NCBI GenBank assembly: GCA_017451645.1
Contig: JAFTNZ010000030.1
Coordinates: forward strand, 242,998-306,997
Direction: 5' to 3'
From: Bacteroidaceae bacterium
GTDB lineage: Bacteria > Bacteroidota > Bacteroidia > Bacteroidales > Bacteroidaceae
Length of the DNA: 64,000 nt
Shown here: positions 1 to 64,000 of the stretch, piece by piece
Layout: the number at the start of each line of letters is the position of its first letter
Numbering within the stretch: position 1 is the first letter of the stretch
Translations under genes and position numbers: made by a program
The notes under the pieces: model-generated
Databases searched by the model: none
The model's input: the letters and a program-made list of their open reading frames with translations, nothing else
What the model was told of the DNA's origin: nothing

Positions 1-1
1 C

Positions 2-745
2 ACCTTGAAGGCCGTCACCTGTCATGGTCAGTCAGCCGCCGCCATCACCGGATGTTGGCAAAGTCTCGAAGGCATTCAGACAAACATGCTTAACTTCCTC
101 GAGAATCACGACGAGCAACGCATCGCTTCCGACTTCTTTGCCGGAAATGCCGAGAAAGCCCGTCCGGCCATGATTGTCAGCGCGTGCATGAACACCAATC
201 CCGTCATGGTGTACTTCGGTCAGGAGTTTGGTGAGCGAGGTATGGACGAAGAAGGCTTCAGCGGACGCGACGGACGCACTACCATCTTCGACTATTGGAC
301 GGTAGATACCATCCGCCGTTGGCGCAACGGAGGAAAGTTCGATGGCAAGCTCCTCACCGACGAGGAAAAAGCCCTTCAAGCTTTCTACACCCGTGTGCTC
401 AACCTCTGCACCTCAGAGAAAGCATTGGCCGAAGGCACTTTCTACGACCTCATGTATGCCAACTACGACAATCCGCGTTTCAATTCTCATCGCCAATACA
501 CCTTCCTCCGCAAGTCGAAGAAGGAACTTATCCTCGTGGTGGTGAACTTCGACAAAGCACCTGCCGAAGTGGGCATCAACATCCCCGCCCATGCCTTCGA
601 TTTCCTCGAGATACCCACGAAGGAAACCGTCAAAGCCACCGACCTGCTCACCGGTAAGAAAGAGGACATCGCCCTCTCTCCCACCCTGCAAACCACCACA
701 CGCGTTGACGGATTCAGTGGCAAGGTGTTGAAGGTGAAGTTGTAA
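2..745 (+). CDS. GH13 alpha-amylase family protein, C-terminal part (cut by left window edge)
   Basis: The reading frame is open to the left edge, so this is the last ~247 residues of a longer enzyme; the TTG at base 5 is not its start. The visible part holds conserved region IV of GH13 (sequence NFLENHDEQR, with the transition-state-stabilising Asp of NHD), followed by a PVMVYFGQEFGERG segment typical of bacterial amylases, the last barrel helices, and a C-terminal beta domain from about residue 150. Family knowledge: hydrolysis or transglycosylation of alpha-1,4 glucans. Whether it is secreted cannot be seen because the N-terminus is missing. A terminator hairpin follows 35 bp after the stop, so it ends its transcription unit. 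Confidence 0.9.
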   Translation, partial: TLKAVTCHGQSAAAITGCWQSLEGIQTNMLNFLENHDEQRIASDFFAGNAEKARPAMIVSACMNTNPVMVYFGQEFGERGMDEEGFSGRDGRTTIFDYWTVDTIRRWRNGGKFDGKLLTDEEKALQAFYTRVLNLCTSEKALAEGTFYDLMYANYDNPRFNSHRQYTFLRKSKKELILVVVNFDKAPAEVGINIPAHAFDFLEIPTKETVKATDLLTGKKEDIALSPTLQTTTRVDGFSGKVLKVKL

Positions 746-778
746 TTGTTTCAGGTTCATAGTTTAAGATTCAAGGCA

Positions 779-812
779 GAGGGTCAAAAGGTGTTATCCC
801 TTTTGGCCCTTT
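779..812 (+). terminator. Rho-independent terminator after the amylase gene
   Basis: Inverted repeat AGGGTCAAAAGG / CCCTTTTGGCCCT with a short loop, followed by TTTCTTC. Confidence 0.7.
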
Positions 813-938
813 CTTCAATTTTTCAAAAAAGATTCTTAGCTTTCAAACTATAAAAAAGCCCTTTAAAATCTCTTGAAATAATTGTTGTAGAAGACAAAGT
901 CGGGTTAAGCGTAGTGAAACAAAGCTTAATACCTACTC

Positions 939-1025
939 CAGTATCTATTAAGAGATACTGAAGTACTTCTTAATGAATACTACAGTACTTCCTAAGTAGT
1001 ACTACAGTACTTTATAAGAAGTACT
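939..1025. repeat. Cluster of AGTACT palindromes and short inverted repeats
   Basis: Five copies of the palindrome AGTACT lie at 962, 984, 998, 1006 and 1020, next to a perfect 8-bp inverted repeat CAGTATCT(939-946)/AGATACTG(953-960). Pairs of these can form hairpins, for example AGTACTT(1006-1012) with AAGTACT(1019-1025). The rest of the non-coding stretch 813-1067 shows nothing else. Confidence 0.7.
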
Positions 1026-1067
1026 GAGAGAGAAGTTAAAGAAAAGGAGATTATACTTATGGATATG

Positions 1068-1144
1068 CTATCTTTCTACCCAGTTTTCAAAAGTCAGTCC
1101 ATTAATATTGATAAGATGCAAGTATCTAATAGATAGCGCTTCAT
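1068..1144 (-). pseudogene. PIN-domain toxin remnant with large internal deletion
   Basis: Directly after the antitoxin gene, with an ATGA overlap (ATG at 1144-1142, antitoxin stop at 1143-1141), a frame starts MKRYLLDTCILS, the canonical N-terminus of a VapC-like PIN nuclease with its first metal-binding Asp. It stops after 16 residues. In a second frame the sequence runs on as INGLTFENWVER and a stop at 1068-1070, which resembles the C-terminal end of such toxins. The middle, about 100 residues with the other acidic residues, is gone and the frame is broken, so the toxin is inactive. Assignment of the C-terminal piece is inference; the N-terminal piece is clear. Confidence 0.7.
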
Positions 1145-1404
1145 AAATCTATATTTCTATTGAAGGTTCTACTTGTACGGATATCTTCAATGATTTCATC
1201 TGCACTACGGTCGTCTTTCCAACGCCCAGCGAACGTCAATGCCCATTTGTCTGCATTTTCTTCTACCGTATCCTTAGATGTAATTAGCGATGCTGACAAT
1301 TTGCTTATCAACTCCAATTTTATGTCTTTGCTCAATCCTTTCAACATGCTCCAATAGATATTGCTATTCAGATGTGTATTGGTATTTAAAGATAATGCAT
1401 CCAT
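1141..1404 (-). CDS. Antitoxin of a PIN-type toxin-antitoxin module, toxin decayed
   Basis: 87-aa protein. The C-terminal half (W-x-FAGRWKDDRSADEI...TFNRNI) matches the pattern seen in Bacteroidetes antitoxins paired with PIN-domain toxins: a central WKDDR(S/T)A-EI segment followed by a toxin-binding tail with (R/S)RTFNR. The N-terminal part, predicted helical, would be the DNA-binding or dimerisation part. It is intact and its stop overlaps the start of the toxin remnant, so the two were translationally coupled. With the toxin broken it may be a leftover or may still act as a regulator or as protection against related toxins. The family call is from pattern memory, not a search. Confidence 0.65.
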   Translation of the reverse strand: MDALSLNTNTHLNSNIYWSMLKGLSKDIKLELISKLSASLITSKDTVEENADKWALTFAGRWKDDRSADEIIEDIRTSRTFNRNIDL

Positions 1405-1489
1405 AACGTTTCATTTTATTTTATATGCAAAGAAACAATATTCTTTTTTATTTTTCCAAGGAATCACCCTGTTTTTCATTTATTTCCCC

Positions 1490-1497
1490 TATATTTG
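1490..1497 (+). promoter_or_regulatory. Possible Bacteroidetes -7 box before the hairpin RNA
   Basis: TATATTTG fits TAnnTTTG; no clear TTTG -33 box is visible at the right distance. It would start a transcript near 1505 reading through the palindrome at 1596-1745. Confidence 0.35.
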
Positions 1498-1595
1498 CAT
1501 CGGTAATCGAGTTTTAACATTAAAAATAACATACATTGCCTATGAAGCATAGCGTATAATTCGATACGCACATTTTAAAACATATTGGAAAAGCG

Positions 1596-1745
1596 TTTTA
1601 GCTTTATTCTATCATTCCGAAAGTTTGGCGACTAAAAAGATTCGATAAGAGTAATAGCGAAAATGCTCGTGCCTATGGCGCGGGCTTTTGGTTATTCTAT
1701 CGAATCGGGTTACGCCAAACACCTCGGAATGGGAATACGCTAAAA
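1596..1745 (+). ncRNA. Long structured RNA-like palindrome (150 nt, or a MITE)
   Basis: Nested complementary blocks pair from outside in: 1596-1602 with 1739-1745, 1605-1609 with 1733-1737, CATTCCGA 1613-1620 with 1724-1731, TTTGGCG 1624-1630 with 1713-1719, GATTCGATA 1639-1647 with 1698-1706, 1649-1655 with 1691-1697, AAAA 1660-1663 with 1686-1689, and 1665-1673 with 1677-1685 around a UAU loop. The imperfect positions seen (1651/1695, 1655/1691, 1667/1683, 1670/1680) are all G-U pairs if the plus strand is transcribed and would be A-C mismatches on the other strand. That favours a plus-strand RNA over a decaying DNA palindrome. No reverse transcriptase or transposase is nearby. Confidence 0.5.
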
Positions 1746-1855
1746 AGTCTCGCGCTTTTTTTTGTGCGTAATTCTCAGAGGAACAAAGGGACAACGGAGT
1801 AACCTGAAAAGCCGTAATAAAGTGAGTAAGGAGTATATATGTAAAAATCGAATTT

Positions 1856-2247
1856 ATGAATCTTGAAAGTATTGCTTTTGCCATTATTGGAGCTTTTTTA
1901 GCCTATGGTGCATTAGGTTGTATTGTAATGTTAATAAGAGGACTTTTTCTGAATGACAAAGAATCTCTTTCATATAGGAAATATTGGCATCTTTTGGTTG
2001 GTGGTTTTATTCTTTGTGCAGGGCTTTCTGTTTCTCTATTAGGACAGGCATATGAAGATTTCTTTGGTAAAGAAGATAATATCAAAAGTACAATAGTAAT
2101 TCTCCAAATTTTAGAGGAGATGCACGTTATGGAGCATGCAATAGTGGATGTGGCTGCAGATCATATGTATCTGATGGTGCTGGTGGATGTTCCAACTGTA
2201 GATATTATGGATGTTCTACAAATAAGTTTGGACATAGACATTACTAA
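1856..2247 (+). pseudogene. Membrane protein with Cys-rich tail, frameshifted at an A-tract
   Basis: From ATG 1856 the frame encodes two membrane segments (about residues 5-28 and 46-65) and then, after residue ~76, turns into unlikely sequence that ends at 2293. One frame back, open from 2080 to a stop at 2245-2247, lies a convincing Cys-rich tail: GDARYGACNSGCGCRSY...GGCSNCRYYGC...GHRHY. Adding one A to the AAAA run at 2084-2087 joins the two parts into a single protein of about 130 residues. The spaced Cys-x-Cys and C-x2-C pairs look like a metal-binding knuckle. The gene is therefore disrupted, phase-variable at the tract, or affected by a one-base read error. It is followed by another small membrane protein with a zinc ribbon. 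Confidence 0.55.
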
Positions 2248-2315
2248 TCATGTATACAACCATTTAAATATATACGTGACAAACATAATTTAAATACAAT
2301 TTAATTAACAATAAA

Positions 2316-2732
2316 ATGAAATGTCCTAAATGTAATGTCATTAATCAAAATGGCTCTAAATATTGTAGAAATTGTGGTAGTGAATTACCAAAGAGCATTA
2401 AAGTAAATGAAAAGATGCCTAATAATCCTATAGGAAGGTTTTGCTATACCATAGCAATAATTTCTTTTTTATTTGCAATGTTTAATGCTATAATTGCACC
2501 TGGTTTTGCAAGCTATTATGGAACAGAACATAACGGTATGTATGAAGCGGAAATATCCCACCCATGGGGTAGTGGATTCGCCATGGGATTAGGAGCTTCT
2601 GAAATTGAATCAATGGCTTACCAACAAGCTGATAAATCTTATAATGATGAATTGTTTCGCTTGCAATTATTTGGATATATAGGTACAGCATTGTTTGTTG
2701 TATTAGGAATTATCTCAAGTAAGAAAAAATAA
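2316..2732 (+). CDS. Zinc-ribbon membrane protein of unknown function
   Basis: 138 aa. It opens with a classic zinc ribbon, MKCPKCNVINQNGSKYCRNCG (two CxxC pairs at residues 3-6 and 17-20), then a basic linker. Hydrophobic segments lie at about 45-65 and 115-133, with a loop of about 50 residues between them. Many Bacteroidetes encode small proteins of this build; no enzyme motif is visible. It follows the frameshifted Cys-rich gene by 68 bp in the same direction and ends at a good terminator, so the two may have been one unit. Both are AT-rich compared with the rfb genes downstream. Confidence 0.7.
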   Translation: MKCPKCNVINQNGSKYCRNCGSELPKSIKVNEKMPNNPIGRFCYTIAIISFLFAMFNAIIAPGFASYYGTEHNGMYEAEISHPWGSGFAMGLGASEIESMAYQQADKSYNDELFRLQLFGYIGTALFVVLGIISSKKK

Positions 2733-2743
2733 TAAAACATAAT

Positions 2744-2783
2744 AAGCGGAGGCCTTATTATTAGGGCATCCGCTTTTATTATA
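2744..2783 (+). terminator. Terminator after zinc-ribbon gene
   Basis: AAGCGGA (2744-2750) pairs with TCCGCTT (2769-2775), followed by a T-rich stretch. Confidence 0.7.
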
Positions 2784-2795
2784 TGTATAGACATT

Positions 2796-3134
2796 TCAAT
2801 TGTAATCTCTCTCAATCTCCAAAATAATGCTGTGGAGGAACTCGTCTGAGACATTAGGAATGTCACTTTTGTCGTAAATGTATAGAAAAGAGAGGATTGT
2901 ATCGTTAATGGTCAAGCGTATGATAACTCGACCTCCACCACGTTTTCCGCTATTTTTTGAAGATATGCCCAAACGTATTTTACGCATACCATCGTGTAAT
3001 TCTGTCCCTTGGATAGGATTCTCTACGAGAGAATTCAGTAAAGTCTTGAAATCTTCAGGTAAAGAACGATAGCGTTTCTTTAGTTTTTTGAATGCTTTCT
3101 GAAAATCTTCTGAAAACTTAATTTGGGTTATCAT
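2796..3134 (-). CDS. RelE/ParE-superfamily toxin
   Basis: 112 aa, the usual size of this toxin fold. The N-terminus (ITQIKFSEDFQKAFKKLKKRY) gives the helical hairpin; the core IRLGISSKNSGKRGGGRVI and SFLYIYDKSDIPNVSDEFL give the beta sheet with the basic face and the late YxYxKSD motif found in RelE/HigB-like RNases. Family knowledge: ribosome-dependent mRNA cleavage or, for ParE types, gyrase poisoning; which one applies cannot be told from sequence alone. Its start overlaps the stop of the upstream 61-aa antitoxin (ATGA at 3131-3134), the normal arrangement of a toxin-antitoxin operon. Unlike the two PIN modules in this window, this one looks intact. Confidence 0.8.
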   Translation of the reverse strand: MITQIKFSEDFQKAFKKLKKRYRSLPEDFKTLLNSLVENPIQGTELHDGMRKIRLGISSKNSGKRGGGRVIIRLTINDTILSFLYIYDKSDIPNVSDEFLHSIILEIERDYN

Positions 3135-3316
3135 AATGATTCAATGAATTTCAAAGCTTCATCTTTACTCATAGAAGGTGCGATTTCACACTCTTTTTTT
3201 GCACGGACAATGGCTTTGGCCATGCGATAAGCATTTTCCAACTCCATCAGACGACTCCAACGGGAATTGCTGAGACGGACGGTAATATTGCGGGTATTTT
3301 GCTCTATAACGTGCAT
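3131..3316 (-). CDS. Antitoxin of the RelE/ParE-type module
   Basis: 61 aa. The N-terminus (ITVRLSNSRWSRLMELENAY) fits a short beta-strand then helix, consistent with a ribbon-helix-helix DNA-binding unit, and the tail (APSMSKDEALKFIESL) would wrap the toxin. It is first in the operon and translationally coupled to the toxin. The promoter just upstream has both boxes. Autorepression is expected for the family but no operator repeat was identified by eye. Confidence 0.7.
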   Translation of the reverse strand: MHVIEQNTRNITVRLSNSRWSRLMELENAYRMAKAIVRAKKECEIAPSMSKDEALKFIESL

Positions 3317-3347
3317 ATTCTATCTTTTATATAGTTAATTGATTTTG

Positions 3348-3378
3348 CAAAGATAAAGGGTTTTATCATAAACTCAAA
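3348..3378 (-). promoter_or_regulatory. Bacteroidetes-type promoter of the toxin-antitoxin operon
   Basis: Reading the minus strand: TTTG (3378-3375), 19-bp spacer, TATCTTTG (3355-3348). Both boxes fit the sigma-ABfr consensus. Confidence 0.65.
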
Positions 3379-3418
3379 AGAAAACGGATTGTTTTTGTCG
3401 CGAGTCTAATTAAATAAT

Positions 3419-3446
3419 CCCCCACTACATCGTTGATATAATGGGG
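3419..3446 (-). terminator. Hairpin downstream of DUF2271-like gene
   Basis: CCCCCATTAT and a matching TAGTGGGGG on the minus strand, followed by an AT-rich but not strongly U-rich tail; weak terminator. Confidence 0.4.
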
Positions 3447-3477
3447 GAATTGTATCCGAGGGACTTCTCTTCTTTGT

Positions 3478-4077
3478 TTATTTCACTATAACTTTGACAG
3501 ATTTCACCATGCCGGCATATTCTTCGTTGGAACCTGTTTCGGTGGCGGTCATTGGAATCTCGCCCACCGTGGCTTCGGGGTTGATGGTACCCGTGAACAG
3601 GATGCGGCACTCGTTTTTGAGGGTTGCCTCGACAAGCACTTTGTAAGTTCCCTTGGCTACGCGTTTGCCTTTGTTGTCGGTGAAGTCCCACATGAATGTC
3701 TGCTTTCCACTCTCTTTGGGAGTGGCTCCAGTGAATGCATCCAATTCGATGTCAGATATTTCCGATGCTTTAGCATGTTCAACCCAAGTGGGTACGCAAG
3801 TCGGACGATAGGTGTATCCTCGCTTGATGGGTTGGCCCTCGCGTACACGCCCTTTGGTGGTGAATGAGGTGACGAAGAGGGTTTTGACAACTTCATTCTT
3901 CTCATTCTCTACCCAAACGGCATATTGGTTTGAGCCGGGACCTGATTTGCGATTGTAGTCGAACGTAATTTCCACACACTTGTCCTTGGAGAACTTTTTC
4001 TCCGGTTGCCCGCCATTCATTGCCAATATCCAGAGGGAACTGGCGATGAGCAGACACATGGTGATAATCTTTTTCAT
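3478..4077 (-). CDS. Secreted DUF2271-like protein
   Basis: The start is set at ATG 4077 (MKKIITMCLLIASSL), which gives a clean signal peptide; an upstream ATG at 4116 would overlap rfbB and precede the signal. The mature part is about 180 residues of beta-rich sequence: VEITFDYNRKSGPGSNQYAVWVEN, then FTGATPKESGKQTFMWDFTDNKGKRV and GTYKVLVEATLKNE, the pattern of DUF2271, a FlgD/Ig-like fold sometimes paired with flavinylated or iron-related proteins. Function is unknown. It lies 36 bp downstream of rfbB on the same strand but need not be functionally linked. Confidence 0.7.
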   Translation of the reverse strand: MKKIITMCLLIASSLWILAMNGGQPEKKFSKDKCVEITFDYNRKSGPGSNQYAVWVENEKNEVVKTLFVTSFTTKGRVREGQPIKRGYTYRPTCVPTWVEHAKASEISDIELDAFTGATPKESGKQTFMWDFTDNKGKRVAKGTYKVLVEATLKNECRILFTGTINPEATVGEIPMTATETGSNEEYAGMVKSVKVIVK

Positions 4078-4112
4078 GATGATAATTTTTATTCGGGTTT
4101 TTCTGTCACTAA

Positions 4113-5246
4113 TCATCTACCCTTATACATCCCTTCGTAGTATTTCTGATAGTCTCCGCTGGTGACGTTGTCCATCCATGCTTGATTGTCGAGATACCAA
4201 CGGACGGTCTTTTCGATTCCTTCTTCGAACTGGAGGCTGGGTTCCCAACCGAGCTCTTTTTGAAGTTTGGTAGAGTCGATGGCATAACGCATATCGTGTC
4301 CCAAACGGTCGGTGACGTAGGTGATGAGCTCCAATGAGTGGCCTTCGGGGTTGCCGAGCAAGCGGTCAACCGTCTTGATGATGACGTGGATGATGTCGAT
4401 ATTCTTCCATTCGTTGAATCCGCCGATATTGTAGGTTTCTGCAATCTTTCCTTCGTGGAAGATGACATCGATGGCACGTGCATGGTCAACGACATAGAGC
4501 CAATCGCGTACGTTCTCTCCTTTACCATATACGGGCAGCGGTTTGCGCTGACGGATATTGTTAATGAAGAGGGGAATCAGCTTTTCGGGGAATTGGTAGG
4601 GACCATAGTTGTTGGAACAATTGGTGACGATGGTGGGCATGCCATAGGTGTCGTGATAGGCACGTACGAAGTGGTCGCTGCTGGCCTTTGATGCACTGTA
4701 GGGAGAGTGCGGATTATACTTGGTGTGCTCGTAGAAGAAGTCCTTACCATAGGCCAAATGGTGTTCGCCTGATGAGGCTGTGGTGGTGAATGGAGGCTCA
4801 ACACCTTCGGGATTTGTCAATTCGAGTGCTCCGTACACTTCGTCGGTAGAGATGTGGTAAAAGCGTTTTCCTTCGTACTTCTCGGGCAATGACTCCCAAT
4901 AGATTTTGGCTGCTTGCAGAAGGGAAAGTGTTCCCATGACATTGGTGCGCGCAAAAGTGAATGGGTCTTTGATGGAACGATCCACATGGCTTTCGGCTGC
5001 AAGGTGTATGATACCATCCACTTTATGGTCTTGCATGAGTTTGAGCATCAGGTCGAAATCGCAAATGTCAGCTTTGACAAAGGTATAGTTAGGACGCTCT
5101 TCTATGTCTTTCAGATTGGCCAAGTTGCCGGCATAGGTGAGTTTGTCCACATTGATGATATGGTAATCGGGGTATTTGTTGACAAAGAGTCTTACGACGT
5201 GGCTGCCAATGAATCCGGCTCCGCCGGTGATGATGATATTTCTCAT
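4113..5246 (-). CDS. rfbB: dTDP-glucose 4,6-dehydratase
   Basis: 377 aa, full length for RmlB. The N-terminal Rossmann motif GGAGFIGSH binds NAD+; the STDEVYG segment carries the catalytic Asp and Glu; YSASKASSDH is the YxxxK active site of extended short-chain dehydrogenases; the GKGENVRDWLYVVDHARA segment is typical of nucleotide-sugar dehydratases. It converts dTDP-glucose to dTDP-4-keto-6-deoxyglucose in the cytoplasm for surface polysaccharide or glycan synthesis. It is last of three genes in order rfbA, rfbC, rfbB, 36 bp after rfbC. The rhamnose reductase rfbD, often between rfbC and rfbB in Bacteroides, is not present here. Confidence 0.97.
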   Translation of the reverse strand: MRNIIITGGAGFIGSHVVRLFVNKYPDYHIINVDKLTYAGNLANLKDIEERPNYTFVKADICDFDLMLKLMQDHKVDGIIHLAAESHVDRSIKDPFTFARTNVMGTLSLLQAAKIYWESLPEKYEGKRFYHISTDEVYGALELTNPEGVEPPFTTTASSGEHHLAYGKDFFYEHTKYNPHSPYSASKASSDHFVRAYHDTYGMPTIVTNCSNNYGPYQFPEKLIPLFINNIRQRKPLPVYGKGENVRDWLYVVDHARAIDVIFHEGKIAETYNIGGFNEWKNIDIIHVIIKTVDRLLGNPEGHSLELITYVTDRLGHDMRYAIDSTKLQKELGWEPSLQFEEGIEKTVRWYLDNQAWMDNVTSGDYQKYYEGMYKGR

Positions 5247-5282
5247 TACTATTAAATACTTTTTTTATCAATACAATTTTTA

Positions 5283-5852
5283 TCAATACAACTCCATATT
5301 AATATCGAAGGGAGAGTCGAAATCCTTCAATTGGGGATGGTGTGCATCCTTTTCGCTGAGAAGTACTTTGTCGGCAGGTATCTGCCAGTCGATGGCAAGT
5401 GTGGGGTCATCCCAAGCAATGGCTCCTTCGGCTTGAGGAGCATAGAAATTGTCGCACTTGTACTGGAAAATGACTTCATCGCTGAGGACACTGAATCCGT
5501 GAGCAAATCCGCGTGGTACGAAAAACTGGCGATGATTCTCCTCTGTGAGTTCACAACTTACCCACTGGCCGTATGTGGGCGACCCTTTGCGAATGTCAAC
5601 GGCAACGTCTAACACGGCACCTTTGACACAACGTACTAATTTGCTCTGTGCATAAGGAGGCTTTTGGAAATGAAGTCCTCGGAGCACTCCGTAGCTGGAT
5701 TTGCTTTCGTTGTCCTGCACAAAGCGAACGGTGCGCACTTTTTCATCGAACATGCGCTGGCTGAACGACTCGAAAAAGTATCCGCGCGCATCGGTGAATA
5801 TGCGCGGCTCTATAATGACTATGCCTTCAATGGCTGTTTTAATGACGTTCAT
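5283..5852 (-). CDS. rfbC: dTDP-4-dehydrorhamnose 3,5-epimerase
   Basis: 189 aa, the usual RmlC length. It has the cupin-type core with RGLHFQKPPYAQSKLVRCVKG (catalytic His in RGLHFQ) and PRGFAHGFSVLSD, followed by the substrate-binding EGAIAWDDPTLAIDW. It epimerises C3 and C5 of dTDP-4-keto-6-deoxyglucose. It sits 8 bp after rfbA and upstream of rfbB, so the three are clearly co-transcribed. Its presence argues that an L-sugar (rhamnose or a relative) is the product, even though the final reductase is not in the window. Confidence 0.97.
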   Translation of the reverse strand: MNVIKTAIEGIVIIEPRIFTDARGYFFESFSQRMFDEKVRTVRFVQDNESKSSYGVLRGLHFQKPPYAQSKLVRCVKGAVLDVAVDIRKGSPTYGQWVSCELTEENHRQFFVPRGFAHGFSVLSDEVIFQYKCDNFYAPQAEGAIAWDDPTLAIDWQIPADKVLLSEKDAHHPQLKDFDSPFDINMELY

Positions 5853-5860
5853 AATCTTCG

Positions 5861-6745
5861 TTATCCTTTCAATTCGTCTATCACTTTCAGCAAATATTGT
5901 CCGTATTGGTTCTTCAGCATGGGTTGGGCCACTTCGCGCATCTTCTTCTCGTCAATCCATCCTTGACGGTAGGCGATACCTTCGAGGCAGGCTACTTTCA
6001 GCCCCTGACGTTTTTCGATGACTTCGATGAAGGTGGATGCTTCGCTCAGTGAATCATGTGTACCAGTATCGAGCCATGCAAAACCACGTCCGAGGGTTTG
6101 TACTTTCAATTCCTTATCGTTGAGGAAGGTCTGATTGACTGTTGTGATTTCCAATTCGCCACGCGGAGAGGGCTTGATGTTCTTGGCAACTTCCACCACT
6201 TTGTTAGGATAGAAATAGAGACCAACCACGGCATAATTGCTTTTGGGCTGGGCGGGCTTCTCCTCAATGCTGAGGCAGTTGCCTTCCTTGTCAAACTCTG
6301 CCACACCATAACGCTCAGGGTCGCTCACCCAATAGCCGAACACGGTAGCCTTCTGTTCTTCTTCTGCCGTGCGGACAGCTTCGCGAAGCATACCTGTGAA
6401 ACCTCTTCCATGAAAGATGTTGTCTCCAAGTACCAGACAAGCTGAGTCGTTGCCGATGAACTCCTCACCAATGATGAAGGCTTGTGCCAAACCATCGGGA
6501 CTTGGTTGTTCGGCATACTCAAACTTGACACCATAGTCGCTACCATCGCCCAACAGACGTTTGAAACCAGGCAGGTCGTGTGGAGTGGAGATGATGAGGA
6601 TTTCCCTGATGCCGGCCAACATCAACACCGAGATAGGATAATAAATCATCGGTTTGTCATAGATGGGTATCAATTGTTTGCTGACACCCTTGGTGATGGG
6701 GTAAAGACGAGTACCGCTACCACCGGCCAATACGATTCCTTTCAT
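5861..6745 (-). CDS. rfbA: Glucose-1-phosphate thymidylyltransferase
   Basis: 294 aa, full-length RmlA. The signature [18 protein letters not shown] near the N-terminus and [16 protein letters not shown] give the nucleotide- and sugar-phosphate-binding sites; [10 protein letters not shown] and [20 protein letters not shown] are family hallmarks. It makes dTDP-glucose from glucose-1-phosphate and dTTP and is the entry step and usual control point of the pathway. First gene of the operon; a promoter with both boxes lies 56-87 bp upstream. Confidence 0.97.
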
Positions 6746-6800
6746 AAAATATATTTAAATAAGAGTTTATAATATATTCTTGTCGTTTCCTTAAACGATG

Positions 6801-6832
6801 CAAAGAAACGAGTTTTTCTTGAATTATGCAAA
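6801..6832 (-). promoter_or_regulatory. Likely promoter of the rfbA-rfbC-rfbB operon
   Basis: Minus strand: TTTG (6832-6829), 20-bp spacer, TTTCTTTG (6808-6801), one mismatch from TAnnTTTG. Confidence 0.5.
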
Positions 6833-6903
6833 CAAACCTTATGAAAAGTCCCGTTTTGTAGCTCGATAATATATGATAAAGTGGAAAAATAAGCAGTAAA
6901 AGC

Positions 6904-6934
6904 TTTGTCATTCGAAAATAAAGCAGTAATTTTG
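6904..6934 (+). promoter_or_regulatory. Promoter of rpsP
   Basis: TTTG (6904-6907), 19-bp spacer, TAATTTTG (6927-6934); leader of about 55 nt. Confidence 0.65.
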
Positions 6935-6994
6935 CAGCCGCTAATACGGGTTATTGGCAATGTTCAAATCAATAATTAATTAAAAAACAACAAA

Positions 6995-7537
6995 ATGGCA
7001 ACAAAAATCAGATTGCAAAGACACGGACGCAAGAGCTACGCTTTCTATGCTATCGTAATTGCAGATGTAAGAGCACCACGTGATGGTAAGTTTACTGAGA
7101 AGATTGGAACTTATAACCCTAACACCAATCCTGCCACAGTAGATTTGAATTTCGAACGCGCACTTTATTGGGTAAACTGCGGCGCACAGCCGACTGACAC
7201 AGTCCGCAACATCCTCTCTCGTGAAGGTGTGTACATGATGAAGCATCTCATGGGCGGTGTAAAGAAAGGCGCTTTTGACGAGGCTGCAGCACAGGCTAAG
7301 TTTGAAGCTTGGAAGAAGGATAAGCAGAATGGAATCGCCCAACTTGTAGCAAAGGAGGAAGAGGCTGCTAAGGCTGCTGCCAAAGCTCGTTTGGAAGCAG
7401 AGAAAAAAGTAAACGAGGAAATAGCTAAGAAGGTAGCGGAAAAGAAGGCTGCTGAAGCTGCTGCCAAAGCCGAGGCTGAGGCTGCTGCCAATGCAGAAGA
7501 AGAAGCTCCTGCTGAAGAAAATGTAGCAGAGGCATAA
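6995..7537 (+). CDS. rpsP: 30S ribosomal protein S16
   Basis: 180 aa. The first ~80 residues are S16: [42 protein letters not shown], followed by the [24 protein letters not shown] segment. The rest is a charged Ala/Glu/Lys tail (repeats of EAAAKA type) that is normal for Bacteroidetes S16 and would extend from the ribosome surface as a helix. Single-gene transcript with its own promoter and a strong terminator. Confidence 0.97.
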
Positions 7538-7576
7538 TTCCTCATAAATTTAATTCGATTTATCTCAAACAAACAG

Positions 7577-7609
7577 AAAAGTCCTCCATCGATGGAGGGC
7601 TTTTTTTGT
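7577..7609 (+). terminator. rpsP terminator
   Basis: GCCCTCCATCGATGGAGGAC-type perfect stem (7581-7600) followed by seven T. Confidence 0.85.
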
Positions 7610-7725
7610 TTCCTTCTGCTCCCTTTTTGTGTGTTTGTTACAACTGATATTACTGGTTTCTTCTATGACAAATAGAGAAAAAATCTTTTTTGCTATCATA
7701 TATGTTTTACAACATACCTTTTTTG

Positions 7726-7756
7726 TTGTGAGTATTGTGGAAAAGCAATACCTTTG
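7726..7756 (+). promoter_or_regulatory. Promoter before candidate small RNA
   Basis: TTG (7726-7728), 20-bp spacer, TACCTTTG (7749-7756), with no open reading frame of note downstream. Confidence 0.55.
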
Positions 7757-7762
7757 CAAACG

Positions 7763-7858
7763 TTATCCTAAAACAATCTTTTTACCTTAAAAAAGTTAGT
7801 ACCAAGTAGAAATACCTAGAAGCGGTATCCCTGTGATAGGGAAACCGCTTTCTTTTTT
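7763..7858 (+). ncRNA. Candidate small RNA of about 95 nt
   Basis: A two-box promoter (7726-7756) is followed about 65 bp later by a strong terminator: AAGCGGTATCCCT (7820-7832) pairs with AGGGAAACCGCTT (7838-7850), then TCTTTTTT. Nothing between them encodes a credible peptide. The distance and ends fit an independent small RNA; the 5' end is estimated from the promoter. Confidence 0.5.
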
Positions 7859-7928
7859 GGGGGGATTAAGCATTCATTTTAGTGTGAGATATTGATGTTT
7901 GTGTTTGAATAAGGAAAGGAGATACAAG

Positions 7929-7962
7929 AAAAAGGCCGATGTCAATCGACACCAGCCTTACT
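7929..7962 (-). terminator. Terminator of the four-tRNA cluster
   Basis: On the minus strand AAGGCTGGTGTC / GACATCGGCCTT followed by TTTTC. Confidence 0.65.
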
Positions 7963-7969
7963 CTTAACG

Positions 7970-8042
7970 AGCGGAAAACGAGGCTCGAACTCGCGACCCC
8001 AACCTTGGCAAGGTTGTGCTCTACCAACTGAGCTATTTCCGC
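7970..8042 (-). tRNA. tRNA-Gly (GCC), copy 1
   Basis: Cloverleaf with acceptor GCGGAAA/TTTCCGC, D arm AGCTCAGTTGGTAGAGC, anticodon loop TTGCCAA in stem AACC/GGTT, T arm TTCGAGC. 73 nt; identical to the copy at 8327-8399. Confidence 0.95.
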
Positions 8043-8084
8043 AACATATATTACATCCAACGAAATGCTTTTCCTCTATTTAAG

Positions 8085-8168
8085 TGAAGAGAAGGAGACT
8101 CGAACTCCCACGACATAATTGTCACTACCCCCTCAAAGTAGCGCGTCTACCAATTCCGCCACCTCTCC
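8085..8168 (-). tRNA. tRNA-Leu (GAG)
   Basis: 84-nt class II tRNA with long variable arm. Starts GGAGAGGTGGCGGAATTGG; anticodon loop TTGAGGG gives GAG; acceptor pairs include three G-U pairs. Confidence 0.93.
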
Positions 8169-8208
8169 ATTCTAACTGAGGAACCTATACTTCTCAATCG
8201 GGGTCACG

Positions 8209-8289
8209 TGCCCAGAACAGGACTCGAACCTGCACGTCTCTCAACACTCGCACCTGAAACGAGCGCGTCTACCATTCCGCCACCTGGGC
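8209..8289 (-). tRNA. tRNA-Leu (CAG)
   Basis: 81-nt class II tRNA; acceptor GCCCAGG/TCTGGGC; anticodon loop TTCAGGT gives CAG; T loop TTCGAGT. Confidence 0.93.
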
Positions 8290-8326
8290 ATCACCCTTTA
8301 TGAGGTATAACATCATTTCAAAGATG

Positions 8327-8399
8327 AGCGGAAAACGAGGCTCGAACTCGCGACCCCAACCTTGGCAAGGTTGTGCTCTACCAACTGAGCTATTTCCGC
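8327..8399 (-). tRNA. tRNA-Gly (GCC), copy 2
   Basis: Same 73-nt sequence as copy 1. It is first in the cluster Gly-Leu-Leu-Gly, read from the minus strand. Confidence 0.95.
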
Positions 8400-8543
8400 G
8401 TTCGCTTTGCTTCATCAGATTTATTTCTGATTTGCGGGTGCAAAGGTACTGCCTTTTTTGATAATACGCAAACTTTTCGGTTACTTTTTTCTTTCAGTTT
8501 CTTGCTTTTTCTTTTAAGTTGTTGATATTCAGTGATGCCTTTT

Positions 8544-9638
8544 CTACTTATTCCGTTTTACAAACCCTATTTTAAGGTTCAGTTTGAAATAAAACAGATT
8601 GTTTTCGCGCTCAAGATAACCATATTTGTCTTTGTCGAGTGATCCCTTTTCGAGCCTTGTGTGGTTGTAGAGAAAGTCTTCGAATGTATGTCTGTCTGCT
8701 TTGTGGTAACACATGGTGTTTCCTTCCGCATCGGTGTAGATGAATCCTTCGACTGCAGAATCCGTTCCGTTGTACAGTTTGGCCGGTCGCATACCCATTG
8801 CCAATGTCAGGAGGAACTGTTTTACCTTGAATTCATAGAATCTGTGTTTGGTAATGAGTTCTGTTTTAATTTTCAGAGGATTGATTTCTTTGATTCTTTC
8901 TGTCAATTCGGGTATGCGTGTGATGCCTTCGTAATACATGATCCGAAGCATTTCAGCTACGATACGTGGGAAGTGCAGGTCAATCATCAGCAGGTTACTT
9001 CGGAACACTTTATCAGCTACATCGTTGTATTTCAATATACCTCCCATACGTTCTATCATCAACATACGGTCGATGACTTCGTTTGGTGATTCGAGGCAAT
9101 TGATTTTGTTTATGGTAGGATTTGGGAAACGTACACCAGTTTGTTCGAATTTGATGTTGGCGACTCTTCCTCCATCAAGTAGTGGTATCATACCTCCGAT
9201 CCGCGAATAGGAACGGAAACCGATGAGCGGTGCATCTGCACTCCAAAAAGCCACGTAGAAATCGGTACGGTCATCAGTTTTGGCTTCCAAGTTGTAGATG
9301 GACACCGTATCGAGGAACTCTTCCACTCCTTCGGGGGAGGTCAACTCCTCTTCACCCCCACCCTGCTTCAGCATATCGCCCACCAATTGGGCTACGGTGC
9401 CAAAGTCTTCGCGTGGGAAACGTTCATCGTATCCCTCGCCAAGGAGATGGATGTATTCACTTTCAATGATGTATTTGCGTGTGCCATCGTGCTCTTCGCG
9501 TTGCACCATGGCTACGGTCAGTTTCTTTTCTTCATTTGCGTTTCCGTCAGCCTGTCCGGCACAAACATAACCGTCTGCCAACAGACGGAAGAATGCGTAC
9601 AGTTCGCTCCAATCACGTCTTGATGCTTCGAATGCCAT
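8544..9638 (-). CDS. HpaII-like restriction endonuclease homologue, no methylase partner
   Basis: 364 aa, close to the length of HpaII-family enzymes. The opening ASRRDWSELYAFFRLLADG matches the family's conserved (N/E)WSELYxFxKLLADG start; a middle segment (KTDDRTDFYVAFW...PLIGFRSYSRIGG) aligns with the catalytic core in which active members carry SDI...GFSIKS. Here the position of the core Lys appears to be Arg (GFRSYS), so nuclease activity is doubtful or altered. The rest (FEQTGVRFPNPTINKIN and a long helical C-terminus) continues the family pattern. No cytosine methyltransferase lies nearby. Its neighbours are tRNAs and an editing protein, not a restriction locus. The family call rests on motif memory. 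Confidence 0.6.
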   Translation of the reverse strand: MAFEASRRDWSELYAFFRLLADGYVCAGQADGNANEEKKLTVAMVQREEHDGTRKYIIESEYIHLLGEGYDERFPREDFGTVAQLVGDMLKQGGGEEELTSPEGVEEFLDTVSIYNLEAKTDDRTDFYVAFWSADAPLIGFRSYSRIGGMIPLLDGGRVANIKFEQTGVRFPNPTINKINCLESPNEVIDRMLMIERMGGILKYNDVADKVFRSNLLMIDLHFPRIVAEMLRIMYYEGITRIPELTERIKEINPLKIKTELITKHRFYEFKVKQFLLTLAMGMRPAKLYNGTDSAVEGFIYTDAEGNTMCYHKADRHTFEDFLYNHTRLEKGSLDKDKYGYLERENNLFYFKLNLKIGFVKRNK

Positions 9639-9684
9639 AGTAGTCTTTATACCTTATTACATATATGATATTATGTTGCGGTGG

Positions 9685-9692
9685 CAAAGATA
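9685..9692 (-). promoter_or_regulatory. -7 box of the HpaII-like gene
   Basis: TATCTTTG on the minus strand, 47 bp before the start codon; no clear -33 box. Confidence 0.4.
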
Positions 9693-9722
9693 ATGTAAAA
9701 TCTGTGATTATCCATGAAAACG

Positions 9723-9753
9723 TTGGTTGTTTCAATGATATTGGATATATTTG
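9723..9753 (+). promoter_or_regulatory. Promoter of the AlaX-like gene
   Basis: TTG (9723-9725), 20-bp spacer, TATATTTG (9746-9753), 25 bp before the ATG. Confidence 0.5.
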
Positions 9754-9778
9754 CGCTGAATTTAAATGAACAGACATC

Positions 9779-10237
9779 ATGGAAGACTCTATTCTTAACG
9801 GGCACAACAAACAGGAATATCCTCCCAGTCACACCGCTGAGCATTTGCTGAACCAGACTATGATAAGGATGTTTGGATGCGGACGCTCGCGCAATGCACA
9901 TATCGAGCGGAAAAAGAGTAAAATCAGCTGGCCGCTGGCCGAATGTCCGACGGAAGAACAAGTGCAGGAGATTGAGCGTCGGATGAACGAAGTGATTGCA
10001 CTTGATTTGCCGGTGACGTATGAGTATGTCACACGTAATAATCTTCCTCCGGAGGTAGATACCGGTAAATTGCCCGATGATGCCAGTGATATGTTGCGGT
10101 TGGTGCGTATAGGCAATTATGATGTGTGTGCCTGCATTGGTACTCATGTAGAGAATACATGCGAAATAGGTACTTTCAAAATCAATAGTTGGAGGTATGA
10201 AGAAGGTGTGTTTCGCATTGTATTCAAACTGGTGTGA
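9779..10237 (+). CDS. AlaX-like tRNA-editing domain protein
   Basis: 152 aa, a free-standing second additional domain of alanyl/threonyl-tRNA synthetases. The zinc and active-site motif HTAEHLLNQ (HxxxH, about residues 19-27) and the later CACIGTHVENTCEIGTFKI (Cys and His ligands) are both present. Family knowledge: such proteins hydrolyse mischarged Ser- or Gly-tRNA(Ala), or related mischarged tRNAs, in the cytoplasm; substrate choice is not decidable here. Single gene, divergent from the HpaII-like gene, own promoter. It lies close to tRNA clusters but these do not include tRNA-Ala. Confidence 0.8.
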   Translation: MEDSILNGHNKQEYPPSHTAEHLLNQTMIRMFGCGRSRNAHIERKKSKISWPLAECPTEEQVQEIERRMNEVIALDLPVTYEYVTRNNLPPEVDTGKLPDDASDMLRLVRIGNYDVCACIGTHVENTCEIGTFKINSWRYEEGVFRIVFKLV

Positions 10238-10498
10238 ATATGGCGTTGCAATTTGTAAAAAAAGAATAAACTTGCGAACTCTCCTCTGCTCTTTGGCATT
10301 ATACGGACGAATGCTGGGGCGGAGGATACTCTTCCCGTATGATTTACGAGCAAACAGACTTTTAACCCTGCCATCTTCCGGCTGGAGCGTATGGCAAGCG
10401 TGACTGACGTTTCATCAACAAGCCAGGAAGTGATATGCGGAAGAGTAAAGTCTGCTCCGGTATTCTCAATAAGTATAACTTTAAAAAGATAGGAGATT

Positions 10499-10984
10499 AT
10501 GAACATGATGCCTACAAGAAGAAATGCCGGACAGAGTTGGATACCGAGTATATTCAACGATTTTTTTGACAGTAACTGGATGGTAAAGGCAAATGCTACG
10601 GCACCTGCCATTAATGTGATGGAAACTGAAAAGGAGTACAAAGTGGAGGTAGCTGCCCCGGGAATGGGGAAGGAAGATTTTTCCATTCAGGTGAACAAGG
10701 AGAATGATTTGGTCATCACTATGGAGAAGAAGTGTGATCGTGCAAAATGTAGCGGAGACAATGCTGCAGAGATACAGAAAGCGGAAGAAAAAGAGAAGAA
10801 GGAGGCACGTTATCTGCGGAGGGAGTTTTCTTATAGCAAGTTCCAACAGACGCTGATATTGCCTGATGATGTGGACAAAGAGAACATTTGTGCCAAAGTG
10901 AATGACGGAGTGCTCACCATCTGTCTGCCCAAAATAAAACCGATGGCCAAAGTGGAGAGTGCACGGAGCATAGAGATAAAGTAG
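10499..10984 (+). CDS. Hsp20 family small heat-shock protein
   Basis: 161 aa with the alpha-crystallin domain at about residues 35-150: NVMETEKEYKVEVAAPGMGKEDFSIQV, a Lys/Glu-rich insert, LRREFSYSKFQQTLILPDDVD, and the closing A-x-x-x-(N/D)GVLTI motif as AKVNDGVLTICLPK. ATP-independent holdase that keeps unfolded proteins soluble. A TAGGAG sequence lies 7 bp before the ATG, unusual for this genome. The 260 bp upstream hold no gene that I trust. Confidence 0.95.
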   Translation: MNMMPTRRNAGQSWIPSIFNDFFDSNWMVKANATAPAINVMETEKEYKVEVAAPGMGKEDFSIQVNKENDLVITMEKKCDRAKCSGDNAAEIQKAEEKEKKEARYLRREFSYSKFQQTLILPDDVDKENICAKVNDGVLTICLPKIKPMAKVESARSIEIK

Positions 10985-10988
10985 TTTT

Positions 10989-11024
10989 TCAAGAAAAAAG
11001 GAGACCCTAAGGCCTCCTTTTCTT
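10989..11024. terminator. Bidirectional terminator between Hsp20 gene and tRNA-Lys
   Basis: AAGAAAAAAGGAG pairs with CTCCTTTTCTT; A-run on one side and T-run on the other serve both strands. Confidence 0.7.
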
Positions 11025-11025
11025 G

Positions 11026-11098
11026 TACGCCCTCAGGGGCTCGAACCCTGGACCCATTGATTAAGAGTCAATTGCTCTACCAACTGAGCTAAGGACGC
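11026..11098 (-). tRNA. tRNA-Lys (CTT), copy 1
   Basis: 73 nt; anticodon stem ATTGA/TCAAT, loop CTCTTAA; T arm CAGGGTTCGAGCCCCTG. Confidence 0.95.
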
Positions 11099-11122
11099 AT
11101 CACATGAAAAACTTGTCTCTTG

Positions 11123-11195
11123 TACGCCCTCAGGGGCTCGAACCCTGGACCCATTGATTAAGAGTCAATTGCTCTACCAACTGAGCTAAGGACGC
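11123..11195 (-). tRNA. tRNA-Lys (CTT), copy 2
   Basis: Identical in sequence to copy 1 and separated from it by 24 bp; a recent tandem duplication. Confidence 0.95.
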
Positions 11196-11321
11196 ATATC
11201 TGTTTCTCAAATGCGGTGCAAAGGTACTGCTTTTATTTTGATTCACCAAACATTTCTTGGGATTTCTTTCTTGAAAAGGGGTGTTTTCATGCCTCTTATA
11301 ATACCTTTGAGGCTGTTTTGA

Positions 11322-12134
11322 CTATTCAAATTCGAACGTTGCGGACGGATGTAGCCGTTGGAGAGCATATAGATTGAGGTCTTCACCTACCCTTTTCCCT
11401 ATCCGCTCGAGAGCTGTCTTGACAGTCATATATGCGAGGGCTTGTGTATTGTTTTTTTGACTTAGATGACATAGCCACAGATTTTTTAGCTGTGTAGGAA
11501 ATTCGTTTGCCAGATATTCGGCTGTATCTCGGTTGCTGAGGTGTCCTTGGGGGCCTCTGATGCGTTCTTTCAATATGGCAGGATAAGGACCATTTTCCAA
11601 CATATTCTCGTCATAATTCGCTTCAAGTATCAGATGCTGTGCCTTAGCTACGTATTTTCTTACTGTGTCTGTAATGTGGCCTATGTCTGTGATGAAGCAG
11701 AAGTTGTGTTCTCCATACCGGATGCTGTACCCTACATTGTCGGAACCATCATGTGGAATTTCGAAGGGGGTTATCTCCAAATCTTTTATCATCAATGTTT
11801 GCTCCTTGGATATATACCGCTTATTGTTTTGTGGTATTTCGTTTGTATGGCAATAGTTGTGCGAGATTCCGATGTGTATGGCCTCTGTTGTATATACTGG
11901 TATGTTGTATCTTCCGTTGCTGAGTTTGCCGAGTGCCCTGATGTGGTCTCCATGATCATGGGTGACGAAGATTCCCATGATGGTTTCTATTGCGATTCCT
12001 CTTTCGCGTAAAACTTTGCATATGGTGCGTGCTCCTATGCCGGCATCAATGAGCAGGCCATAGGATGAAGTGCCCAAATAGAAGCAGTTTCCGCTACTTC
12101 CACTAGCTATACATATGAATTTCAATTTGGTCAT
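11322..12134 (-). CDS. MBL-fold metallo-hydrolase, WalJ/YycJ type
   Basis: 270 aa. It begins KFICIASGSSGNCFYLG, the conserved N-terminus of the YycJ/WalJ group, and carries the metal motif THDHGDH (HxHxDH) near residue 60 and further ligands in LILEANYDENML and WLCHLSQKNN. Family knowledge: a 5'-3' DNA exonuclease with roles in DNA repair or coordination of replication and cell-wall events in other phyla. Stand-alone gene following the tRNA-Lys pair. Start at ATG 12134; no alternative nearby. Confidence 0.9.
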   Translation of the reverse strand: MTKLKFICIASGSSGNCFYLGTSSYGLLIDAGIGARTICKVLRERGIAIETIMGIFVTHDHGDHIRALGKLSNGRYNIPVYTTEAIHIGISHNYCHTNEIPQNNKRYISKEQTLMIKDLEITPFEIPHDGSDNVGYSIRYGEHNFCFITDIGHITDTVRKYVAKAQHLILEANYDENMLENGPYPAILKERIRGPQGHLSNRDTAEYLANEFPTQLKNLWLCHLSQKNNTQALAYMTVKTALERIGKRVGEDLNLYALQRLHPSATFEFE

Positions 12135-12346
12135 ATTTCTCTTGTCTTGATGTCAATCGGGGTATATGTTTTGCAAAAATAGCAAAAAAGTGGAGATTTG
12201 ATGAAAAAAGTAGTTCTTTTTGTGAACAAAAAACAGAATTATTGCGTTATACTGTGTAAATGTTGGTTGGTGGCAGATACTTTGTCAATTGGCAAGGTGT
12301 CAGTCTCCTCGTTTTTAATGCATAATGAATAAAGGTTGGGAAATTT

Positions 12347-12775
12347 ATGGAAATTAGGAAAGTCGTGTTTGGTTCGGTGTTGTGTATTTCCTTTTGGGGG
12401 ATATCTTCATGTGTCTTGTCGGAAAAGGAGCAGGTATGTACTGTTGCAAGACAGTTTTCAGAGAAATATTTCGGGATGAAGATTCGGGATGCGAAAGAGT
12501 ATTGTGTGAAGGAATTGCACCCAGTTATTGATTTCAGAGAAGAAAACAAATTCCTGGAAGGGGCAAATATGATTGAGGAGTTGGAACCGCGTGTGAGAAT
12601 TTTAGAATGCGACATCAATGCGGATAGGGATATGGCTCGTGTTTGTGTGGAGGTGCGTGATTTTGTCCGGGTTGACTACTTGGCACAGCAGTATGTGTGG
12701 GTGTCTTGTGATACATTTGAACTATCTCTTGTGCGTGAATTCAATAGCGGTTGGAAAATAAAAAATCATATCTGA
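12347..12775 (+). CDS. Small lipoprotein of unknown function
   Basis: 142 aa. A signal peptide with lipobox GISSC puts Cys at residue 22, so it should be a lipid-anchored envelope protein. The mature part (VARQFSEKYFGMKIRDAKEYC...EELEPRVRILECD) looks like a small alpha+beta, possibly NTF2-like or DUF4878-like domain, but I do not recognise a family with confidence. Convergent with the TamL gene; the 32 bp between them hold a GATTCA/TGAATC hairpin that may end both transcripts. Confidence 0.65.
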   Translation: MEIRKVVFGSVLCISFWGISSCVLSEKEQVCTVARQFSEKYFGMKIRDAKEYCVKELHPVIDFREENKFLEGANMIEELEPRVRILECDINADRDMARVCVEVRDFVRVDYLAQQYVWVSCDTFELSLVREFNSGWKIKNHI

Positions 12776-12808
12776 TTCAATTCCTTATTATATAGGGAAT
12801 GTGTGAAT
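12774..12808. terminator. Hairpin between convergent genes
   Basis: GATTCAATTCC pairs with GGAAT..TGAATC around an AT-rich loop; no long T run. Confidence 0.35.
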
Positions 12809-15150
12809 CAGAAAGGATATCCAACGGCAAAATGAAACGTGAAGTCGCGGTCGAAGTCTGGTTTGAATATGGGGTAATGTTCGGCACTGCTCGTAGGATA
12901 AGCTGGGTTGATAGCCTTCATACCTCCATCGAAGCGTAAGATGAAATAGTCAAAATTGAATCGGAATCCGATGCCGTAGGCTACTGCTATTTGTTGGAAG
13001 AAACTGTTGAAGCGGAAAGCTCCTCCGGGTTGTTCCGTGTAGCTCCGTAAGGTCCAAATATTACCAGCATCTATGAATAAGGCTCCGTTTACCTTCCAGA
13101 ACATGAAAGTCCGGTATTCGAGGCTGAGGTCAAGTTTTACGTCGCCCGATTGGTTGATGAAGTCAATGTTCTTGTCGCCACCCGAATAGCTTCCAGGACC
13201 GAGTGACCTTACCGACCATCCTCGTACGCTGTTGGCTCCTCCTGCGAAATAGCGTTTTTCGAAAGGAAGTATGGTGGAGTTGCCATACGGATATGCAATA
13301 CCAAATCTTGCATGTAGGCTGATGCTGTTTCTGTAATCGATGACGATGTGTTGGGTGAAGTCAAAGTCTCCTTTTATGTATTGTGCATAAGCTATATTTC
13401 CCAAGGCATATTGTCCGTTGGCTGTCTTGCGTGTGTACAGGGTGTGTGAGATGAGATTCAGCAGATTGCCGGCAGATTCAATATTGGTGCGTAGCGAGAA
13501 GTTGGTGCGTTTGTGTTCGGCCATTCCGTTTGTTCCTGCAGAGTTGTACATATAGGTGTATCCGGTGCGTGCAATGAAGAGGTCCTCATAGTTGTACTTC
13601 AGGATAGAGTTGCTTGCTATATTGTCGAGGTATTCTTGCTTGAATGTAGCCGATATGGATGGCATATACACATAGTTGATGTCTAGCAAGTCTATTTTGT
13701 GTTGCACCTTTTGTCTTTGTGTCCATCGGTAACTCCATGTAGCTGAGGCTACCCGTCGTGAGAATTCGGGGCGTTCTTGTGTATTGTATTGCACCCCCAC
13801 TTCTGATGATGCCCGGATGCGTCTTTTGAAGGTCGATGAGAGGAATGGAAACATGAATCGTGGGAAACTCAGTCTCGCTTCTGCTCCATATTCCGTATAG
13901 TTTTCGTTAGTGTATCCTTGCAATCCGCTGATGGCTTCATAGGCACCACGTATTTTGAAGGTGAATGTTTCGCTCCCCTTGAAAAGATTCTTGTGCTGGA
14001 ATGTAAGCGAAGCTGCAGCTCCCAAGTCACCAGCAGTGTTTGTTCCCTCCAATTCGGCGGTGATGCTTTGCTCTCGGTTTGGGGCAGTCAGTATGTAGCA
14101 GTCGAGCAGGTCGTTGCCGGTGTTTTCGTCTTTCCGTTCAATGAAATGGATGTTGGTGTATTTTAGCGCCGTCAGCCGAGCCATCGACGAATAGGTATGT
14201 TGTACTCTCCATGCGCGGTATATTCCTCCGGGTTGCAGGTAAATGTTCTCTTGGAAAATGCGCGGACGCAACCACAATTTGTCTTTGTAGTGGAAGTTTA
14301 TATCTTTGTATGTCAGTGTATCGAATAGTGCTAACCGTTGTGAAGCGATGTTTGCTATGTCAAATTCTGTCAGCACTTTTACCTTTCCGATGGTGTACCT
14401 TGGGTGTGGGCCTGCTTCTTTCTGGTGTTCTTGTCTGAAGGGGGCAATGTGCATGGTCAGTGCTGCCTGTTTTTCACCTTCAATCGTATCTGCGGTGAAG
14501 GTGATATATTCCTTGGTAAATTTGTAGTATCCTCTGTTTTGCAGATATTCAGTGATGCGTACCCGTTCTTCGTTCAGTCTGTTGATGTTGAGTACCATTC
14601 CTTCTCGCAACAGCGATTCGTTGTTGCTGTCCTCTAACAGCCGTGCGATGGTTGTGTCGGCTATTTCCCTTGTCAGTTTGTTTACCCGGTGTCTTTCTCC
14701 CGGATAGAGATGGTAAGTCAGTGTCACCTTGTGTTTCTTGTACTCTTCTTCTGTTTTGACATAGGCTCCCAAATACCCCATGTTTTGTAGAGCCATACGT
14801 ATGTCTGAGCAAGAGCGTGTGGTCTGAGTCTTGTCGTATAGCACGGGTGCTTCGCCTATCTTTTGTAGGGTGCGGTTCATCCACTTCGAAGTATCTCGTC
14901 CGGAGAGTGAATAAATACCTAATGGTACTTTCACCGCATTGAACCATCGTGCGTTAGGGTTTTGTCGGATGTATCCCTCCAATTGTGCGACGTTGATTTT
15001 TGCCTCCGTTTCGCACTCAATCTTCACTTTGTCCAATAGGTATTTCTCTTCGGGAATGAACTTCGAAGATGAACATGCCTCCATCAGTACTGCCAGCATG
15101 ATGGCTTTTATGAGTTGTGCTGCTTGTCTGTATTTCTTGCGTTTGGCCAT
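12808..15150 (-). CDS. tamL: TamL-type BamA/TamA family outer-membrane lipoprotein
   Basis: 780 aa. The N-terminus has a lipoprotein signal (MEACSS, Cys near residue 26), which marks the Bacteroidetes TamL branch and not BamA. POTRA-like segments follow to about residue 300 (ECETEAKINVAQLEGYIRQ; YPGERHRVNKL; YTIGKVKVL). The C-terminal half is a 16-strand-type barrel with the conserved KRYFAGGANSVRGW motif (the VRGF-like lock of Omp85 proteins), ending FHFAVGYPF with terminal Phe. Family knowledge: works with TamB, probably in envelope lipid transport or outer-membrane assembly; no tamB is visible here. Divergent from the TrmH-type gene. Confidence 0.85.
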   Translation of the reverse strand: MAKRKKYRQAAQLIKAIMLAVLMEACSSSKFIPEEKYLLDKVKIECETEAKINVAQLEGYIRQNPNARWFNAVKVPLGIYSLSGRDTSKWMNRTLQKIGEAPVLYDKTQTTRSCSDIRMALQNMGYLGAYVKTEEEYKKHKVTLTYHLYPGERHRVNKLTREIADTTIARLLEDSNNESLLREGMVLNINRLNEERVRITEYLQNRGYYKFTKEYITFTADTIEGEKQAALTMHIAPFRQEHQKEAGPHPRYTIGKVKVLTEFDIANIASQRLALFDTLTYKDINFHYKDKLWLRPRIFQENIYLQPGGIYRAWRVQHTYSSMARLTALKYTNIHFIERKDENTGNDLLDCYILTAPNREQSITAELEGTNTAGDLGAAASLTFQHKNLFKGSETFTFKIRGAYEAISGLQGYTNENYTEYGAEARLSFPRFMFPFLSSTFKRRIRASSEVGVQYNTQERPEFSRRVASATWSYRWTQRQKVQHKIDLLDINYVYMPSISATFKQEYLDNIASNSILKYNYEDLFIARTGYTYMYNSAGTNGMAEHKRTNFSLRTNIESAGNLLNLISHTLYTRKTANGQYALGNIAYAQYIKGDFDFTQHIVIDYRNSISLHARFGIAYPYGNSTILPFEKRYFAGGANSVRGWSVRSLGPGSYSGGDKNIDFINQSGDVKLDLSLEYRTFMFWKVNGALFIDAGNIWTLRSYTEQPGGAFRFNSFFQQIAVAYGIGFRFNFDYFILRFDGGMKAINPAYPTSSAEHYPIFKPDFDRDFTFHFAVGYPF

Positions 15151-15170
15151 TCTTTTGATTAAAATCTCTG

Positions 15171-15178
15171 CAAATATA
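15171..15178 (-). promoter_or_regulatory. -7 box of the TamL gene
   Basis: TATATTTG on the minus strand, 21 bp before the start codon. Confidence 0.4.
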
Positions 15179-15200
15179 GTGCAAATAAAAAAAATATTCG

Positions 15201-15208
15201 TAGCTTTG
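15201..15208 (+). promoter_or_regulatory. -7 box of the TrmH-type methyltransferase gene
   Basis: TAGCTTTG, 33 bp before ATG 15242; shares the 91-bp divergent region with the TamL promoter. Confidence 0.4.
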
Positions 15209-15241
15209 TCCTACTTTTATAATGTGAACAAGTAAGATTTT

Positions 15242-16009
15242 ATGTTGAGTAAAGCCAAACTGAAATATATCCGTTCGTTGGAGCAGAAGAAGAATCGTCG
15301 ATCTGGTCATGTTTTTGTGGCTGAGGGGCCAAAGCTTGTCGGTGATCTATACGGTCATTTTCCGTGTCGTCTGTTGGTGGCTGTTGCCGGATGGCATGCC
15401 GCTCACCCCGGATTTGTGGCTGATGAGAAACTGGAAGTATCGGCAGAAGAACTTGCTCGTGCCAGTTTTTTGAAGGCTCCTCAGGAAGTCCTTGCCGTTT
15501 TTGGTTATAGTGAAGAGCCGGTGTGCGCTGTTTCAGTGGCTTCCGCCGGGCTCTGTCTGGCTCTCGATGATGTGCAGGATCCGGGCAATTTGGGTACCAT
15601 CATCCGTTTGGCCGATTGGTTTGGCATCCGTCATATATTCTGTTCACTCGGCACAGCTGATGCATACAATCCGAAGGTGGTACAGGCCACTATGGGAGCT
15701 TTGGCACGTGTCAAGGTGCATTACACTCCTCTGCCCGGTTTGTTGCGCGAGATGTCAGAGCAAGGTATTCCGCTTTATGGTACTTTTCTTGATGGCGAAA
15801 ATCTTTATGAGAATCCACTTTCAGGCAATGGGGTCATCATCATGGGCAACGAAGGTAACGGCATTTCACCAGAGGTGGCTTCATGTGTCTCCCACCGTTT
15901 GCTTATCCCCAGTTATCCAGCAGGACAATCTACCTCCGAATCGCTCAATGTAGCCACGGCCACGGCCATTGTCTGTGCCGAGTTCAGGCGTCGGATTGTC
16001 AACTTGTGA
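15242..16009 (+). CDS. TrmH/SpoU family RNA 2'-O-methyltransferase
   Basis: 255 aa. The N-terminal ~95 residues form the substrate-binding part (SLEQKKNRRSGHVFVAEGPKLVGDL), then the SPOUT domain with its three motifs: DPGNLGTIIRLADWFG, IIMGNEGNGIS and IPSYPAGQSTSESLNVATA, forming the trefoil knot that binds S-adenosylmethionine. Methylates a ribose in rRNA or tRNA; the target nucleotide cannot be inferred. Single gene, divergent from tamL. Confidence 0.93.
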   Translation: MLSKAKLKYIRSLEQKKNRRSGHVFVAEGPKLVGDLYGHFPCRLLVAVAGWHAAHPGFVADEKLEVSAEELARASFLKAPQEVLAVFGYSEEPVCAVSVASAGLCLALDDVQDPGNLGTIIRLADWFGIRHIFCSLGTADAYNPKVVQATMGALARVKVHYTPLPGLLREMSEQGIPLYGTFLDGENLYENPLSGNGVIIMGNEGNGISPEVASCVSHRLLIPSYPAGQSTSESLNVATATAIVCAEFRRRIVNL

Positions 16010-16029
16010 TATTGCTCCCTCAACATTTT

Positions 16030-17265
16030 TTATAATGGATAGTTGGCACTCAGTCCGAAACTCCATCCGGTGGCATTCATGTCATCGGCTGTTGGCGCTT
16101 CCCAATGGTCATATCCAGCCGTCAGGCTGATAGAGGTTCTTGGGGATGCGTGCCATGTCAGCGATACTCCGCCGGCGTATCCCCACCCTTTGTGTCCGCC
16201 TATGACCAACTGAGTGTCTCCGTTGTCGTATGTGTTTTGCGGATAAAATCCGTATCCTCCGCGCAGATTGGCTCCGAGCGCTAACCGGCCATTTGGCATG
16301 GGATAGTTCAGATAAGGGCCGGCGGTGATGGTAGCATGGTCAATGGGGCGTTCTTGCAATATTCCGTCTATCTCTATGGGAGAACTGCTCAGGCCGATAC
16401 GTCCGCCTACACCGATGTAGTCAGAGGGGAACCATGCAGCCTCCATTCCCACCCGATAGCCGTAGGCCGATTTTACCTGATGTCCTCCTATAATGCCTTC
16501 TATGGCATGGGGTAATGTATATTCCATATAGAGTGCAGCAAAAGAAGCCCCCCCAGGTTGTTGTCCGTGTGCCTTATCGTTTGTTGTCTGCTTCTTTTGG
16601 GGGGCATAGAACAGGTCAGTCAGTGCATACCCCAGTTCGGCGGAGAGAATACCGATGCCTGCACCAACCATCACATCGCTTGTCCAGTGCTTGTCGTTGA
16701 TGCGTCTCAGCAATGCGGTGGAAGTGGCTACACCGTATGCTCCCACGCTGTACCATGAGTTCCGGTGTCCATATTCCTTGGCAAAAAGGGAGGCAGTCAG
16801 GAATGCTGCAGCTGTGTGTCCGCTTGGAAAAGAACGGTTGTTGCTTCCGTCAGGCCGTACTCTTTTTGATAATCGTTTGGTTCCCTCCACACTCACTCCC
16901 ATGATGGCTGTAGATATTGCACTCCGCACAATCAGTTCGCTCCACGAGTGAGTGCGGCTCTCTACACCTAAAGCTTTCATTCCCACTAGTGCCATGGCTG
17001 GTACAAATCGGAGCACTTCATCGGCTTTGTAGCTGAAGGCCGGTGTATAGCCGGTTGCCGGTGGGTTGCCTCCATGGTCGAAACTGATAGTGGCCCCCGT
17101 CAGTACCAATCCTCCTCCAATGGCGGGAAGAAGCCATTCCCTATGGGGAGTGGTGGACAAGGTGTCTTCTTTTCCTATGTTTATCTTTGCTTCAGCAAAC
17201 GTGCTCAATGCACACAATATCAATATTATGACAATCTTTGATTTGTATCTTTTAGCTTCCTTCAT
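16030..17265 (-). CDS. PAP2-family phosphatase with outer-membrane-barrel-like C-terminus
   Basis: 411 aa with a signal peptide ending near residue 26. Residues ~90-220 hold the PAP2 motifs: KRLSKRVRPDG (motif C1), SFPSGHTAAAF (C2) and NDKHWTSDVMVGAGIG (C3, catalytic His). Residues ~245-411 are different: alternating aromatic beta-strand pattern with GYRVGMEAAWFPSDYIGVGGRIG and a terminal NYPL, like an eight-strand barrel. Family knowledge: removes phosphate from isoprenoid or lipid-A phosphates outside the inner membrane. The fusion suggests anchoring at the outer membrane. It shares its direction with the ABC ATPase 20 bp upstream, so the two are probably co-transcribed. Confidence 0.85.
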   Translation of the reverse strand: MKEAKRYKSKIVIILILCALSTFAEAKINIGKEDTLSTTPHREWLLPAIGGGLVLTGATISFDHGGNPPATGYTPAFSYKADEVLRFVPAMALVGMKALGVESRTHSWSELIVRSAISTAIMGVSVEGTKRLSKRVRPDGSNNRSFPSGHTAAAFLTASLFAKEYGHRNSWYSVGAYGVATSTALLRRINDKHWTSDVMVGAGIGILSAELGYALTDLFYAPQKKQTTNDKAHGQQPGGASFAALYMEYTLPHAIEGIIGGHQVKSAYGYRVGMEAAWFPSDYIGVGGRIGLSSSPIEIDGILQERPIDHATITAGPYLNYPMPNGRLALGANLRGGYGFYPQNTYDNGDTQLVIGGHKGWGYAGGVSLTWHASPRTSISLTAGYDHWEAPTADDMNATGWSFGLSANYPL

Positions 17266-17285
17266 ATTCTGGTTTTATTCCTTGT

Positions 17286-18119
17286 TTAAGAAGTTTTGTC
17301 AATGCAGAATCTCATCGTTTGAGGGTCGAATGTGAATCCCTTTCCGGTGAAGAATTCTCCGAGTTGTCCGTTTTCAGTCAACTCTTTGGGAGAACCTATG
17401 CAGATTGATTCTTCCGTTGGGTCTTCTCCTCTTCTTCTTTTCATCATCCATAGTGAATCAGCCGTCTGTAGCGCCAATTCTACATCGTGTGTTGACAAGA
17501 AGATAGTTTTCCCCTCCTCGTGCGCCAATCTGCATAACAAGAGCATTGTCTCTACCTTGCTCGGATAGTCGAGGTATGCTGTCGGTTCGTCTAAAAAGAT
17601 TATGGGTGTTTCTTGTGCCAATGCTTTAGCTATCATCACCTTCTGTCGTTCGCCATCGCTCAGTGTGTCCACCATGCGATTGGCAAAATCTTTCATTCCC
17701 ACCAACTCTAATGCCTTGTCTGTGATTATCCGGTCGTCGGGCGAAAGGTTTCCTAAAAAACCTGTGTAGGGTTGCCTTCCCAGACTGGTCAGTTCGCTTA
17801 CCGTCATGTGGCGCACTTCTGTCCGTTCCGTCAGCACCACTCCGATGAGGCGTGCACGCTCACTTCCGCTGAGTGCGTCCAACCTGTTTCCTCGGATGCT
17901 GATTCCACCTGCCAAGGGAGGTTGGAAAGCCGATAAGGTGCGTAGTAGCGTACTTTTTCCCGCTCCGTTGGCTCCGAGCAGACAAGTGAATTCCCCTTCG
18001 TAGAGTGCAGCATTGATGTCCTGTGCTACCGTTCTGCTCTTTTGACCTTTTTCCAGATATCCTATGGAGAGTCCGTCCAACCGTATAGTTTCTTTTCTCT
18101 TCATTTTCTCTTTTTCCAC
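17286..18119 (-). CDS. FecE/FepC-type ABC transporter ATP-binding protein, permease absent
   Basis: 277 aa. Walker A GANGAGKST, signature LSDGERQ, Walker B IIFLDEPTAYLD and the H-loop STHD are intact. Sequence style (GVVLTERTEVRHMTVSELTSLGRQPYTGF) is that of iron-siderophore/cobalamin importer ATPases. The FecCD-type permease and binding protein that normally sit beside it are missing from this window: upstream is the divergent PL1 gene and downstream the PAP2 gene. It must use a permease encoded elsewhere. Confidence 0.9.
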   Translation of the reverse strand: MEKEKMKRKETIRLDGLSIGYLEKGQKSRTVAQDINAALYEGEFTCLLGANGAGKSTLLRTLSAFQPPLAGGISIRGNRLDALSGSERARLIGVVLTERTEVRHMTVSELTSLGRQPYTGFLGNLSPDDRIITDKALELVGMKDFANRMVDTLSDGERQKVMIAKALAQETPIIFLDEPTAYLDYPSKVETMLLLCRLAHEEGKTIFLSTHDVELALQTADSLWMMKRRRGEDPTEESICIGSPKELTENGQLGEFFTGKGFTFDPQTMRFCIDKTS

Positions 18120-18145
18120 AAAGTTCGGGAAAAATAATCATGTGG

Positions 18146-18157
18146 CCAAGCGCTTGG
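18146..18157. promoter_or_regulatory. Perfect 12-bp palindrome in the ABC/PL1 divergent region
   Basis: CCAAGCGCTTGG, a possible operator. No second copy found near; function is inference. Confidence 0.25.
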
Positions 18158-18243
18158 TGAAGAATTTGTTGTATGCAGAAGAAAAAACAGGATAGGTATG
18201 GAGAAAAGTTGCATTTATGTGCGAATGGCATTGAAAAAAGCGT

Positions 18244-18251
18244 TACCTTTG
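18244..18251 (+). promoter_or_regulatory. -7 box of the PL1 pectate lyase gene
   Basis: TACCTTTG, 54 bp before ATG 18305; no good -33 box at 19-20 bp. Confidence 0.4.
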
Positions 18252-18304
18252 TCGCAATGGAAAAACGAATGTGAAACAATTACTTTAAAAACAACAAATT
18301 CTTC

Positions 18305-21300
18305 ATGAAGAAACTCTTTTTTATCTTGTCGTTGGGGTTGGTTTGTTGCACCGTGTCGGCACAAACTTATGTCAGTGCAGCAGCCTCGTATGCTGGAGGC
18401 GATGGTACGAAAGATAATCCTTACCAGATAGCCACGGCGGAGGAGTTGGCCAAACTTGCTCAAGATGTGAATGCCGGGAACCACTGGAGCCGGGGAAAAT
18501 ATTTTGTGTTGACGGCCGACATCGTGATTAACGAAAATCTCCTGTCCAAAACGACCGCCAATCTCGAGGGACAAAAGGCGGGCAAATTGCTGAAACCTGT
18601 CGGCACGTTTGCCAACTACGACACGTATGTACCCTTCATGGGCGTGTTCGACGGACAAGGCCACACCATCAGTGGTATGTATCAGGCCATCTACGAAGCC
18701 AATGATGCCCTTTTCCGCGCAACAGAGAATGCTGTGGTGAAGAATGTGAACATTCGCGACAGTTACATCTACGGAGGCAAATATTGTGCCGGAGTGGTAT
18801 CCTTCGGAGTGAACACCACCATCGAAAACTGCTCGTTCGAGGGGAAAATCAAATCGTGGGAGTGGTATGGTGCCGGCATTGCCGGACAGGTGACTGGGGC
18901 TTCGCGCATAGCGAACTGCTATGCCCGCTCGACCATCAATGCCAAGAGCTATCTGGGAGGTATTGTGGGTATTGTGGGCAAAGAGAGCGACGGTTCGACA
19001 GGTGAGAATCCCACGGTGGTGGAAAACTGTTACTCCTACTCCACCCTCACGCCTACAAGCGGCAGTGCAGGAATGATAGCCGGGCGAGTGAATGCGGCGG
19101 CTAAGGTACGCAATTGCTACTACCTGCCACAGGCTTCGAACACGGCCATCATCACCAATCATGGCACACAAGAAAATGTAGTGGCCATGGCCGAAGGAGA
19201 TTTTGCCACAACAGATTTTATCACCACCCTGAACACGAATGCCGAAGCGGTGCCAGGGGCTTGCCGTTGGAAACTGGTGGAGGGTGTGCCCACATTTGAC
19301 TATTCGACCTTCACACCCGACAATGAGACTGTCGATGTGAATAGTCAGGCAACTGACCCTATGCCGGCCAATGAAGATCTGCATGCGGAGAATGCCGATG
19401 GCAAGGTTTCGCTATCATGGAAAGCACCAGCCAATGGAAAAGCACTTTCTTATAAGGTATATACAGGTGCGGATGCCGATGCCGTAACGGCCATGACGGA
19501 GAGCGTAGCTACCGTGACGGATACCTGCTATACAGTGCAAACGGAAAATTACTATACTACAATCTATTGGCGCGTGGATGCGGTTGATGGCGATGGAAAT
19601 GTGACGAAGGGTGAAGTCTGGAGCTTCCGTCCGGCCCATCTGGCTTTCCCTGGTGCTGAAGGTTACGGACGTTATGCCAAGGGAGGTCGTGGAGGTAAAG
19701 TGGTGTATGTGACCAACCTGAAAGACTCTGGTGAAGGGTCGCTCCGCTGGGCACTGACCAACGGCTCGGGACCAAGAACCATCCTTTTCAAAGTGAGTGG
19801 TGTGATAGACATGAACTTCGATGCCGCTTTCATTGATGACGAAGTGACCATCGCCGGACAATCAGCCCCTGGGAAAGGCATCTGCCTGATGCATAGCGAC
19901 CTGTCGATAGGTTCTGATAATATCTTCCGGTTCATTCGTGCCCGCCGTGGAACTGGAGAAACGGGAAATGCCATGGGTGTAGCTGAGGCTAATCATGCCA
20001 TTGTTGACCACGTGACGGCCAGTTGGGGAACGGACGAGACATTCAGTTCGCGCAACTCCAAGAACATCACCTTCCAGCGCTCTATCATTGCCGAGGCATT
20101 GGGCATTGCCGGACACAAGAACTATCCTGCAGGCACTAACCATGGCTATGCGGCCACTATTGGAGGCGACATCGGATCTTTCCACCACAACCTCTTGGCC
20201 AATTGTGCCGGACGCAACTGGAGTCTGGGTGGAGGAGCCGATGCCAGCGGCACGTATGCCGGACGTCTGGATATCTTCAACAATGTGGTCTATAACTGGG
20301 CAACACGCACCACTGATGGCGGTGCACACGAGGTCAATTTCGTGGGCAACTACTACAAGATGGGGCGCGCCACATCGCTCACTACCCTGCTGACGCTCGA
20401 AATCGAGGGCAACCTCAAGGGTACACAGAGTGTCTATGTGAAAGGTAATGTGCGCGACAATATGAACGGCACTCTCACCACTGACAAACTCAACGATACT
20501 TATAAATTGAACATTCGCGACGGACGTGGTTCACTCGATTGGGAGCCGTGGGCTACAGTCCCCTTCTTTCCCTCGTATGCAGAAATAGAGACGGCTCAAG
20601 AAGCATACAAATCGGTGCTGAGCGACATCGGTGCCAATATGCCTATGGTGGACAATACCGACCGACGCATCGTGAACGAAACAATGAACCGTAGCTACAC
20701 CTATACAGGAAGCAAGAGCGGCATTAAGGGACAGATTGATTCCGAAGCTGATTGTGGCGGATACGAAGTTTATCCTGAAGAAACTTATCCTGAAGATTTC
20801 GATACGGACCTTGACGGACTTCCCGACTGGTGGGAGGAAATTCGTGGTACCGAAACTCATTCTCCGGCAGGAGATTTTACCGACTCGAATGCCGATGTTG
20901 ATGGCGACGGATACACCGCATTGGAGGAGTATCTCGACTTCATGGCTGTCCCCCACCATCTGGTAGAGTCCGACACCGTGCTCGTGCTCGATGTGGCCGA
21001 CCTCTTCAAGGGATACACTAAGGCTCCTGTCTATAGTGCTACCTGTCCGGACGGACATCTGCAAGTGTCTGTAAATGGCCAACAGATTACTGTAAAACCT
21101 ACGACTGATAATGTATTGAGTGAACTATCCATCACTGTCACTGATAGCGAAGGGCATGGTTATACACGTCGTGTAGCCTTCGGTGTGAGCCAAAAGGCTG
21201 CCGCCACAAGCATTGCTCATGCCTGTACGGATGTAGATATTCCTCTACGCTCATTCAGTATCTACACAATGGACGGCGCTTTGATAAAACAGGGACATTG

Positions 21301-21409
21301 CACTGGTATCACCACCAATCTCGACCTCAATGGCTTGCCTTCAGGTCTCTACATGATGGTGACGACCGATATTCACGGCAAGAGCAGAAACTATAAGGTG
21401 GTGAAGTAA
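18305..21409 (+). CDS. Multidomain pectate lyase, polysaccharide lyase family 1
   Basis: 1034 aa. Signal peptide to about residue 20. Residues ~25-330 resemble a beta-helical GLUG-containing region (DGQGHTISGMYQA, KYCAGVVSFG, SYLGGIVGIVG). Residues ~350-430 are a fibronectin-III-like domain (VSLSWKAPANGKALSYKVYTG). The catalytic PL1 part starts at LAFPGAEGYGRYAKGGRGG and runs to about residue 830, with VDHVTASWGTDE typical of the group. Then a calcium-binding DTDLDGLPDWWEE...DVDGDGYTALEEY repeat and a C-terminal tail (SIYTMDGALIKQG...LPSGLYMMV) like sorting tails. Cuts polygalacturonate by beta-elimination outside the cytoplasm. Followed 64 bp later by a PL9 lyase, presumably in the same operon. 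Confidence 0.9.
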   Translation: MKKLFFILSLGLVCCTVSAQTYVSAAASYAGGDGTKDNPYQIATAEELAKLAQDVNAGNHWSRGKYFVLTADIVINENLLSKTTANLEGQKAGKLLKPVGTFANYDTYVPFMGVFDGQGHTISGMYQAIYEANDALFRATENAVVKNVNIRDSYIYGGKYCAGVVSFGVNTTIENCSFEGKIKSWEWYGAGIAGQVTGASRIANCYARSTINAKSYLGGIVGIVGKESDGSTGENPTVVENCYSYSTLTPTSGSAGMIAGRVNAAAKVRNCYYLPQASNTAIITNHGTQENVVAMAEGDFATTDFITTLNTNAEAVPGACRWKLVEGVPTFDYSTFTPDNETVDVNSQATDPMPANEDLHAENADGKVSLSWKAPANGKALSYKVYTGADADAVTAMTESVATVTDTCYTVQTENYYTTIYWRVDAVDGDGNVTKGEVWSFRPAHLAFPGAEGYGRYAKGGRGGKVVYVTNLKDSGEGSLRWALTNGSGPRTILFKVSGVIDMNFDAAFIDDEVTIAGQSAPGKGICLMHSDLSIGSDNIFRFIRARRGTGETGNAMGVAEANHAIVDHVTASWGTDETFSSRNSKNITFQRSIIAEALGIAGHKNYPAGTNHGYAATIGGDIGSFHHNLLANCAGRNWSLGGGADASGTYAGRLDIFNNVVYNWATRTTDGGAHEVNFVGNYYKMGRATSLTTLLTLEIEGNLKGTQSVYVKGNVRDNMNGTLTTDKLNDTYKLNIRDGRGSLDWEPWATVPFFPSYAEIETAQEAYKSVLSDIGANMPMVDNTDRRIVNETMNRSYTYTGSKSGIKGQIDSEADCGGYEVYPEETYPEDFDTDLDGLPDWWEEIRGTETHSPAGDFTDSNADVDGDGYTALEEYLDFMAVPHHLVESDTVLVLDVADLFKGYTKAPVYSATCPDGHLQVSVNGQQITVKPTTDNVLSELSITVTDSEGHGYTRRVAFGVSQKAAATSIAHACTDVDIPLRSFSIYTMDGALIKQGHCTGITTNLDLNGLPSGLYMMVTTDIHGKSRNYKVVK

Positions 21410-21473
21410 AATCGGTCTGAAAATAAGATTGTACTCTATCGGCCATTTTTGTGGCAACAAAACATATCATCTG

Positions 21474-24254
21474 ATGAAAAAACTTCTTTATAATTGGTTT
21501 ATAGCCCTTTTGAGCATTGCTCTTATCCCTAATGTTTCCAAGGCAGACAACGTTATCCGTGTGGATTTTGAAAACGGTATCCCATCAGGATGGGCCGCTA
21601 CAGGCATTACCGTCAAGAAAGACAATAACAGCATGAGGGCTGCCATGAGCAGCAATGCCACCCTGCTCTCACCAGCCGTTGACAATCCTACACAAGTCAG
21701 CTACAAGCATCGCGGCAGTGGTAACAACAAAGAGCTGATAGTCGAAAAATCTACCGATGGCGGAAGCACATGGACAGAGATAGGCTCCACCAAAGTCTCC
21801 TCATCGTCAAGCTATGGGTCAAGCGGCCACACCGTTGGAGAAGCCGCTTCAACCGATGTCCTGATACGTTTCACTTGCAAAAGTGCCACCATCTATATCG
21901 ATGACATCGAGATATCATACGTCAACCTTTCCGCCGAACCCACCAGACAAGCCGCATTGGAGATTTTAAAGGTGACAGGAAACACTGCCGACTTGAATAT
22001 CACTCCTGGTGATGGCACCGGCCAATTGGTAGCCTATACCGAAGGAGACAGTTTTGACTGGGCACCCACAGACGGCATGGCCTATACCGGAAGTTTCCCT
22101 AAGAAGGTGGGCAATGTAACACTGGTATCATCCGATGGCAGGACATCCGTGGAAGCAACAGGCCTGCTACCCGGTCAGACCTACACTTTTGCCACCTTTG
22201 CCTACAACGGTGATGGCGATACACGCAACTACCTGACAACGGGTGTCAGGCCAATAACTATCACCACCCTGACAATCCCCACCATTACCTTATATAATAG
22301 TAGCGTTGATTTCAAGAAGACAAAAGTCGGAAGCTATAAAGAGAGACAGGTGACATTCAGTGCCCGATACCTGACTCCCGAATCAGGCACAATAACCATT
22401 TGTAGCCCCCATGCGGACATTACCCTCAGCGCTGACGGCTCTTCATTTGCTTCATCTGCCACATTGGAATATAGCCATGCTACGGTTCAGGATACGGTAT
22501 TCACCATCCGCTTTGCCCCCACCGCCTACCAGCCTTATTCGCACCATATCGATATAGAAGGTGGAGGTGCTTCTGCCAACATGACAATACGAGGCATCGG
22601 GGCCGATACCGAGAATTATGATTACTATATTGCTCCTGATGGAAACGATGAGACAGGCGATGGCTCCATCGACCATCCATGGATGAATCTGCAACATGCC
22701 GTCAATCAGGCAAAACCGGGCGATGCCATCATCTGTCGCGGAGGCCGTTATCACTTTACCACACGTGACGGTAGCGGCAAGCTTACCGTACGCATCAAGA
22801 GTTCCGGCACAGCCGATGCTCCCATCACCATTCGCAATTACGAAGGTGAGACTCCCATTTTTGATTTCGAACAACAGTTGCTCGATTGCGGTCGCGACCG
22901 TAGCAAGGTTGGCGATCGCGGCATCCACCTTACAGGAAACTACTGGCATCTTTACGGCCTGCACATTACCCATGCTGCAGACAATGGCATCAAGTTGGAA
23001 GGAAGTCACAACCGCATTGAGCGATGCGAGTTCAGCTACAATCTCGATACCGGCCTGCAACTTGGCTTCGGACACGACTTCTCGGATAGCGGTTTCGGCT
23101 CAAAGAACGATGGTTCCTACTGTGCTTACAATGACATCATTGATTGTGACAGCCACCACAATTGCGATTTCGACACCAACTATGGCAGTGATGCCGATGG
23201 CTTTGCCTGCAAGATGCACAACGGCAAGGGCAACCGCTTTATCCGTTGCCGTGCCTGGCGCAATAGCGATGATGCTTGGGACCTCTACGAAACAGACTTC
23301 AGCGTCTATATGATAGAATGCTGGGCTTGGGAGTCAGGCAATGCCGAAGACCACACGTGGGTATATGAGTATTTCGACCAAGGTCCCAATTTCTCCGGCA
23401 ATGGCAATGGCATCAAGCTCGGAGGCAATGGCACAGGAGGCAGTTCGATGGGCGTACACTATGCCTACAACTGTGTAGCATTTGGGTGTGACAAATCGGG
23501 CTCTACCAAAGGCTTCGATTGCAACAGCCACAAGGATGGCCACGTCATCATCGGTGGGTTGGCTTTCGACAATGGCTATGACTATATGTTCGAATCTGGT
23601 GGTGGAGCTAATTCCCTCTTCTACAACAATGTATGTTTCGGACGTCAGGAGATACTTGTAGGCACTGAGAGTCACAATGCCTTCTTGGGAACTCCCGAAC
23701 AAGGAAAAACATTCTACAATCACGTGGTGACAGGCTTCAGCCGTACTGATTATGAGAGCCTCAGTGAAGCAGATGCCCTTGCCCCTCGTGGGACAGACGG
23801 ATCCCTTCCCACTCGCTTTGCCCGTCTCAAGAGTGGTAGCAAATTGGTCGATGCCGGTATCGACAAACCACTTCCTTTCACCGACGAATTCCCCTTCATT
23901 CTGCAACCCATCTATGGTAATGGGCGCGACCTTGGTCCTTACGAATTGCAAGAGGGAAGCATCAATACCGGTGCCCAATCCATCACCACCCATCATCAGC
24001 AAACCACCTTTGCGCTCCTTCCTGGCAGACATGGCGAAGAAGTGGTTGTACGTATCAGTAGCGAAGCTCCTGCTGTTGCCACCCTATACCTCTGTCGTAT
24101 CAACGGGCAGATTATCCGTACACAGCAGACCACCCCTCTCGAACCGGATGTAGAGTACTACTTTCCCATTAATACCGCTCAATTATCCAAAGGAGCTTAC
24201 CTGATTCAAGCAAAGATAAATGGCCAGACCATCACTCGCAAGATGATATTCTGA
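21474..24254 (+). CDS. Pectate lyase L-like protein, polysaccharide lyase family 9
   Basis: 926 aa from ATG 21474 (MKKLLYNWFIALLSIALIPNVSKA, a clear signal peptide); an upstream in-frame start at 21429 would place 15 residues before the signal and is less likely. Residues ~30-160 are a lectin-like domain, ~180-280 FN3-like, ~290-380 an Ig-like strand domain. The lyase begins at YYIAPDGNDETGDGS and is a right-handed parallel beta-helix with PL9 hallmarks: GNYWHLYGLHITHAADNGIKLEG, DADGFACKMHNGKGN and NSDDAWDLYETD, whose Lys and Asp residues would give the base and calcium sites. Ends in a sorting-type tail (LSKGAYLIQAKINGQTITRKMIF). Endo-acting on polygalacturonan. Last gene before the AT-rich island. 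Confidence 0.88.
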   Translation: MKKLLYNWFIALLSIALIPNVSKADNVIRVDFENGIPSGWAATGITVKKDNNSMRAAMSSNATLLSPAVDNPTQVSYKHRGSGNNKELIVEKSTDGGSTWTEIGSTKVSSSSSYGSSGHTVGEAASTDVLIRFTCKSATIYIDDIEISYVNLSAEPTRQAALEILKVTGNTADLNITPGDGTGQLVAYTEGDSFDWAPTDGMAYTGSFPKKVGNVTLVSSDGRTSVEATGLLPGQTYTFATFAYNGDGDTRNYLTTGVRPITITTLTIPTITLYNSSVDFKKTKVGSYKERQVTFSARYLTPESGTITICSPHADITLSADGSSFASSATLEYSHATVQDTVFTIRFAPTAYQPYSHHIDIEGGGASANMTIRGIGADTENYDYYIAPDGNDETGDGSIDHPWMNLQHAVNQAKPGDAIICRGGRYHFTTRDGSGKLTVRIKSSGTADAPITIRNYEGETPIFDFEQQLLDCGRDRSKVGDRGIHLTGNYWHLYGLHITHAADNGIKLEGSHNRIERCEFSYNLDTGLQLGFGHDFSDSGFGSKNDGSYCAYNDIIDCDSHHNCDFDTNYGSDADGFACKMHNGKGNRFIRCRAWRNSDDAWDLYETDFSVYMIECWAWESGNAEDHTWVYEYFDQGPNFSGNGNGIKLGGNGTGGSSMGVHYAYNCVAFGCDKSGSTKGFDCNSHKDGHVIIGGLAFDNGYDYMFESGGGANSLFYNNVCFGRQEILVGTESHNAFLGTPEQGKTFYNHVVTGFSRTDYESLSEADALAPRGTDGSLPTRFARLKSGSKLVDAGIDKPLPFTDEFPFILQPIYGNGRDLGPYELQEGSINTGAQSITTHHQQTTFALLPGRHGEEVVVRISSEAPAVATLYLCRINGQIIRTQQTTPLEPDVEYYFPINTAQLSKGAYLIQAKINGQTITRKMIF

Positions 24255-24414
24255 GCCTACCCTAAACAACATTCTCCCGGAATCCTGTTTGTCCATCTTT
24301 ACGCAGGTGTAAACAATATCAGGATGGAAATGACGAAAGTGTAAAGACTTTCAGGGGATTTCAAAAAAGGTATCTATTGATTTAGACTATGAAACAGAAA
24401 ACCGTCTACTGAAA

Positions 24415-24570
24415 TCAGAAAAAGACACCCTGTTTGTGGCAATACTCCTTCAACTCCCTGTACTCCACCTTCCGCATCATCCGTTCCAAGGCATTCATAC
24501 CAAGGTTCATAGCCAGGAAGCAAATGACAGGCAAAGCAAAGATAATAATATATAATATTGTACGTCTCAT
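24415..24570 (-). CDS. 51-aa single-span membrane peptide at the end of the island operon
   Basis: ATG 24570 opens a short frame: MRRTILYIIIFALPVICFLA, one hydrophobic segment after two Arg (so N-in), then a charged helix NALERMMRKVEYRELKEYCHK ending at TGA 24415-24417. It begins 8 bp after the 159-aa gene upstream, which points to co-transcription and coupling. No family recognised. It could be an accessory subunit or a toxic or anchoring peptide; nothing in the sequence decides. The remaining 160 bp to the PL9 gene hold nothing I can name. Confidence 0.5.
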   Translation of the reverse strand: MRRTILYIIIFALPVICFLAMNLGMNALERMMRKVEYRELKEYCHKQGVFF

Positions 24571-24578
24571 GCTCTTAT

Positions 24579-25058
24579 TCACAACATCGGATTCGGTTCC
24601 TCAAAAATATACACATCATAAACACTATTCAAAAAAGTCTGGATATGTACTCCCATTTTCATATCCGAAGTTTTGACCAACACATCTGCATAACCGTAAT
24701 ACTGTCTGAATCCCGTAGGAATGATTGATGTCGAATAGACATCCACATTTTCGAAATATTCCGAGAATATTTTTATAAATTCCTCCTTGTCAATCAAGTT
24801 ATATTCTTCATGACGAATCATTGGATAGCGATAACAGTAACAAGAGAAAGATACCGGATTGGTCAGATAAGGTTTGATTATAGACGTATCGTTGCCTGTG
24901 ATTGCATCCGCAAAAGCCTTATGTACAATTCGTTTGTCGTATTTCCTTTGTTCTCGGACAAACAAGTCTTCATACTCTCCTTCTTGAGTTCTTCCCCACG
25001 AATCCAACACTCCGTCATAATCAAACCTATAATATATTCTCTTCATCAATGATTCCAT
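24579..25058 (-). CDS. Unknown protein related to the tail of the 249-aa membrane protein
   Basis: 159 aa from ATG 25058, which has a GAAGGAAG sequence just upstream; a TTG at 25076 is the only other option. The segment KAFADAITGNDTSIIKPYLTNPVSF parallels KAFERAWQTLDASIVEPYLTHDF in the 249-aa island protein, and both then have a short KEE(Y/F) stretch and a strand-rich end. This layout (helices then a curved sheet, with an A-x-x-x-x-D-x-SII-x-PYLT entry) suggests an NTF2-like fold. No signal peptide. Own -7 box 39 bp upstream. Function unknown. Confidence 0.6.
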   Translation of the reverse strand: MESLMKRIYYRFDYDGVLDSWGRTQEGEYEDLFVREQRKYDKRIVHKAFADAITGNDTSIIKPYLTNPVSFSCYCYRYPMIRHEEYNLIDKEEFIKIFSEYFENVDVYSTSIIPTGFRQYYGYADVLVKTSDMKMGVHIQTFLNSVYDVYIFEEPNPML

Positions 25059-25096
25059 GGTTCTTCCTTCAGTCAATTCAGATTATATTCTTTGTG

Positions 25097-25104
25097 CAAA
25101 GGTA
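25097..25104 (-). promoter_or_regulatory. -7 box before the 159-aa island gene
   Basis: TACCTTTG on the minus strand; no TTTG at the expected -33 distance. Confidence 0.4.
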
Positions 25105-25132
25105 ATCATTTATTTTGGTTTACATTGTGACC

Positions 25133-26272
25133 TTACAGATATTCCCAAAAATCTTTCGGCAGTTTCACATTGTCGAGTTTGGCACAGTCTGCAAACATAG
25201 GAGCGATGTTGTAAACACTCCATCCGGCAGTTCCGCATCCGATGCGTGTGACAAAGAAAGTAAGTTCGGGATGGTCTGTCGCAAATTGATGGAAACGGCA
25301 GACGGCGGCATATAATTCTTTCAAGCTGACTCCATCGGTAGGAATGGCATACGATTGTCCTTGCAATCCCTCTGCTTGCCCGTTGATGGCACCAAAGGAC
25401 TGGAATGCACATGCCGATGCTCCCCCACTATAAATACCGTAAATGTTGCTTCCGAAAACAAATATTTCATTCTCTTTCAGCGAGGTGACCATTTCAGGAG
25501 TAATGCGGTCAGGATTGACCTCTTTTTTCGTATAGTAGTTTCCACTATTCTCTCTCTTGCTGAATGAAGCTCTGGACATTTCATCTTCCATTAGGATATT
25601 AAGACTATATTTGGCATTTGAACGTAATCTTGCTTCGCGTTCACGTTTCCACATAGCACCTGTTTGTGCGTCGGTTTGCTTAAATTGCATAAAGTTGTCT
25701 ATGTGTAGCTTTTTCCCATAATCAGCCGCATCAATATTCGCTCCGATAAAAGAGAATATCACATTCTTCTCTTTCAACTCATCAATCAAAGTTTTCACCG
25801 AATTAAGGTTGTATTCACGCGATGCATTCTCATACCCATCTGTAATGATGGTGACATATCCCAATGTATCCTTTTCTCTTTCAATTGTCCGTTTCAGTTC
25901 GGTAAGCGTGAAACCCAAAGCATCAAAAAGCGGAGTGCCGGCATACGGACGATAGTCTTCTTCTGTTATCTCCCGAACCTTATCAACCTTTTCATCTTTG
26001 ATTATATATCGACTTTTCGTCGTATTAAACAGATAGATTGACACATAGTGCAGTTGTGTTTCAATCGTCTGTTCCTGCATCATCCGAATTGTCTGTATCG
26101 TTTCATTACATCCCGAGATGGTAGCTCTTCTAATACATCCCATCGAACCACTTTCATCCAATACGATGAGGTGATAGACAGAGGTCATTCTTTTAGAATC
26201 CTTACTCTTATTTGCTTCCGTTTGCGGCTTCATTTGGCGCACTTTTTTACTGAATAGATTTTTCCAAGACAT
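25133..26272 (-). CDS. von Willebrand A domain fused to a macro-like (A1S_2505-type) domain
   Basis: 379 aa. Residues ~28-215 form a VWA domain with the metal-ion site DESGSMG (DxSxS), a Thr in YAGTPLFDAL and Asp in IITDGYEN. A basic linker follows (KREREARLRSNAKYSLN). Residues ~255-379 carry EIFVFGSNIYGIYSGGASACAFQSFGA, GLQGQSYAIPTDG and FFVTRIGCGTAGW, the pattern of phage and plasmid proteins of the A1S_2505 type, which resemble macro domains that bind ADP-ribose-like ligands. The fusion suggests a metal-dependent protein-binding module joined to a nucleotide sensor or eraser; that reading is inference. Own promoter with the shared palindrome upstream. Confidence 0.7.
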   Translation of the reverse strand: MSWKNLFSKKVRQMKPQTEANKSKDSKRMTSVYHLIVLDESGSMGCIRRATISGCNETIQTIRMMQEQTIETQLHYVSIYLFNTTKSRYIIKDEKVDKVREITEEDYRPYAGTPLFDALGFTLTELKRTIEREKDTLGYVTIITDGYENASREYNLNSVKTLIDELKEKNVIFSFIGANIDAADYGKKLHIDNFMQFKQTDAQTGAMWKREREARLRSNAKYSLNILMEDEMSRASFSKRENSGNYYTKKEVNPDRITPEMVTSLKENEIFVFGSNIYGIYSGGASACAFQSFGAINGQAEGLQGQSYAIPTDGVSLKELYAAVCRFHQFATDHPELTFFVTRIGCGTAGWSVYNIAPMFADCAKLDNVKLPKDFWEYL

Positions 26273-26303
26273 ATTGCTGTTGATTTAAATTGTTAGTTGA
26301 CGG

Positions 26304-26311
26304 CAAAGGTA
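26304..26311 (-). promoter_or_regulatory. -7 box of the VWA-macro gene
   Basis: TACCTTTG on the minus strand, 31 bp before ATG 26272, in the widest (87 bp) gap of the island operon. Confidence 0.45.
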
Positions 26312-26334
26312 CAAGGAATAACTATTCGGTACGG

Positions 26335-26357
26335 ACTTTTGCAAGGCTTGCAAATAG
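26335..26357 (-). promoter_or_regulatory. Shared 23-bp near-palindrome, copy 1
   Basis: Core TTGCAAGGCTTGCAA (26339-26353) is a perfect palindrome around one base. The whole 23 bp matches 33924-33946 except for the central base and one flank base, in the same orientation. It lies 27 bp upstream of the -7 box of the VWA-macro gene, where an activator or repressor could bind. Confidence 0.6.
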
Positions 26358-26359
26358 TT

Positions 26360-27109
26360 CTATTCTTTCTCTTCTTTCCTTAAATCTGTAAGAAAACAAA
26401 TTCCTGGCATACACAAATCGGCACGATAGGCTTTTCCATCTTTTACGGAAATAACCAAAATAGCTTTTCGTTCCTCTTTACCGTCCTTTTGTGTTATGAT
26501 TATACCGTTGTATCCCTCTTTGGCAATCTTGGCTTCGACTGGTGCATTCCCATTTCGTATGGCTCTAAATTTTCCTGTTAGATAGTCCATATATTCTTTT
26601 TTGTTTTCAATATCTGTAAATGACCACATTGAGGTGTGGCAAAAGTCATGAGTCAAATAAGGTTCAACGATAGAAGCATCCAATGTTTGCCAAGCTCTTT
26701 CAAAAGCCTTGATAACACTAAGTTTTTCTGTTATTATATTTTCTTTCAATGCCTTTACATACTTTTCTCCATACACATCTTCAAGTGTAAAGTTAGTGTT
26801 GTGCCTTTTGTTATATTCTGCCAGTGATATGACATTTCTTCTGTCAGACACAAATGTCTTCAGTATATCTCGTGTCTTTTTAGGTAATGGAGCGGGACGA
26901 TTTCTATAGTACAAGAAATCCCACAAAGGTTTCAAGAAAGCGAATAAGAAAATGGGCGATAGAATGATAATTATAGGTATCGCTACAAATATAGACAACC
27001 AAAAATATTCTCCATCAGAATCTACTTCTTTAAAATAATTCTTAATCGCAAATATTGCGCATGGTAGCAACAATATGCAGCAAATGACAATCAAAACAGT
27101 GGTGTTCAT
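26360..27109 (-). CDS. Two-span membrane protein with NTF2-like tail
   Basis: 249 aa. Hydrophobic segments at about residues 3-24 and 38-62 anchor it, then a cytoplasmic part of ~180 residues: a helical stretch (TRDILKTFVSDRRNVISLAEYNK) and the KAFERAWQTLDASIVEPYLTHDF...KKEYMDYLTGKFRAI domain shared with the 159-aa protein downstream. The strand pattern after it (VEAKIAKEGYNGIIITQKDGKEERKAILVISVKDGK) supports an NTF2-like sheet. No catalytic motif seen. The start is 10 bp after the TPR gene ends, so translation is probably coupled. Confidence 0.6.
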   Translation of the reverse strand: MNTTVLIVICCILLLPCAIFAIKNYFKEVDSDGEYFWLSIFVAIPIIIILSPIFLFAFLKPLWDFLYYRNRPAPLPKKTRDILKTFVSDRRNVISLAEYNKRHNTNFTLEDVYGEKYVKALKENIITEKLSVIKAFERAWQTLDASIVEPYLTHDFCHTSMWSFTDIENKKEYMDYLTGKFRAIRNGNAPVEAKIAKEGYNGIIITQKDGKEERKAILVISVKDGKAYRADLCMPGICFLTDLRKEEKE

Positions 27110-27119
27110 ATAGCGTTAA

Positions 27120-28967
27120 TTATTTTTTTTCTTTGTTCAATTTGTTATAAAGTTTTAAATCTTCGTCAGCTTCTTGCATCATACCCATCTTTCGATAAAT
27201 CTCTGCTCGGGTAATGTACGTTTGTGGTACTAAATCCGCCTCATTGCGAGTTTGGAAATAGTGGTTAATCATTTCCAATGCCTTTTCATATTGTCCCGAT
27301 AAACAATAGGCTTCAGCTTGATTGTTAAGCGCAATCCCCCATCTTTTTTCATCATGGTCAATTAGTTTCTGATTGTCAGCAATGGCCTCTTCATATCTTC
27401 CAACTTCGGCATAGAGTGCAGCCCGATGCAGATAGGCAATGTATGATGTGGGGAATCTGTTGAGATGGTCAGTCAATAGTTGTATCATCTTTGATTTAGA
27501 AACACTTTCTTCCCTTATCAAGTCTTGCAAATGTGTCAAACTACTCCTTTCATCCTTCAACCGTTGCAATGCTTGGGTTATTTTATCTGTGGGTTGAATG
27601 ATTGCAATATTCCTGATTTCCTCTGGATAAATGACAAGTTCTCTCGGCAATACCACTTTTTTCAAATGTTTTGTATCAACAAAAGTCAAACCATCACGTT
27701 CATATTCTTCCCGTTTCCCTTTGGCTACAATATAATAGTTTTTAGCAATAAAGTCATCAGCCACTTTCAAGAAAGCCTCTTTAATGCGCGAACATTTTTC
27801 ATTGATGGCATTGTCCGTCACATCCACTAATCGGCGAACACTTTCGCGTTGTTTTTCTACATTCTCTCTATTGGATAACACTTTATATATAGCCAGTATT
27901 TCATCATAGTAAGCAGAAAGCACCTTAAACTCCACCCCTTCAGGATGGCGTAGATAGAAGATGTAGAGTGCTTTCTGAATGGGAGTCATTTTCACCTCCT
28001 TGTCATAATCCGTCAGGATGATTCGATAATCATCGGTTATTTCCATTCGGCTTAATGCGGGTACTGTTTGCACACTCTTCAGTTCATTCACTAAATCGTC
28101 ACCCAAGGTATGGAGCAGCAGTTCATAATATCCTGCTTCTTTCAAAGTCTCAATTTCTTTCTTTATATTCTCTGCAATCTCTTTCATTTTTATCGGGAAC
28201 TCACTTTCTATTGCTTCTTGTACAGGGCTGTACCCTAATTCTCCTATCTCTTTATCCCATTGCGGATTCCATAATGGTGTGAGAAGATGATAAAACACAC
28301 TTGGACGTAGCCGTTGTTCTGCTATCTCATGAAGATACTTCGGGAGAAACTGTGCAATCTCTTCTTTATTCAACCCTTTCATGGAACAAAGAGTAAACTT
28401 TGTCTTATCAAATCCATCTTTTTCTGCATTGTATTGCTGTGCAAAATGGAAAATTCCACAATAATCATCTCCCACATCAAAGCTTAACACCTTCATCAGA
28501 TGCTTGCTATATTGTTCTGTTGTCAATGAGGAAAGGAGTTCTTTTATTCTTTGAATTTTACTTTCCCCTAAGTTTACTAAGTCCAATCGCGAGGTATCAG
28601 GTTCCCAACGTGGTACATAAATAAATCGATAGCCATATTTTTCAAACTCATTGTTGATTTCTTCCCAATGATTTTGGATATAGCCGTTCACCTGTTCATT
28701 GTAGTTGCTCTCCACATAGATAAACACCGTTTCGTTCATATCAAACGGAAGTTCGCCATCATAGAAAAGACTCGTTATCTGATAGCCTATCCATTCTTCC
28801 GTTTTGTTGACGAATCGGTCATGTTTCCGTTGCATCTGCCGATTGATATATTCCTGCATTTCTTTGTCTTCTTTCTTTTTTTCTCGTTTCTTTTTGAAAT
28901 GCATATATATGGCAAACAGATAGCAGGGAAGCACTAAGGCTATGAGGATGATTATAAAAGTGGTCAT
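27120..28967 (-). CDS. Membrane-anchored TPR protein with a winged-helix-like middle domain
   Basis: 615 aa. A single N-terminal membrane segment (about residues 2-20) is followed by a Lys-rich stop-transfer stretch. Residues ~330-430 (TPIQKALYIFYLRHPEGVEF...NAINEKCSRIKEAFLKVADD) match a short conserved domain that I have met as part of unnamed Bacteroidetes proteins; its helix-rich build and SINEKCSRI-type motif suggest a winged-helix or scaffold role. Residues ~500-615 hold at least three TPR-like helical repeats (YIAYLHRAALYAEVGRYEEAI; GIALNNQAEAYCLSGQYEKAL; TYITRAEIYRKMGMMQEAD). Probably a membrane-tethered adaptor for the other island proteins. Exact role unknown. Confidence 0.65.
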   Translation of the reverse strand: MTTFIIILIALVLPCYLFAIYMHFKKKREKKKEDKEMQEYINRQMQRKHDRFVNKTEEWIGYQITSLFYDGELPFDMNETVFIYVESNYNEQVNGYIQNHWEEINNEFEKYGYRFIYVPRWEPDTSRLDLVNLGESKIQRIKELLSSLTTEQYSKHLMKVLSFDVGDDYCGIFHFAQQYNAEKDGFDKTKFTLCSMKGLNKEEIAQFLPKYLHEIAEQRLRPSVFYHLLTPLWNPQWDKEIGELGYSPVQEAIESEFPIKMKEIAENIKKEIETLKEAGYYELLLHTLGDDLVNELKSVQTVPALSRMEITDDYRIILTDYDKEVKMTPIQKALYIFYLRHPEGVEFKVLSAYYDEILAIYKVLSNRENVEKQRESVRRLVDVTDNAINEKCSRIKEAFLKVADDFIAKNYYIVAKGKREEYERDGLTFVDTKHLKKVVLPRELVIYPEEIRNIAIIQPTDKITQALQRLKDERSSLTHLQDLIREESVSKSKMIQLLTDHLNRFPTSYIAYLHRAALYAEVGRYEEAIADNQKLIDHDEKRWGIALNNQAEAYCLSGQYEKALEMINHYFQTRNEADLVPQTYITRAEIYRKMGMMQEADEDLKLYNKLNKEKK

Positions 28968-28982
28968 GCTATTGAGTATTTA

Positions 28983-30209
28983 TCATATATCCAGTTTGTA
29001 CTCTCTAATTAACTCGTCCACCATTTCATCATCAAGCAAAGGCTCTATGGCATCATACATTGGAGCCGAACATCGGATTTCACATTTGCCGACTTCAATC
29101 ATTCTCAAATACAATCTGAATAATGGTTGATTCCAGATTACTCTCGGATTCCTTGCTATTACATTCCAATCCAATTCATCTATGTGTTCAGTAATGAATG
29201 TATAATCTAATGGAAGATAAGCATACAAACTTCTTTTCAGATTCTCATCTTGATATTTTTTCTTCGCCAATTCTATTCTTGCTGCATCAATAGGATGTAA
29301 TGTGTGATTAGAGATTTTTTGTAAGTGGTCGAATGTTTCATTGATATTATCAATACCCATTTGTGCGATAAAACCTTTATTTTCCAATAATAGTTTCAGT
29401 CCAATATCTTGAACATTTAAACCTTTGGCTATATCTTCAACCAAATCCCAATCCCATGACGTGAATTCGTTAGACATCAAAGAGGTTCTTAGTTGTGCAC
29501 TATAACGTTGTTCCCGATTTAATATATTATTTGCATCAGTTCCAATGCTTATTGTTCCTGCATAAGCTTCAGCTTGCATATAAAACGGGTAATCTAATTT
29601 TATGAGATTTTCAAAGTCCGAAGATATCGGATTGATGATTTCCTGATTATTGTGAAAGTCTATAATGTAATTTTGTCTGTATATTTTAGGATTTCGCTCT
29701 AATGATACATATTGAATTGTATAACGACCAGCAGATTTAAAATGTGAGCCATATTTATTGGCTTTTCCATACAAGTAGATAGAACTTTTAATGCCAAACT
29801 CATAGATAGAAGTAAAATCGGAGAAAACTTCGATATACTGTGGAGTTCCCTGTCCTATGGGGAACTTTCTTCCATATTTGACAAATAACTTATAGTTATA
29901 AAAGCGGCTTTTGTGATTAACTTCCTTGAAGAAAATGTATTCTTGTTCCTCATTCAACGGATAAAACCTTTTTATAATCATTTTAAGTAGCATTTTTGCA
30001 TACTTATCACTTAATGGAAACGTGTTTAATATTAGATTTTTAATATTGGTACGTATAAACCTTTCACGTTGTTCCAAAAGGTCTTTTACTCTATTGATAT
30101 TATAACGCATTTGTGCCAATGTTGTTACATTACACAAATCTTCGTAAGATAAAGAAGTCGTGTCACTTACTACAATTTCGTTATTTGTTTTGATTATGAG
30201 ATCTTTCAT
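28983..30209 (-). CDS. Unknown protein, larger member of the island paralogue pair
   Basis: 408 aa. Unknown family. Its second half is clearly related to the 262-aa protein two genes beyond the helicase: WDWDLVEDIAK vs WTWDLVKLIHK, GFIAQMGIDNINET vs GFVAQMGIDNIEDT, LYAYLPLDYTFI vs LYSYLSIPKEFI, IDELDWNVIARNP vs QDELDWNILQQNP, and APMYDAIEPLL vs LTMYKAISSLI. The first half, absent from the smaller protein, is basic and strand-rich (YNYKLFVKYGRKFPIGQGTPQYIEVFSD) and may bind nucleic acid or a partner. No signal peptide or membrane span. Ends 15 bp before the TPR gene. Very AT-rich coding sequence. Confidence 0.6.
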   Translation of the reverse strand: MKDLIIKTNNEIVVSDTTSLSYEDLCNVTTLAQMRYNINRVKDLLEQRERFIRTNIKNLILNTFPLSDKYAKMLLKMIIKRFYPLNEEQEYIFFKEVNHKSRFYNYKLFVKYGRKFPIGQGTPQYIEVFSDFTSIYEFGIKSSIYLYGKANKYGSHFKSAGRYTIQYVSLERNPKIYRQNYIIDFHNNQEIINPISSDFENLIKLDYPFYMQAEAYAGTISIGTDANNILNREQRYSAQLRTSLMSNEFTSWDWDLVEDIAKGLNVQDIGLKLLLENKGFIAQMGIDNINETFDHLQKISNHTLHPIDAARIELAKKKYQDENLKRSLYAYLPLDYTFITEHIDELDWNVIARNPRVIWNQPLFRLYLRMIEVGKCEIRCSAPMYDAIEPLLDDEMVDELIREYKLDI

Positions 30210-30235
30210 TTTAAGAGTATTACTTAACTATTATA

Positions 30236-32434
30236 TTATTTATTCTTCAAATCGTTGATTAATGGTCGAATTTTATCATCATATTCAGTATTACCGAAAT
30301 TGATTATAATCAGATTTCGTCTACATCTAGTTATACCTGTATATAATAATTCATCAAAAGACAAATTGAATGAGGTGTTTCCCTCGTATTTAGGTTCAAT
30401 AATTAGGAACACAACTTCACTTTCCCAACCTTTAAAAGAATTTATTGTAGAAATCTTTATAGTTCCCGAATTCATCCAAAAATGAATCTTTTTATTATCT
30501 CTAATATTCTTATAATCTCCGTTATATACCTTCTTTTTGAATTCTTGTAAATCCTCTTTGTAAAAATCTATAAAAGATAAAAAGGTATCGATAGAGATAC
30601 CAGATGCATCGCATTCTTCTTTTAATCTATTAACAAAAGTTGGATATAAATTATACAAATCAAAAATTGTAAATAACTTTGCAATGTGTTGACGCACTTT
30701 TGCGATTTTATGTTTCTGTAAATAATTTTTTGTGGCAAATATTTTTTCTGCCAATTGGTTAGAAAGACTTTTAAACCATTGACAACCATTTCCTTTATTA
30801 TTTTCTAAATAATTTAGATGTGTCATATACATTGCTTCGATTGTTTCAAACATTGCATTTGTACGTTCACGAGAAGCATAACGATAATAACAATCGAACA
30901 GACGAAGTAAGTTTGTTGTATACCCTAATACAGTAATATCATTGGGAGCTATATTATTTGACTTATTGACAATATTTCCCCATATAATATTATATAATGC
31001 AACAATGGAATCAACATCGGATAAATACATATAATTAATATATCCTTCTTTTTCTACGGTTAATCCTAACGAGGCTAATCCTATAGCTTTTTCCTTTACT
31101 AATTCGTCAAGCTCATATTTGTTTTTAAAGAAATTTTGTTGAAAAGATTGCACAAGTTCTGTTATTTTAAAATCTGAACGATAACAATATTTCAATTCAT
31201 TGACACCTAATACATTTGTATGCACATCTTTCCCTTGTGTCGGTATCCCATATATATTTTGCTTAACATCACCAAATAATACATAATCACCTTGTGGATC
31301 ACGGAAATACCCCTTTATAATATCCATCCATGAACGATGATAATCTTGTATTTCATCGATAAATACAGCATCGTATTTTGTAATCCGATTTTTATGTTGT
31401 TCAAACAATCTAACATTTCCATAATAGTTTTTCTCTAAATATTCTCCAATCTTTTCTTTTGGATAATCATTTGGAATATGAAAATCTATATTTATGTTAT
31501 TTAATTCTGCATTTATGAATGAATGATAATTTATGATGATGAAGCTTTCAACAGGAAACACTTCATTGACATTCATGAGTTTATCATGAATAAAATTCTT
31601 TAATGTAAGATTGAATGTTAAAATTAAGATACGTGGAGATTCTGTTCGTTCCAAGGCTCTTTTATATGCTTGAACAGCACGAGCGGCTAAAACTGTAGTT
31701 TTACCAGATCCAAAAACACCTTTAATTCGTTGTTCTAATTTTCTTGAATATATGATTTCTTTTTGCTTTTCTGAATAATTCAAAGGTTCTCCTTGTGATT
31801 TCAAATGGATTGCCGGTGATAAAAGTCGTTTAAAATTGGCATAAAGGTCGTCCGTGAATAGGAATGAATGCCTTTCTTTACTTAAATAGCGTTTGTATAA
31901 TATTTTATTGAATACTCTCTCATCAAGTCCATCATTACCCAACAAGTCAATTTCTTTTAAGGATTTTATATATTTTTTATTATCTCTATATGGATTAATA
32001 AGGAGATTTTCTACTTCGAGTTGAGTCGCACAGTGAAAATAAACTGCGCATACAACTATATCAAAATGCCTGACATCTTTAATATGTTTTTCTAAAAGTT
32101 TATCAATATGCAGATCGAATAAATTCTGTTTGTATTTTTTTACTTGCTTTATTGGAGATTTAACTACAGCATTATTGGACTTATATATCCATTTTTTCTT
32201 TTCGTTCAATGAAAAGTTTTTAAGATTCCAATCCTTTACTTCGATTACCATGACTCCATTCCCTTCACGCATAATGATTACGTCTGGACGGTCTCCGTTT
32301 AAATACGGATTGAAATACACTTCATAAGAATCATCTAATACCCGACTTAGAAATTCTAATAAAGTTTTTTCACCAGCTGTTGGTGGAACTTTAAATCTAG
32401 CTATTTGCTCTAATGAAGGTTTAAATATTGCCAT
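30236..32434 (-). CDS. NERD-nuclease / superfamily 1 (UvrD-like) helicase fusion
   Basis: 732 aa. Residues ~15-110 form a NERD domain (AGEKTLLEFLSRVLDDSY...RPDVIIMREGNGVMVIEVKDWN), a nuclease-related PD-(D/E)xK fold; D and the E-V-K triad are in place. The helicase core follows: Walker A GVFGSGKTT (~residue 240), an ILILTFN motif Ia, Walker B VFIDEIQD (~355), FGDVKQNIYG (motif III), YRSDFKI (motif IV) and, near the end, INSFKGWE (motif V) and YTGITRCRR (motif VI). Such NERD-helicase proteins move on or cut DNA and recur in mobile and defence loci. Central enzyme of the island; coding sequence is about as AT-rich as anything in the window. Confidence 0.88.
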   Translation of the reverse strand: MAIFKPSLEQIARFKVPPTAGEKTLLEFLSRVLDDSYEVYFNPYLNGDRPDVIIMREGNGVMVIEVKDWNLKNFSLNEKKKWIYKSNNAVVKSPIKQVKKYKQNLFDLHIDKLLEKHIKDVRHFDIVVCAVYFHCATQLEVENLLINPYRDNKKYIKSLKEIDLLGNDGLDERVFNKILYKRYLSKERHSFLFTDDLYANFKRLLSPAIHLKSQGEPLNYSEKQKEIIYSRKLEQRIKGVFGSGKTTVLAARAVQAYKRALERTESPRILILTFNLTLKNFIHDKLMNVNEVFPVESFIIINYHSFINAELNNINIDFHIPNDYPKEKIGEYLEKNYYGNVRLFEQHKNRITKYDAVFIDEIQDYHRSWMDIIKGYFRDPQGDYVLFGDVKQNIYGIPTQGKDVHTNVLGVNELKYCYRSDFKITELVQSFQQNFFKNKYELDELVKEKAIGLASLGLTVEKEGYINYMYLSDVDSIVALYNIIWGNIVNKSNNIAPNDITVLGYTTNLLRLFDCYYRYASRERTNAMFETIEAMYMTHLNYLENNKGNGCQWFKSLSNQLAEKIFATKNYLQKHKIAKVRQHIAKLFTIFDLYNLYPTFVNRLKEECDASGISIDTFLSFIDFYKEDLQEFKKKVYNGDYKNIRDNKKIHFWMNSGTIKISTINSFKGWESEVVFLIIEPKYEGNTSFNLSFDELLYTGITRCRRNLIIINFGNTEYDDKIRPLINDLKNK

Positions 32435-32464
32435 AAGTGAAAATCTTTATAATTCAAAGAAATG

Positions 32465-32698
32465 CTAGTCTATATTCCATAAAAGACTTGCATCGCCTTC
32501 AAATGCATCTTGAATCATATCTTCGTATGAATAATCTCTATAATTGTAGAAATTATCATATTCACCTTGATTCACATCATAATCACTATCATCATCGTAA
32601 TCGTCATATTCTTCTTGCTGTTCATTTTCTTTCTGTATTGCACGTCTATGCTGAGGTATATCTATTACAGCGACTGCGTATAAATTGGTTAACTTCAT
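32465..32698 (-). CDS. 77-aa very acidic protein
   Basis: After a short start (MKLTNLYAVAVIDIPQHRR) the protein is dominated by Asp, Glu and Tyr (EEYDDYDDDSDYDVNQGEYD, YRDYSYEDMIQDAF). It lies 30 bp upstream of the helicase gene and 23 bp after its upstream neighbour, so it is part of the operon. Such composition could mimic DNA or mask a basic partner; this is inference. The frame is intact, the strand and spacing fit the operon, but no homologue is recognised. Confidence 0.55.
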   Translation of the reverse strand: MKLTNLYAVAVIDIPQHRRAIQKENEQQEEYDDYDDDSDYDVNQGEYDNFYNYRDYSYEDMIQDAFEGDASLLWNID

Positions 32699-32721
32699 GA
32701 TTTTATTTTTTATTAAATTGG

Positions 32722-33510
32722 CTAGTTTGTATATAGCTTTTTAATGTCACTTACAACTCTCTCATTAATTAAAGAACTTATTGCTTTATACATAGTTAGT
32801 GAACCTGTAATTTGAAAATTATCACATTTGTGAAGGAATAAATAAATTAGCTCTAAGTCCCAATGAATCAGAGGGTTTTGTTGGAGTATATTCCAATCTA
32901 GTTCATCCTGATACATAATGATGAATTCTTTAGGAATTGACAGATATGAATACAATATGTTTTTATCTCTGTATAGTTCTCTATAATATTCTTTTGTCTC
33001 TTTGGTTAGTTCTTCTCCATAAATTTGTTCTACTTTTGATATAGTGTCTTCTATATTATCAATCCCCATCTGCGCTACGAATCCTCTATTAGCTAATATC
33101 ACTTGTAATCCTGTTTCATATTTGTTATTATAATTAGAGTTCTTATGTATAAGTTTTACTAAATCCCATGTCCAATGAATGAATACTTTTTTCTTTAATT
33201 CACTACGAAAAACGGCTCCCTCATTCGTTGAATAAGTCAAACGTGAATCTTTTAGCCAACCAGTTTCATCGTTATATTCGATATTAATATCCGTTTTTAG
33301 TTCAATTAGTTTATTAAACAATTCAAGTCCTTTCGGATATTCCAATATATATTTTCGTAAAAGACTTAGTGATAATGTATCCATTTGTATTTGTACACTA
33401 TCTTTTAATTCTTGCATATTGTTTATATGCATTTGGAATTGCTCTAACATCTGATTATTATATTCCAAATCCGACACACTCTTGATTTTGCTTTTTATTT
33501 GTAATTCCAT
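32722..33510 (-). CDS. Unknown protein, smaller member of the island paralogue pair
   Basis: 262 aa. Shares the C-terminal ~200 residues with the 408-aa protein (see that entry for aligned motifs), including the highly similar RGFVAQMGIDNIEDT block and the repeated pattern DELDWNILQQNPLIHWDLELI, a W-x-x-L/I-x-x-NP-x-x-x-W unit that recurs. Its own N-terminus (residues 1-60) is a coiled-coil-like helix (EQFQMHINNMQELKDSVQIQMDTL). Duplicated genes with the helicase between them suggest a two-subunit complex or a specificity switch. Function unknown. Confidence 0.6.
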   Translation of the reverse strand: MELQIKSKIKSVSDLEYNNQMLEQFQMHINNMQELKDSVQIQMDTLSLSLLRKYILEYPKGLELFNKLIELKTDINIEYNDETGWLKDSRLTYSTNEGAVFRSELKKKVFIHWTWDLVKLIHKNSNYNNKYETGLQVILANRGFVAQMGIDNIEDTISKVEQIYGEELTKETKEYYRELYRDKNILYSYLSIPKEFIIMYQDELDWNILQQNPLIHWDLELIYLFLHKCDNFQITGSLTMYKAISSLINERVVSDIKKLYTN

Positions 33511-33528
33511 TTTATTTGTATCTTATTT

Positions 33529-33846
33529 CTATTTAGTTACTATATTTTTCACTTCATCCTTTATTGCATCCTCCCCTATTTTCCGCAGCATCTTATCACA
33601 TTCAGATATTTGATGATGACAAATTTCCATGATTTGCTGTTTTTCTTCAGGAGAAGCAGGCAGCATACCATATGAAACGAGAGAAGCAATGTTTGCAAGC
33701 CTTGCTCTACGATCCATTATTTGTCCAGCGGTATATAAAGTGTGTGCTTTGGACAGTGTATCACTTGCGCGACGTACCCTTTCGTTCTGCGAAATGAGAA
33801 TTTTCATCAAATCGGCTATATAGTCATTTGTTGATTGTCTGTACAT
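33529..33846 (-). CDS. 105-aa helical protein, first gene of the island operon
   Basis: Almost all helix by eye: NDYIADLMKILISQNERVRRASDTLSKAHTLYTAGQIMDRRARLANI, then SPEEKQQIMEICHHQISECDKMLRKIGED. No signal peptide, zinc motif or clear helix-turn-helix, although a small four-helix or regulator fold is possible. As first gene after a two-box promoter and the shared palindrome it could be the regulator or a small structural subunit. The sequence TTGCAAGCCTTGC inside it (33692-33704) matches 13 bases of the palindrome core. Confidence 0.55.
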   Translation of the reverse strand: MYRQSTNDYIADLMKILISQNERVRRASDTLSKAHTLYTAGQIMDRRARLANIASLVSYGMLPASPEEKQQIMEICHHQISECDKMLRKIGEDAIKDEVKNIVTK

Positions 33847-33874
33847 GATGGTAGATTTAATTATTTCAATGCCA

Positions 33875-33904
33875 CAAAGGTATATAAAGTATTCTAAGGA
33901 ACAA
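33875..33904 (-). promoter_or_regulatory. Main promoter of the island operon
   Basis: Minus strand: TTG (33904-33902), 19-bp spacer, TACCTTTG (33882-33875); the start codon is 28 bp further on. Confidence 0.6.
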
Positions 33905-33923
33905 TGATAAATATAGATTATTT

Positions 33924-33946
33924 ACTTTTGCAAGCCTTGCAAACAG
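33924..33946 (-). promoter_or_regulatory. Shared 23-bp near-palindrome, copy 2
   Basis: Core TTGCAAGCCTTGCAA (33928-33942); same flanks and orientation as copy 1 at 26335-26357. It lies 19 bp upstream of the -33 box of the island operon promoter. Confidence 0.6.
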
Positions 33947-34049
33947 GTTGAAGCATGGAAAATATGTTGAAGAACATAGATTCAGGGATAATTAAGTGAG
34001 GAACGAAGAGTGAAGAATATGTAAGATTAGCATTCTTTCGGCGGAGGAA

Positions 34050-34370
34050 TGATATACGTTGAGACGAATATTCGTTGATGCGTTGAAATAGTTGCTATGG
34101 CTATTCTCTCCACCACTATGGATGCCCCAGATACAAGCATAGGATGAAGCGTGTTCAAGCCTCGGATGAACGAAGAACATCCATGGGATGAATCAGGTTC
34201 ATTCATAGGATGAATCAGGCTTGATTGTTATGCGTTGATGCGTTCGACGTTGAGACGTTTGTTCGTTTAAGGGTTGATGCGGTGAGACGAGGTCTAAGGT
34301 CAAAGGGCGTTAGGATAATGAGTTCAAAGTTTAAGGTTCAAAGTTCAAGGGGGGATTCGTTAAGACATTT
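34050..34370. repeat. Degenerate CGTTGATGCG / CGTTGAGACG / GGATGAA repeat tract
   Basis: CGTTGAGACG at 34057 and 34248, CGTTGATGCG at 34233 and 34074, GGTTGATGCGGTGAGACG near 34272, and GGATGAA-containing units at about 34141, 34166, 34187 and 34208 with CATAGGATGAATCAGG-type repeats. No reading frame survives; the rest of 33950-34400 is similar low-information sequence. Confidence 0.55.
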
Positions 34371-34404
34371 ATTCGTTGAAAGATTATAAGGTTGAAGTGA
34401 TGAT

Positions 34405-34619
34405 TTACTCCTGCAAATCTCTAATAAATTCTTCTAATCGGATAACAAGAATTTCAGGGAAAGGACTTTCTGCCAAGATACGAAAATGGGCATCTTCACT
34501 GACAATATAATCAGCTCCTGCTATGATGGCACAATCCACAAATTTATTATCGTCGGGAGACTATGCAAAGAAATCATTTGCACCAAACAATTAGTGTCAA
34601 GTACAACTCTTCTTTTCAT
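34405..34619 (-). pseudogene. Second PIN-domain toxin remnant with internal deletion
   Basis: Starts MKRRVVLDTNCLVQMIS at ATG 34619, 3 bp after the antitoxin stop: the N-terminus of a PIN-family toxin with its first Asp. A few codons later the frame breaks; in the next frame the C-terminal part is well preserved: PDDNKFVDCAIIAGADYIVSEDAHFRIL...EILVIRLEEFIRDLQE and stop at 34405-34407. The middle ~80 residues are missing. The conserved DDNKFVDCA and D-x-HF acidic residues remain, but the protein cannot be made as one chain. Confidence 0.8.
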
Positions 34620-34621
34620 AA

Positions 34622-34843
34622 TCATTGCTGATAAGGTGTACGGTAATGAGCAGTTTCCAGTTCTTGTAATGTCTGTTCATTCCAATCACCTGAAGCCCAA
34701 AGTTTTTCCATTTCTTCATCTGCACGACGAGCAAAGAACTCACTGATAGCATGCTTCAAAGCCATCAATTCAGCTTCATCTTTTACATCGGCCAAAACAT
34801 TGAGAAGCTCCAATTGTGCTTCATTAAAAATCATTCTACTCAT
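34622..34843 (-). CDS. Antitoxin of the second PIN module, toxin decayed
   Basis: 73 aa, intact. Helical throughout (NEAQLELLNVLADVKDEAELMALKHAISEFFARRADEEMEKLWASGDWNEQTLQEL) with a W-x-x-G-x-W-(N/S) element followed by an arginine tail, as in small Bacteroidetes antitoxins placed before PIN-family toxins of this kind. Stops 2 bp before the start of the toxin remnant. Unlike the first decayed module, its sequence does not contain WKDDRSA, so the two antitoxins are from different families. Confidence 0.65.
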   Translation of the reverse strand: MSRMIFNEAQLELLNVLADVKDEAELMALKHAISEFFARRADEEMEKLWASGDWNEQTLQELETAHYRTPYQQ

Positions 34844-35181
34844 AATTTACATAACTTTTATGCAAAGATACGGAATTTGAATTAAGAATGAAGAACGAAG
34901 AGTGAAGAATTTTGTGGAATATGTTGAAGAATATATTTCTCGTTGTTACGCTTATACGTTGATGAAGTTACAAACTGTGTTTGTTGGCAAAGATTGGTTG
35001 TGTATTGACACAGATATATACTCTGGTCTTCATTTAATATATACTGCGTTGGCTAAATAATATATAATTAAAGTGCCGGAGGAGATATATTAAAGTGGTG
35101 GAGGATATATATTGTTTTATTAAAAGAACTATCCCCTCGCTGAGATTGTAGTTTCTTAGGGAGATATTTACAAATAAATCT

Positions 35182-35295
35182 CTACTCATTCACATGTGTA
35201 TAATGACAATATGCATCGTACCGCTGCTGCAACTCTTGTTCACCACTATAGAGGACACACGTACCAAACAAACGGTCGCTCAATTGGTTATTCAT
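35182..35295 (-). pseudogene. Possible C-terminal fragment of a DUF4143-type ATPase
   Basis: A 37-codon frame reads MNNQLSDRLFGTCVLYSGEQELQQRYDAYCHYT. The RLFGTCVLYSGEQEL part resembles the C-terminal strand of DUF4143-containing AAA proteins, where ...VLY(S/T)G(E/D)Q precedes the end. The frame has no gene upstream. Weak call; the rest of 34850-35450 shows only repeats and AT-rich sequence. Confidence 0.3.
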
Positions 35296-35458
35296 GTGGC
35301 TGACAATTTTAAAGTTGGATTTTAAATTTCACATGGCAAAGATACACAATTTTAGTGAAGAATAAAGAATTTCATAGAATATGCTGAAGAACAGAAATTC
35401 ATGGACATTTTATGAAATAATGTTTTGATGAGCGATAGCAAATCTATCACGTGAAAAA

Positions 35459-35495
35459 AATAGGAGCACCTGTTGTTTGGTGCCCCTATTTCTTT
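35459..35495. terminator. Terminator downstream of uxaB
   Basis: AATAGGAGCACC (35459-35470) pairs with GGTGCCCCTATT (35479-35490); T-rich on both strands, so it may also end any plus-strand transcript from the repeat region. Confidence 0.65.
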
Positions 35496-35562
35496 TCATC
35501 GAATGTAGCTACTCGTTCGCAGCTTTTTTATCATTCCCTTTCTTTGGGGAGGTTTGTTCCAA

Positions 35563-37002
35563 TCAAAGGATGCTCTTTACAACCTCCATCATGCCCTTCT
35601 CTTGGATAGCGTCGAGGTAACCCTTAACGGCATCGGCAAGGCCGGGGATGTTGTTGAGGTTTTCACCCCAGATGCTTTCAGCGGCAAGCACACCTTCAGT
35701 AACCTTCTTGGTGCAACCGGTTGCCCACAGGTCGCTGAGGAGTTGCATGATTTCGGGAGCATCGTTGGGCACGATTTCAGCACCGTCGGCACGTACACCA
35801 CCCTTGTAGTAAGTGATGATGGCGGCAAGACCGAGTACAAGACCCTTGGGAAGTTCGCCCTTGCGCTCGAGGTAAGTCTTCAGACCGGGCAGGTCGCGTG
35901 TCTGGTATTTGGGGAATGAGTTGAGCATGATGCTGGTCACCTGATGGTCAACGAACGGGTTGTTGAAGCGCTCGAGCACATCCTCGGCAAACTTCTTCAG
36001 TTCGTCCTTCGGCAGGTTCAAAGTCTCCATCAGCTCCTCAAACATCACTTTGTTGATGTACTTGCCGATAACTTCGTGTTGGCAAGCCTCGCGTACGATG
36101 TTCAAACCTGCCAGATAAGCCACGGGTGAAAGTACGGTGTGAGGACCATTCAAGAGAGTCACCTTACGTTCGTGGTAAGGAGCCTCAGAAGGCACGAAGA
36201 GCACGTTCAATCCAGCCTTGTCGGCGGGGAATTCCTTGGCCACTTCCTGTGGAGCCTCGATAACCCAAAGGTGGAAGATTTCGGCCTGTACCACGAGATT
36301 GTCCTCATACTGGAGCTTGTCCTGAATAGCGGCAATGTCCTTGCGGGGGAAGCCCGGCACGATGCGGTCAACGAGTGTTGCATATACGCCGCAAGACTCT
36401 TCGAACCACTTGCTGAACTCTTCGCCCAGATTCCACAATTGGATGTACTTGCGGATGCAATCCTTCAGGTGGTGACCATTCAAGAAGATAAGCTCGCAGG
36501 GGAAGATGATGAGACCCTTAGTGGGGTCGCCATTGAAGGTCTTGAAACGATGGTAGAGCAACTGGGTGAGCTTACCGGGATAAGATGAGCAAGGAGCGTC
36601 GTCAATCTTACAAGCAGGATCGAAAGCGATACCGGCCTCAGTAGTGTTACTGATGACGAAACGCATCTCGGGTTGCTCGGCCAGCTTCATGTACTCGTCA
36701 AACTGAGAATAGGGATTCAGAGCGCGGCTGATGACATCGATGCGAGTGAGGCTGTTCACCACTTCACCTTTGTCAAGACCCTGAAGGTTCACATGATACA
36801 GACAATCTTGTCCGTTGAGCATGTCCACCATACCCTTCTCGATGGGTTGTACCACCACTACGCTGCTGTTGAAGTCGGCCTTCTCATTCATGTTGTAGAT
36901 GATCCAGTCAACGAATGCACGCAAAAAATTACCTTCACCAAACTGAATGATGCGTTCGGTGCGTTCTGCCTTCGGGGCAGTTTGTTTGTTCAATGGTCTC
37001 AT
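35563..37002 (-). CDS. uxaB: Tagaturonate reductase (altronate oxidoreductase)
   Basis: 479 aa, full length for UxaB of the mannitol dehydrogenase group. N-terminal IIQFGEGNFLRAFVDWIIYNMNE is the NAD-binding region; SNTTEAGIAFDP and PCELIFLNGHHLKDCI are family features, and the C-terminal domain has VTSIMLNSFPKYQTRDLPGLKTY with the catalytic Lys region. It reduces tagaturonate to altronate in the galacturonate (hexuronate) pathway. Divergent from uxaC over a 230-bp region; the PL1/PL9 and PL11 lyases on both sides would supply the galacturonate. uxaA and a dehydratase/aldolase pair are not in the window. Confidence 0.95.
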   Translation of the reverse strand: MRPLNKQTAPKAERTERIIQFGEGNFLRAFVDWIIYNMNEKADFNSSVVVVQPIEKGMVDMLNGQDCLYHVNLQGLDKGEVVNSLTRIDVISRALNPYSQFDEYMKLAEQPEMRFVISNTTEAGIAFDPACKIDDAPCSSYPGKLTQLLYHRFKTFNGDPTKGLIIFPCELIFLNGHHLKDCIRKYIQLWNLGEEFSKWFEESCGVYATLVDRIVPGFPRKDIAAIQDKLQYEDNLVVQAEIFHLWVIEAPQEVAKEFPADKAGLNVLFVPSEAPYHERKVTLLNGPHTVLSPVAYLAGLNIVREACQHEVIGKYINKVMFEELMETLNLPKDELKKFAEDVLERFNNPFVDHQVTSIMLNSFPKYQTRDLPGLKTYLERKGELPKGLVLGLAAIITYYKGGVRADGAEIVPNDAPEIMQLLSDLWATGCTKKVTEGVLAAESIWGENLNNIPGLADAVKGYLDAIQEKGMMEVVKSIL

Positions 37003-37073
37003 ATTACCTAAAATATAGTATTAATTTGTTTGTTCTACCCATGTAGATGGATAAATATTCTAAATTACCGCCA

Positions 37074-37104
37074 CAAATTTACGAACTTATTTTGTATCTT
37101 CAAA
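37074..37104 (-). promoter_or_regulatory. Promoter of uxaB
   Basis: Minus strand: TTTG (37104-37101), 19-bp spacer, TAAATTTG (37081-37074); leader of about 65 nt. Confidence 0.65.
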
Positions 37105-37232
37105 TAAAAATTGTAATTTCGTGCACGATAACGGAGAAAAAAAGAAAAACGAGGGTGGAAAAGGCTTCCTCGGAAAAGAAAATAGAGAGAACAAAGAACC
37201 TGATTGTAATAAACAACTAAAAGAAAAACTGT

Positions 37233-38639
37233 ATGAAGAATTTCATGGATGAAAACTTCCTGCTGCAGACAGAAACTGCCCAGAAGTTGTATCACGAACA
37301 TGCGGCCAAGATGCCCATCATTGACTATCATTGTCATCTGATTCCCAAGATGGTGGCTGATGACTATAAGTTCCGTTCAATCACCGAAATCTGGTTGGGT
37401 GGCGACCACTACAAGTGGCGTGCCATGCGTTCAAACGGTGTGGCTGAGCGTTTCTGCACCGGTAAGGACACTACCGATTGGGAAAAGTTCGAAAAATGGG
37501 CTGAGACAGTACCCTATACCTTCCGCAATCCGCTTTATCACTGGACACACCTGGAATTGAAAACTGCTTTCGGTATCGACAAGGTGCTCAACCCCACCAC
37601 TGCCCGTGAAATCTATGAAGAGTGTAACGAAAAACTGCAGCAACCCGGCATGACTGCCCGTGGCCTGATGCGTCGCTACAACGTGGAGACCGTTTGTACT
37701 ACCGACGATCCCGTTGATTCACTCGAATACCACAAGCAAGTGAAGGAGAGCGGATTCGAAGTGAAGATGCTTCCTACATGGCGTCCTGACAAGGCTATGG
37801 CCGTAGAGGTACCTGCCAACTTCCGCGCTTACATCGAGCAACTCGCAGAAGTGAGTGGTGTGACTATCAACTGCTTCAACGATGTGATTGATGCCCTGCA
37901 GAAGCGTCACGACTTCTTCGAATCAATGGGTTGTAAGTTGAGCGACCACGGTATCGAGGAATTCTATGCCGAGGATTACACTGACGCTGAAATCAACGCT
38001 ATATTTAATAAGGTATATGGTGGCACTGAACTGACTCAGGAAGAAATCCTGAAGTTCAAGAGCTGCATGATGATTGAGTTCGCCAAGATGGACCATGCCA
38101 GCGGTTGGGCACAGCAATTCCACTACGGAGCCATCCGCGACAACAACTCCAAGATGTTCAAACTCCTTGGCCCCGACACAGGTTTCGACTCTATCGGTGA
38201 GTTCAACACCGCCAAGAAGATGTCCAAGTTCTTCGACAAACTGAATAGTCAGGACAAGTTGACCAAGACTATCATCTACAACCTTAACCCCTGTGCCAAC
38301 GAAGTGATTGCCACGATGCTCGGCAACTTCCAGGATGGTTCTTGCCCGGGTAAGATCCAGTTCGGTTCTGGCTGGTGGTTCCTCGATCAGAAGGACGGTA
38401 TGGAGAAGCAGATGAATGCCCTCTCTCTCCTTGGTCTTTTGAGCCGCTTTGTAGGTATGTTGACCGATTCACGTTCGTTCCTCTCCTACCCGCGTCATGA
38501 GTATTTCCGTCGTACACTCTGTAACCTCCTCGGTAAGGATGTAGAAAACGGAGAAATCCCCGCATGCGAAATGGAACGTCTCTGCCAGATGGTTGAGGAC
38601 ATTTGCTACAACAACGCAAAGAACTACTTCAACTTTTGA
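37233..38639 (+). CDS. uxaC: Glucuronate/galacturonate isomerase
   Basis: 468 aa, the usual UxaC length. The amidohydrolase-fold metal motif IDYHCHLIP lies near residue 30; RNPLYHWTHLELKTAFGI, TCTTDDPVDSLEYHK and FGSGWWFLDQKDGMEKQM are family signatures. It isomerises D-galacturonate to tagaturonate (and glucuronate to fructuronate), the step before UxaB. A strong terminator follows within 40 bp, so the PL11 gene downstream has to be read through or has its own start. Confidence 0.97.
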   Translation: MKNFMDENFLLQTETAQKLYHEHAAKMPIIDYHCHLIPKMVADDYKFRSITEIWLGGDHYKWRAMRSNGVAERFCTGKDTTDWEKFEKWAETVPYTFRNPLYHWTHLELKTAFGIDKVLNPTTAREIYEECNEKLQQPGMTARGLMRRYNVETVCTTDDPVDSLEYHKQVKESGFEVKMLPTWRPDKAMAVEVPANFRAYIEQLAEVSGVTINCFNDVIDALQKRHDFFESMGCKLSDHGIEEFYAEDYTDAEINAIFNKVYGGTELTQEEILKFKSCMMIEFAKMDHASGWAQQFHYGAIRDNNSKMFKLLGPDTGFDSIGEFNTAKKMSKFFDKLNSQDKLTKTIIYNLNPCANEVIATMLGNFQDGSCPGKIQFGSGWWFLDQKDGMEKQMNALSLLGLLSRFVGMLTDSRSFLSYPRHEYFRRTLCNLLGKDVENGEIPACEMERLCQMVEDICYNNAKNYFNF

Positions 38640-38670
38640 TGTGCGTGTGACTGACGGCATATGCTGACAA

Positions 38671-38714
38671 AACACGGATTACGGTGGTAATGATCAAAGT
38701 AATCCGTGTTTTTC
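38671..38714 (+). terminator. uxaC terminator
   Basis: AACACGGATTAC (38671-38682) pairs perfectly with GTAATCCGTGTT (38699-38710), then TTTC. Confidence 0.8.
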
Positions 38715-38741
38715 TATAACTATGAATCTCTTTTTAGAACG

Positions 38742-41531
38742 ATGAAAAAACTCAATAATCTATTCTTGCTCTTTGTCATTATGCTCGGGCTACTGCCCAA
38801 TATTGCAAAGGCTCAACCCGTGGCTGATACCATTCGCTGGTGGAACTTGGCATCGTACAGCGAAGAGACAGTTGCTAACTTGGCTGCTGATACCGAACGG
38901 TGGGAAGAAGGATGGAAAAGCGGAAAGTTGATACGCTACATGAATAAAGTGACTTCTGATGGGAATACACTGATGGCCAACGGACAGGTGATTAAGGAAT
39001 TGGAAGGCTTGCTCATTGGAGCCGGTATTGATGCCGGAAGTTTGTTATTACGCCATAATATGGGAAGCGACAACGGATTGCAGATGCAACGCTCGGTACC
39101 CCTCACCGTAGTAGGGGTGAAAGCCGGACAGACGGTGATGGTAAAGTTGAAGTCGTCGTCTAAAAATCCTATGGGTATCTCAAACGTGAGCAATCTTGAG
39201 GGGGAATATGGTGAGGAACACTACACGTCAAACTCCTTCAAGACATACACTTTTAAAGTGGTGGAAGACGGTGATGCATCTTTCACTAACAGTGGAGGTA
39301 TAGTCATCCAGAGTATCGGGCTGCTCAGCATCGGCGAGGACACCCGACCGCAGGTGGAGACTCCCGTTATCACCCTTGATGGCAACCGGGTGACACTTGT
39401 TACATCCACAGAGGGAGCTACTATCTATTATTCCATTGTTAATCACGGAAAGGTAAGGGATTATGCAAGGGAATACAACGGACCATTCACACTTGACCGC
39501 TCGTGTCGTCTGCGTGCCATTGCCGTATGCGAGGGTATGCAGGACTCCGAAGAAGCTGAACAGATGGTGGAAATACCCTTGGTGATGCCCTTTGCCGGTA
39601 AACCTTTCGAACTCGACCCTGAAAAACTGGGGCGCGGAGTGGTTGCTACCTACACATCGGGCGGCATGTTGGTGAATTGGCGGTGGCTGATTACTGATCC
39701 TTTAGACATTACATTCAATGTCTGCCGAAACGGCATACAACTGAACAATACACCGCTCACGGGAAAGACAAATTTCTTGGATGCCACCGGAAAGCGGACT
39801 GATACCTATACCGTGGAGGTGATTGTTGACGGAAAGGTGACAGAAACCGCTACCGCTATGATTCTGGCCAATGGCTATTTGGATATTCCACTTAATCGTC
39901 CGTCATCAGGAAGTACAGTGAGTGGAGAGTTTGAATACATCCCAGGTGATTGCATGGCGGCTGATGTGGACGGTGATGGTGAATATGAAATAGTGATGAA
40001 GTGGGATCCAAGCAACCAACAGGACAACTCCCTCAGCGGATATACGGGCAATGTGCTTGTTGACTGTTACCGTATGACGGGTGAACAGTTGTGGCGCATT
40101 GACCTCGGGTGTAACATCCGTGCAGGAGCGCACTACACTCAGTTGATGGTGTACGACCTTGATGGAGACGGACGGGCAGAAGTGGCATGTAAGACAGCTC
40201 CCGGTACGGTGGATGGTGCAGGAAAGTGTGTGCTGCTGGGTACAGATGACCCTGCTGCAGACTATCGGACCGATGAGGGGGACACAAAAGGGGTAGTCAT
40301 CAATGGACCTGAATACTTGACCGTATTCAGCGGGTTGACGGGCGAAGCTTTATCCACTGTCCCTTACCAACCGGCACGAAATGTGTTATCAGACAGCGAT
40401 TGGGGAGACTCTTATGGCAACCGTTGTGAACGATATCTTGCCTGTGTGGCTTATTTGGATGGGGTACGCCCTACCCTCGTGATGTGTCGCGGATATTACA
40501 CTGCTGCTTTTCTTTGGGCGGTAGATTTTGATGGCACGAGTCTGACCACCCGCTGGTTGCACAGCTCAGTAGTGCCCGAAGTTGGAGCTTATGGCGAAGG
40601 AGCACACAGCATTTCGGTGGCTGACGTGGATGGAGACCTTCGCGATGAAATCATCTATGGTGCATGTGCTATAGATGACGATGGTTCCATCATCTACCGC
40701 ACCGGGTGGGGGCACGGTGATGCCATGCATGTGGGAGATCACAATCCCGACCGGCCCGGGTTAGAAGTGATGATGGTGCATGAAGAGACTGCAGCCAAGT
40801 ATGGTGTGGAAATGCATGATGCTCTGACGGGAGAACTGGTGAGCGGATATTACACTGGTACAGATGTAGGACGAGGACTTTGTGCCGATGTGGATGCTAA
40901 TGTCCGTGGCTCCGAATTTTGGAGTACGGCTGACAATGGAGTCTATGCTGTCAATGGGGAGCAAATCGGCACCAAGAGACCCAGTGTCAACTTCCGTACG
41001 TATTGGGATGGCGATGTGTTGGAGGAATTTTGCGAAAAGGGTAAGATGGAAAAACTGAATCATCGGACAAGCATCAGCACTTTGGTGAACTTCAGCAGTA
41101 AATATGGTGCAGGCACCAATCTGATAAAGGACACCCCTTGTCTGCAAGCTGACATCTTCGGTGACTGGAGAGAAGAGGTCATCTACTACGACAATGAGAC
41201 CAAGAGCCATTTGCAGATATTTTCCACTCCCTATGCCACTACCATTGGTGTGCCGACACTGATGCACGACCATCAGTACCGCATGGCTACCGTGTGGCAA
41301 ACATCTGCCTACAATCAGCCTCCTCATCTCAGTTATTTCCTGCCAGACTATGTGAAGCATTTGCAGGAGCAAGCGGCAGCAATAGTCGATAACAGACTAC
41401 AGATGGAGGTTCAGACTGTGCGTTACTTTAACTTGTTGGGGCAAGAGACGATGTTCCCCGAAGGAAAGGTCTATATCCGAGAGACAATCTACACGAACGG
41501 TGAGTGCGTCAGAGAAAAGTGTTTTCGCTGA
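38742..41531 (+). CDS. Rhamnogalacturonan lyase, polysaccharide lyase family 11
   Basis: 929 aa from ATG 38742 (MKKLNNLFLLFVIMLGLLPNIAKA, signal peptide); a GTG at 38706 lies inside the upstream terminator and is rejected. Residues ~20-210 are an extra N-terminal beta domain, ~215-270 a chitobiase-type strand unit (TPVITLDGNRVTLVTSTEGATIYYS). The PL11 beta-propeller starts near FDPEKLGRG and shows the calcium-rich repeats ADVDGDGEYEIVMKWDPSN, DLDGDGRAEVACKTAPGT and VADVDGDLRDEIIYG, ending HDHQYRMATVWQTSAYNQPPHLSYFLPDY, typical of the family. Cuts the rhamnogalacturonan-I backbone outside the cytoplasm. C-terminal sorting-type tail. Confidence 0.93.
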   Translation: MKKLNNLFLLFVIMLGLLPNIAKAQPVADTIRWWNLASYSEETVANLAADTERWEEGWKSGKLIRYMNKVTSDGNTLMANGQVIKELEGLLIGAGIDAGSLLLRHNMGSDNGLQMQRSVPLTVVGVKAGQTVMVKLKSSSKNPMGISNVSNLEGEYGEEHYTSNSFKTYTFKVVEDGDASFTNSGGIVIQSIGLLSIGEDTRPQVETPVITLDGNRVTLVTSTEGATIYYSIVNHGKVRDYAREYNGPFTLDRSCRLRAIAVCEGMQDSEEAEQMVEIPLVMPFAGKPFELDPEKLGRGVVATYTSGGMLVNWRWLITDPLDITFNVCRNGIQLNNTPLTGKTNFLDATGKRTDTYTVEVIVDGKVTETATAMILANGYLDIPLNRPSSGSTVSGEFEYIPGDCMAADVDGDGEYEIVMKWDPSNQQDNSLSGYTGNVLVDCYRMTGEQLWRIDLGCNIRAGAHYTQLMVYDLDGDGRAEVACKTAPGTVDGAGKCVLLGTDDPAADYRTDEGDTKGVVINGPEYLTVFSGLTGEALSTVPYQPARNVLSDSDWGDSYGNRCERYLACVAYLDGVRPTLVMCRGYYTAAFLWAVDFDGTSLTTRWLHSSVVPEVGAYGEGAHSISVADVDGDLRDEIIYGACAIDDDGSIIYRTGWGHGDAMHVGDHNPDRPGLEVMMVHEETAAKYGVEMHDALTGELVSGYYTGTDVGRGLCADVDANVRGSEFWSTADNGVYAVNGEQIGTKRPSVNFRTYWDGDVLEEFCEKGKMEKLNHRTSISTLVNFSSKYGAGTNLIKDTPCLQADIFGDWREEVIYYDNETKSHLQIFSTPYATTIGVPTLMHDHQYRMATVWQTSAYNQPPHLSYFLPDYVKHLQEQAAAIVDNRLQMEVQTVRYFNLLGQETMFPEGKVYIRETIYTNGECVREKCFR

Positions 41532-41556
41532 TTGAAGGTGAACATAGTGTATAAAT

Positions 41557-41588
41557 AAAAAAGCTGTATCGATTGGTACAGCTTTTTT
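41557..41588. terminator. Bidirectional terminator between PL11 gene and tRNA-Gly
   Basis: AAAAAAGCTGTA / TACAGCTTTTTT perfect stem; A-run and T-run serve both strands. Confidence 0.85.
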
Positions 41589-41592
41589 TTGG

Positions 41593-41665
41593 AGCGGCAA
41601 ACGGGGCTCGAACCCGCGACCCTCAGCTTGGGAAGCTGATGCTCTACCAACTGAGCTACTGCCGC
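41593..41665 (-). tRNA. tRNA-Gly (CCC)
   Basis: 73 nt; acceptor GCGGCAG/TTGCCGC, anticodon stem TCAGC/GCTGA, loop TTCCCAA. Reads GGG codons; complements the two GCC copies at 8 kb. Confidence 0.95.
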
Positions 41666-41814
41666 ATTTTGATGAAAATGAAAAGAAAATATTTACGACT
41701 GCAAAAGTACAAAAAGATTGGGATGCTACAAACTTTTGTTGAGAAAAAAAGGAGTACTTGTCTAAAATAAGTTATTTTTTAGTTGGTATTAACGGCTTTA
41801 TGACGCGAATAAAC

Positions 41815-41822
41815 TATCTTTG
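41815..41822 (+). promoter_or_regulatory. -7 box of the DUF1573 gene
   Basis: TATCTTTG, 54 bp before ATG 41877. Confidence 0.4.
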
Positions 41823-41876
41823 CCACCGCAAGATGCAATGTAGAAAATATAAAAATAAAGATAAAATATCACACTC

Positions 41877-42311
41877 ATGAAGAAAATGACAATGTCGGTC
41901 GTGATGCTCGTATTAGGGGTAGTCATGGCCTTGGCTCAGACAAAAGCAGAAATCACTTTTGAAGTGACAACGTATGATTTTGGCACTTTTTCTGAAAATG
42001 ACCCTAAGGTGACCTGTGTCTTCAAGTTCAAGAACACAGGCAATGCACCCCTCATCATTCATCAGGCAGTGGCTTCTTGTGGATGTACCGTGCCCGACTA
42101 TACCAAGCAACCCATCAAAGCTGGAGAAAGTGGGGAAATCAAGGTCACCTATAATGGAGCCGGGCGTTATCCTGGGAAGTTCCGCAAGACCATCACGGTT
42201 CACAGCAATGCCACTAATGATGTGGTGCGCCTTTACATCAAAGGCAATATGACGGCCCGCGACATTGATTTGCAGAAGGCCATCGAAGAGACGGCTGACG
42301 AGCATAATTGA
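41877..42311 (+). CDS. DUF1573 domain exported protein
   Basis: 144 aa. Signal peptide to about residue 21 (VVMALAQ), then one DUF1573 immunoglobulin-like domain: ITFEVTTYDFGTFSENDPKVTCVFKFKNTGNAPLIIHQAVASCGCTVPDY, with the hallmark SCGCT and a final NVVRLYIKGN-type strand. Common in Bacteroidetes, function unknown; probably an envelope beta-sandwich binding partner. Followed 89 bp later by the porin-like gene in the same direction. Confidence 0.92.
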   Translation: MKKMTMSVVMLVLGVVMALAQTKAEITFEVTTYDFGTFSENDPKVTCVFKFKNTGNAPLIIHQAVASCGCTVPDYTKQPIKAGESGEIKVTYNGAGRYPGKFRKTITVHSNATNDVVRLYIKGNMTARDIDLQKAIEETADEHN

Positions 42312-42399
42312 GCCAAATCTCCTTTAGCTGTCTAAGACGCGTCTCCGATGGTCATACATTTTTCAAAATAGAAAAGAACCATTTAGCACAAGAAAACAA

Positions 42400-43380
42400 A
42401 TGACAAAACTGGTGATTCTGGCGGGGATGATGGCTTGTTCCTGCATTCAGGTGTATGCACAGAAAGAGAAGAGAGAAGAGTCGAAAGGCAAGGCTATCAT
42501 ACAAGTGTTCGGGAACTTCCACACCGGATTCGGAGTGGAGAATGATGACCGGGGATTTGAATTGGATCGTAGCTATCTTGGCTATGAATACTACTTGGGT
42601 AAAGGACTTTCAGTAAAAGGGGTGATGGACATTGGGAAATCATCTGACATTGACGACTATCAGCGTATTGCCTACATCAAGAATGCTTTGATACAATGGA
42701 AAAAGGGAAATCTTACTTTGAATGGAGGACTTATCTCCACAACCCTGTTCAACTTTCAGGAAAAGTTTTGGGGATACCGATACATTATGAAGTCGTTTCA
42801 GGACGAATATAAGTTCGGAAGTAGTGCCGACTTGGGAATTTCGGTTGCTTATCAGCTGGATGATTGGGTGTCAACGGATATCATCATTGTCAATGGAGAG
42901 GGGTACAAAAAGATTCAGACGGCGGATGGACTCAATTATGGATTGGGTGTTACATTCACTCCTCTGAAAGGCTTGCATATACGTTTCTATGGTGGATTGA
43001 ACGAAGCAGACCGGGAGGGTGGAGCCGATGTGATTAATCTTGCTGCATTTGCAGGATACAAATGTAAACGATTCACTATCGGAGCTGAGTACAACCATCT
43101 GTTGAATGACTCGTATAATAAAAATTCCGACCGATACGGCTGCTCGGTATTCGCCTTCGTACAACTATCCGAAATAGTTTCCTTTTATACCCGTTTTGAT
43201 GATCTCTGTTCGAAAGATGATTGGAACATAGTTAAGGATGAATCGGCGGGTATTATTGGTGCACAATTCAAGTTGGGTAAATATGTGAAAGTTGCGCCCA
43301 ATTTCAGAGTGATGGTCCCCAAGCGAAACAGTACTGAAAACCGTTATTCAGCTTACGTGAGTTGCTCTTTCGGAATTTAA
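42400..43380 (+). CDS. Porin-like outer-membrane protein
   Basis: 326 aa with a signal peptide (ACSCIQVYAQ). The whole mature protein is an alternating strand pattern with aromatic girdles (ELDRSYLGYEYYLGKGLSVKGVMDIG; FGSSADLGISVAYQLDDWVSTDIIIVNGEGYKKIQ; LHIRFYGGLNEADREGG) and a final Phe-Gly-Ile, as expected for a barrel of about 14-16 strands. Resembles phosphate-selective/anion porins of the OprP/OprO type found in Bacteroidetes; substrate not inferable. Ends at a terminator. Confidence 0.7.
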   Translation: MTKLVILAGMMACSCIQVYAQKEKREESKGKAIIQVFGNFHTGFGVENDDRGFELDRSYLGYEYYLGKGLSVKGVMDIGKSSDIDDYQRIAYIKNALIQWKKGNLTLNGGLISTTLFNFQEKFWGYRYIMKSFQDEYKFGSSADLGISVAYQLDDWVSTDIIIVNGEGYKKIQTADGLNYGLGVTFTPLKGLHIRFYGGLNEADREGGADVINLAAFAGYKCKRFTIGAEYNHLLNDSYNKNSDRYGCSVFAFVQLSEIVSFYTRFDDLCSKDDWNIVKDESAGIIGAQFKLGKYVKVAPNFRVMVPKRNSTENRYSAYVSCSFGI

Positions 43381-43381
43381 T

Positions 43382-43430
43382 AAAAAAAGCTGCAACAGAT
43401 TCAATTGTATATTACCTGCTGCAGCTTCTT
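43382..43430. terminator. Terminator between porin-like gene and tRNA-Arg
   Basis: AAGCTGCA (43387-43394) pairs with TGCAGCTT (43420-43427); A-run before, T-rich after. Confidence 0.65.
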
Positions 43431-43433
43431 TGG

Positions 43434-43507
<74 letters not shown>

Positions 43508-43670
43508 ATCCTTATTTGCGGGTGCAAAAGTACAGCTTTTGTTTGAAACAACCAAACTTTTCCTCCACTTTTTGACAGATTACTACATTTAGGACAGTCA
43601 GGAAGGAGGGGAAAGGAGACCATTAACACAATTTTCCCAAGCAATACTTCCTTGTTTCAATAATTTGCAG

Positions 43671-43678
43671 TAAATTTG
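43671..43678 (+). promoter_or_regulatory. -7 box of the ileS operon
   Basis: TAAATTTG, 40 bp before ATG 43719; the nearest TTG (43652) is spaced 16 bp, short for this promoter class. Confidence 0.4.
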
Positions 43679-43718
43679 CGCCTTTAAAAATAAGAAATAT
43701 ATAAAAACGACATAAATC

Positions 43719-46700
43719 ATGGACAAGAAATTCGCTGAACACAGCCAGCTGAACCTCTCTGAGGTGAACAAAGAGGTGCTGAAGCGTTGGGATGAGGCCG
43801 ACGTCTTCCACAAGAGTATGACTGAACGCGAGGGATGCCCCTCCTTTGTTTTCTACGAAGGACCTCCCTCGGCCAACGGAATGCCGGGTATCCACCACGT
43901 GATGGCACGTACCATCAAGGATACTTTCTGTCGCTATAAGACCATGAAGGGTTATCAGGTGAAGCGTAAGGCCGGATGGGATACTCACGGATTGCCCGTA
44001 GAGCTTGGTGTGGAAAAGGCTTTGGGTATCACCAAGGAGGACATAGGCAAGACCATCAGCGTGGCGGAATACAACAAGCATTGCCGCACCGATGTGATGA
44101 AGTTTACCAAAGAATGGACAGACCTGACCCACAAGATGGGATATTGGGTTGACTTGGAAAATCCCTATATCACTTACGACAACCGCTACATCGAGACACT
44201 CTGGTGGCTTCTCAAGCAACTCTATGGCAAGAACCTCCTCTACAAAGGTTATACCATACAGCCCTATTCACCTGCCGCAGGTACCGGTCTCTCCAGCCAC
44301 GAGCTGAACCAACCGGGATGCTACCGCGACGTGAAGGACACCACCTGTGTGGCTCAGTTCAAGATGAAGAACCCACGTCCGGAGATGACCGAATGGGGTA
44401 CTCCTTACTTCATCGCATGGACAACAACTCCCTGGACATTGCCCTCGAACACGGCACTCTGTGTAGGCCCCAAGATTGACTATGTGGCCGTACAGAGCTA
44501 CAACGGCTATACGGGCGAGAAGATTACCGTGGTGCTTGCCAAGGCTCTCCTCTATACCCACTTCAACCAGAAGGCTGAGGGACTTGAATTAGAATCATAC
44601 AAGCCGGGCGACAAGCTCATCCCCTTCAAGGTGGTGGGCGAATACAAGGGTGCTGACCTTGTAGGTATGGAGTACGAGCAGCTCATCCCTTGGGTGAAGC
44701 CCGTAGAGTTGGACAAGCAAGGCCATTGGGTGGAAGCAGCCGCTAAAGCCTTCCGCGTAATCCCCGGTGACTACGTGACCACAGAAGATGGTACGGGTAT
44801 CGTACACATCGCTCCCACATTCGGTGCCGATGATGCCTTTGTGGCCCGTGCCGCAGGTATCCCCTCCCTGTTCATGATCAACCAGAAGGGCGAGACACGT
44901 CCGATGGTGGACCTGACAGGTAAGTTCTACCTGATGGAGGAATTGGATGCCGAATTTGTGAAACAATGTATCGACACTGACACATACAAGGAATATGAAG
45001 GCTGTTGGGTAAAGAATGCCTACGACCCACAATTCACCGTAGATGGACGCTACGACGAGAAGGCCGCAAGTGCCGCCGAATCGCTCGACATCTACATCTG
45101 CCTGATGCTGAAGGCTACAAACAAGGTGTTCAAGATTGAGAAACACGTGCACAACTATCCGCACTGCTGGCGTACGGACAAGCCGGTACTCTACTATCCG
45201 CTGGATAGCTGGTTCATCCGCTCAACCGCCGCCAAGGAGCGCATGATGGAACTGAACAAGACCATCAACTGGAAACCCGAATCAACCGGTACAGGCCGCT
45301 TCGGCAAGTGGTTGGAGAACCTGAACGACTGGAACTTGAGCCGTTCACGCTATTGGGGTACTCCCCTACCCATCTGGCGTAGCGAAGAGGGCGAGGAACT
45401 CTGCATCGGCTCAGTAGAAGAACTCTACAACGAGATGGAGAAGGCCGTAGCTGCCGGCATGATGAAGTCTAACCCCTATAAGGATGTAGGTTTCGAACCT
45501 GGTGTATATACTCAGGAGAACTATGACAAGATTGACCTGCACCGTCCCTATGTGGATGACATCATCCTTGTCTCTCCCACCGGAAAAGCCATGAAGCGCG
45601 AACTGGACCTCATCGACGTATGGTTCGACTCGGGTGCCATGCCTTACGCACAGTTGCACTATCCCTTCGAGAACAAGGAGATTGTAGATAACCGCTCATA
45701 CTATCCCGCCGACTTCATAGCCGAAGGTGTTGACCAGACACGCGGATGGTTCTTCACCCTCCATGCCATCGCCACGATGGTGTTCGATAGTGTGTCGTAC
45801 AAGAGCGTAATCTCTAACGGACTTGTATTGGACAAGAACGGCAACAAGATGTCCAAACGACTGGGCAATGCCGTTGACCCCTTCGGTGCTATCGAGAAGT
45901 ATGGCTCTGACCCCTTGCGTTGGTACATGATTACCAACTCATCGCCGTGGGATAACTTGAAGTTCGACGAAGACGGTGTGGCCGAAGTGAGCCGCAAGTT
46001 CTTCGGCACCTTATATAATACATACTCTTTCTTTGCCATGTATGCCAACATCGACGGCTTCACCTACGGCGAAGAAGAGGTACCCATGAACGAACGTCCG
46101 GAGCTCGACCGTTGGATACTCTCTGTGCTCAACTCACTCATCAAGGAGGTGGATGCCTGCCTGGCCGACTATGAGCCGACACGTGCCGGACGCCTTGTAC
46201 AGGACTTTGTGAACGACAACCTCTCCAACTGGTTCGTACGCTTGAGCCGTAAACGTTTCTGGGGTGGAGGCATGACTACCGACAAACTCTCGGCTTACCA
46301 GACACTCTATATCTGCTTGGAGACCGTAGCCAAACTGATGGCTCCCATCGCTCCTTTCTTTGCCGACCGTCTCTACATGGACCTTATCGCCACCACCGGA
46401 CGCGACAATGTGGAGTCTATCCACTTGGCCAAGTTCCCCGAATGCAACGAAGCACTTATCGACGAGGCATTGGAGGCTCGTATGAAGATGGCTCAGGACA
46501 TCACTTCGATGACCCTTGCCCTGCGCAAGAAGGTGAACATCAAGGTTCGCCAACCGCTTCAGTGCATCATGATACCTACCGTAAGCGAAGAGCAGAAGGC
46601 CCACATCGAAGCCGTGAAGAGCCTTATCATGAACGAGGTGAACGTGAAGGAGGTGAACTTTGCCGAAAGCTCTACCGGCCTGTTGGTGAAGCGTGTGAAG

Positions 46701-47204
46701 TGTAACTTCCGCGTGATGGGTAAGAAGTTCGGCAAGCAGATGAAGGCCGTAGCCGCTGCTATGGAAGGTCTCGACCAGGAAGCTATCGCACTGTTGGAGA
46801 AAGAGGGTACCTACACACTCACCATCGACGGTGCTCCCCTTACCGTAGAGGTTGCCGATGTGGAAATCATCAACGAAGACATCCCCGGATGGTTGGTGGC
46901 CAACGAAGGCAAGCTCACCGTAGCGTTAGAAGTGGAAGTGACCGAAGAACTCCGCCGCGAAGGTATTGCCCGAGAACTGGTGAACCGTATCCAGAACATC
47001 CGCAAGAGCAGTGGTTTCGAGATTACCGACAAGATAAACGTGACATTGACACGCCACGAGCAGACAGATGCCGCCGTAGAAGCCTACAAGGAGTACATCT
47101 GCACCCAAGTACAGGCCACAGCCCTCACACTGGCCGATGCCGTTGAGGGTACAGAGCTTGACTTCGATGACTTCAAGTTGGTGGCTCGTGTAGAAAAAGC
47201 ATAA
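43719..47204 (+). CDS. ileS: Isoleucyl-tRNA synthetase
   Basis: 1161 aa, the long form of the enzyme (class I, type with extended C-terminal). The HIGH-like motif is in GPPSANGMPGIHH, the CP1 editing domain follows with TTPWTLPSNTALC, and the KMSKS motif is KMSKRLGNA near residue 710. FPHCWR-type and WFIRSTAAK segments and the anticodon-binding helical domain are in place. The type with this extended domain is often the one less sensitive to mupirocin, but that is family knowledge and not tested here. First gene of an ileS - TraR/DksA - lspA - DUF4296 cluster typical of Bacteroidetes. Confidence 0.98.
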   Translation: MDKKFAEHSQLNLSEVNKEVLKRWDEADVFHKSMTEREGCPSFVFYEGPPSANGMPGIHHVMARTIKDTFCRYKTMKGYQVKRKAGWDTHGLPVELGVEKALGITKEDIGKTISVAEYNKHCRTDVMKFTKEWTDLTHKMGYWVDLENPYITYDNRYIETLWWLLKQLYGKNLLYKGYTIQPYSPAAGTGLSSHELNQPGCYRDVKDTTCVAQFKMKNPRPEMTEWGTPYFIAWTTTPWTLPSNTALCVGPKIDYVAVQSYNGYTGEKITVVLAKALLYTHFNQKAEGLELESYKPGDKLIPFKVVGEYKGADLVGMEYEQLIPWVKPVELDKQGHWVEAAAKAFRVIPGDYVTTEDGTGIVHIAPTFGADDAFVARAAGIPSLFMINQKGETRPMVDLTGKFYLMEELDAEFVKQCIDTDTYKEYEGCWVKNAYDPQFTVDGRYDEKAASAAESLDIYICLMLKATNKVFKIEKHVHNYPHCWRTDKPVLYYPLDSWFIRSTAAKERMMELNKTINWKPESTGTGRFGKWLENLNDWNLSRSRYWGTPLPIWRSEEGEELCIGSVEELYNEMEKAVAAGMMKSNPYKDVGFEPGVYTQENYDKIDLHRPYVDDIILVSPTGKAMKRELDLIDVWFDSGAMPYAQLHYPFENKEIVDNRSYYPADFIAEGVDQTRGWFFTLHAIATMVFDSVSYKSVISNGLVLDKNGNKMSKRLGNAVDPFGAIEKYGSDPLRWYMITNSSPWDNLKFDEDGVAEVSRKFFGTLYNTYSFFAMYANIDGFTYGEEEVPMNERPELDRWILSVLNSLIKEVDACLADYEPTRAGRLVQDFVNDNLSNWFVRLSRKRFWGGGMTTDKLSAYQTLYICLETVAKLMAPIAPFFADRLYMDLIATTGRDNVESIHLAKFPECNEALIDEALEARMKMAQDITSMTLALRKKVNIKVRQPLQCIMIPTVSEEQKAHIEAVKSLIMNEVNVKEVNFAESSTGLLVKRVKCNFRVMGKKFGKQMKAVAAAMEGLDQEAIALLEKEGTYTLTIDGAPLTVEVADVEIINEDIPGWLVANEGKLTVALEVEVTEELRREGIARELVNRIQNIRKSSGFEITDKINVTLTRHEQTDAAVEAYKEYICTQVQATALTLADAVEGTELDFDDFKLVARVEKA

Positions 47205-47230
47205 TTAATTAACCTAAATACTTAAACACT

Positions 47231-47608
47231 ATGTCAGAAAAGACAAGATACTCGGATGCCGAGTTAGAAGAATTCCGCGCCATTATCCTCCAGAAGTTGG
47301 AGTTGGCTCAGCGCGACTACGATTCCATGAAAGCCAGCCTGATGAACACCGATTGTAACGGTGTGGACGACACATCACCTACATTCAAGGTGCTCGAAGA
47401 AGGCAGCAACACCATGACCAAAGAAGAGACAACCCGCTTGGCAGAGCGCCAGTTGAAGTTCATCGGCGACCTGAAAGCCGCTCTTGTCCGCATTGAGAAC
47501 AAGACTTACGGAGTATGCCGTGTGACAGGCAAACTGATTCCTGCCGAACGCCTCCGCGCCGTACCTCATGCCACACTGAGCATTGAGGCCAAGCAGATGA
47601 AAAAGTGA
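47231..47608 (+). CDS. TraR/DksA family protein with a reduced zinc finger
   Basis: 125 aa. Two long helices (YSDAELEEFRAIILQKLELAQRDYDSMKA; EETTRLAERQLKFIGDLKAALVRIE) form the coiled-coil probe of DksA-type proteins that insert into the RNA polymerase secondary channel. The C-terminal YGVCRVTGKLIPAERLRAVPHATLSIEAK keeps only one Cys of the four-Cys finger, which is the usual state in Bacteroidetes homologues. 26 bp after ileS, so probably co-transcribed. Confidence 0.88.
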   Translation: MSEKTRYSDAELEEFRAIILQKLELAQRDYDSMKASLMNTDCNGVDDTSPTFKVLEEGSNTMTKEETTRLAERQLKFIGDLKAALVRIENKTYGVCRVTGKLIPAERLRAVPHATLSIEAKQMKK

Positions 47609-47633
47609 ATTAGTGAGAAAGTGACTAGCGACT

Positions 47634-47704
47634 AGCTACTAGTGAATGGTCGCCATACGACAAAAGAATTATAACTCGTAGCCAGTCACTATTCGCTGGT
47701 AGCT
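47634..47704. repeat. Imperfect inverted repeat in the TraR/DksA-lspA gap
   Basis: AGCTACTAGTGAATGG (47634-47649) and ATTCGCTGGTAGCT (47691-47704) pair with few mismatches; additional GACTAG/ACTAG words sit in front. No T-run follows, so not a classical terminator. Confidence 0.5.
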
Positions 47705-47714
47705 TAAAAAAGAC

Positions 47715-48374
47715 ATGAAGCAATTACTGACAAAAGGCAGAATGGCCGCCATTATCGTGACGGCCATTCTATTGGTTGACCAAGCCATCAAGATATGGGT
47801 GAAGACCAACATGGCTCGTGGAGAAAGCATCCGCATTGCTGACTGGTTCTTTATCTATTTCACTGAAAATCCCGGTATGGCCTTTGGAATGGAGATATTC
47901 AACAAACTCTTTCTTACCTCTTTCCGCATTGTGGCCGTTGTGGCTATCGTGTGGTATTTATGGAAATTGTGTAAGGAGTCTGTCGCCAAGATACCTACAG
48001 GCTACATCGTCTGCTTGTCCTGTATTTTGGCTGGTGCATTGGGGAATATTATCGATTGTGTTTTGTACGGGCAGATATTCAGTGAAAGCACATCTTATCA
48101 GGTAGCGCAATTTGTTCCATTTGGCGAAGGTTATGCTCCCCTTTTATACGGCAAGGTTGTGGATATGTTTTACTTTCCCTTGATTGAAGCTCATTGGCCA
48201 TTGTGGATACCTTTTGTTGGTGGAGAACATTTTATTTTCTTTAGCCCTATCTTTAATTTTGCCGATGCATCCATCAGTTGCGGTATCATTGCGTTGTTGC
48301 TTTTCTATAGTCGCTATCTTGGCCGCGAACAGCAACAGGAAGAAAATAAATCGAACGAAAAAACTACCGCCTGA
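47715..48374 (+). CDS. lspA: Lipoprotein signal peptidase (signal peptidase II)
   Basis: 219 aa, longer than the E. coli protein (164) as usual for the phylum. Four membrane segments; the catalytic Asp pair lies in GALGNIIDCVLYG and FNFADASISCG (conserved NxxDR-like and FNxADxxI motifs). Also the N-terminal LVDQAIKIWVKTNM and FSLTENPGMAFG-type YFTENPGMAFG motif. Cuts prolipoproteins in the inner membrane, so it serves the several lipoproteins in this window. Overlaps the next gene by 4 bp. Confidence 0.97.
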   Translation: MKQLLTKGRMAAIIVTAILLVDQAIKIWVKTNMARGESIRIADWFFIYFTENPGMAFGMEIFNKLFLTSFRIVAVVAIVWYLWKLCKESVAKIPTGYIVCLSCILAGALGNIIDCVLYGQIFSESTSYQVAQFVPFGEGYAPLLYGKVVDMFYFPLIEAHWPLWIPFVGGEHFIFFSPIFNFADASISCGIIALLLFYSRYLGREQQQEENKSNEKTTA

Positions 48375-49372
48375 TGACTAAAGATTTTTCCAACTTCTTC
48401 TTGTGGCTTCACCGTCATACGGCTCCATTAATCGTCTGTGTGCTTTTGTTGTTGGTCGCCTGCACGGTGTCTGTTCCTTCTCATATCATTCAGCAGCAGG
48501 AGATGGAAGACCTGTTGTACGATTATCATCTGATGCAAGCTATAGCTGGTGATTTGGGTGGTGGAAGCAATGTCAAGCGTAAGCAGTACGAACAATATGT
48601 TTTCGATAAACACGGAGTGACGGAGGCCGAATTTGACTCTTCTTTAGCATGGTATATGCGCAACACTCGGGAGATGGAGAAGATATACCGCAAACTCAAT
48701 ACAAGGTTCACCACCCAAAAAGAGGCATTGGCTGAAGCTATACTTCCTAATCAACGAGTGGAGAAAATTTCTGATGCTGGTGACACGGTGGATGTTTGGC
48801 CGGATTATCGTCTATTACGCCTGACGGATTCTCCGATGAGGAATCGTGTATCGTTTACGCTATTGGCGGACAGCAACTATCATGTACGCGATTCGTTTGT
48901 GTGGAAGATGCAAGCTTCTTTTCTCGGTGACACGGCACGCATGCGTGCGGTGATGGCTCTTACTCTTTTTATGGATAAGGACACTATCGGTGTAGCGACA
49001 GATATCGATTCTACAGGTGTGTATGCTTTGAATTTGTCTTGCGACTCAAACTATGTGCTGAAGCAAATGGTTGGTAATATTTATTATTACAATCATTCGT
49101 TACCTTCGGAAGATGCTGATACTGTAACGCATGGCAACTTGTTGCTCAGTAGGGTAAGACTTGTACGTTATCATCGTCCGGACACAATATCGTCCACTAC
49201 GGAAAGTCTTGATTCGGTAACAGTGGAAAAGAAGACAGTCTCGGAATATACAGACGGGCAAGTCGGACAAGAGTCAACCTCAAAGCCTGCTGTGAAGGTT
49301 GTGGAAAAAAATAGAAAAATCCTTCATCATACGCAGCGGAGCTTAATGAAAGAAGGTGGAAATAAGAAATGA
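48374..49372 (+). CDS. DUF4296 lipoprotein
   Basis: 332 aa. An N-terminal membrane segment ends in a lipobox (LLLVACTVSVPS, Cys near residue 30). The next ~90 residues (DLLYDYHLMQAIAGD...FDSSLAWYMRNTREMEKIYRKLNTRF) are a DUF4296 domain. The C-terminal ~100 residues are low-complexity and charged. Conserved neighbour of lspA in Bacteroidetes; function unknown. Start ATG overlaps the lspA stop (ATGA), so translation is coupled. Confidence 0.85.
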   Translation: MTKDFSNFFLWLHRHTAPLIVCVLLLLVACTVSVPSHIIQQQEMEDLLYDYHLMQAIAGDLGGGSNVKRKQYEQYVFDKHGVTEAEFDSSLAWYMRNTREMEKIYRKLNTRFTTQKEALAEAILPNQRVEKISDAGDTVDVWPDYRLLRLTDSPMRNRVSFTLLADSNYHVRDSFVWKMQASFLGDTARMRAVMALTLFMDKDTIGVATDIDSTGVYALNLSCDSNYVLKQMVGNIYYYNHSLPSEDADTVTHGNLLLSRVRLVRYHRPDTISSTTESLDSVTVEKKTVSEYTDGQVGQESTSKPAVKVVEKNRKILHHTQRSLMKEGGNKK

Positions 49373-49731
49373 CCTCTTCTTCTCTTTCTTCTCCCGTGTT
49401 GACTTATGCTGTCCATCGGTTGGTGGATGCCAGCGGCTTCCTTTGTAGCGGTATGGCTATCATAAATTTGCACCATTCGAGTCATCAGATAATCGATTGG
49501 CAACCGTTCGATGGTGTAGAGCGTCCTCGCACCCAATGGTTAGGTGGTACCGTCATTCTTTCCCACTACCGTCATCTCCCATCCATTTTGTCCACTATCC
49601 GTCAGCATAGTCTGCAAGAGTGGACAGATTGCCTCTCTTGTCAGGCCTCTTCGCCCACCTTGCCTCTTTATGCTTGGCATATTCCTCATACAGAATGGAC
49701 GGTGATGTCTCCTACCCCAATCAGGCTTTGA
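49369..49731 (+). CDS. Small unknown protein of the lspA cluster
   Basis: 120 aa, overlapping the DUF4296 stop by 4 bp (ATGA). The sequence (LTYAVHRLVDASGFLCSGMAIINLHHSSHQIIDWQ...GGTVILSHYRH) has strand-turn-strand features reminiscent of the beta-sandwich that opens amidohydrolases, but no metal motif is present and I do not recognise the family. The three-gene coupling lspA - DUF4296 - this gene supports a real gene. Ends 6 bp from the convergent glmS stop. Confidence 0.6.
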   Translation: MTSSSLSSPVLTYAVHRLVDASGFLCSGMAIINLHHSSHQIIDWQPFDGVERPRTQWLGGTVILSHYRHLPSILSTIRQHSLQEWTDCLSCQASSPTLPLYAWHIPHTEWTVMSPTPIRL

Positions 49732-49737
49732 CTGTTG

Positions 49738-51582
49738 TTACTCTACCGTCACAGATTTGGCCAGATTGCGTGGTTGGTCAACATCCTTGCCTTTGCAAAT
49801 GGCTATGTGGTAGGCCAAGAGTTGCAGGGGGATGGTGGTGATGAGGGGTTCAAGGCACTCGATGGTTTTGGGCAATTCGATGACATCATCGGCCAGACGG
49901 CTGATTTCTTCGTCACCTTCGGTAACAAGGGCGATGACCTTTCCTTTCCGGGCTTTGATTTCTTGGATATTACTCAGTATCTTTTCGTACATGGCATTGC
50001 GGGTGGCCAATACCACGACGGGCATTTCGGCATCTATCAGGGCTATGGGACCGTGTTTCATCTCTGCTGCGGGATAGCCCTCGGCATGGATGTAAGAAAT
50101 TTCCTTCAGTTTCAGAGCTCCTTCCAAAGCAACGGGATAGTTGAATCCACGCCCGAGATAAAGAAAATTATGGGCATAAGTGAAGATGCGGGACAGTTGC
50201 GAGATTTTTGTATCCATCTCCAGTACACGTTTCATTTTTTCGGGGATGAGACTCAACTCTCGTACCAATTGCAGATAGAAGGCATCATCGATGGTATGCT
50301 TCTCCTTGGCCAGACAGAGAGCCAACATGGTGAGTACGGTGACTTGTCCTGTGAATGCTTTGGTGGAGGCAACACCTATTTCTGGGCCAACGTGGATGTA
50401 GGAACCAGTGTGGGTACTACGTGGAATGGATGAGCCGACGGCATTGCAAATGCCATAGATGAAAGCACCGTGTTTGCGAGCTAACTCGACAGCAGCCAAT
50501 GTGTCAGCAGTTTCACCAGACTGGGATATAGCTATCACGACATCCTGCCCGTTGATGACAGGGTTGCGGTAGCGGAATTCAGAGGCATATTCCACTTCAA
50601 CGGGGATGCGGCAGAAGTTTTCAATCAAGTGTTTGCCTATTAGCCCCGCATGCCACGAGGTACCGCAAGCCACTATGATGAAGCGTCGTGCTTTCAGTAG
50701 TTGTTCCTTATGATCGATAATGGCAGAGAGAACGATGTTGTCGGCTCCGGTGTTGACTCGTCCGCGCATACAATCGTTCAGGCAATTGGGCTGTTCGAAT
50801 ATCTCCTTGAGCATGAAGTGCGGGTAACCTCCTTTTTCCAGTTGGCTCAGTTCCATATCGACGGTTTTTACTTCGGGAGTGATTTCCACACTGTGCAGGT
50901 TGACAATTTTCAGTTCTTCGTCCGGACGGATGATGGCTACCTCTTCATCATCGAGATAGACAACCTTGTTTGTGTATTCGATGATGGGTGACGCATCGGA
51001 AGCTAGAAAAAAATCGCCTTCACCGATGCCTACAACAAGGGGACTACTCTTGCGGGCTGCGATTATTTGGTCAGGATACCGGCGGTCGAGCACAGCGATG
51101 GCATATGCTCCCACCACCGAACGTAGAGCTATCTCTACGGCAGTGAGCAGAGGTAGCTGTTTGCTGTCTTGTATGAATTCGATGAGCTGCACGAGCACTT
51201 CGGTATCAGTGCCACTCCTGAATTGGTATCCCTTGAGTTTGAGTTTTTCCTTCAGTGTAGCATAGTTTTCGATAATGCCGTTGTGGATGAGTGCCAGATT
51301 TCCTGATGATGAGTAGTGCGGATGGGCATTGACCTGACACGGTTCGCCATGTGTGGCCCATCGGGTGTGAGCAATGCCTACAGAACCGGTGATGTCTTTG
51401 TGGGCAACGAATTCTTCCAAATCTGAAACTTTGCCTTTTGTCTTATAGACATTCATCTCATGTTTTTCGTTTATCAGTGCCACTCCGGCACTGTCATATC
51501 CTCTGTATTCCAGTCGTTTGAGTCCCTTTATCAGAATAGGAAACGCCTTGCGTTTGCCTATATAGCCTATGATGCCACACAT
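49738..51582 (-). CDS. glmS: Glucosamine-fructose-6-phosphate aminotransferase
   Basis: 614 aa, full length. Starts MCGIIGYIGKRKAFPI with the N-terminal nucleophile Cys1 of the glutaminase domain; TRWATHGEP and NLALIHNGIIENY complete that site. The isomerase half carries two SIS domains (ACGTSWHAGLIGK; AISQSGETADTL; GRGFNYPVALEGALKLKE) and ends KDVDQPRNLAKSVTVE. Makes glucosamine-6-phosphate for peptidoglycan and lipopolysaccharide. No ribozyme-like structure seen upstream. Own -7 box 81 bp ahead of the start. Confidence 0.98.
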   Translation of the reverse strand: MCGIIGYIGKRKAFPILIKGLKRLEYRGYDSAGVALINEKHEMNVYKTKGKVSDLEEFVAHKDITGSVGIAHTRWATHGEPCQVNAHPHYSSSGNLALIHNGIIENYATLKEKLKLKGYQFRSGTDTEVLVQLIEFIQDSKQLPLLTAVEIALRSVVGAYAIAVLDRRYPDQIIAARKSSPLVVGIGEGDFFLASDASPIIEYTNKVVYLDDEEVAIIRPDEELKIVNLHSVEITPEVKTVDMELSQLEKGGYPHFMLKEIFEQPNCLNDCMRGRVNTGADNIVLSAIIDHKEQLLKARRFIIVACGTSWHAGLIGKHLIENFCRIPVEVEYASEFRYRNPVINGQDVVIAISQSGETADTLAAVELARKHGAFIYGICNAVGSSIPRSTHTGSYIHVGPEIGVASTKAFTGQVTVLTMLALCLAKEKHTIDDAFYLQLVRELSLIPEKMKRVLEMDTKISQLSRIFTYAHNFLYLGRGFNYPVALEGALKLKEISYIHAEGYPAAEMKHGPIALIDAEMPVVVLATRNAMYEKILSNIQEIKARKGKVIALVTEGDEEISRLADDVIELPKTIECLEPLITTIPLQLLAYHIAICKGKDVDQPRNLAKSVTVE

Positions 51583-51662
51583 ACCTTGAATAATTGTATT
51601 ACGTTATAATATATATATGTCACTTTGTGTTGAATGTTGAATGTCTTCTCGTTTATGCGTTG

Positions 51663-51670
51663 CAAACTTA
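51663..51670 (-). promoter_or_regulatory. -7 box of glmS
   Basis: TAAGTTTG on the minus strand. Confidence 0.4.
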
Positions 51671-51827
51671 CATAAATTCTCTGAATTCTGCATTAGTTAT
51701 GACATTTTTTTGGGGGAATTTGTGATAAATAGGTTTTCTTTTTTCGTACAAAAGATGGGGAAGAACCGAACTTTTCAGGACAGAAGATGTTATTTGAGGC
51801 ATGGTTAACTTAAAAAATAGTAGAACG

Positions 51828-52301
51828 ATGAAAAAGGTATTCATGCTGGTTACCCTCGTGGTGGCAATGGCTGCTTGTAGGCCGGATAGTAATAAGAGAA
51901 CGGCAGAGACAACGAAGACGGCTTCAGAGTCTCCTGTGATGGTGGAAGACTTTTCGGAAGTGTTTGAAGGAACATTGCCATCGGCTGACGGCAAGGGAAT
52001 TGATTACATCCTGACACTGAATGCGGAGATTCAGGGGAAGGATACCATCTTCTCGTTAGATATGGTCTATTTGGATGCAAACGGAAATGGTAAGCACATG
52101 ACTTTCAATACGAAAGGGAAACAGCAAAAAGTGCATAAGACGGTGAAGAAGAGTCCGAAAACTGCTGTAAAATTGTCTCCTTCAAACGGAGATACTCCCA
52201 TCTATTTTCTGGTAGTGAATGATACAACGTTGCGTTTGGTGGACGGGAATTTGCAGGAGAATGTGTCGGAACTCAACTATGATATTGTGAGGGTGAAATG
52301 A
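51828..52301 (+). CDS. NlpE-like lipoprotein
   Basis: 157 aa from ATG 51828 (MKKVFMLVTLVVAMAAC, lipobox Cys at residue 17); an earlier in-frame ATG at 51801 would precede the signal and is rejected. The mature part (EVFEGTLPSADGKGIDYILTLN...GKDTIFSLDMVYLDA...PIYFLVVNDTTLRLVDGN) matches the N-terminal barrel domain of NlpE, the copper/envelope-stress lipoprotein, including the closing LRLLD-like strand. Overlaps the region of the superoxide dismutase start, so both may be co-expressed. Confidence 0.8.
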   Translation: MKKVFMLVTLVVAMAACRPDSNKRTAETTKTASESPVMVEDFSEVFEGTLPSADGKGIDYILTLNAEIQGKDTIFSLDMVYLDANGNGKHMTFNTKGKQQKVHKTVKKSPKTAVKLSPSNGDTPIYFLVVNDTTLRLVDGNLQENVSELNYDIVRVK

Positions 52302-52330
52302 ATTGTCTGACTATATTGATTGTAAACATC

Positions 52331-52951
52331 ATGAGCCAATTGATGCCAACCTTGCCTTATGCTACTGATGCATTGGAGCCTGTAATCAGCCGCGAGACTA
52401 TCGAGTGCCACTATGGCAAACACCTGCAGACGTATGTCAACAATCTGGAAAGACTGATTAAAGACACTGACATGGAAGGACTTTCCATCGGAGAAATAGT
52501 TGAACTGGCTCCTGAAGGACCGGTGTTCAACAATGCCGGTCAGGTGCTTAATCATCAGCTTTACTTCTTGCAATTCTCACCAAAGCCACGAAGAAACGAG
52601 CCGGAGGGAGAACTTAAGAGGCGTATTTTACGTGATTTTGGAAGCATGGAACTCTTTAAGAAGCGGATGACAGATGCCGGTACTACCCTCTTCGGATCGG
52701 GATGGGTGTGGCTTTGTTCTGACAGGGAGGGACGGCTTGAAATTCTCTCTTGTCACAATGGAGACAATCCCTTGCGGCATGGAAAGAAACCGTTGCTCGG
52801 GTTTGATGTGTGGGAACATGCTTACTACCTTGACTATCAGAATCGTCGTGCAGACCATCTCACCCGTTTGTGGGATATTATTGATTGGGAAGAAGTGGAG
52901 CGGAGAGCGGCTGACAAAAGCATTTCGGTAGCCGACAGTGCGAATTATTAG
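52331..52951 (+). CDS. sodB: Iron/manganese superoxide dismutase
   Basis: 206 aa from ATG 52331; a possible earlier ATG at 52298 would overlap the lipoprotein gene and add 11 non-family residues. Metal ligands: His in CHYGKHLQTYV (near residue 28), His in NNAGQVLNHQLYFLQ (~76), and Asp and His in the signature DVWEHAYYLDY (~157-161). The GSGWVWL segment is standard. Detoxifies superoxide in the cytoplasm. Fe or Mn use cannot be fixed by eye; Bacteroides enzymes of this kind are often cambialistic. Confidence 0.95.
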   Translation: MSQLMPTLPYATDALEPVISRETIECHYGKHLQTYVNNLERLIKDTDMEGLSIGEIVELAPEGPVFNNAGQVLNHQLYFLQFSPKPRRNEPEGELKRRILRDFGSMELFKKRMTDAGTTLFGSGWVWLCSDREGRLEILSCHNGDNPLRHGKKPLLGFDVWEHAYYLDYQNRRADHLTRLWDIIDWEEVERRAADKSISVADSANY

Positions 52952-52997
52952 AACTTGTTTGTGGAGAGAATGACTCACTCTCACTCACTGTTTCTTA

Positions 52998-53045
52998 TGC
53001 GGATGGCACAAATTTCTTATTACGGAGAATTTTGTGACATCCGCA
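52998..53045 (+). other. Strong 48-nt hairpin after the superoxide dismutase gene
   Basis: TGCGGATG (52998-53005) pairs with CATCCGCA (53038-53045) and CACAAA (53007-53012) with TTTGTG (53031-53036). It lacks a T-run, so it may end or stabilise the sod mRNA or be a separate element. The rest of 52952-53215 is unremarkable. Confidence 0.5.
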
Positions 53046-53181
53046 TTGCCTATGTTGTCCTCCTATCTCCAAGGATTTATGATCAATGTGAACAAAGACA
53101 CTTCCGCTATGAAACCGGCACCAGGTGAAGGTATATAGGGATAATTTTCAGGAAAAAGGTCATTATCTGAGTTATTATTAC

Positions 53182-53189
53182 TATATTTG
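53182..53189 (+). promoter_or_regulatory. -7 box of the sensor kinase gene
   Basis: TATATTTG, 26 bp before ATG 53216. Confidence 0.4.
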
Positions 53190-53215
53190 CCCTCGATTAG
53201 ATAGAACGCAGGATT

Positions 53216-55192
53216 ATGACCATGCTGAAATGCTACCATAGAATTTTTCAATCGGTCGTGTTGTTATTTGCTCTGTTCGCGGTACAGGAGCTTATGGCCG
53301 ACGATGAAACGAAAGTGAGGAAGATATTGTGTATCAGTTCTTACGGACAGGATGCCCATTACATACAGGAAGAGATGTTTTCGTTTGTCACTTCGACGGG
53401 AAATTCGGCTACGATGCCGGTACTGGAGTCGATGGATAGTCGCTCGTTGAGTAATATTTCTACGTGGCAACAGACGATGCGTGATATCTTACATAAACAT
53501 CCCGATCCTGATGCCATTGTCTTATTGGGCAACGAAGCCGTCATCACCTATTTTTCCATGTCGGGAGAGCCTTATCAACAGATACCCTTGTATATACTTC
53601 AGTGTAATAGCAAACTGGCTTGTCTTCCCGTGTCGTACGATATCACCTCTATTGCCGCCGGAAAGCATGGCGACTACCGGAGTGTGAGGGAAATGATGAA
53701 GGACTACAATGTGCGCTATGCTGAGTTGACGGAATACAATGTACCGGCCAATCTCGATCTTATACAACGACTTTACGGACATACGAATGACATCGCTGTG
53801 TTGACCGACAACTCTTACACAGGGCTTTGTATGCAACAGGCGGTTAAGGAAGTAAGTGACCGATATGGCAAATGGAATTTCCATTATATTGATGGTCGTC
53901 GGTTAGATATGCAACAGGCATTGGATGCCATCAGCGGACTCCCCTACCGGACGGTACTCCTTTTGGGAGCATGGACTGTAGATAAAAGTGGGGCAAACTA
54001 CCTGAGTAATGCCGTATATGCTTTCAAAAATGTCCGTTCGTATGTCTTGTTGCCAGTCTTCAGCTTTTCAAGAATGGGTGTGGGTTATTGGGCTATTGGC
54101 GGTTATATGCCTAGAATGACAAGCACCCAACATGGATTGTCAGATTTCTTCAAAAAAGATTTTGCCTCCAATATGAAGGAGGAACCACGGATAAGTGTGT
54201 TGCCCATGGAGTATGTCTTTGATGAATCAATGCTCAAATCCATGGAAATAAGTAAAGAGGAATTACCCGAAGAGTCGCTTTATGTGAATAGTACGCTGAC
54301 TGGAACTAATTTCTTTGCTGAATACAAGTGGTATATTCTGCTTGCTGGTTGTGTGCTCCTCCTGTTGGTAGGTGTGGTGGTGGGTACGGTGATCTATTCG
54401 TTGAGAATTTCCCGTTTACGCGATACATTGCAAGCATCAGAAAGGCAATTGCAGAAGGAGAAGGAAAGCCTTCAGAAATCAGAGCACCAATTACGCATAG
54501 CCAAAGAACGTGCCGAGGAGGCCGGACGGGCAAAAAGTAATTTCATTTCCAACATGAGTCATGAAATACGTACTCCGCTCAATTCGATAGTAGGATTCTC
54601 ACAAGTGGTGGCCGAAATGGCCAAGAATCAGTCCGAGTTAAGCGAATATGCCAACATCGTGTGGCATAACTCTGAGGTATTAGTGAAGTTGATTGACGGT
54701 TTGTTGGAGGTATCGGACATACAGTCAGGGAAAACACAGTTTGATATCGGACGTGTGGATGTCGTTTCTTTTCTTTCAGGAGTGGTAAACACTATGCAGG
54801 CGGATATGAAAAGTGAGGTGTCTTTGAAATTTGCTTCACCGTTGGATAGTCTTGAGCTGAGTACGGACATACACCGTTTGATACAGGTGGTAACGAATTT
54901 GATACAGAATGCATCAAAATTTACAGAGCAGGGAATAATCTGTGTGACAGTGGATCGTGATCCGGCCAATACGATGGCTTTAATTTCCGTGTCGGATACA
55001 GGATGTGGGGTCAGTGAGGATATACGCAGTGTACTCTTCGATCGTTTTGAAAAGAACAATGAATTTGTGCAGGGGGCAGGCATGGGACTGACGGTTTGCC
55101 AGACCATTATAGAAGCTTTGGGAGGTAGAATATGGCTTGATGAGTCCTATAATGATGGAGCACGTTTTGTGTTTTCGCTTCCATTGCGATAA
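53216..55192 (+). CDS. Sensor histidine kinase with periplasmic ABC-substrate-like sensor
   Basis: 658 aa. A signal/membrane segment at residues ~10-25; residues ~35-330 fold like the ABC-transporter substrate-binding (PF04392-type) sensors (KILCISSYGQDAHYIQEEM; DAIVLLGNEAVITYF; AVLTDNSYTGLCMQQA); a second membrane span at ~370-395; a coiled coil (LQASERQLQKEKESLQKSEHQL); the H-box FISNMSHEIRTPLNSIVGFSQ; N-box VTNLIQNASKFTEQG, G1 VSDTGCGVSED, and G2 GAGMGLTVCQTIIEALGG. All kinase boxes are intact, with no receiver domain. No response regulator is adjacent, so this is an orphan kinase in this window. Confidence 0.92.
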   Translation: MTMLKCYHRIFQSVVLLFALFAVQELMADDETKVRKILCISSYGQDAHYIQEEMFSFVTSTGNSATMPVLESMDSRSLSNISTWQQTMRDILHKHPDPDAIVLLGNEAVITYFSMSGEPYQQIPLYILQCNSKLACLPVSYDITSIAAGKHGDYRSVREMMKDYNVRYAELTEYNVPANLDLIQRLYGHTNDIAVLTDNSYTGLCMQQAVKEVSDRYGKWNFHYIDGRRLDMQQALDAISGLPYRTVLLLGAWTVDKSGANYLSNAVYAFKNVRSYVLLPVFSFSRMGVGYWAIGGYMPRMTSTQHGLSDFFKKDFASNMKEEPRISVLPMEYVFDESMLKSMEISKEELPEESLYVNSTLTGTNFFAEYKWYILLAGCVLLLLVGVVVGTVIYSLRISRLRDTLQASERQLQKEKESLQKSEHQLRIAKERAEEAGRAKSNFISNMSHEIRTPLNSIVGFSQVVAEMAKNQSELSEYANIVWHNSEVLVKLIDGLLEVSDIQSGKTQFDIGRVDVVSFLSGVVNTMQADMKSEVSLKFASPLDSLELSTDIHRLIQVVTNLIQNASKFTEQGIICVTVDRDPANTMALISVSDTGCGVSEDIRSVLFDRFEKNNEFVQGAGMGLTVCQTIIEALGGRIWLDESYNDGARFVFSLPLR

Positions 55193-55235
55193 AAGGTGGA
55201 TAATGTTTTGAGATGGTTTGATTCCCCTTATGTTG

Positions 55236-55730
55236 TTATTCTTCCGGAGAGTTGTCCGTGATTGTCTTGATGGCTTGTCGGGCTATCTTCATTTCTATGC
55301 CGCGTCCGGTTGCAAAACGCATCAGTTTGGCATAAACTTCATAGGGATTGTCTGTCCGGATGCTTTTCAATTTTTGGCTCATCAATTGGATGGCATGCTG
55401 TAGTGCATCTTCATCGCTGATTTCTTCCAAGGCTTCCACTATGAATGAAGACGGTAGCCCCTTTTGTTGGAGGTAGAGCTCTATCTTTTTTTTTCCCCAC
55501 CGGTTGAATCGGAATTTATCGTTTGCAAAAGACCGGCAGAAACGTGCTTCATCAATGTAGCTTTCTTTCATCAACCATACGATGATGCGTTGGCACACCT
55601 CTTCATCGGTCACTCCCCATTGGTGTAATTTCTCATTTACCTCTGATGGGCAGTGTTCACTCTTTGAACAATAGGCGGAGGCTTTGTTCAAAGCTTCTTT
55701 TTCTGTCAGTTCTTTCTTCATCTTGTTCAA
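55236..55730 (-). CDS. recX: RecX family regulatory protein
   Basis: 164 aa. Three tandem helical repeats of the RecX type (LNKASAYCSKSEHCPSEVNEKLHQWGV; IIVWLMKESYIDEARFCRSFANDKFRFNRWGKKKIELYLQQKGL; DALQHAIQLMSQKL). Binds RecA filaments and modulates recombination in other bacteria. recA is not in the window. Three base pairs after the DUF6057-like gene upstream, so co-transcribed with it. Confidence 0.92.
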   Translation of the reverse strand: MNKMKKELTEKEALNKASAYCSKSEHCPSEVNEKLHQWGVTDEEVCQRIIVWLMKESYIDEARFCRSFANDKFRFNRWGKKKIELYLQQKGLPSSFIVEALEEISDEDALQHAIQLMSQKLKSIRTDNPYEVYAKLMRFATGRGIEMKIARQAIKTITDNSPEE

Positions 55731-55733
55731 GAT

Positions 55734-56924
55734 TCATTCACCATACAGATAATACCACCAATAGGTATCACCATATTTCCTTCGGGTATAGTTGCGTTGC
55801 GGAATCATTTGAGGATAATTTTCCTGCATCTTTTTAAAGGCGGTGTAACATTGGCGTACATGAGGAGTGATTTGCTCAAAGCAGTCGGATGAAAACTGGT
55901 ACTCTTTTTCTTGTTGACCGGATATACGTTGCTCGTAGATGAGTAATGCCTCCTGATAGTGTCGTGGCAGCGCTTTTTCTTCTTCCCAATAAGTGTCCAA
56001 TGCTGCAACAAATGCCTCCAACTGGCGTTCGAGCAAGAGGGCACAAAGATAATAATCAAGTGTCTTGCGGCTACCACCATTTTCACACAATTTGCGCAGA
56101 TAGTGTACAGGTGTTTCATTGGCTTTGCGGGGTATGCCTCCCAAATGAGTGTATATGTCAGTATTGGTCAGAGAAGAAGAGGCACCCTTTGAATCATCAA
56201 AAAAGAGTCCCTGTGCCCCATCGCTTTGAGGATAGTTGAAAAGGGATGCTCCCAAAGAATCAGTTTGTGATAAGGCAAACGCACGGAGAGCCGTGAGCGT
56301 GTGGCTGTTATGCAACGACTTTTTCCCGATGTTCAAGGCTTGGTTGTATTGGTTTGCCTGAATGCATTGGGCAATGCTCAGTTCGTTGTGTAGCAATTCA
56401 TTGTTATTTCCTATGAAGCCGGTGGTATAGGTACAAGCTATCATGACCAGCAGGTTCGGAATGAGCATCTCTTTAAATCCGGATTTGGTGATTTTGCGAA
56501 ACACGAATTTCCGATAAACGATGTTGAGCAGGATGTACAACATCAATCCGGCCAGACACCACCACCCCAATCCGTTGTAGAAACGAAGGACGAAACTTTG
56601 GCTATCATCCGTCACACTTGGATAAATGCAAGAAAATATGGTCAACAGTATGAAAGTAGGGATGCAGGAAACGGCCCACCAGGAATGCCGGAAACGGGTC
56701 ATCTTGTTCAACCCCCATCGTAGCACGCAGAGGATAAATGTGATAATGCAAGCTCCATACACCGGAGAATAGACGGTTTTTCCTTCTGACATGAAGTGGT
56801 GCACACTACGGATGGCTTCGCCTTGTAGCATCAGATAGCTGATGCTGAACACGGCGAAAAGGAGGGTGCAAATGACAGAAATCCATTGTGCACTTTGTCG
56901 TGTGCGGACTGGTATCTTATCCAT
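55734..56924 (-). CDS. DUF6057-like membrane protein
   Basis: 396 aa. Five hydrophobic segments in the first ~185 residues (SVICTLLFAVFSISYLML; CIITFILCVLRWGL; WWAVSCIPTFILLTIFSCIY; LAGLMLYILLNIVY; LIPNLLVMIACTYTTGF), then a ~210-residue soluble part rich in helices (ELSIAQCIQANQYNQALNIGKKSL; HYLRKLCENGGSRKTLDYYLCALLLERQLEAF), TPR-like. The build matches a Bacteroidetes DUF6057 family; unknown function. Encoded directly upstream of recX. Confidence 0.7.
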   Translation of the reverse strand: MDKIPVRTRQSAQWISVICTLLFAVFSISYLMLQGEAIRSVHHFMSEGKTVYSPVYGACIITFILCVLRWGLNKMTRFRHSWWAVSCIPTFILLTIFSCIYPSVTDDSQSFVLRFYNGLGWWCLAGLMLYILLNIVYRKFVFRKITKSGFKEMLIPNLLVMIACTYTTGFIGNNNELLHNELSIAQCIQANQYNQALNIGKKSLHNSHTLTALRAFALSQTDSLGASLFNYPQSDGAQGLFFDDSKGASSSLTNTDIYTHLGGIPRKANETPVHYLRKLCENGGSRKTLDYYLCALLLERQLEAFVAALDTYWEEEKALPRHYQEALLIYEQRISGQQEKEYQFSSDCFEQITPHVRQCYTAFKKMQENYPQMIPQRNYTRRKYGDTYWWYYLYGE

Positions 56925-56955
56925 CTATTCTTCGGGTGTATGAACGTTGCATGCC

Positions 56956-58977
56956 TTATTTTTTCTTTCTTCGTAACACTACGGCAGAACGGGCAGGGAT
57001 ATAGAGCTTCAACCATTCTTTTCTGACCTTCTTGTACAGTGGGTCGTGTTGGGTGAAATGGCAGATTGTATCATCTGTGAGTCCATATCCTCCATATGCC
57101 GGAGAGTCAGTGTTGAGTATCACTTCATAGGTGCCGGCTGTAACCAAGAAACCATAGTCAGTAAACGACCGGGTGGGGTTGAAATTGAATACAAACAACA
57201 AATCATTGCGTTTGTAAGCAAGCACCTGATCTCCATCATTGTGCCACACTTCCACAACATCGCTTTTCTGGATGTTCCGTTCGCTGCGAATAACATTTAT
57301 CATTGCTTTATCAAAATCACCCAAATAATGGTAACACAGTTCTTTATCATCTACAAGGTTCCATTGTCTGCGGGCATATTTGTGCGACCATCCGTTACCT
57401 TCTCGTGGGAAGTCTATCCATTCAGGGTGGCCGAATTCATTGCCCATAAAATTGAGGTAACCACCATTGATGGTGCTGGCAGTGAGCAGACGAATCATCT
57501 TGTGTAGGGCAATACCACGAGTTGCGGTGTAATTTTCGTCTCCCTTTTTGAAGTGCCAATACATATCAGCATCAATAAGACGGAAAATGATGGTTTTGTC
57601 TCCTACTAATGCTTGATCATGGCTTTCAGCATAGGAGATAGTCTTTTCATCCTTCCTACGGTTGGTCACTTCCCAGAAAAGGCTGCTTGGTTTCCAGTCT
57701 TCGTCCTGTTTCTCTTTGATGGTCTTTATCCAATAGTCGGGAATATTCATGGCCATGCGGTAGTCAAATCCATAGCCTCCGGCATTGAATGGAGCAGCCA
57801 ATCCTGGCATGCCTGACACCTCTTCGGCAATAGTGATGGCTCGTGGGTTCACTTCGTGGATGAGCAGATTGGCTAATGTCAGATAGCAGATGGCATTGTC
57901 GTCCTGTCCACCGTTGTAATAGTCGTTATAGTTACAGAAAGCCTCACCCAAGCCATGGCTGTAATATAGCATGGATGTGACTCCGTCGAAGCGGAAACCG
58001 TCGAATTTGAACTCTTCCAACCAATATTTGCAATTAGAGAGAAGGAAGTGGAGCACTTCGTTTTTGCCGTAGTCAAAGCAGAGAGAATCCCATGCCGGAT
58101 GTTCGTGTCGGTCACCGGGATAAAAATATTGGTTGGGATCTCCCGCAAAATTGCCCAAACCTTCGACTTCGTTCTTGACGGCATGCGAATGTACAATGTC
58201 CATAATGACAGCAATGCCCAAGCCGTGTGCTTCATCGATGAGTTGTTTCAGTTCCTCCGGTGTGCCAAAACGTGAAGAAGCTGCAAAAAAACTGCTCACA
58301 TGGTAACCGAAACTTCCATAGTAGGGATGCTCCTGAATAGCCATGATTTGGATACAGTTGTAACCATCTGCGGCAATGCGTGGCAACACCTTTTCACGGA
58401 ATTCGGTGTATGTGCCCACTTTCTCTTCTTGCGCGGCCATGCCGATGTGGCATTCATAAATAAGCAATGGGTTGATGTTAGGACGGAAAACACCCTTGTT
58501 CTTGAAACGGTATGGCTTTTCCGGATTCCAGACTTGTGCACTGAAGATTTTTGTTGTCTCGTCCTGCACCACGCGGCGTGCCCAAGCAGGGATTCGTTCA
58601 CCTTCACCACCTTCCCAATGGATTTTCAGTTTGTAAAGGTCTCCGTGTTTGAGAGCTTTCTCTGGTAGGTTCAAAGTCCAATTCCCGCTATTCTTGACGC
58701 GGCGCATTTGGTAACGTGGGTCTTCCTTCCATCCATTAAAGTCACCGATGAGGTAAATGTTTGTGGCATTGGGTGCCCATTCACGGAACACCCATCCCTT
58801 CTCTGTGCGGTGTAACCCGAAGTAGAGATGTCCGGTGGCAAAATCCGAAAGGAATATCTTTTTCTTCTTGGTCAGTTCGTTGAGCTTGTTGAGCACATGT
58901 TGGTGTCTGCCGTCGATAGCTTCTTCATACGGCTCCAGCCAAGGGTCGTTCTGGATAAGTTTTAAACGAGGTTCCAT
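56956..58977 (-). CDS. glgB: 1,4-alpha-glucan branching enzyme
   Basis: 673 aa, the short form without the long N-terminal extension of the E. coli enzyme. An N-terminal CBM48-type domain (FREWAPNATNIYLIGDFNGW) is followed by the GH13 barrel with the catalytic residues in GFRFDGVTSM (Asp), AEEVSGMPG (Glu) and ESHDQALVGDKT (HD), and a C-terminal beta domain. Adds alpha-1,6 branches to glycogen. No glycogen synthase or amylase of the same operon is adjacent; the gene ends the unit that may include the YhcH-type gene upstream. Confidence 0.96.
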   Translation of the reverse strand: MEPRLKLIQNDPWLEPYEEAIDGRHQHVLNKLNELTKKKKIFLSDFATGHLYFGLHRTEKGWVFREWAPNATNIYLIGDFNGWKEDPRYQMRRVKNSGNWTLNLPEKALKHGDLYKLKIHWEGGEGERIPAWARRVVQDETTKIFSAQVWNPEKPYRFKNKGVFRPNINPLLIYECHIGMAAQEEKVGTYTEFREKVLPRIAADGYNCIQIMAIQEHPYYGSFGYHVSSFFAASSRFGTPEELKQLIDEAHGLGIAVIMDIVHSHAVKNEVEGLGNFAGDPNQYFYPGDRHEHPAWDSLCFDYGKNEVLHFLLSNCKYWLEEFKFDGFRFDGVTSMLYYSHGLGEAFCNYNDYYNGGQDDNAICYLTLANLLIHEVNPRAITIAEEVSGMPGLAAPFNAGGYGFDYRMAMNIPDYWIKTIKEKQDEDWKPSSLFWEVTNRRKDEKTISYAESHDQALVGDKTIIFRLIDADMYWHFKKGDENYTATRGIALHKMIRLLTASTINGGYLNFMGNEFGHPEWIDFPREGNGWSHKYARRQWNLVDDKELCYHYLGDFDKAMINVIRSERNIQKSDVVEVWHNDGDQVLAYKRNDLLFVFNFNPTRSFTDYGFLVTAGTYEVILNTDSPAYGGYGLTDDTICHFTQHDPLYKKVRKEWLKLYIPARSAVVLRRKKK

Positions 58978-59001
58978 AAATTATAAGTTTTATATAAATC
59001 A

Positions 59002-59045
59002 GTGTGCCGGCTTGCCGGCGGAGGTTCGTCGGCTTACCGGCACAC
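59002..59045. repeat. GC-rich 44-bp palindrome between YhcH-type and glgB genes
   Basis: GTGTGCCGG (59002-59010) and CCGGCACAC (59037-59045) are perfect complements, enclosing further GCCGGC/CGGC words. Very GC-rich against its AT-rich flanks, like a REP-type element; it may end or stabilise one of the two transcripts. Confidence 0.55.
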
Positions 59046-59057
59046 GGTGATGTCATT

Positions 59058-59501
59058 TTATGAGTTCAACACTTTGACGATGATTTTCTTTACTCCTGTA
59101 TCTGTAATGCCAGGGGCATGTCCGTCCTGCGGGAAGAAGATGGCAAACATTCCGGGTTTCACGGTGAAGTAACTTTCTGCCAATCCTTCGAAGAACGTGA
59201 TGTCTTTCTCTGCATTGTATTCCGCTTCAGGCAGGTCGTTCCCGGCAGTATATCCCATCACTTCATTTCCTGAGAGTGGAATCTGTATGTCGATGAATTT
59301 GTTGTGGGTCTCAAGTTTGGCGGCTTCTTTTGCTTTAGGTGAAGTTTGTGCCACATTCACCACGAGGTCATCTCCTTGCAATTTCACTTTACCGACTTCC
59401 AAAGCATTCAAGTCAGTTTTCTTCAGGTATTCAATAGCCTGAGCAAACAAAGGATTCAGTGAAGCGTACTTCTCCAGATTGTCAAGTGTGTCAAGTATCA
59501 T
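59058..59501 (-). CDS. YhcH/YjgK/YiaL family protein
   Basis: 147 aa, a single-domain cupin-like protein. Family features visible: LKKTDLNALEVGKVKLQGDDLVVNV, ETHNKFIDIQIPLSGNEVMGY with the HxxDI metal-binding motif in the middle, and the late FAIFFPQDGHAPGI. Members act in sialic-acid or other sugar metabolism, or biofilm control; substrate unknown here. 79 bp before glgB with a palindrome in between. Confidence 0.9.
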   Translation of the reverse strand: MILDTLDNLEKYASLNPLFAQAIEYLKKTDLNALEVGKVKLQGDDLVVNVAQTSPKAKEAAKLETHNKFIDIQIPLSGNEVMGYTAGNDLPEAEYNAEKDITFFEGLAESYFTVKPGMFAIFFPQDGHAPGITDTGVKKIIVKVLNS

Positions 59502-59538
59502 GTGATTTGTGTATTAAGTTAATAAATCATTCATTTCA

Positions 59539-59546
59539 CAAAAGTA
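59539..59546 (-). promoter_or_regulatory. -7 box of the YhcH-type gene
   Basis: TACTTTTG on the minus strand, 38 bp before the start codon. Confidence 0.35.
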
Positions 59547-59568
59547 GGAATAAAAAAGGACTTTCCAA

Positions 59569-60375
59569 CTATTTGGCCCAATAATTTTGCAAATCTTGGA
59601 TGATTTTTAGTATATCTCCGTGAATTTTCCCGTTGGAAGCTATCACCTGATGCCCCGAATAAAAGGTGTTTCCACCATTGAAGTCTGTAATCATTCCTCC
59701 TGCTTGTTGCAGAATGATGGCTCCGGCTGCTATGTCCCACGGGCCGAGAAGTCCCTCCAAGCGGGCCTCGAAACGACCGGCTGCAATGTAGCACAATTCA
59801 GCAGCAGCTGACCCCATCAGTCGTAACCCGCCAACTTTGCCATAGAGACGTTCTATCATGCGGGTGATGAATGGGCGGAAACGTTCTGCATCGTAAGGGA
59901 ATCCCAGTTCAACGAATGCCTGATTCAGATTATCGATAGTGCTTGCGTGTATTTCTCTTCCGTTGAGGTAAGCAGGGCTTCCCTTCCATGCCCAGAAGCA
60001 TTCGTCGCGACATACTTCATATACGACGCCCAGCAGGATTTCGTTCTTATTCCTGAGTGCTATGCTGACGCAATAGGGAGCATTGTCATGGATGAAATTA
60101 GTGGTACCGTCAAGCGGATCGACCAACCAGCAATAGGGCTGGTCAGTCATTCCCCCACTACCCTCTTCGGCTATGAATCCTGCTTCGGGTAGCAGAGCAG
60201 ACAGTTTTTGTACAATACACCGTTCCGACTCCTTATCAACATAGGATACATAGTCATGCGAATTCTTTTCCTCTACCAGTTCGCGCCGGAAGTGGTTTCT
60301 TTCTTCTTTCAGGAAGAGGCCGGTTTCGATGGCCAACTGGCGTACTTCGCTACAGAGTTGCTCCAGGTTAATCAT
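59569..60375 (-). CDS. Inositol monophosphatase family protein
   Basis: 268 aa. Metal motifs of the IMPase/FIG superfamily: Glu in FIAEEGSG, WLVDPLDGTTNFIH (DPxDGT) and GPWDIAAGAIILQQAGG (WDxAA). These proteins dephosphorylate inositol phosphate, histidinol phosphate or adenosine 3',5'-bisphosphate; substrate cannot be told from motifs. The start overlaps the MORN gene stop by 4 bp (ATGA), so the two are translationally coupled. Confidence 0.93.
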   Translation of the reverse strand: MINLEQLCSEVRQLAIETGLFLKEERNHFRRELVEEKNSHDYVSYVDKESERCIVQKLSALLPEAGFIAEEGSGGMTDQPYCWLVDPLDGTTNFIHDNAPYCVSIALRNKNEILLGVVYEVCRDECFWAWKGSPAYLNGREIHASTIDNLNQAFVELGFPYDAERFRPFITRMIERLYGKVGGLRLMGSAAAELCYIAAGRFEARLEGLLGPWDIAAGAIILQQAGGMITDFNGGNTFYSGHQVIASNGKIHGDILKIIQDLQNYWAK

Positions 60376-61487
60376 TTGTCCAATATGCCAAAAGTATAGT
60401 TTCCTTTGCGTATCTCTTTTCCGTTAGGATCTTTTTCAATGAAAGGCCCGTGTTTTTCCCCTTGTTTGAAAAATCCCTCAAATATGTTGCCGTTAGCCTC
60501 CTGTTGTACACCTTTTCCTTCTTTCCGGCCATCCGCAAACCCACCTTTGTATTTGATGCCGTTCTTTTGTCGGAGGATACCCTGGCCATTTTCCACATTG
60601 TCTTTCCATTCGCCTATATAGACATCTCCATTGGCCCACGTGTAGGTACCGTGTCCATTGCGCTTGTCATTTTTCCATTCTCCTTCATATACGGCTCCGC
60701 TTGCCCATGTGTAAGTGCCTTTGCCATCGTGTTCTCCATTTTGGAAATGTCCCACATAGCGGTCTCCGTTGGCATAGTTGGCAACACCTTCTCCTGTGCG
60801 TTCCCCATCGCGGTAGTCACCTTCATATTTGTCACCGTTGTGCCGGATGTATATACCGCGTCCATGCTGACGGTCATTTCTCCAGGTGCCGATGTATTTG
60901 TCGCCGTTAGGGTAATCATAAGTCCCCTTCCCGTTTCGGAAGCCCTCTTTCCATTCACCTTCGTAGCGCTCTCCGTTTGCCCAATCAAATGTGCCTTTCC
61001 CCTCTTTCAGGTCATTGACCCATTCTCCTGTGTATTGCTCCCCGTTGGCCCATGTGTAAGTGCCTTCTCCTTCGCGCTTGTCTGCTACCCAATTGCCTAC
61101 GTATTTGTCTCCGTTGAAGTAATACATGGTACCGAATCCTTGCTGATAGTCGGTGTACCACATACCTTCGTAACGGTTACCATTGGGGATGTATAGGGTT
61201 CCTTTCCCATGTTGTTGGTCCTGAAACCATTGTCCTTCATAGCGCATCCCGTCAGGGAAAGTATATACTCCGTATCCTTCGCGCTTTCCTTTTACATATT
61301 CTCCTTCATAGATGTCTCCATTGGCACAGGTTGTTTTTCCTTTCCCGTGTGGTTTGCGTCCTTTCAGTCCGCCGGTATAGATGTCTCCATTTTTAAAGGT
61401 ATAGGTTCCTATTTTTTGCGCCCAAGTTTGTCCGCATGTCATCGAAGCCATAAATAGGAGGTATATGAGTTTTTTGGTTGCTTTCAT
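60372..61487 (-). CDS. Exported protein of 14 MORN repeats
   Basis: 371 aa. A signal peptide (LLFMASMTCGQTWA) is followed by 14 tandem MORN units of 23 residues covering almost the whole protein, each with the (N/D)G..Y.G(E/N)W...(R/K).GxG pattern (for example ANGERYEGEWKEGFRNGKGT). Repeats 1 and 14 are most divergent. Such arrays form an elongated beta-solenoid; in Bacteroidetes they lie in the envelope. Coupled to the inositol monophosphatase gene; a functional link is possible but not shown. Confidence 0.92.
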   Translation of the reverse strand: MKATKKLIYLLFMASMTCGQTWAQKIGTYTFKNGDIYTGGLKGRKPHGKGKTTCANGDIYEGEYVKGKREGYGVYTFPDGMRYEGQWFQDQQHGKGTLYIPNGNRYEGMWYTDYQQGFGTMYYFNGDKYVGNWVADKREGEGTYTWANGEQYTGEWVNDLKEGKGTFDWANGERYEGEWKEGFRNGKGTYDYPNGDKYIGTWRNDRQHGRGIYIRHNGDKYEGDYRDGERTGEGVANYANGDRYVGHFQNGEHDGKGTYTWASGAVYEGEWKNDKRNGHGTYTWANGDVYIGEWKDNVENGQGILRQKNGIKYKGGFADGRKEGKGVQQEANGNIFEGFFKQGEKHGPFIEKDPNGKEIRKGNYTFGILDK

Positions 61488-61534
61488 GTTTTTTTATTCT
61501 TGAAATCCTTAATCAGGTGTTTTTTTACGACCAA

Positions 61535-61542
61535 CAAAGGTA
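61535..61542 (-). promoter_or_regulatory. -7 box of the MORN gene
   Basis: TACCTTTG on the minus strand, 47 bp before the start codon. Confidence 0.4.
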
Positions 61543-61590
61543 ATACTTATCAGTTGTAGTAGCCGCACCCGTTAAGTTTTCTTTTGTTTT

Positions 61591-62892
61591 TTACACGTTT
61601 TCTTTCCCTCCTACAACAATTTCCAAAGCATCATCTGGGCGGAAGTATTTTCTTGCCAGTGTGCGCAGTCGTTCGGGTGTGGTTTGTCGGATGCTGCATG
61701 CCATATCCTGGAAAAAAGTCTCCCCTACTCCTGCTGTTTCAATGAATATCCAAGTGTCTGAAAGTGAGAATGGTCCCTCATGACTGCGGCACATGTCACC
61801 GAGCATATAGCTTTGCACCATAGACAATTCCTGTTCGGATATCAGCTCTTCTTGCAGGCGTTTCATCTCGTGGCGTATCTCCTCCACACAGCGTGTGGCA
61901 TATTCGTTGTCCGTTTCTGTGCTGATGGTCAGTACACTGGCAAAGGGGTACGATGCGAGGTTGGCCATGATACCGTAGGTGTATCCTTTTTCTTTGCGGA
62001 TATTGTTCATCAGGCGGCTGCCAAAATATCCTCCAAGCACGGTGGTGAGCACTCGGGCCTCCTGATAATCAGGGTGTGTGCGCTCCATCATGGGGAATCC
62101 TGTACGGATGGACGATTGTATGGCATCTTTGTGCGGAACATGTATTTGCCTGCCTTCAAACGTGGGGATGTCGTGCGGAATCAGTGGTTGTCGTTGTCTG
62201 CCTTCTCCCCATGTCGTGTTGCCGAATTCTCTTTCCACAGCCTTTATCACGGATGGGGTGATATTGCCGGATAGATAGATGGAGCAATTTCCTGCATGAT
62301 AATGTTTCCGATAGAACTGGCACAGATGTTCTCGTGTCAGTTGGTCATAGTCTTCCACACAAGCATACCTTCCGCAGGGGTGTCCGTCACCAAAAAAGGC
62401 ACGGTTGAATTCTTTCCGTGCCACGACATTGACTTTGCTCGAGTTGACGAGGTATTGTTGGCGATTGTTTTTCAGTACGATTTGCAGCTCATTTTCCGGG
62501 AACGAAGGTGTGAGTAGTATTTCCCCCAACAGGGCCACAGTGTGTTCGAAGTGTTTTCCCAGAGAATAAAGCGTCAGGAAGTTATAGTTCATGGAAGAGG
62601 TTTGCTCCATCCATGCACCATAGAAGTCGAACAGTTCGGAAATCTGTGCCGAATGTTTGTGCAGGGTCCCTTCGCACAGCATCCGGTTGGTGAAAAGAGC
62701 CTGCAGGGGTATTTCCTGATGCCAGATTCCCGACCCGATGAGGATGTCCATGCGGATGACATCTTCGTTGCCGGCCCGTAAGATGTTCAGCGGAATCCCG
62801 TTGGCGAGCAATGTGCGTTCGGGTATCTGGATGTCTATTTTTTCAAGTACAGCGAATGCCGGTCGTTTCGTTCGGTCTAAAGTCATGAGCAT
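61591..62892 (-). CDS. M16-family protein lacking the zinc-binding motif
   Basis: 433 aa, one M16 N/C pair of domains. The fold pattern is clear (MDILIGSGIWHQEIPLQALFTNRMLCEGT; NRAFFGDGHPCGRYACVEDYDQLTREHLCQFYRKHYHAGNCSIYLSGNI; IRKEKGYTYGIMANLASY), but where active members have HxxEH this one has LFTNRML, so no zinc site exists. Probably a non-catalytic partner or chaperone-like member; the active partner is not in the window. Its start codon overlaps the kdsB stop by one base (TGATG). Confidence 0.85.
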   Translation of the reverse strand: MLMTLDRTKRPAFAVLEKIDIQIPERTLLANGIPLNILRAGNEDVIRMDILIGSGIWHQEIPLQALFTNRMLCEGTLHKHSAQISELFDFYGAWMEQTSSMNYNFLTLYSLGKHFEHTVALLGEILLTPSFPENELQIVLKNNRQQYLVNSSKVNVVARKEFNRAFFGDGHPCGRYACVEDYDQLTREHLCQFYRKHYHAGNCSIYLSGNITPSVIKAVEREFGNTTWGEGRQRQPLIPHDIPTFEGRQIHVPHKDAIQSSIRTGFPMMERTHPDYQEARVLTTVLGGYFGSRLMNNIRKEKGYTYGIMANLASYPFASVLTISTETDNEYATRCVEEIRHEMKRLQEELISEQELSMVQSYMLGDMCRSHEGPFSLSDTWIFIETAGVGETFFQDMACSIRQTTPERLRTLARKYFRPDDALEIVVGGKENV

Positions 62893-63659
62893 CAGGCATT
62901 CAATGATTTCAGAAATTCTTCTGCCCGTATCAGGTCTTCGGGAGTGTCGATGCCTATTGTCTCTTGTTGTGTGACGGCTACCCGGATGCGGAAACCATTT
63001 TCAATCCATCGGAGTTGCTCAAGGCTTTCGGCCAGTTCCAAGGGAGATTGTGGCAATCGGGTAATCTCTCCCAACACCTCTGCCCGGTAAGCATAGAGTC
63101 CGATGTGCTTGTAGTAGGTGTGGTTTGCAAGCCACTCGTCCCCCTCTTCTACACCACGCAGATAGGGAATGACCGAACGGCTGAAGTAGAGTGCGTTCAT
63201 AGCCCCATCGAGCACCACCTTGGGAGAGTTGGGATTTCGCAGTGCTTTCCATCCGTCAGCAGGAGTAAAGGGTTTCACCAGAGTGGCAATCTGAGTCTCC
63301 TCCTTGTCGAAACACGAGCGTACGGCAGCAATCTGTTCAGGTTGGATGAAAGGTTCGTCCCCCTGAATGTTTATCACCACATCATATTTCTCTCCCTCAT
63401 TGCTTTTCTGCATGTACGCTTCGTGGCAGCGGTCAGTGCCACTCCGGTGGTTGGGCGAGGTCATCACCACTTCTCCTCCGAAAGCCCGCACCGTCTGTGC
63501 AATCCGTTCGTCATCGGTAGCCACCACAGCTTTGTCGAGCAATCCGGCCACCTGTTCGTACACTCGTTGTATCATTGTCTTCCCGCCCAGCATGGCCAGT
63601 GGCTTGCCGGGAAATCGTGTCGAGGCATATCTCGCAGGTATGATTCCTATGAATTTCAT
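62892..63659 (-). CDS. kdsB: 3-deoxy-manno-octulosonate cytidylyltransferase
   Basis: 255 aa, full length. Nucleotide-binding [56 protein letters not shown] and [11 protein letters not shown] are all present, and the C-terminal [16 protein letters not shown] completes the family. Activates KDO with CTP for the lipid-A core. Co-transcribed with the M16-like gene, translation coupled. Confidence 0.97.
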
Positions 63660-63696
63660 TGTTTTGTGATCTGTCTTTTTGTTTGATTTGAGTGTG

Positions 63697-63704
63697 CAAA
63701 TTTA
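63697..63704 (-). promoter_or_regulatory. -7 box of kdsB
   Basis: TAAATTTG on the minus strand, 37 bp before the start codon. Confidence 0.45.
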
Positions 63705-63764
63705 GGCATAATTTTCGATTATTCGTCAGCAAGATGAAGAAAAATAATAAGGTGGTGGTATGTC

Positions 63765-64000
63765 TTACTCCAGTTTCACCCTCGTTCTCTTGCCCGTCAC
63801 CGATGTCAGCCACACTGTCCCGTCCTGTTCTACGGACACATCCGGATATTTTGCCTCAATCAGTATGCTCCCGTCGATGGAGATGACACCCCACTGGCTG
63901 TAGTTCTTCTCCACCGCACAGTATTTCCCTATGGGCGGTCGGATGTTCCGGTAGATGGGCGGGACGGTCATCCGGTTGCCCACCTTCAGTCCCCATTTCA
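63765..64000 (-). CDS. WG-repeat protein, C-terminal end (cut by right window edge)
   Basis: The frame is open to the right edge and ends at 63765. The visible part begins KWGLKVGNRMTVPPIYRNIRPP and contains NYSQWGVISIDGSILIEAKYPDV, two WG-repeat units (W-G-(L/V)-x..I-P-P/I-x-x-x-Y-x-x-I) and ends KRTRVKLE. WG-repeat proteins are beta-solenoid-like surface or exported proteins of unknown role. A GTG at 63983 is not its start. Downstream kdsB has its own promoter. Confidence 0.75.
   Translation of the reverse strand, partial: KWGLKVGNRMTVPPIYRNIRPPIGKYCAVEKNYSQWGVISIDGSILIEAKYPDVSVEQDGTVWLTSVTGKRTRVKLE

Follow-up and report, generated by a model that had tools for sequence, protein, structure and literature searches.

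Ten genes lie close together on the minus strand of a 64,000-nucleotide stretch of a Bacteroidaceae genome (the whole stretch is referred to as the window). The initial annotation had described them as a compact AT-rich operon around a NERD-helicase and as a candidate undescribed system. The question that the locus raises is whether the ten genes are one system at all. From sequence comparisons, we favor reading the region as a regulator-operator chassis with a slot for exchangeable nuclease cargo, which we hold to be fairly probable. The locus is probably an inducible defense or DNA-stress locus. The features are as follows (G numbers denote genomes; L numbers denote loci or stretches).

g1, 33529..33846, minus strand: 105 aa; kept in L075 (88%).
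g2, 32722..33510, minus strand: 262 aa; paralogue of the C-terminal part of g5; kept in L075 (94%).
g3, 32465..32698, minus strand: 77-aa acidic ORF; in-frame deletion remnant.
g4, 30236..32434, minus strand: 732 aa; NERD nuclease plus UvrD-like SF1 helicase.
g5, 28983..30209, minus strand: 408 aa; g2/g5 family of unknown function.
g6, 27120..28967, minus strand: 615 aa; candidate operator-binding regulator.
g7, 26360..27109, minus strand: 249 aa; two hydrophobic segments.
g8, 25133..26272, minus strand: 379 aa; VWA-like domain fused to an A1S_2505-family domain.
g9, 24579..25058, minus strand: 159 aa; accompanies g8 in G005 (80%) and G011 (34%).
g10, 24415..24570, minus strand: 51-aa hydrophobic ORF; doubtful.

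All ten ORFs were found on the minus strand where the initial annotation had placed them, spanning positions 24415 to 33846 and encoding 51 to 732 aa. The gaps are 8 to 30 bp at seven of the nine junctions, but 87 bp between g7 and g8 and 74 bp between g8 and g9. Since each of the two wide gaps carries a -7-like element (TACCTTTG), the ten-gene region probably contains at least two transcription units. Scans of the locus for sigma-70 promoters and terminators gave nothing better than shuffles. The base composition is two-tier: the GC3 is 0.22 to 0.32 in g1-g5, 0.32 to 0.42 in g6-g9, and 0.58 in g10, and the 41 other mechanical ORFs in the window have a mean of 0.51 (sd, 0.09; lowest, 0.21). 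Strong AT-richness is therefore a property of g1-g5 and not of the rest. Calling the region a compact AT-rich operon of ten genes is correct only in part, and the genes are not one fixed operon.

The proteins at the end of the region also departed in part from the initial descriptions. g7 has its two hydrophobic segments, but its NTF2-like nature was not confirmed (SnoaL at E 0.054, below the cut-off), and no counterpart of g7 was found in the G011 locus. Nor was g9 confirmed as NTF2-like, as it had no significant family match; the PDB matches of g7 and g9 were marginal only and to unknown or unrelated proteins. In g8, which had been called a VWA/macro-like fusion, the VWA-like domain was found (Pfam 2.5e-4, 21.8 bits versus a cut-off of 23.8) and residues 270-375 match the A1S_2505 family (NF049995) at 2.8e-35, but no macro family of Pfam or NCBIfam matched. 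The 51-aa membrane peptide g10 exists as a hydrophobic ORF, but it may not be a gene: it had no significant match in Pfam or NCBIfam and no homologue in the loci compared. A PADLOC SIR2 profile matched g10 at E 0.0085.

Operators, promoters and the candidate regulator g6

The window holds two exact copies of a 17-bp palindrome, each near a candidate promoter. The consensus used for the -7 element was TAnnTTTG, as given in PMC7366714.

Operator 1, 33927..33943, no strand assigned: exact 17-bp palindrome TTTGCAAG-N-CTTGCAAA, 80 bp upstream of g1.
Promoter P1, 33875..33882, minus strand: -7 element TACCTTTG, 44 nt from operator 1; TTG 19 nt further upstream.
Operator 2, 26338..26354, no strand assigned: exact copy of the operator 1 palindrome, 65 bp upstream of g8.
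Promoter P2, 26304..26311, minus strand: -7 element TACCTTTG, 26 nt from operator 2.
Possible third promoter, 25097..25104, minus strand: TACCTTTG in the g8-g9 gap, with no palindrome; position hand-counted.

At P2, there is no TTG at 18 to 23 nt upstream of the -7 element. In the 2.5-Mb genome to which the window belongs (73% complete), the palindrome has exactly two sites at no more than one mismatch, one before g1 and one before g8. Among the titles and abstract starts listed in literature searches, none pointed to this locus or operator.

The candidate for binding these sites is g6. Its description as a membrane-anchored TPR protein fits the sequence, as one hydrophobic N-terminal segment and TPRs were found. 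The hydrophobic segment is followed by a variable N-terminal region, a conserved core at about residues 300-447, and the C-terminal TPR, and in other loci the core is fused to differing N-terminal regions. The core is possibly, on weak indications, a winged helix: hhalign gave a P of 0.036, with 2 of 100 column shuffles equally good (an earlier hhalign run gave 0.19), and a global alignment was no better than shuffles (73 of 100 equally good). Searches of PDB and Pfam with g6 gave no convincing match and no DNA-binding family, and PF00486 was absent among the best 25 of 35 families matched by 14 g6-like members. VWA proteins adjoin, or sit one gene from, g6-like genes in G030, G025, G032, G056, and G158.

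Regulators of the ToxR/CadC kind are membrane-anchored one-component regulators. The design proposed for g6 is similar in having a membrane segment, a variable region, a DNA-binding core, and a dedicated palindrome before its own targets. It differs in that the hydrophobic segment is N-terminal, the TPR is C-terminal, and there is no significant match to an OmpR-type wing.

A variant of our reading is that g6 silences an autoregulated operon through the operators instead of activating it. Repression is compatible with the sequence, and the core promoter follows closely on the sites. We nevertheless regard it as unlikely: wherever a -7 element was found, the palindrome center is at least 33 nt upstream of it, and P2 has no TTG at the -33 position. 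For these two reasons, an activator would fit better.

The NERD-helicase block and its proposed exchange

The identification of g4 as a NERD/SF1-helicase was borne out by matches to Pfam NERD (2.6e-11) and, over NERD and the first helicase half, to PADLOC C3a187 'NERD+UvrD' (4.4e-54, the best match). PD-(D/E)xK-like and Walker motifs were also present in a motif scan. The predicted paralogy of g2 and g5 proved correct (E 1.9e-25, 37% over query residues 236-403). g5 had no match in 100 relatives apart from its own genome and had matches in 2 other genomes of 301; a profile of the g2/g5 family, run on 393 genomes of the order, matched five genomes besides its own, each time only marginally (E 1e-4 to 7e-4). 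g1 had no significant family match in Pfam, PADLOC, or NCBIfam. The 77-aa acidic protein g3 exists as an ORF but is a deletion-fusion product: with the loss of about 976 bp, the first 11 codons of one gene came to run in frame into the end of the following gene. A relative, represented by L075, still has both parent genes whole (198 aa, then 189 aa). Since g3 shows the loss of two genes, the window copy of the NERD block may be impaired.

We take the C3a187 label to denote a NERD+UvrD protein beside a reverse transcriptase (DRT-associated); in the window the partners differ, and no reverse transcriptase match was found among the ten proteins. Gabija consists of GajA, an OLD/TOPRIM-type ATPase nuclease, beside GajB, a UvrD-like helicase. 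g4 matches GajB profiles (best, 4.6e-14), less well than C3a187, but it is fused to NERD, its partners differ, and none of the ten window proteins matched GajA. GajB is a helicase, and the NERD domain occurs within Mokosh type I/Nhi-like systems (PMC10952713). g4 has a NERD domain; no Mokosh or Nhi profile was among its 21 PADLOC matches, and no PLD match was found among the ten proteins.

Evidence for exchange came from G011, a genome of the same genus. Its locus has the same P1, g6, operator 2, and g8 as the window, while in the slot between P1 and g6 a 923-aa metallo-beta-lactamase-fold (MBL-fold) protein replaces the NERD block. When the P1 region of the window is aligned with that of the G011 MBL gene, homology extends across 117 positions (80%, E 1.6e-25). 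The second-best match in the stretches compared covers 29 positions (E 5.6e-6), and P1 is followed by unrelated genes in the two genomes. The cargo swap rests on this one genome pair. In G005, g8-g9 are present at 93% DNA identity; taken singly, g8 matches at 94% and g9 at 80%. The homologous DNA ends at window position 26300, before operator 2. In that genome (85% complete), no g6 match and no operator site were found.

The claim that the gene set is one system therefore stood only in part: g6, g8, g9, and the shared promoters recur in G011, but the ten genes did not recur together in the genomes searched. A fixed ten-gene system was rejected, as g1-g5 do not follow g6-g10 in the genomes searched. 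Because g5 is rare, the partners of g4 differ, and most of the g8-fusion loci compared show no g6-like neighbor, the region is better read as a chassis with exchangeable cargo than as a ten-part complex. No library searched names the recurring organization of g6, g8, g9, and shared promoters as a system. The locus is variable and at a plastic site, and its nuclease-helicase belongs to a type that a defense database includes.

Alternatively, an acquired AT-rich NERD-helicase defense block (g1-g5) may sit by accident beside unrelated stress or housekeeping genes (g6-g10), with no functional link. The two halves differ in composition, and close relatives of g4 are partnered otherwise (in G253 by an AAA ATPase and a 326-aa protein, in G589 and G108 by still other genes, and at three plasmid loci by no obvious gene). 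Moreover, 12 of 14 other g8-fusion loci have no g6-like neighbor. However, the only two operator copies found in the own genome precede both halves, P1 is common to the G011 locus with the same g6-g8 part and other cargo, and in G063 and G583 just one or two short genes separate a NERD helicase from a g6-like gene. We regard accidental neighborhood as unlikely, and the chassis with exchangeable cargo would explain why the ten genes look like one system although they did not recur jointly.

Two origins were also considered and rejected. A phage origin of the whole locus was rejected because neither single-protein nor pair scans of viral contigs turned up a relative of g2/g5, g4, or g6; one 11.6-kb phage record has a 29% relative of g4 (E 1e-28). 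For g5 and the intact gene pair of L075, a plasmid origin was rejected for lack of a match.

The palindrome is conserved and strongly enriched in g6 loci

In G011, the palindrome occurs twice at no more than one mismatch, both times in the g6/g8 locus, and it was also found beside g6 relatives in other genomes. Across 38 genomes, 8 of the 17 distinct sites lie within g6/g8 loci; six of the other nine are inside ORFs of at least 240 aa and one is inside a 73-aa mechanical ORF. With the pattern reversed as a control, matches occurred in 1 of the 38 genomes. We also counted perfect palindromes that have a CAAG-N-CTTG core and are 17 bp or longer. There are 9 in the 111,389 bp that lie no further than 3 kb from 16 g6-like genes, whereas the other 923,009 bp contain a single one, which is the window's operator 1. 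The binomial P of 1.8e-8 is post hoc, since the core was generalized after palindromes in ten of those loci had been inspected and was then tested.

The palindromes are also associated with promoters. A -7 element lies 20 to 48 nt away from 10 of 13 CAAG-N-CTTG palindromes versus 1 of 38 other perfect 8-1-8 palindromes (Fisher 2.3e-7); the background frequency of TAnnTTTG is 5.3e-4 per position. At 17 hand-listed sites, the spacing to TAnnTTTG is 26 nt in seven, 25 nt in two, 33 to 34 nt in four, and 44 nt in two, and two sites have none.

The CAAG-N-CTTG palindrome is missing at 4 of the 16 g6-like loci (L039, L044, L046, and L115), and L036 matches only at two mismatches. The L045 palindrome is 2.7 kb from the g6-like gene, inside a mechanical ORF, and both L038 sites are inside mechanical ORFs. 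The exact site in G009 falls within an ORF of 665 aa. In G013 (65% complete), an exact site near a contig end has no -7 element, and no g6 was found in the genome.

That a host-wide regulator or nucleoid protein binds the palindrome, with g6 merely one target gene, is very unlikely: it would suit the failure of PDB and Pfam to place g6 in a DNA-binding family and an intergenic promoter site in G063 (C25:759; 26-nt spacing) that lies 53 bp before a TPR gene, far from g6, but G000, the genome of the window, and G011 have two sites each at no more than one mismatch, all in g6 loci, most sites outside g6/g8 loci are inside ORFs, and the outer arms vary between g6 lineages, as would be expected of a dedicated regulator.

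Viral contigs were also searched. Five viral-contig g6-like loci, from the alignment of 14 g6-like proteins, have no such palindrome, and the 71 viral-contig stretches with an exact palindrome have no g6-like gene by the g6 profile. In two of these 71 stretches, L273 and L307, an encoded protein matches the G011 MBL-fold protein at residues 707-881 (30%, E 9e-15). Relatives of g8 of the A1S_2505 type occur in 39 viral-contig loci. This family (NF049995) is annotated as a phage non-structural protein and in g8 is fused to a VWA domain; the literature, at title level, gave no function for it.

A proposed chassis with a cargo slot

In the model that we favor, the chassis would consist of operator 1/P1, g6, operator 2/P2, g8, and g9, and the slot between P1 and g6 would carry g1-g5 here and the 923-aa MBL-fold protein in G011. 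g6 would sense a signal (envelope, DNA damage, or phage), bind the CAAG-N-CTTG palindrome as a dimer via its core, and switch on both promoters, switching off being less likely. P1 would then produce the nuclease cargo and more g6, and P2 would produce the VWA/A1S_2505 protein and perhaps g9. Judging by its NERD and helicase motifs, the cargo would cut or unwind foreign or damaged DNA.

Ter-type stress loci contain TerB/TerC/TerD/TerY, VWA, and DnaJ proteins. The g6 relative in G063 is likewise within a few genes of a NERD helicase and of TerB-family and DnaJ-domain proteins. In contrast, the ten window proteins have no match to TerB, TerC, or TerD, and TerB was found only in the relatives' loci L035 and L069.

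If the chassis model is right, a short DNA tag and a small regulator gene mark sites of nuclease-cargo exchange, and the operator tag, searchable in any genome, would find defense or stress effectors missed by homology searches. We suggest more tentatively that g6 founds an undescribed family of one-component regulators, probably of Bacteroidales, each reading its own CAAG-N-CTTG variant, spaced at fixed distances from a -7 element, and controlling a modular locus with strain-swapped cargo. If so, the cargo would be nuclease, helicase, VWA, DnaJ, or FtsZ-like, and such loci would form a general 'docking bay' for inducible defense or stress genes that could be mined by the operator tag.

The locus and the distribution of its genes

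The ten minus-strand ORFs at 24415-33846 of the window (g1 to g10) had been described as a compact AT-rich block. The GC3 values bore this out for g1 to g5 (0.22-0.32, versus 0.51 for 41 other mechanical ORFs), while g6 to g9 lay at 0.32-0.42 and g10 at 0.58. Family searches confirmed g4 as a NERD and UvrD-like helicase and detected TPRs in g6. In g8, annotated as a VWA/macro-like fusion, the VWA-like domain was found, and the domain fused to it matched the A1S_2505 family. The same searches gave no convincing family for g1, g2, g3, g5, g7, g9, or g10. Between g1 and the next gene (34486-34843) lie overlapping short ORFs, one of which (73 aa, minus strand) looked antitoxin-like by eye; Pfam returned no match for them.

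The initial annotation had proposed the ten genes as a candidate system, but in the genomes searched they did not recur together. The window's own genome (G000; 2.5 Mb, 73% complete) probably belongs to Bacteroidales, judging by promoter type and by relatives such as a Segatella plasmid. That genome apart, g5 had no match among 100 relatives, and its matches in two other genomes of the 301 in the family (G238 and G212) lie within arrays of small unknown genes. Around the g2/g5 relatives in these arrays (L127:1-6600 and L128:4900-9900), several families appeared by eye to be common to both genomes (205/215, 138/152, and 293/430 aa); the g2/g5 gene of L128 is broken. The g4 helicase was matched in 9 other genomes of the 301 and in 12 others of the 393 in the order, and its close relatives (G253, 66%; G589, 66%; G108, 62%, a remnant; G686, 52%, broken) have partners that differ from those in the window.

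Two further NERD-helicase contexts were observed. At L188:5804-14383, a 65% g4 relative, with one in-frame TAA reported by genome search, lies inside an AT-rich block that by eye includes receiver-like (605-aa) and WYL-like (361-aa) proteins, another defence-type context. A second NERD-helicase type (837-1044 aa) recurred in L068-L073 and L193, preceded by a gene of 353-378 aa (assigned by Pfam to DUF1848 in the single locus tested, L069) and followed in 6 of 7 loci by a 101-110-aa gene (TerB in L069, again the single one tested).

Matches to g8 were found in 160 of the 301 genomes, its own included, many spanning one of the two domains only. Near full-length g8 fusions had g6-like neighbours in 2 of 14 other fetched genomes (G158 and the same-genus genome G011). 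In G011, a 62% g6 relative is followed by g8 (78%), a 350-aa gene, a 309-aa WG-repeat gene, and g9 (34%), and upstream of g6 stands a 923-aa metallo-beta-lactamase (MBL)-fold protein without the NERD block.

The flanks of the locus were also compared. In G013 and G014, the counterpart of window positions 35563-37002 is followed, at most about 0.3 kb on, by a relative of 18304-21216; the window thus has about 14 kb (21.2-35.5 kb) more than these two genomes. G006, a close relative, matched both flanks at 93-97%, split between contigs, and had no match to g4, g5, g6, or g8. By these alignments, the locus lies at a plastic site.

A putative palindromic operator at two promoters

When the intergenic gaps were read for TAnnTTTG, the Bacteroides -7 element consensus given in PMC7366714, the -7 element TACCTTTG was found upstream of both g1 (promoter P1) and g8 (promoter P2). 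Farther upstream of each stands an identical perfect palindrome, TTTGCAAG-N-CTTGCAAA (operators 1 and 2).

We then searched 38 genomes for this palindrome at up to one mismatch, with the reversed pattern as a control; of those assessed for g6, 16 carried a g6-like gene and 20 had none or only weak TPR-range or short matches, G212 and G238 making up the rest. The search gave 17 distinct sites across 12 genomes, and the control matched in 1 genome. G000 and G011 hold exactly two sites apiece, all within the g6/g8 loci; G050, G025, and G583 hold one apiece, adjoining the g6-like gene or its VWA neighbour, and one of three sites in G063 adjoins its g6-like gene. Nine sites lie outside g6/g8 loci (two each in G063 and G212, one each in G047, G018, G013, G010, and G009): six fall within ORFs of at least 240 aa, including the exact match of G009, and one within a 73-aa mechanical ORF. 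The G013 site, an exact match, is close to a contig end. An exact G063 site (C25:759, in L251) lies 53 bp upstream of a TPR gene, with the spacing typical of the promoter sites. The stretch L251:759-4871, with its palindrome, 26-nt spacing, TPR-like gene (679 aa), and 618-aa gene, is away from known g6-like genes and is possibly a distant regulon member. In 10 of the 16 g6-bearing genomes, no site at up to one mismatch adjoined the g6-like gene; several of these hold variant spellings.

A further count took in every perfect palindrome of 17 bp or longer built on CAAG-N-CTTG, across the window and 60 loci that had been fetched by other means than the pattern. Nine lay no more than 3 kb from one of 16 g6-like genes (111,389 bp in all); the remaining 923,009 bp gave a single one, the window's own operator 1, 5 kb from g6. 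The P value of 1.8e-8 is post hoc, the core having been generalised after inspection of palindromes in ten of these loci. The outer arms vary by lineage (TTTG, AATG, TCTG, TCCA) around a constant CAAG half-site. Some CAAG-N-CTTG site was present in 12 of the 16 loci, at one mismatch in L035, L037, and L193 and at two only in L036; L039, L044, L046, and L115 had no such palindrome. The L045 palindrome lies 2.7 kb from its g6-like gene, within a mechanical ORF. At L036:8185-10375, the two-mismatch palindrome, spaced at 26 nt, stands ahead of a tubulin/FtsZ-family gene, which the g6-like gene directly follows; FtsZ-family genes also occur near g6-like genes in L045 and a Segatella plasmid (L079).

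The distance from palindrome to TAnnTTTG (background, 5.3e-4 per position) was read at 17 hand-listed sites, which comprise the g6-locus sites, G063's TPR gene, and the G013 site, with in-ORF sites and contig L075 left out. Seven sites had a distance of 26 nt (window g8, G011 g8, G063, G050, G583, G019, and G063's TPR gene), two of 25 nt, four of 33-34 nt, and two of 44 nt (window g1 and G011's MBL gene, and likewise L075's g1). TAnnTTTG was absent at L043 and L249, and L036 and L045 carried one on the opposite side as well. In fetched DNA, a -7 element lay 20-48 nt from 10 of 13 perfect 8-1-8 palindromes with the CAAG core versus 1 of 38 without it (Fisher, 2.3e-7); the pattern search supplied three of the 13 (L249-L251), chosen for the palindrome and not for the -7 element, and related loci do not give independent sites. 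These comparisons showed a dedicated palindrome, the putative operator, in two copies, one at P1, which precedes the cargo block (the genes between P1 and g6), and one at the g8 promoter, recurring with g6-like genes at set spacing.

Exchange and loss of cargo

The window P1 is homologous to the region upstream of G011's MBL gene (80% over 117 aligned positions, E 1.6e-25); between the compared stretches (2,200 and 1,600 bp), the runner-up match lay on the opposite strand and spanned 29 positions (E 5.6e-6). The P2 regions are identical at 55 of 67 positions, and the genes after P1 are unrelated. Promoter, g6, operator 2, and g8 are therefore common to both genomes, and the alignments showed, in this one pair, an exchange of the cargo between P1 and g6. 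Residues 707-881 of the G011 MBL-fold protein were matched at 30% (E 9e-15) by two viral-contig stretches with an exact palindrome (L273:2007-2792 and L307:12496-13281).

G005 is the converse case. Its g8 (94%) and g9 (80%) adjoin DUF4407 and WG-like genes, and homology to the window stops at 26300, before operator 2. The 38-genome pattern search gave no operator site and the genome search no g6 match in G005, and its locus holds two short CAAG-N-CTTG nonamers and no 17-bp palindrome. A caspase-like (C14) gene and a TPR-CHAT gene are oriented divergently to its g8-g9 group (L113:13140-19242).

A scan of the g2/g5 pair against 84,980 species genomes returned a single relative, the 4,750-bp contig L075. 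It is catalogued under a Lentimicrobiaceae MAG, and its 93% DNA identity and common upstream region suggest that it was mis-binned. L075 carries g1, g2, ORFs of 198 and 189 aa, and g4 (truncated at the contig end). In g3, the opening 11 codons of the 198-aa gene run directly into the tail end of the 189-aa gene; the DNA alignments join at window 32665-32667, leaving 976 bp of L075 unmatched. On this alignment, g3 is a scar, with two cargo genes missing from the window copy. Since L075 keeps both genes whole, intact copies exist outside the window. We infer that the L075 arrangement is ancestral, because the g3 fusion holds parts of both genes.

The candidate regulator and the role of the locus

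Fourteen g6-like proteins share, in part, an N-terminal region, together with a common C-terminal core, and 12 of them contain an N-x-(I/L)-N-E...R-I stretch. In relatives on viral contigs, the core stands behind other N-terminal parts, by eye one NTF2-like and one TerB-resembling; in the viral-contig stretch L259:351-2889, two g6-like genes stand in tandem, and the N-terminus of the first differs and looks NTF2-like. The element order of the core resembles OmpR-type winged helices by eye. Against an OmpR-type profile, the local P was 0.036; of 100 shuffled profiles, 2 scored as well, and a global alignment did no better than shuffles. An earlier profile run, built from three response regulators plus a stray sequence, gave P 0.19, and Pfam and PDB profile searches with g6 gave nothing convincing. 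These results weakly suggest an OmpR-type winged helix. With fold searches weak or empty, the proposed regulator role of g6 rests on the operator's association with it.

In the proposed mechanism, g6 would bind the palindrome. Binding would activate, because the place 18-23 nt from the -7 element of P2 holds no TTG and borders on the palindrome. Foreign or damaged DNA may be the target of the cargo. The parts belong to known kinds (a defence-type nuclease-helicase, VWA, TPR, and a palindromic operator). None of the searched libraries names this gene set as a system, and the combination of dedicated operator and swappable cargo was not found in searches of open-licence literature for terms other than the palindrome sequence. 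In G063 and G583, one or two short genes separate a NERD helicase from the g6-like gene, and TerB-family and DnaJ-domain genes lie close to the g6-like gene in G063. These neighbours suggest that the locus serves in stress or defence.
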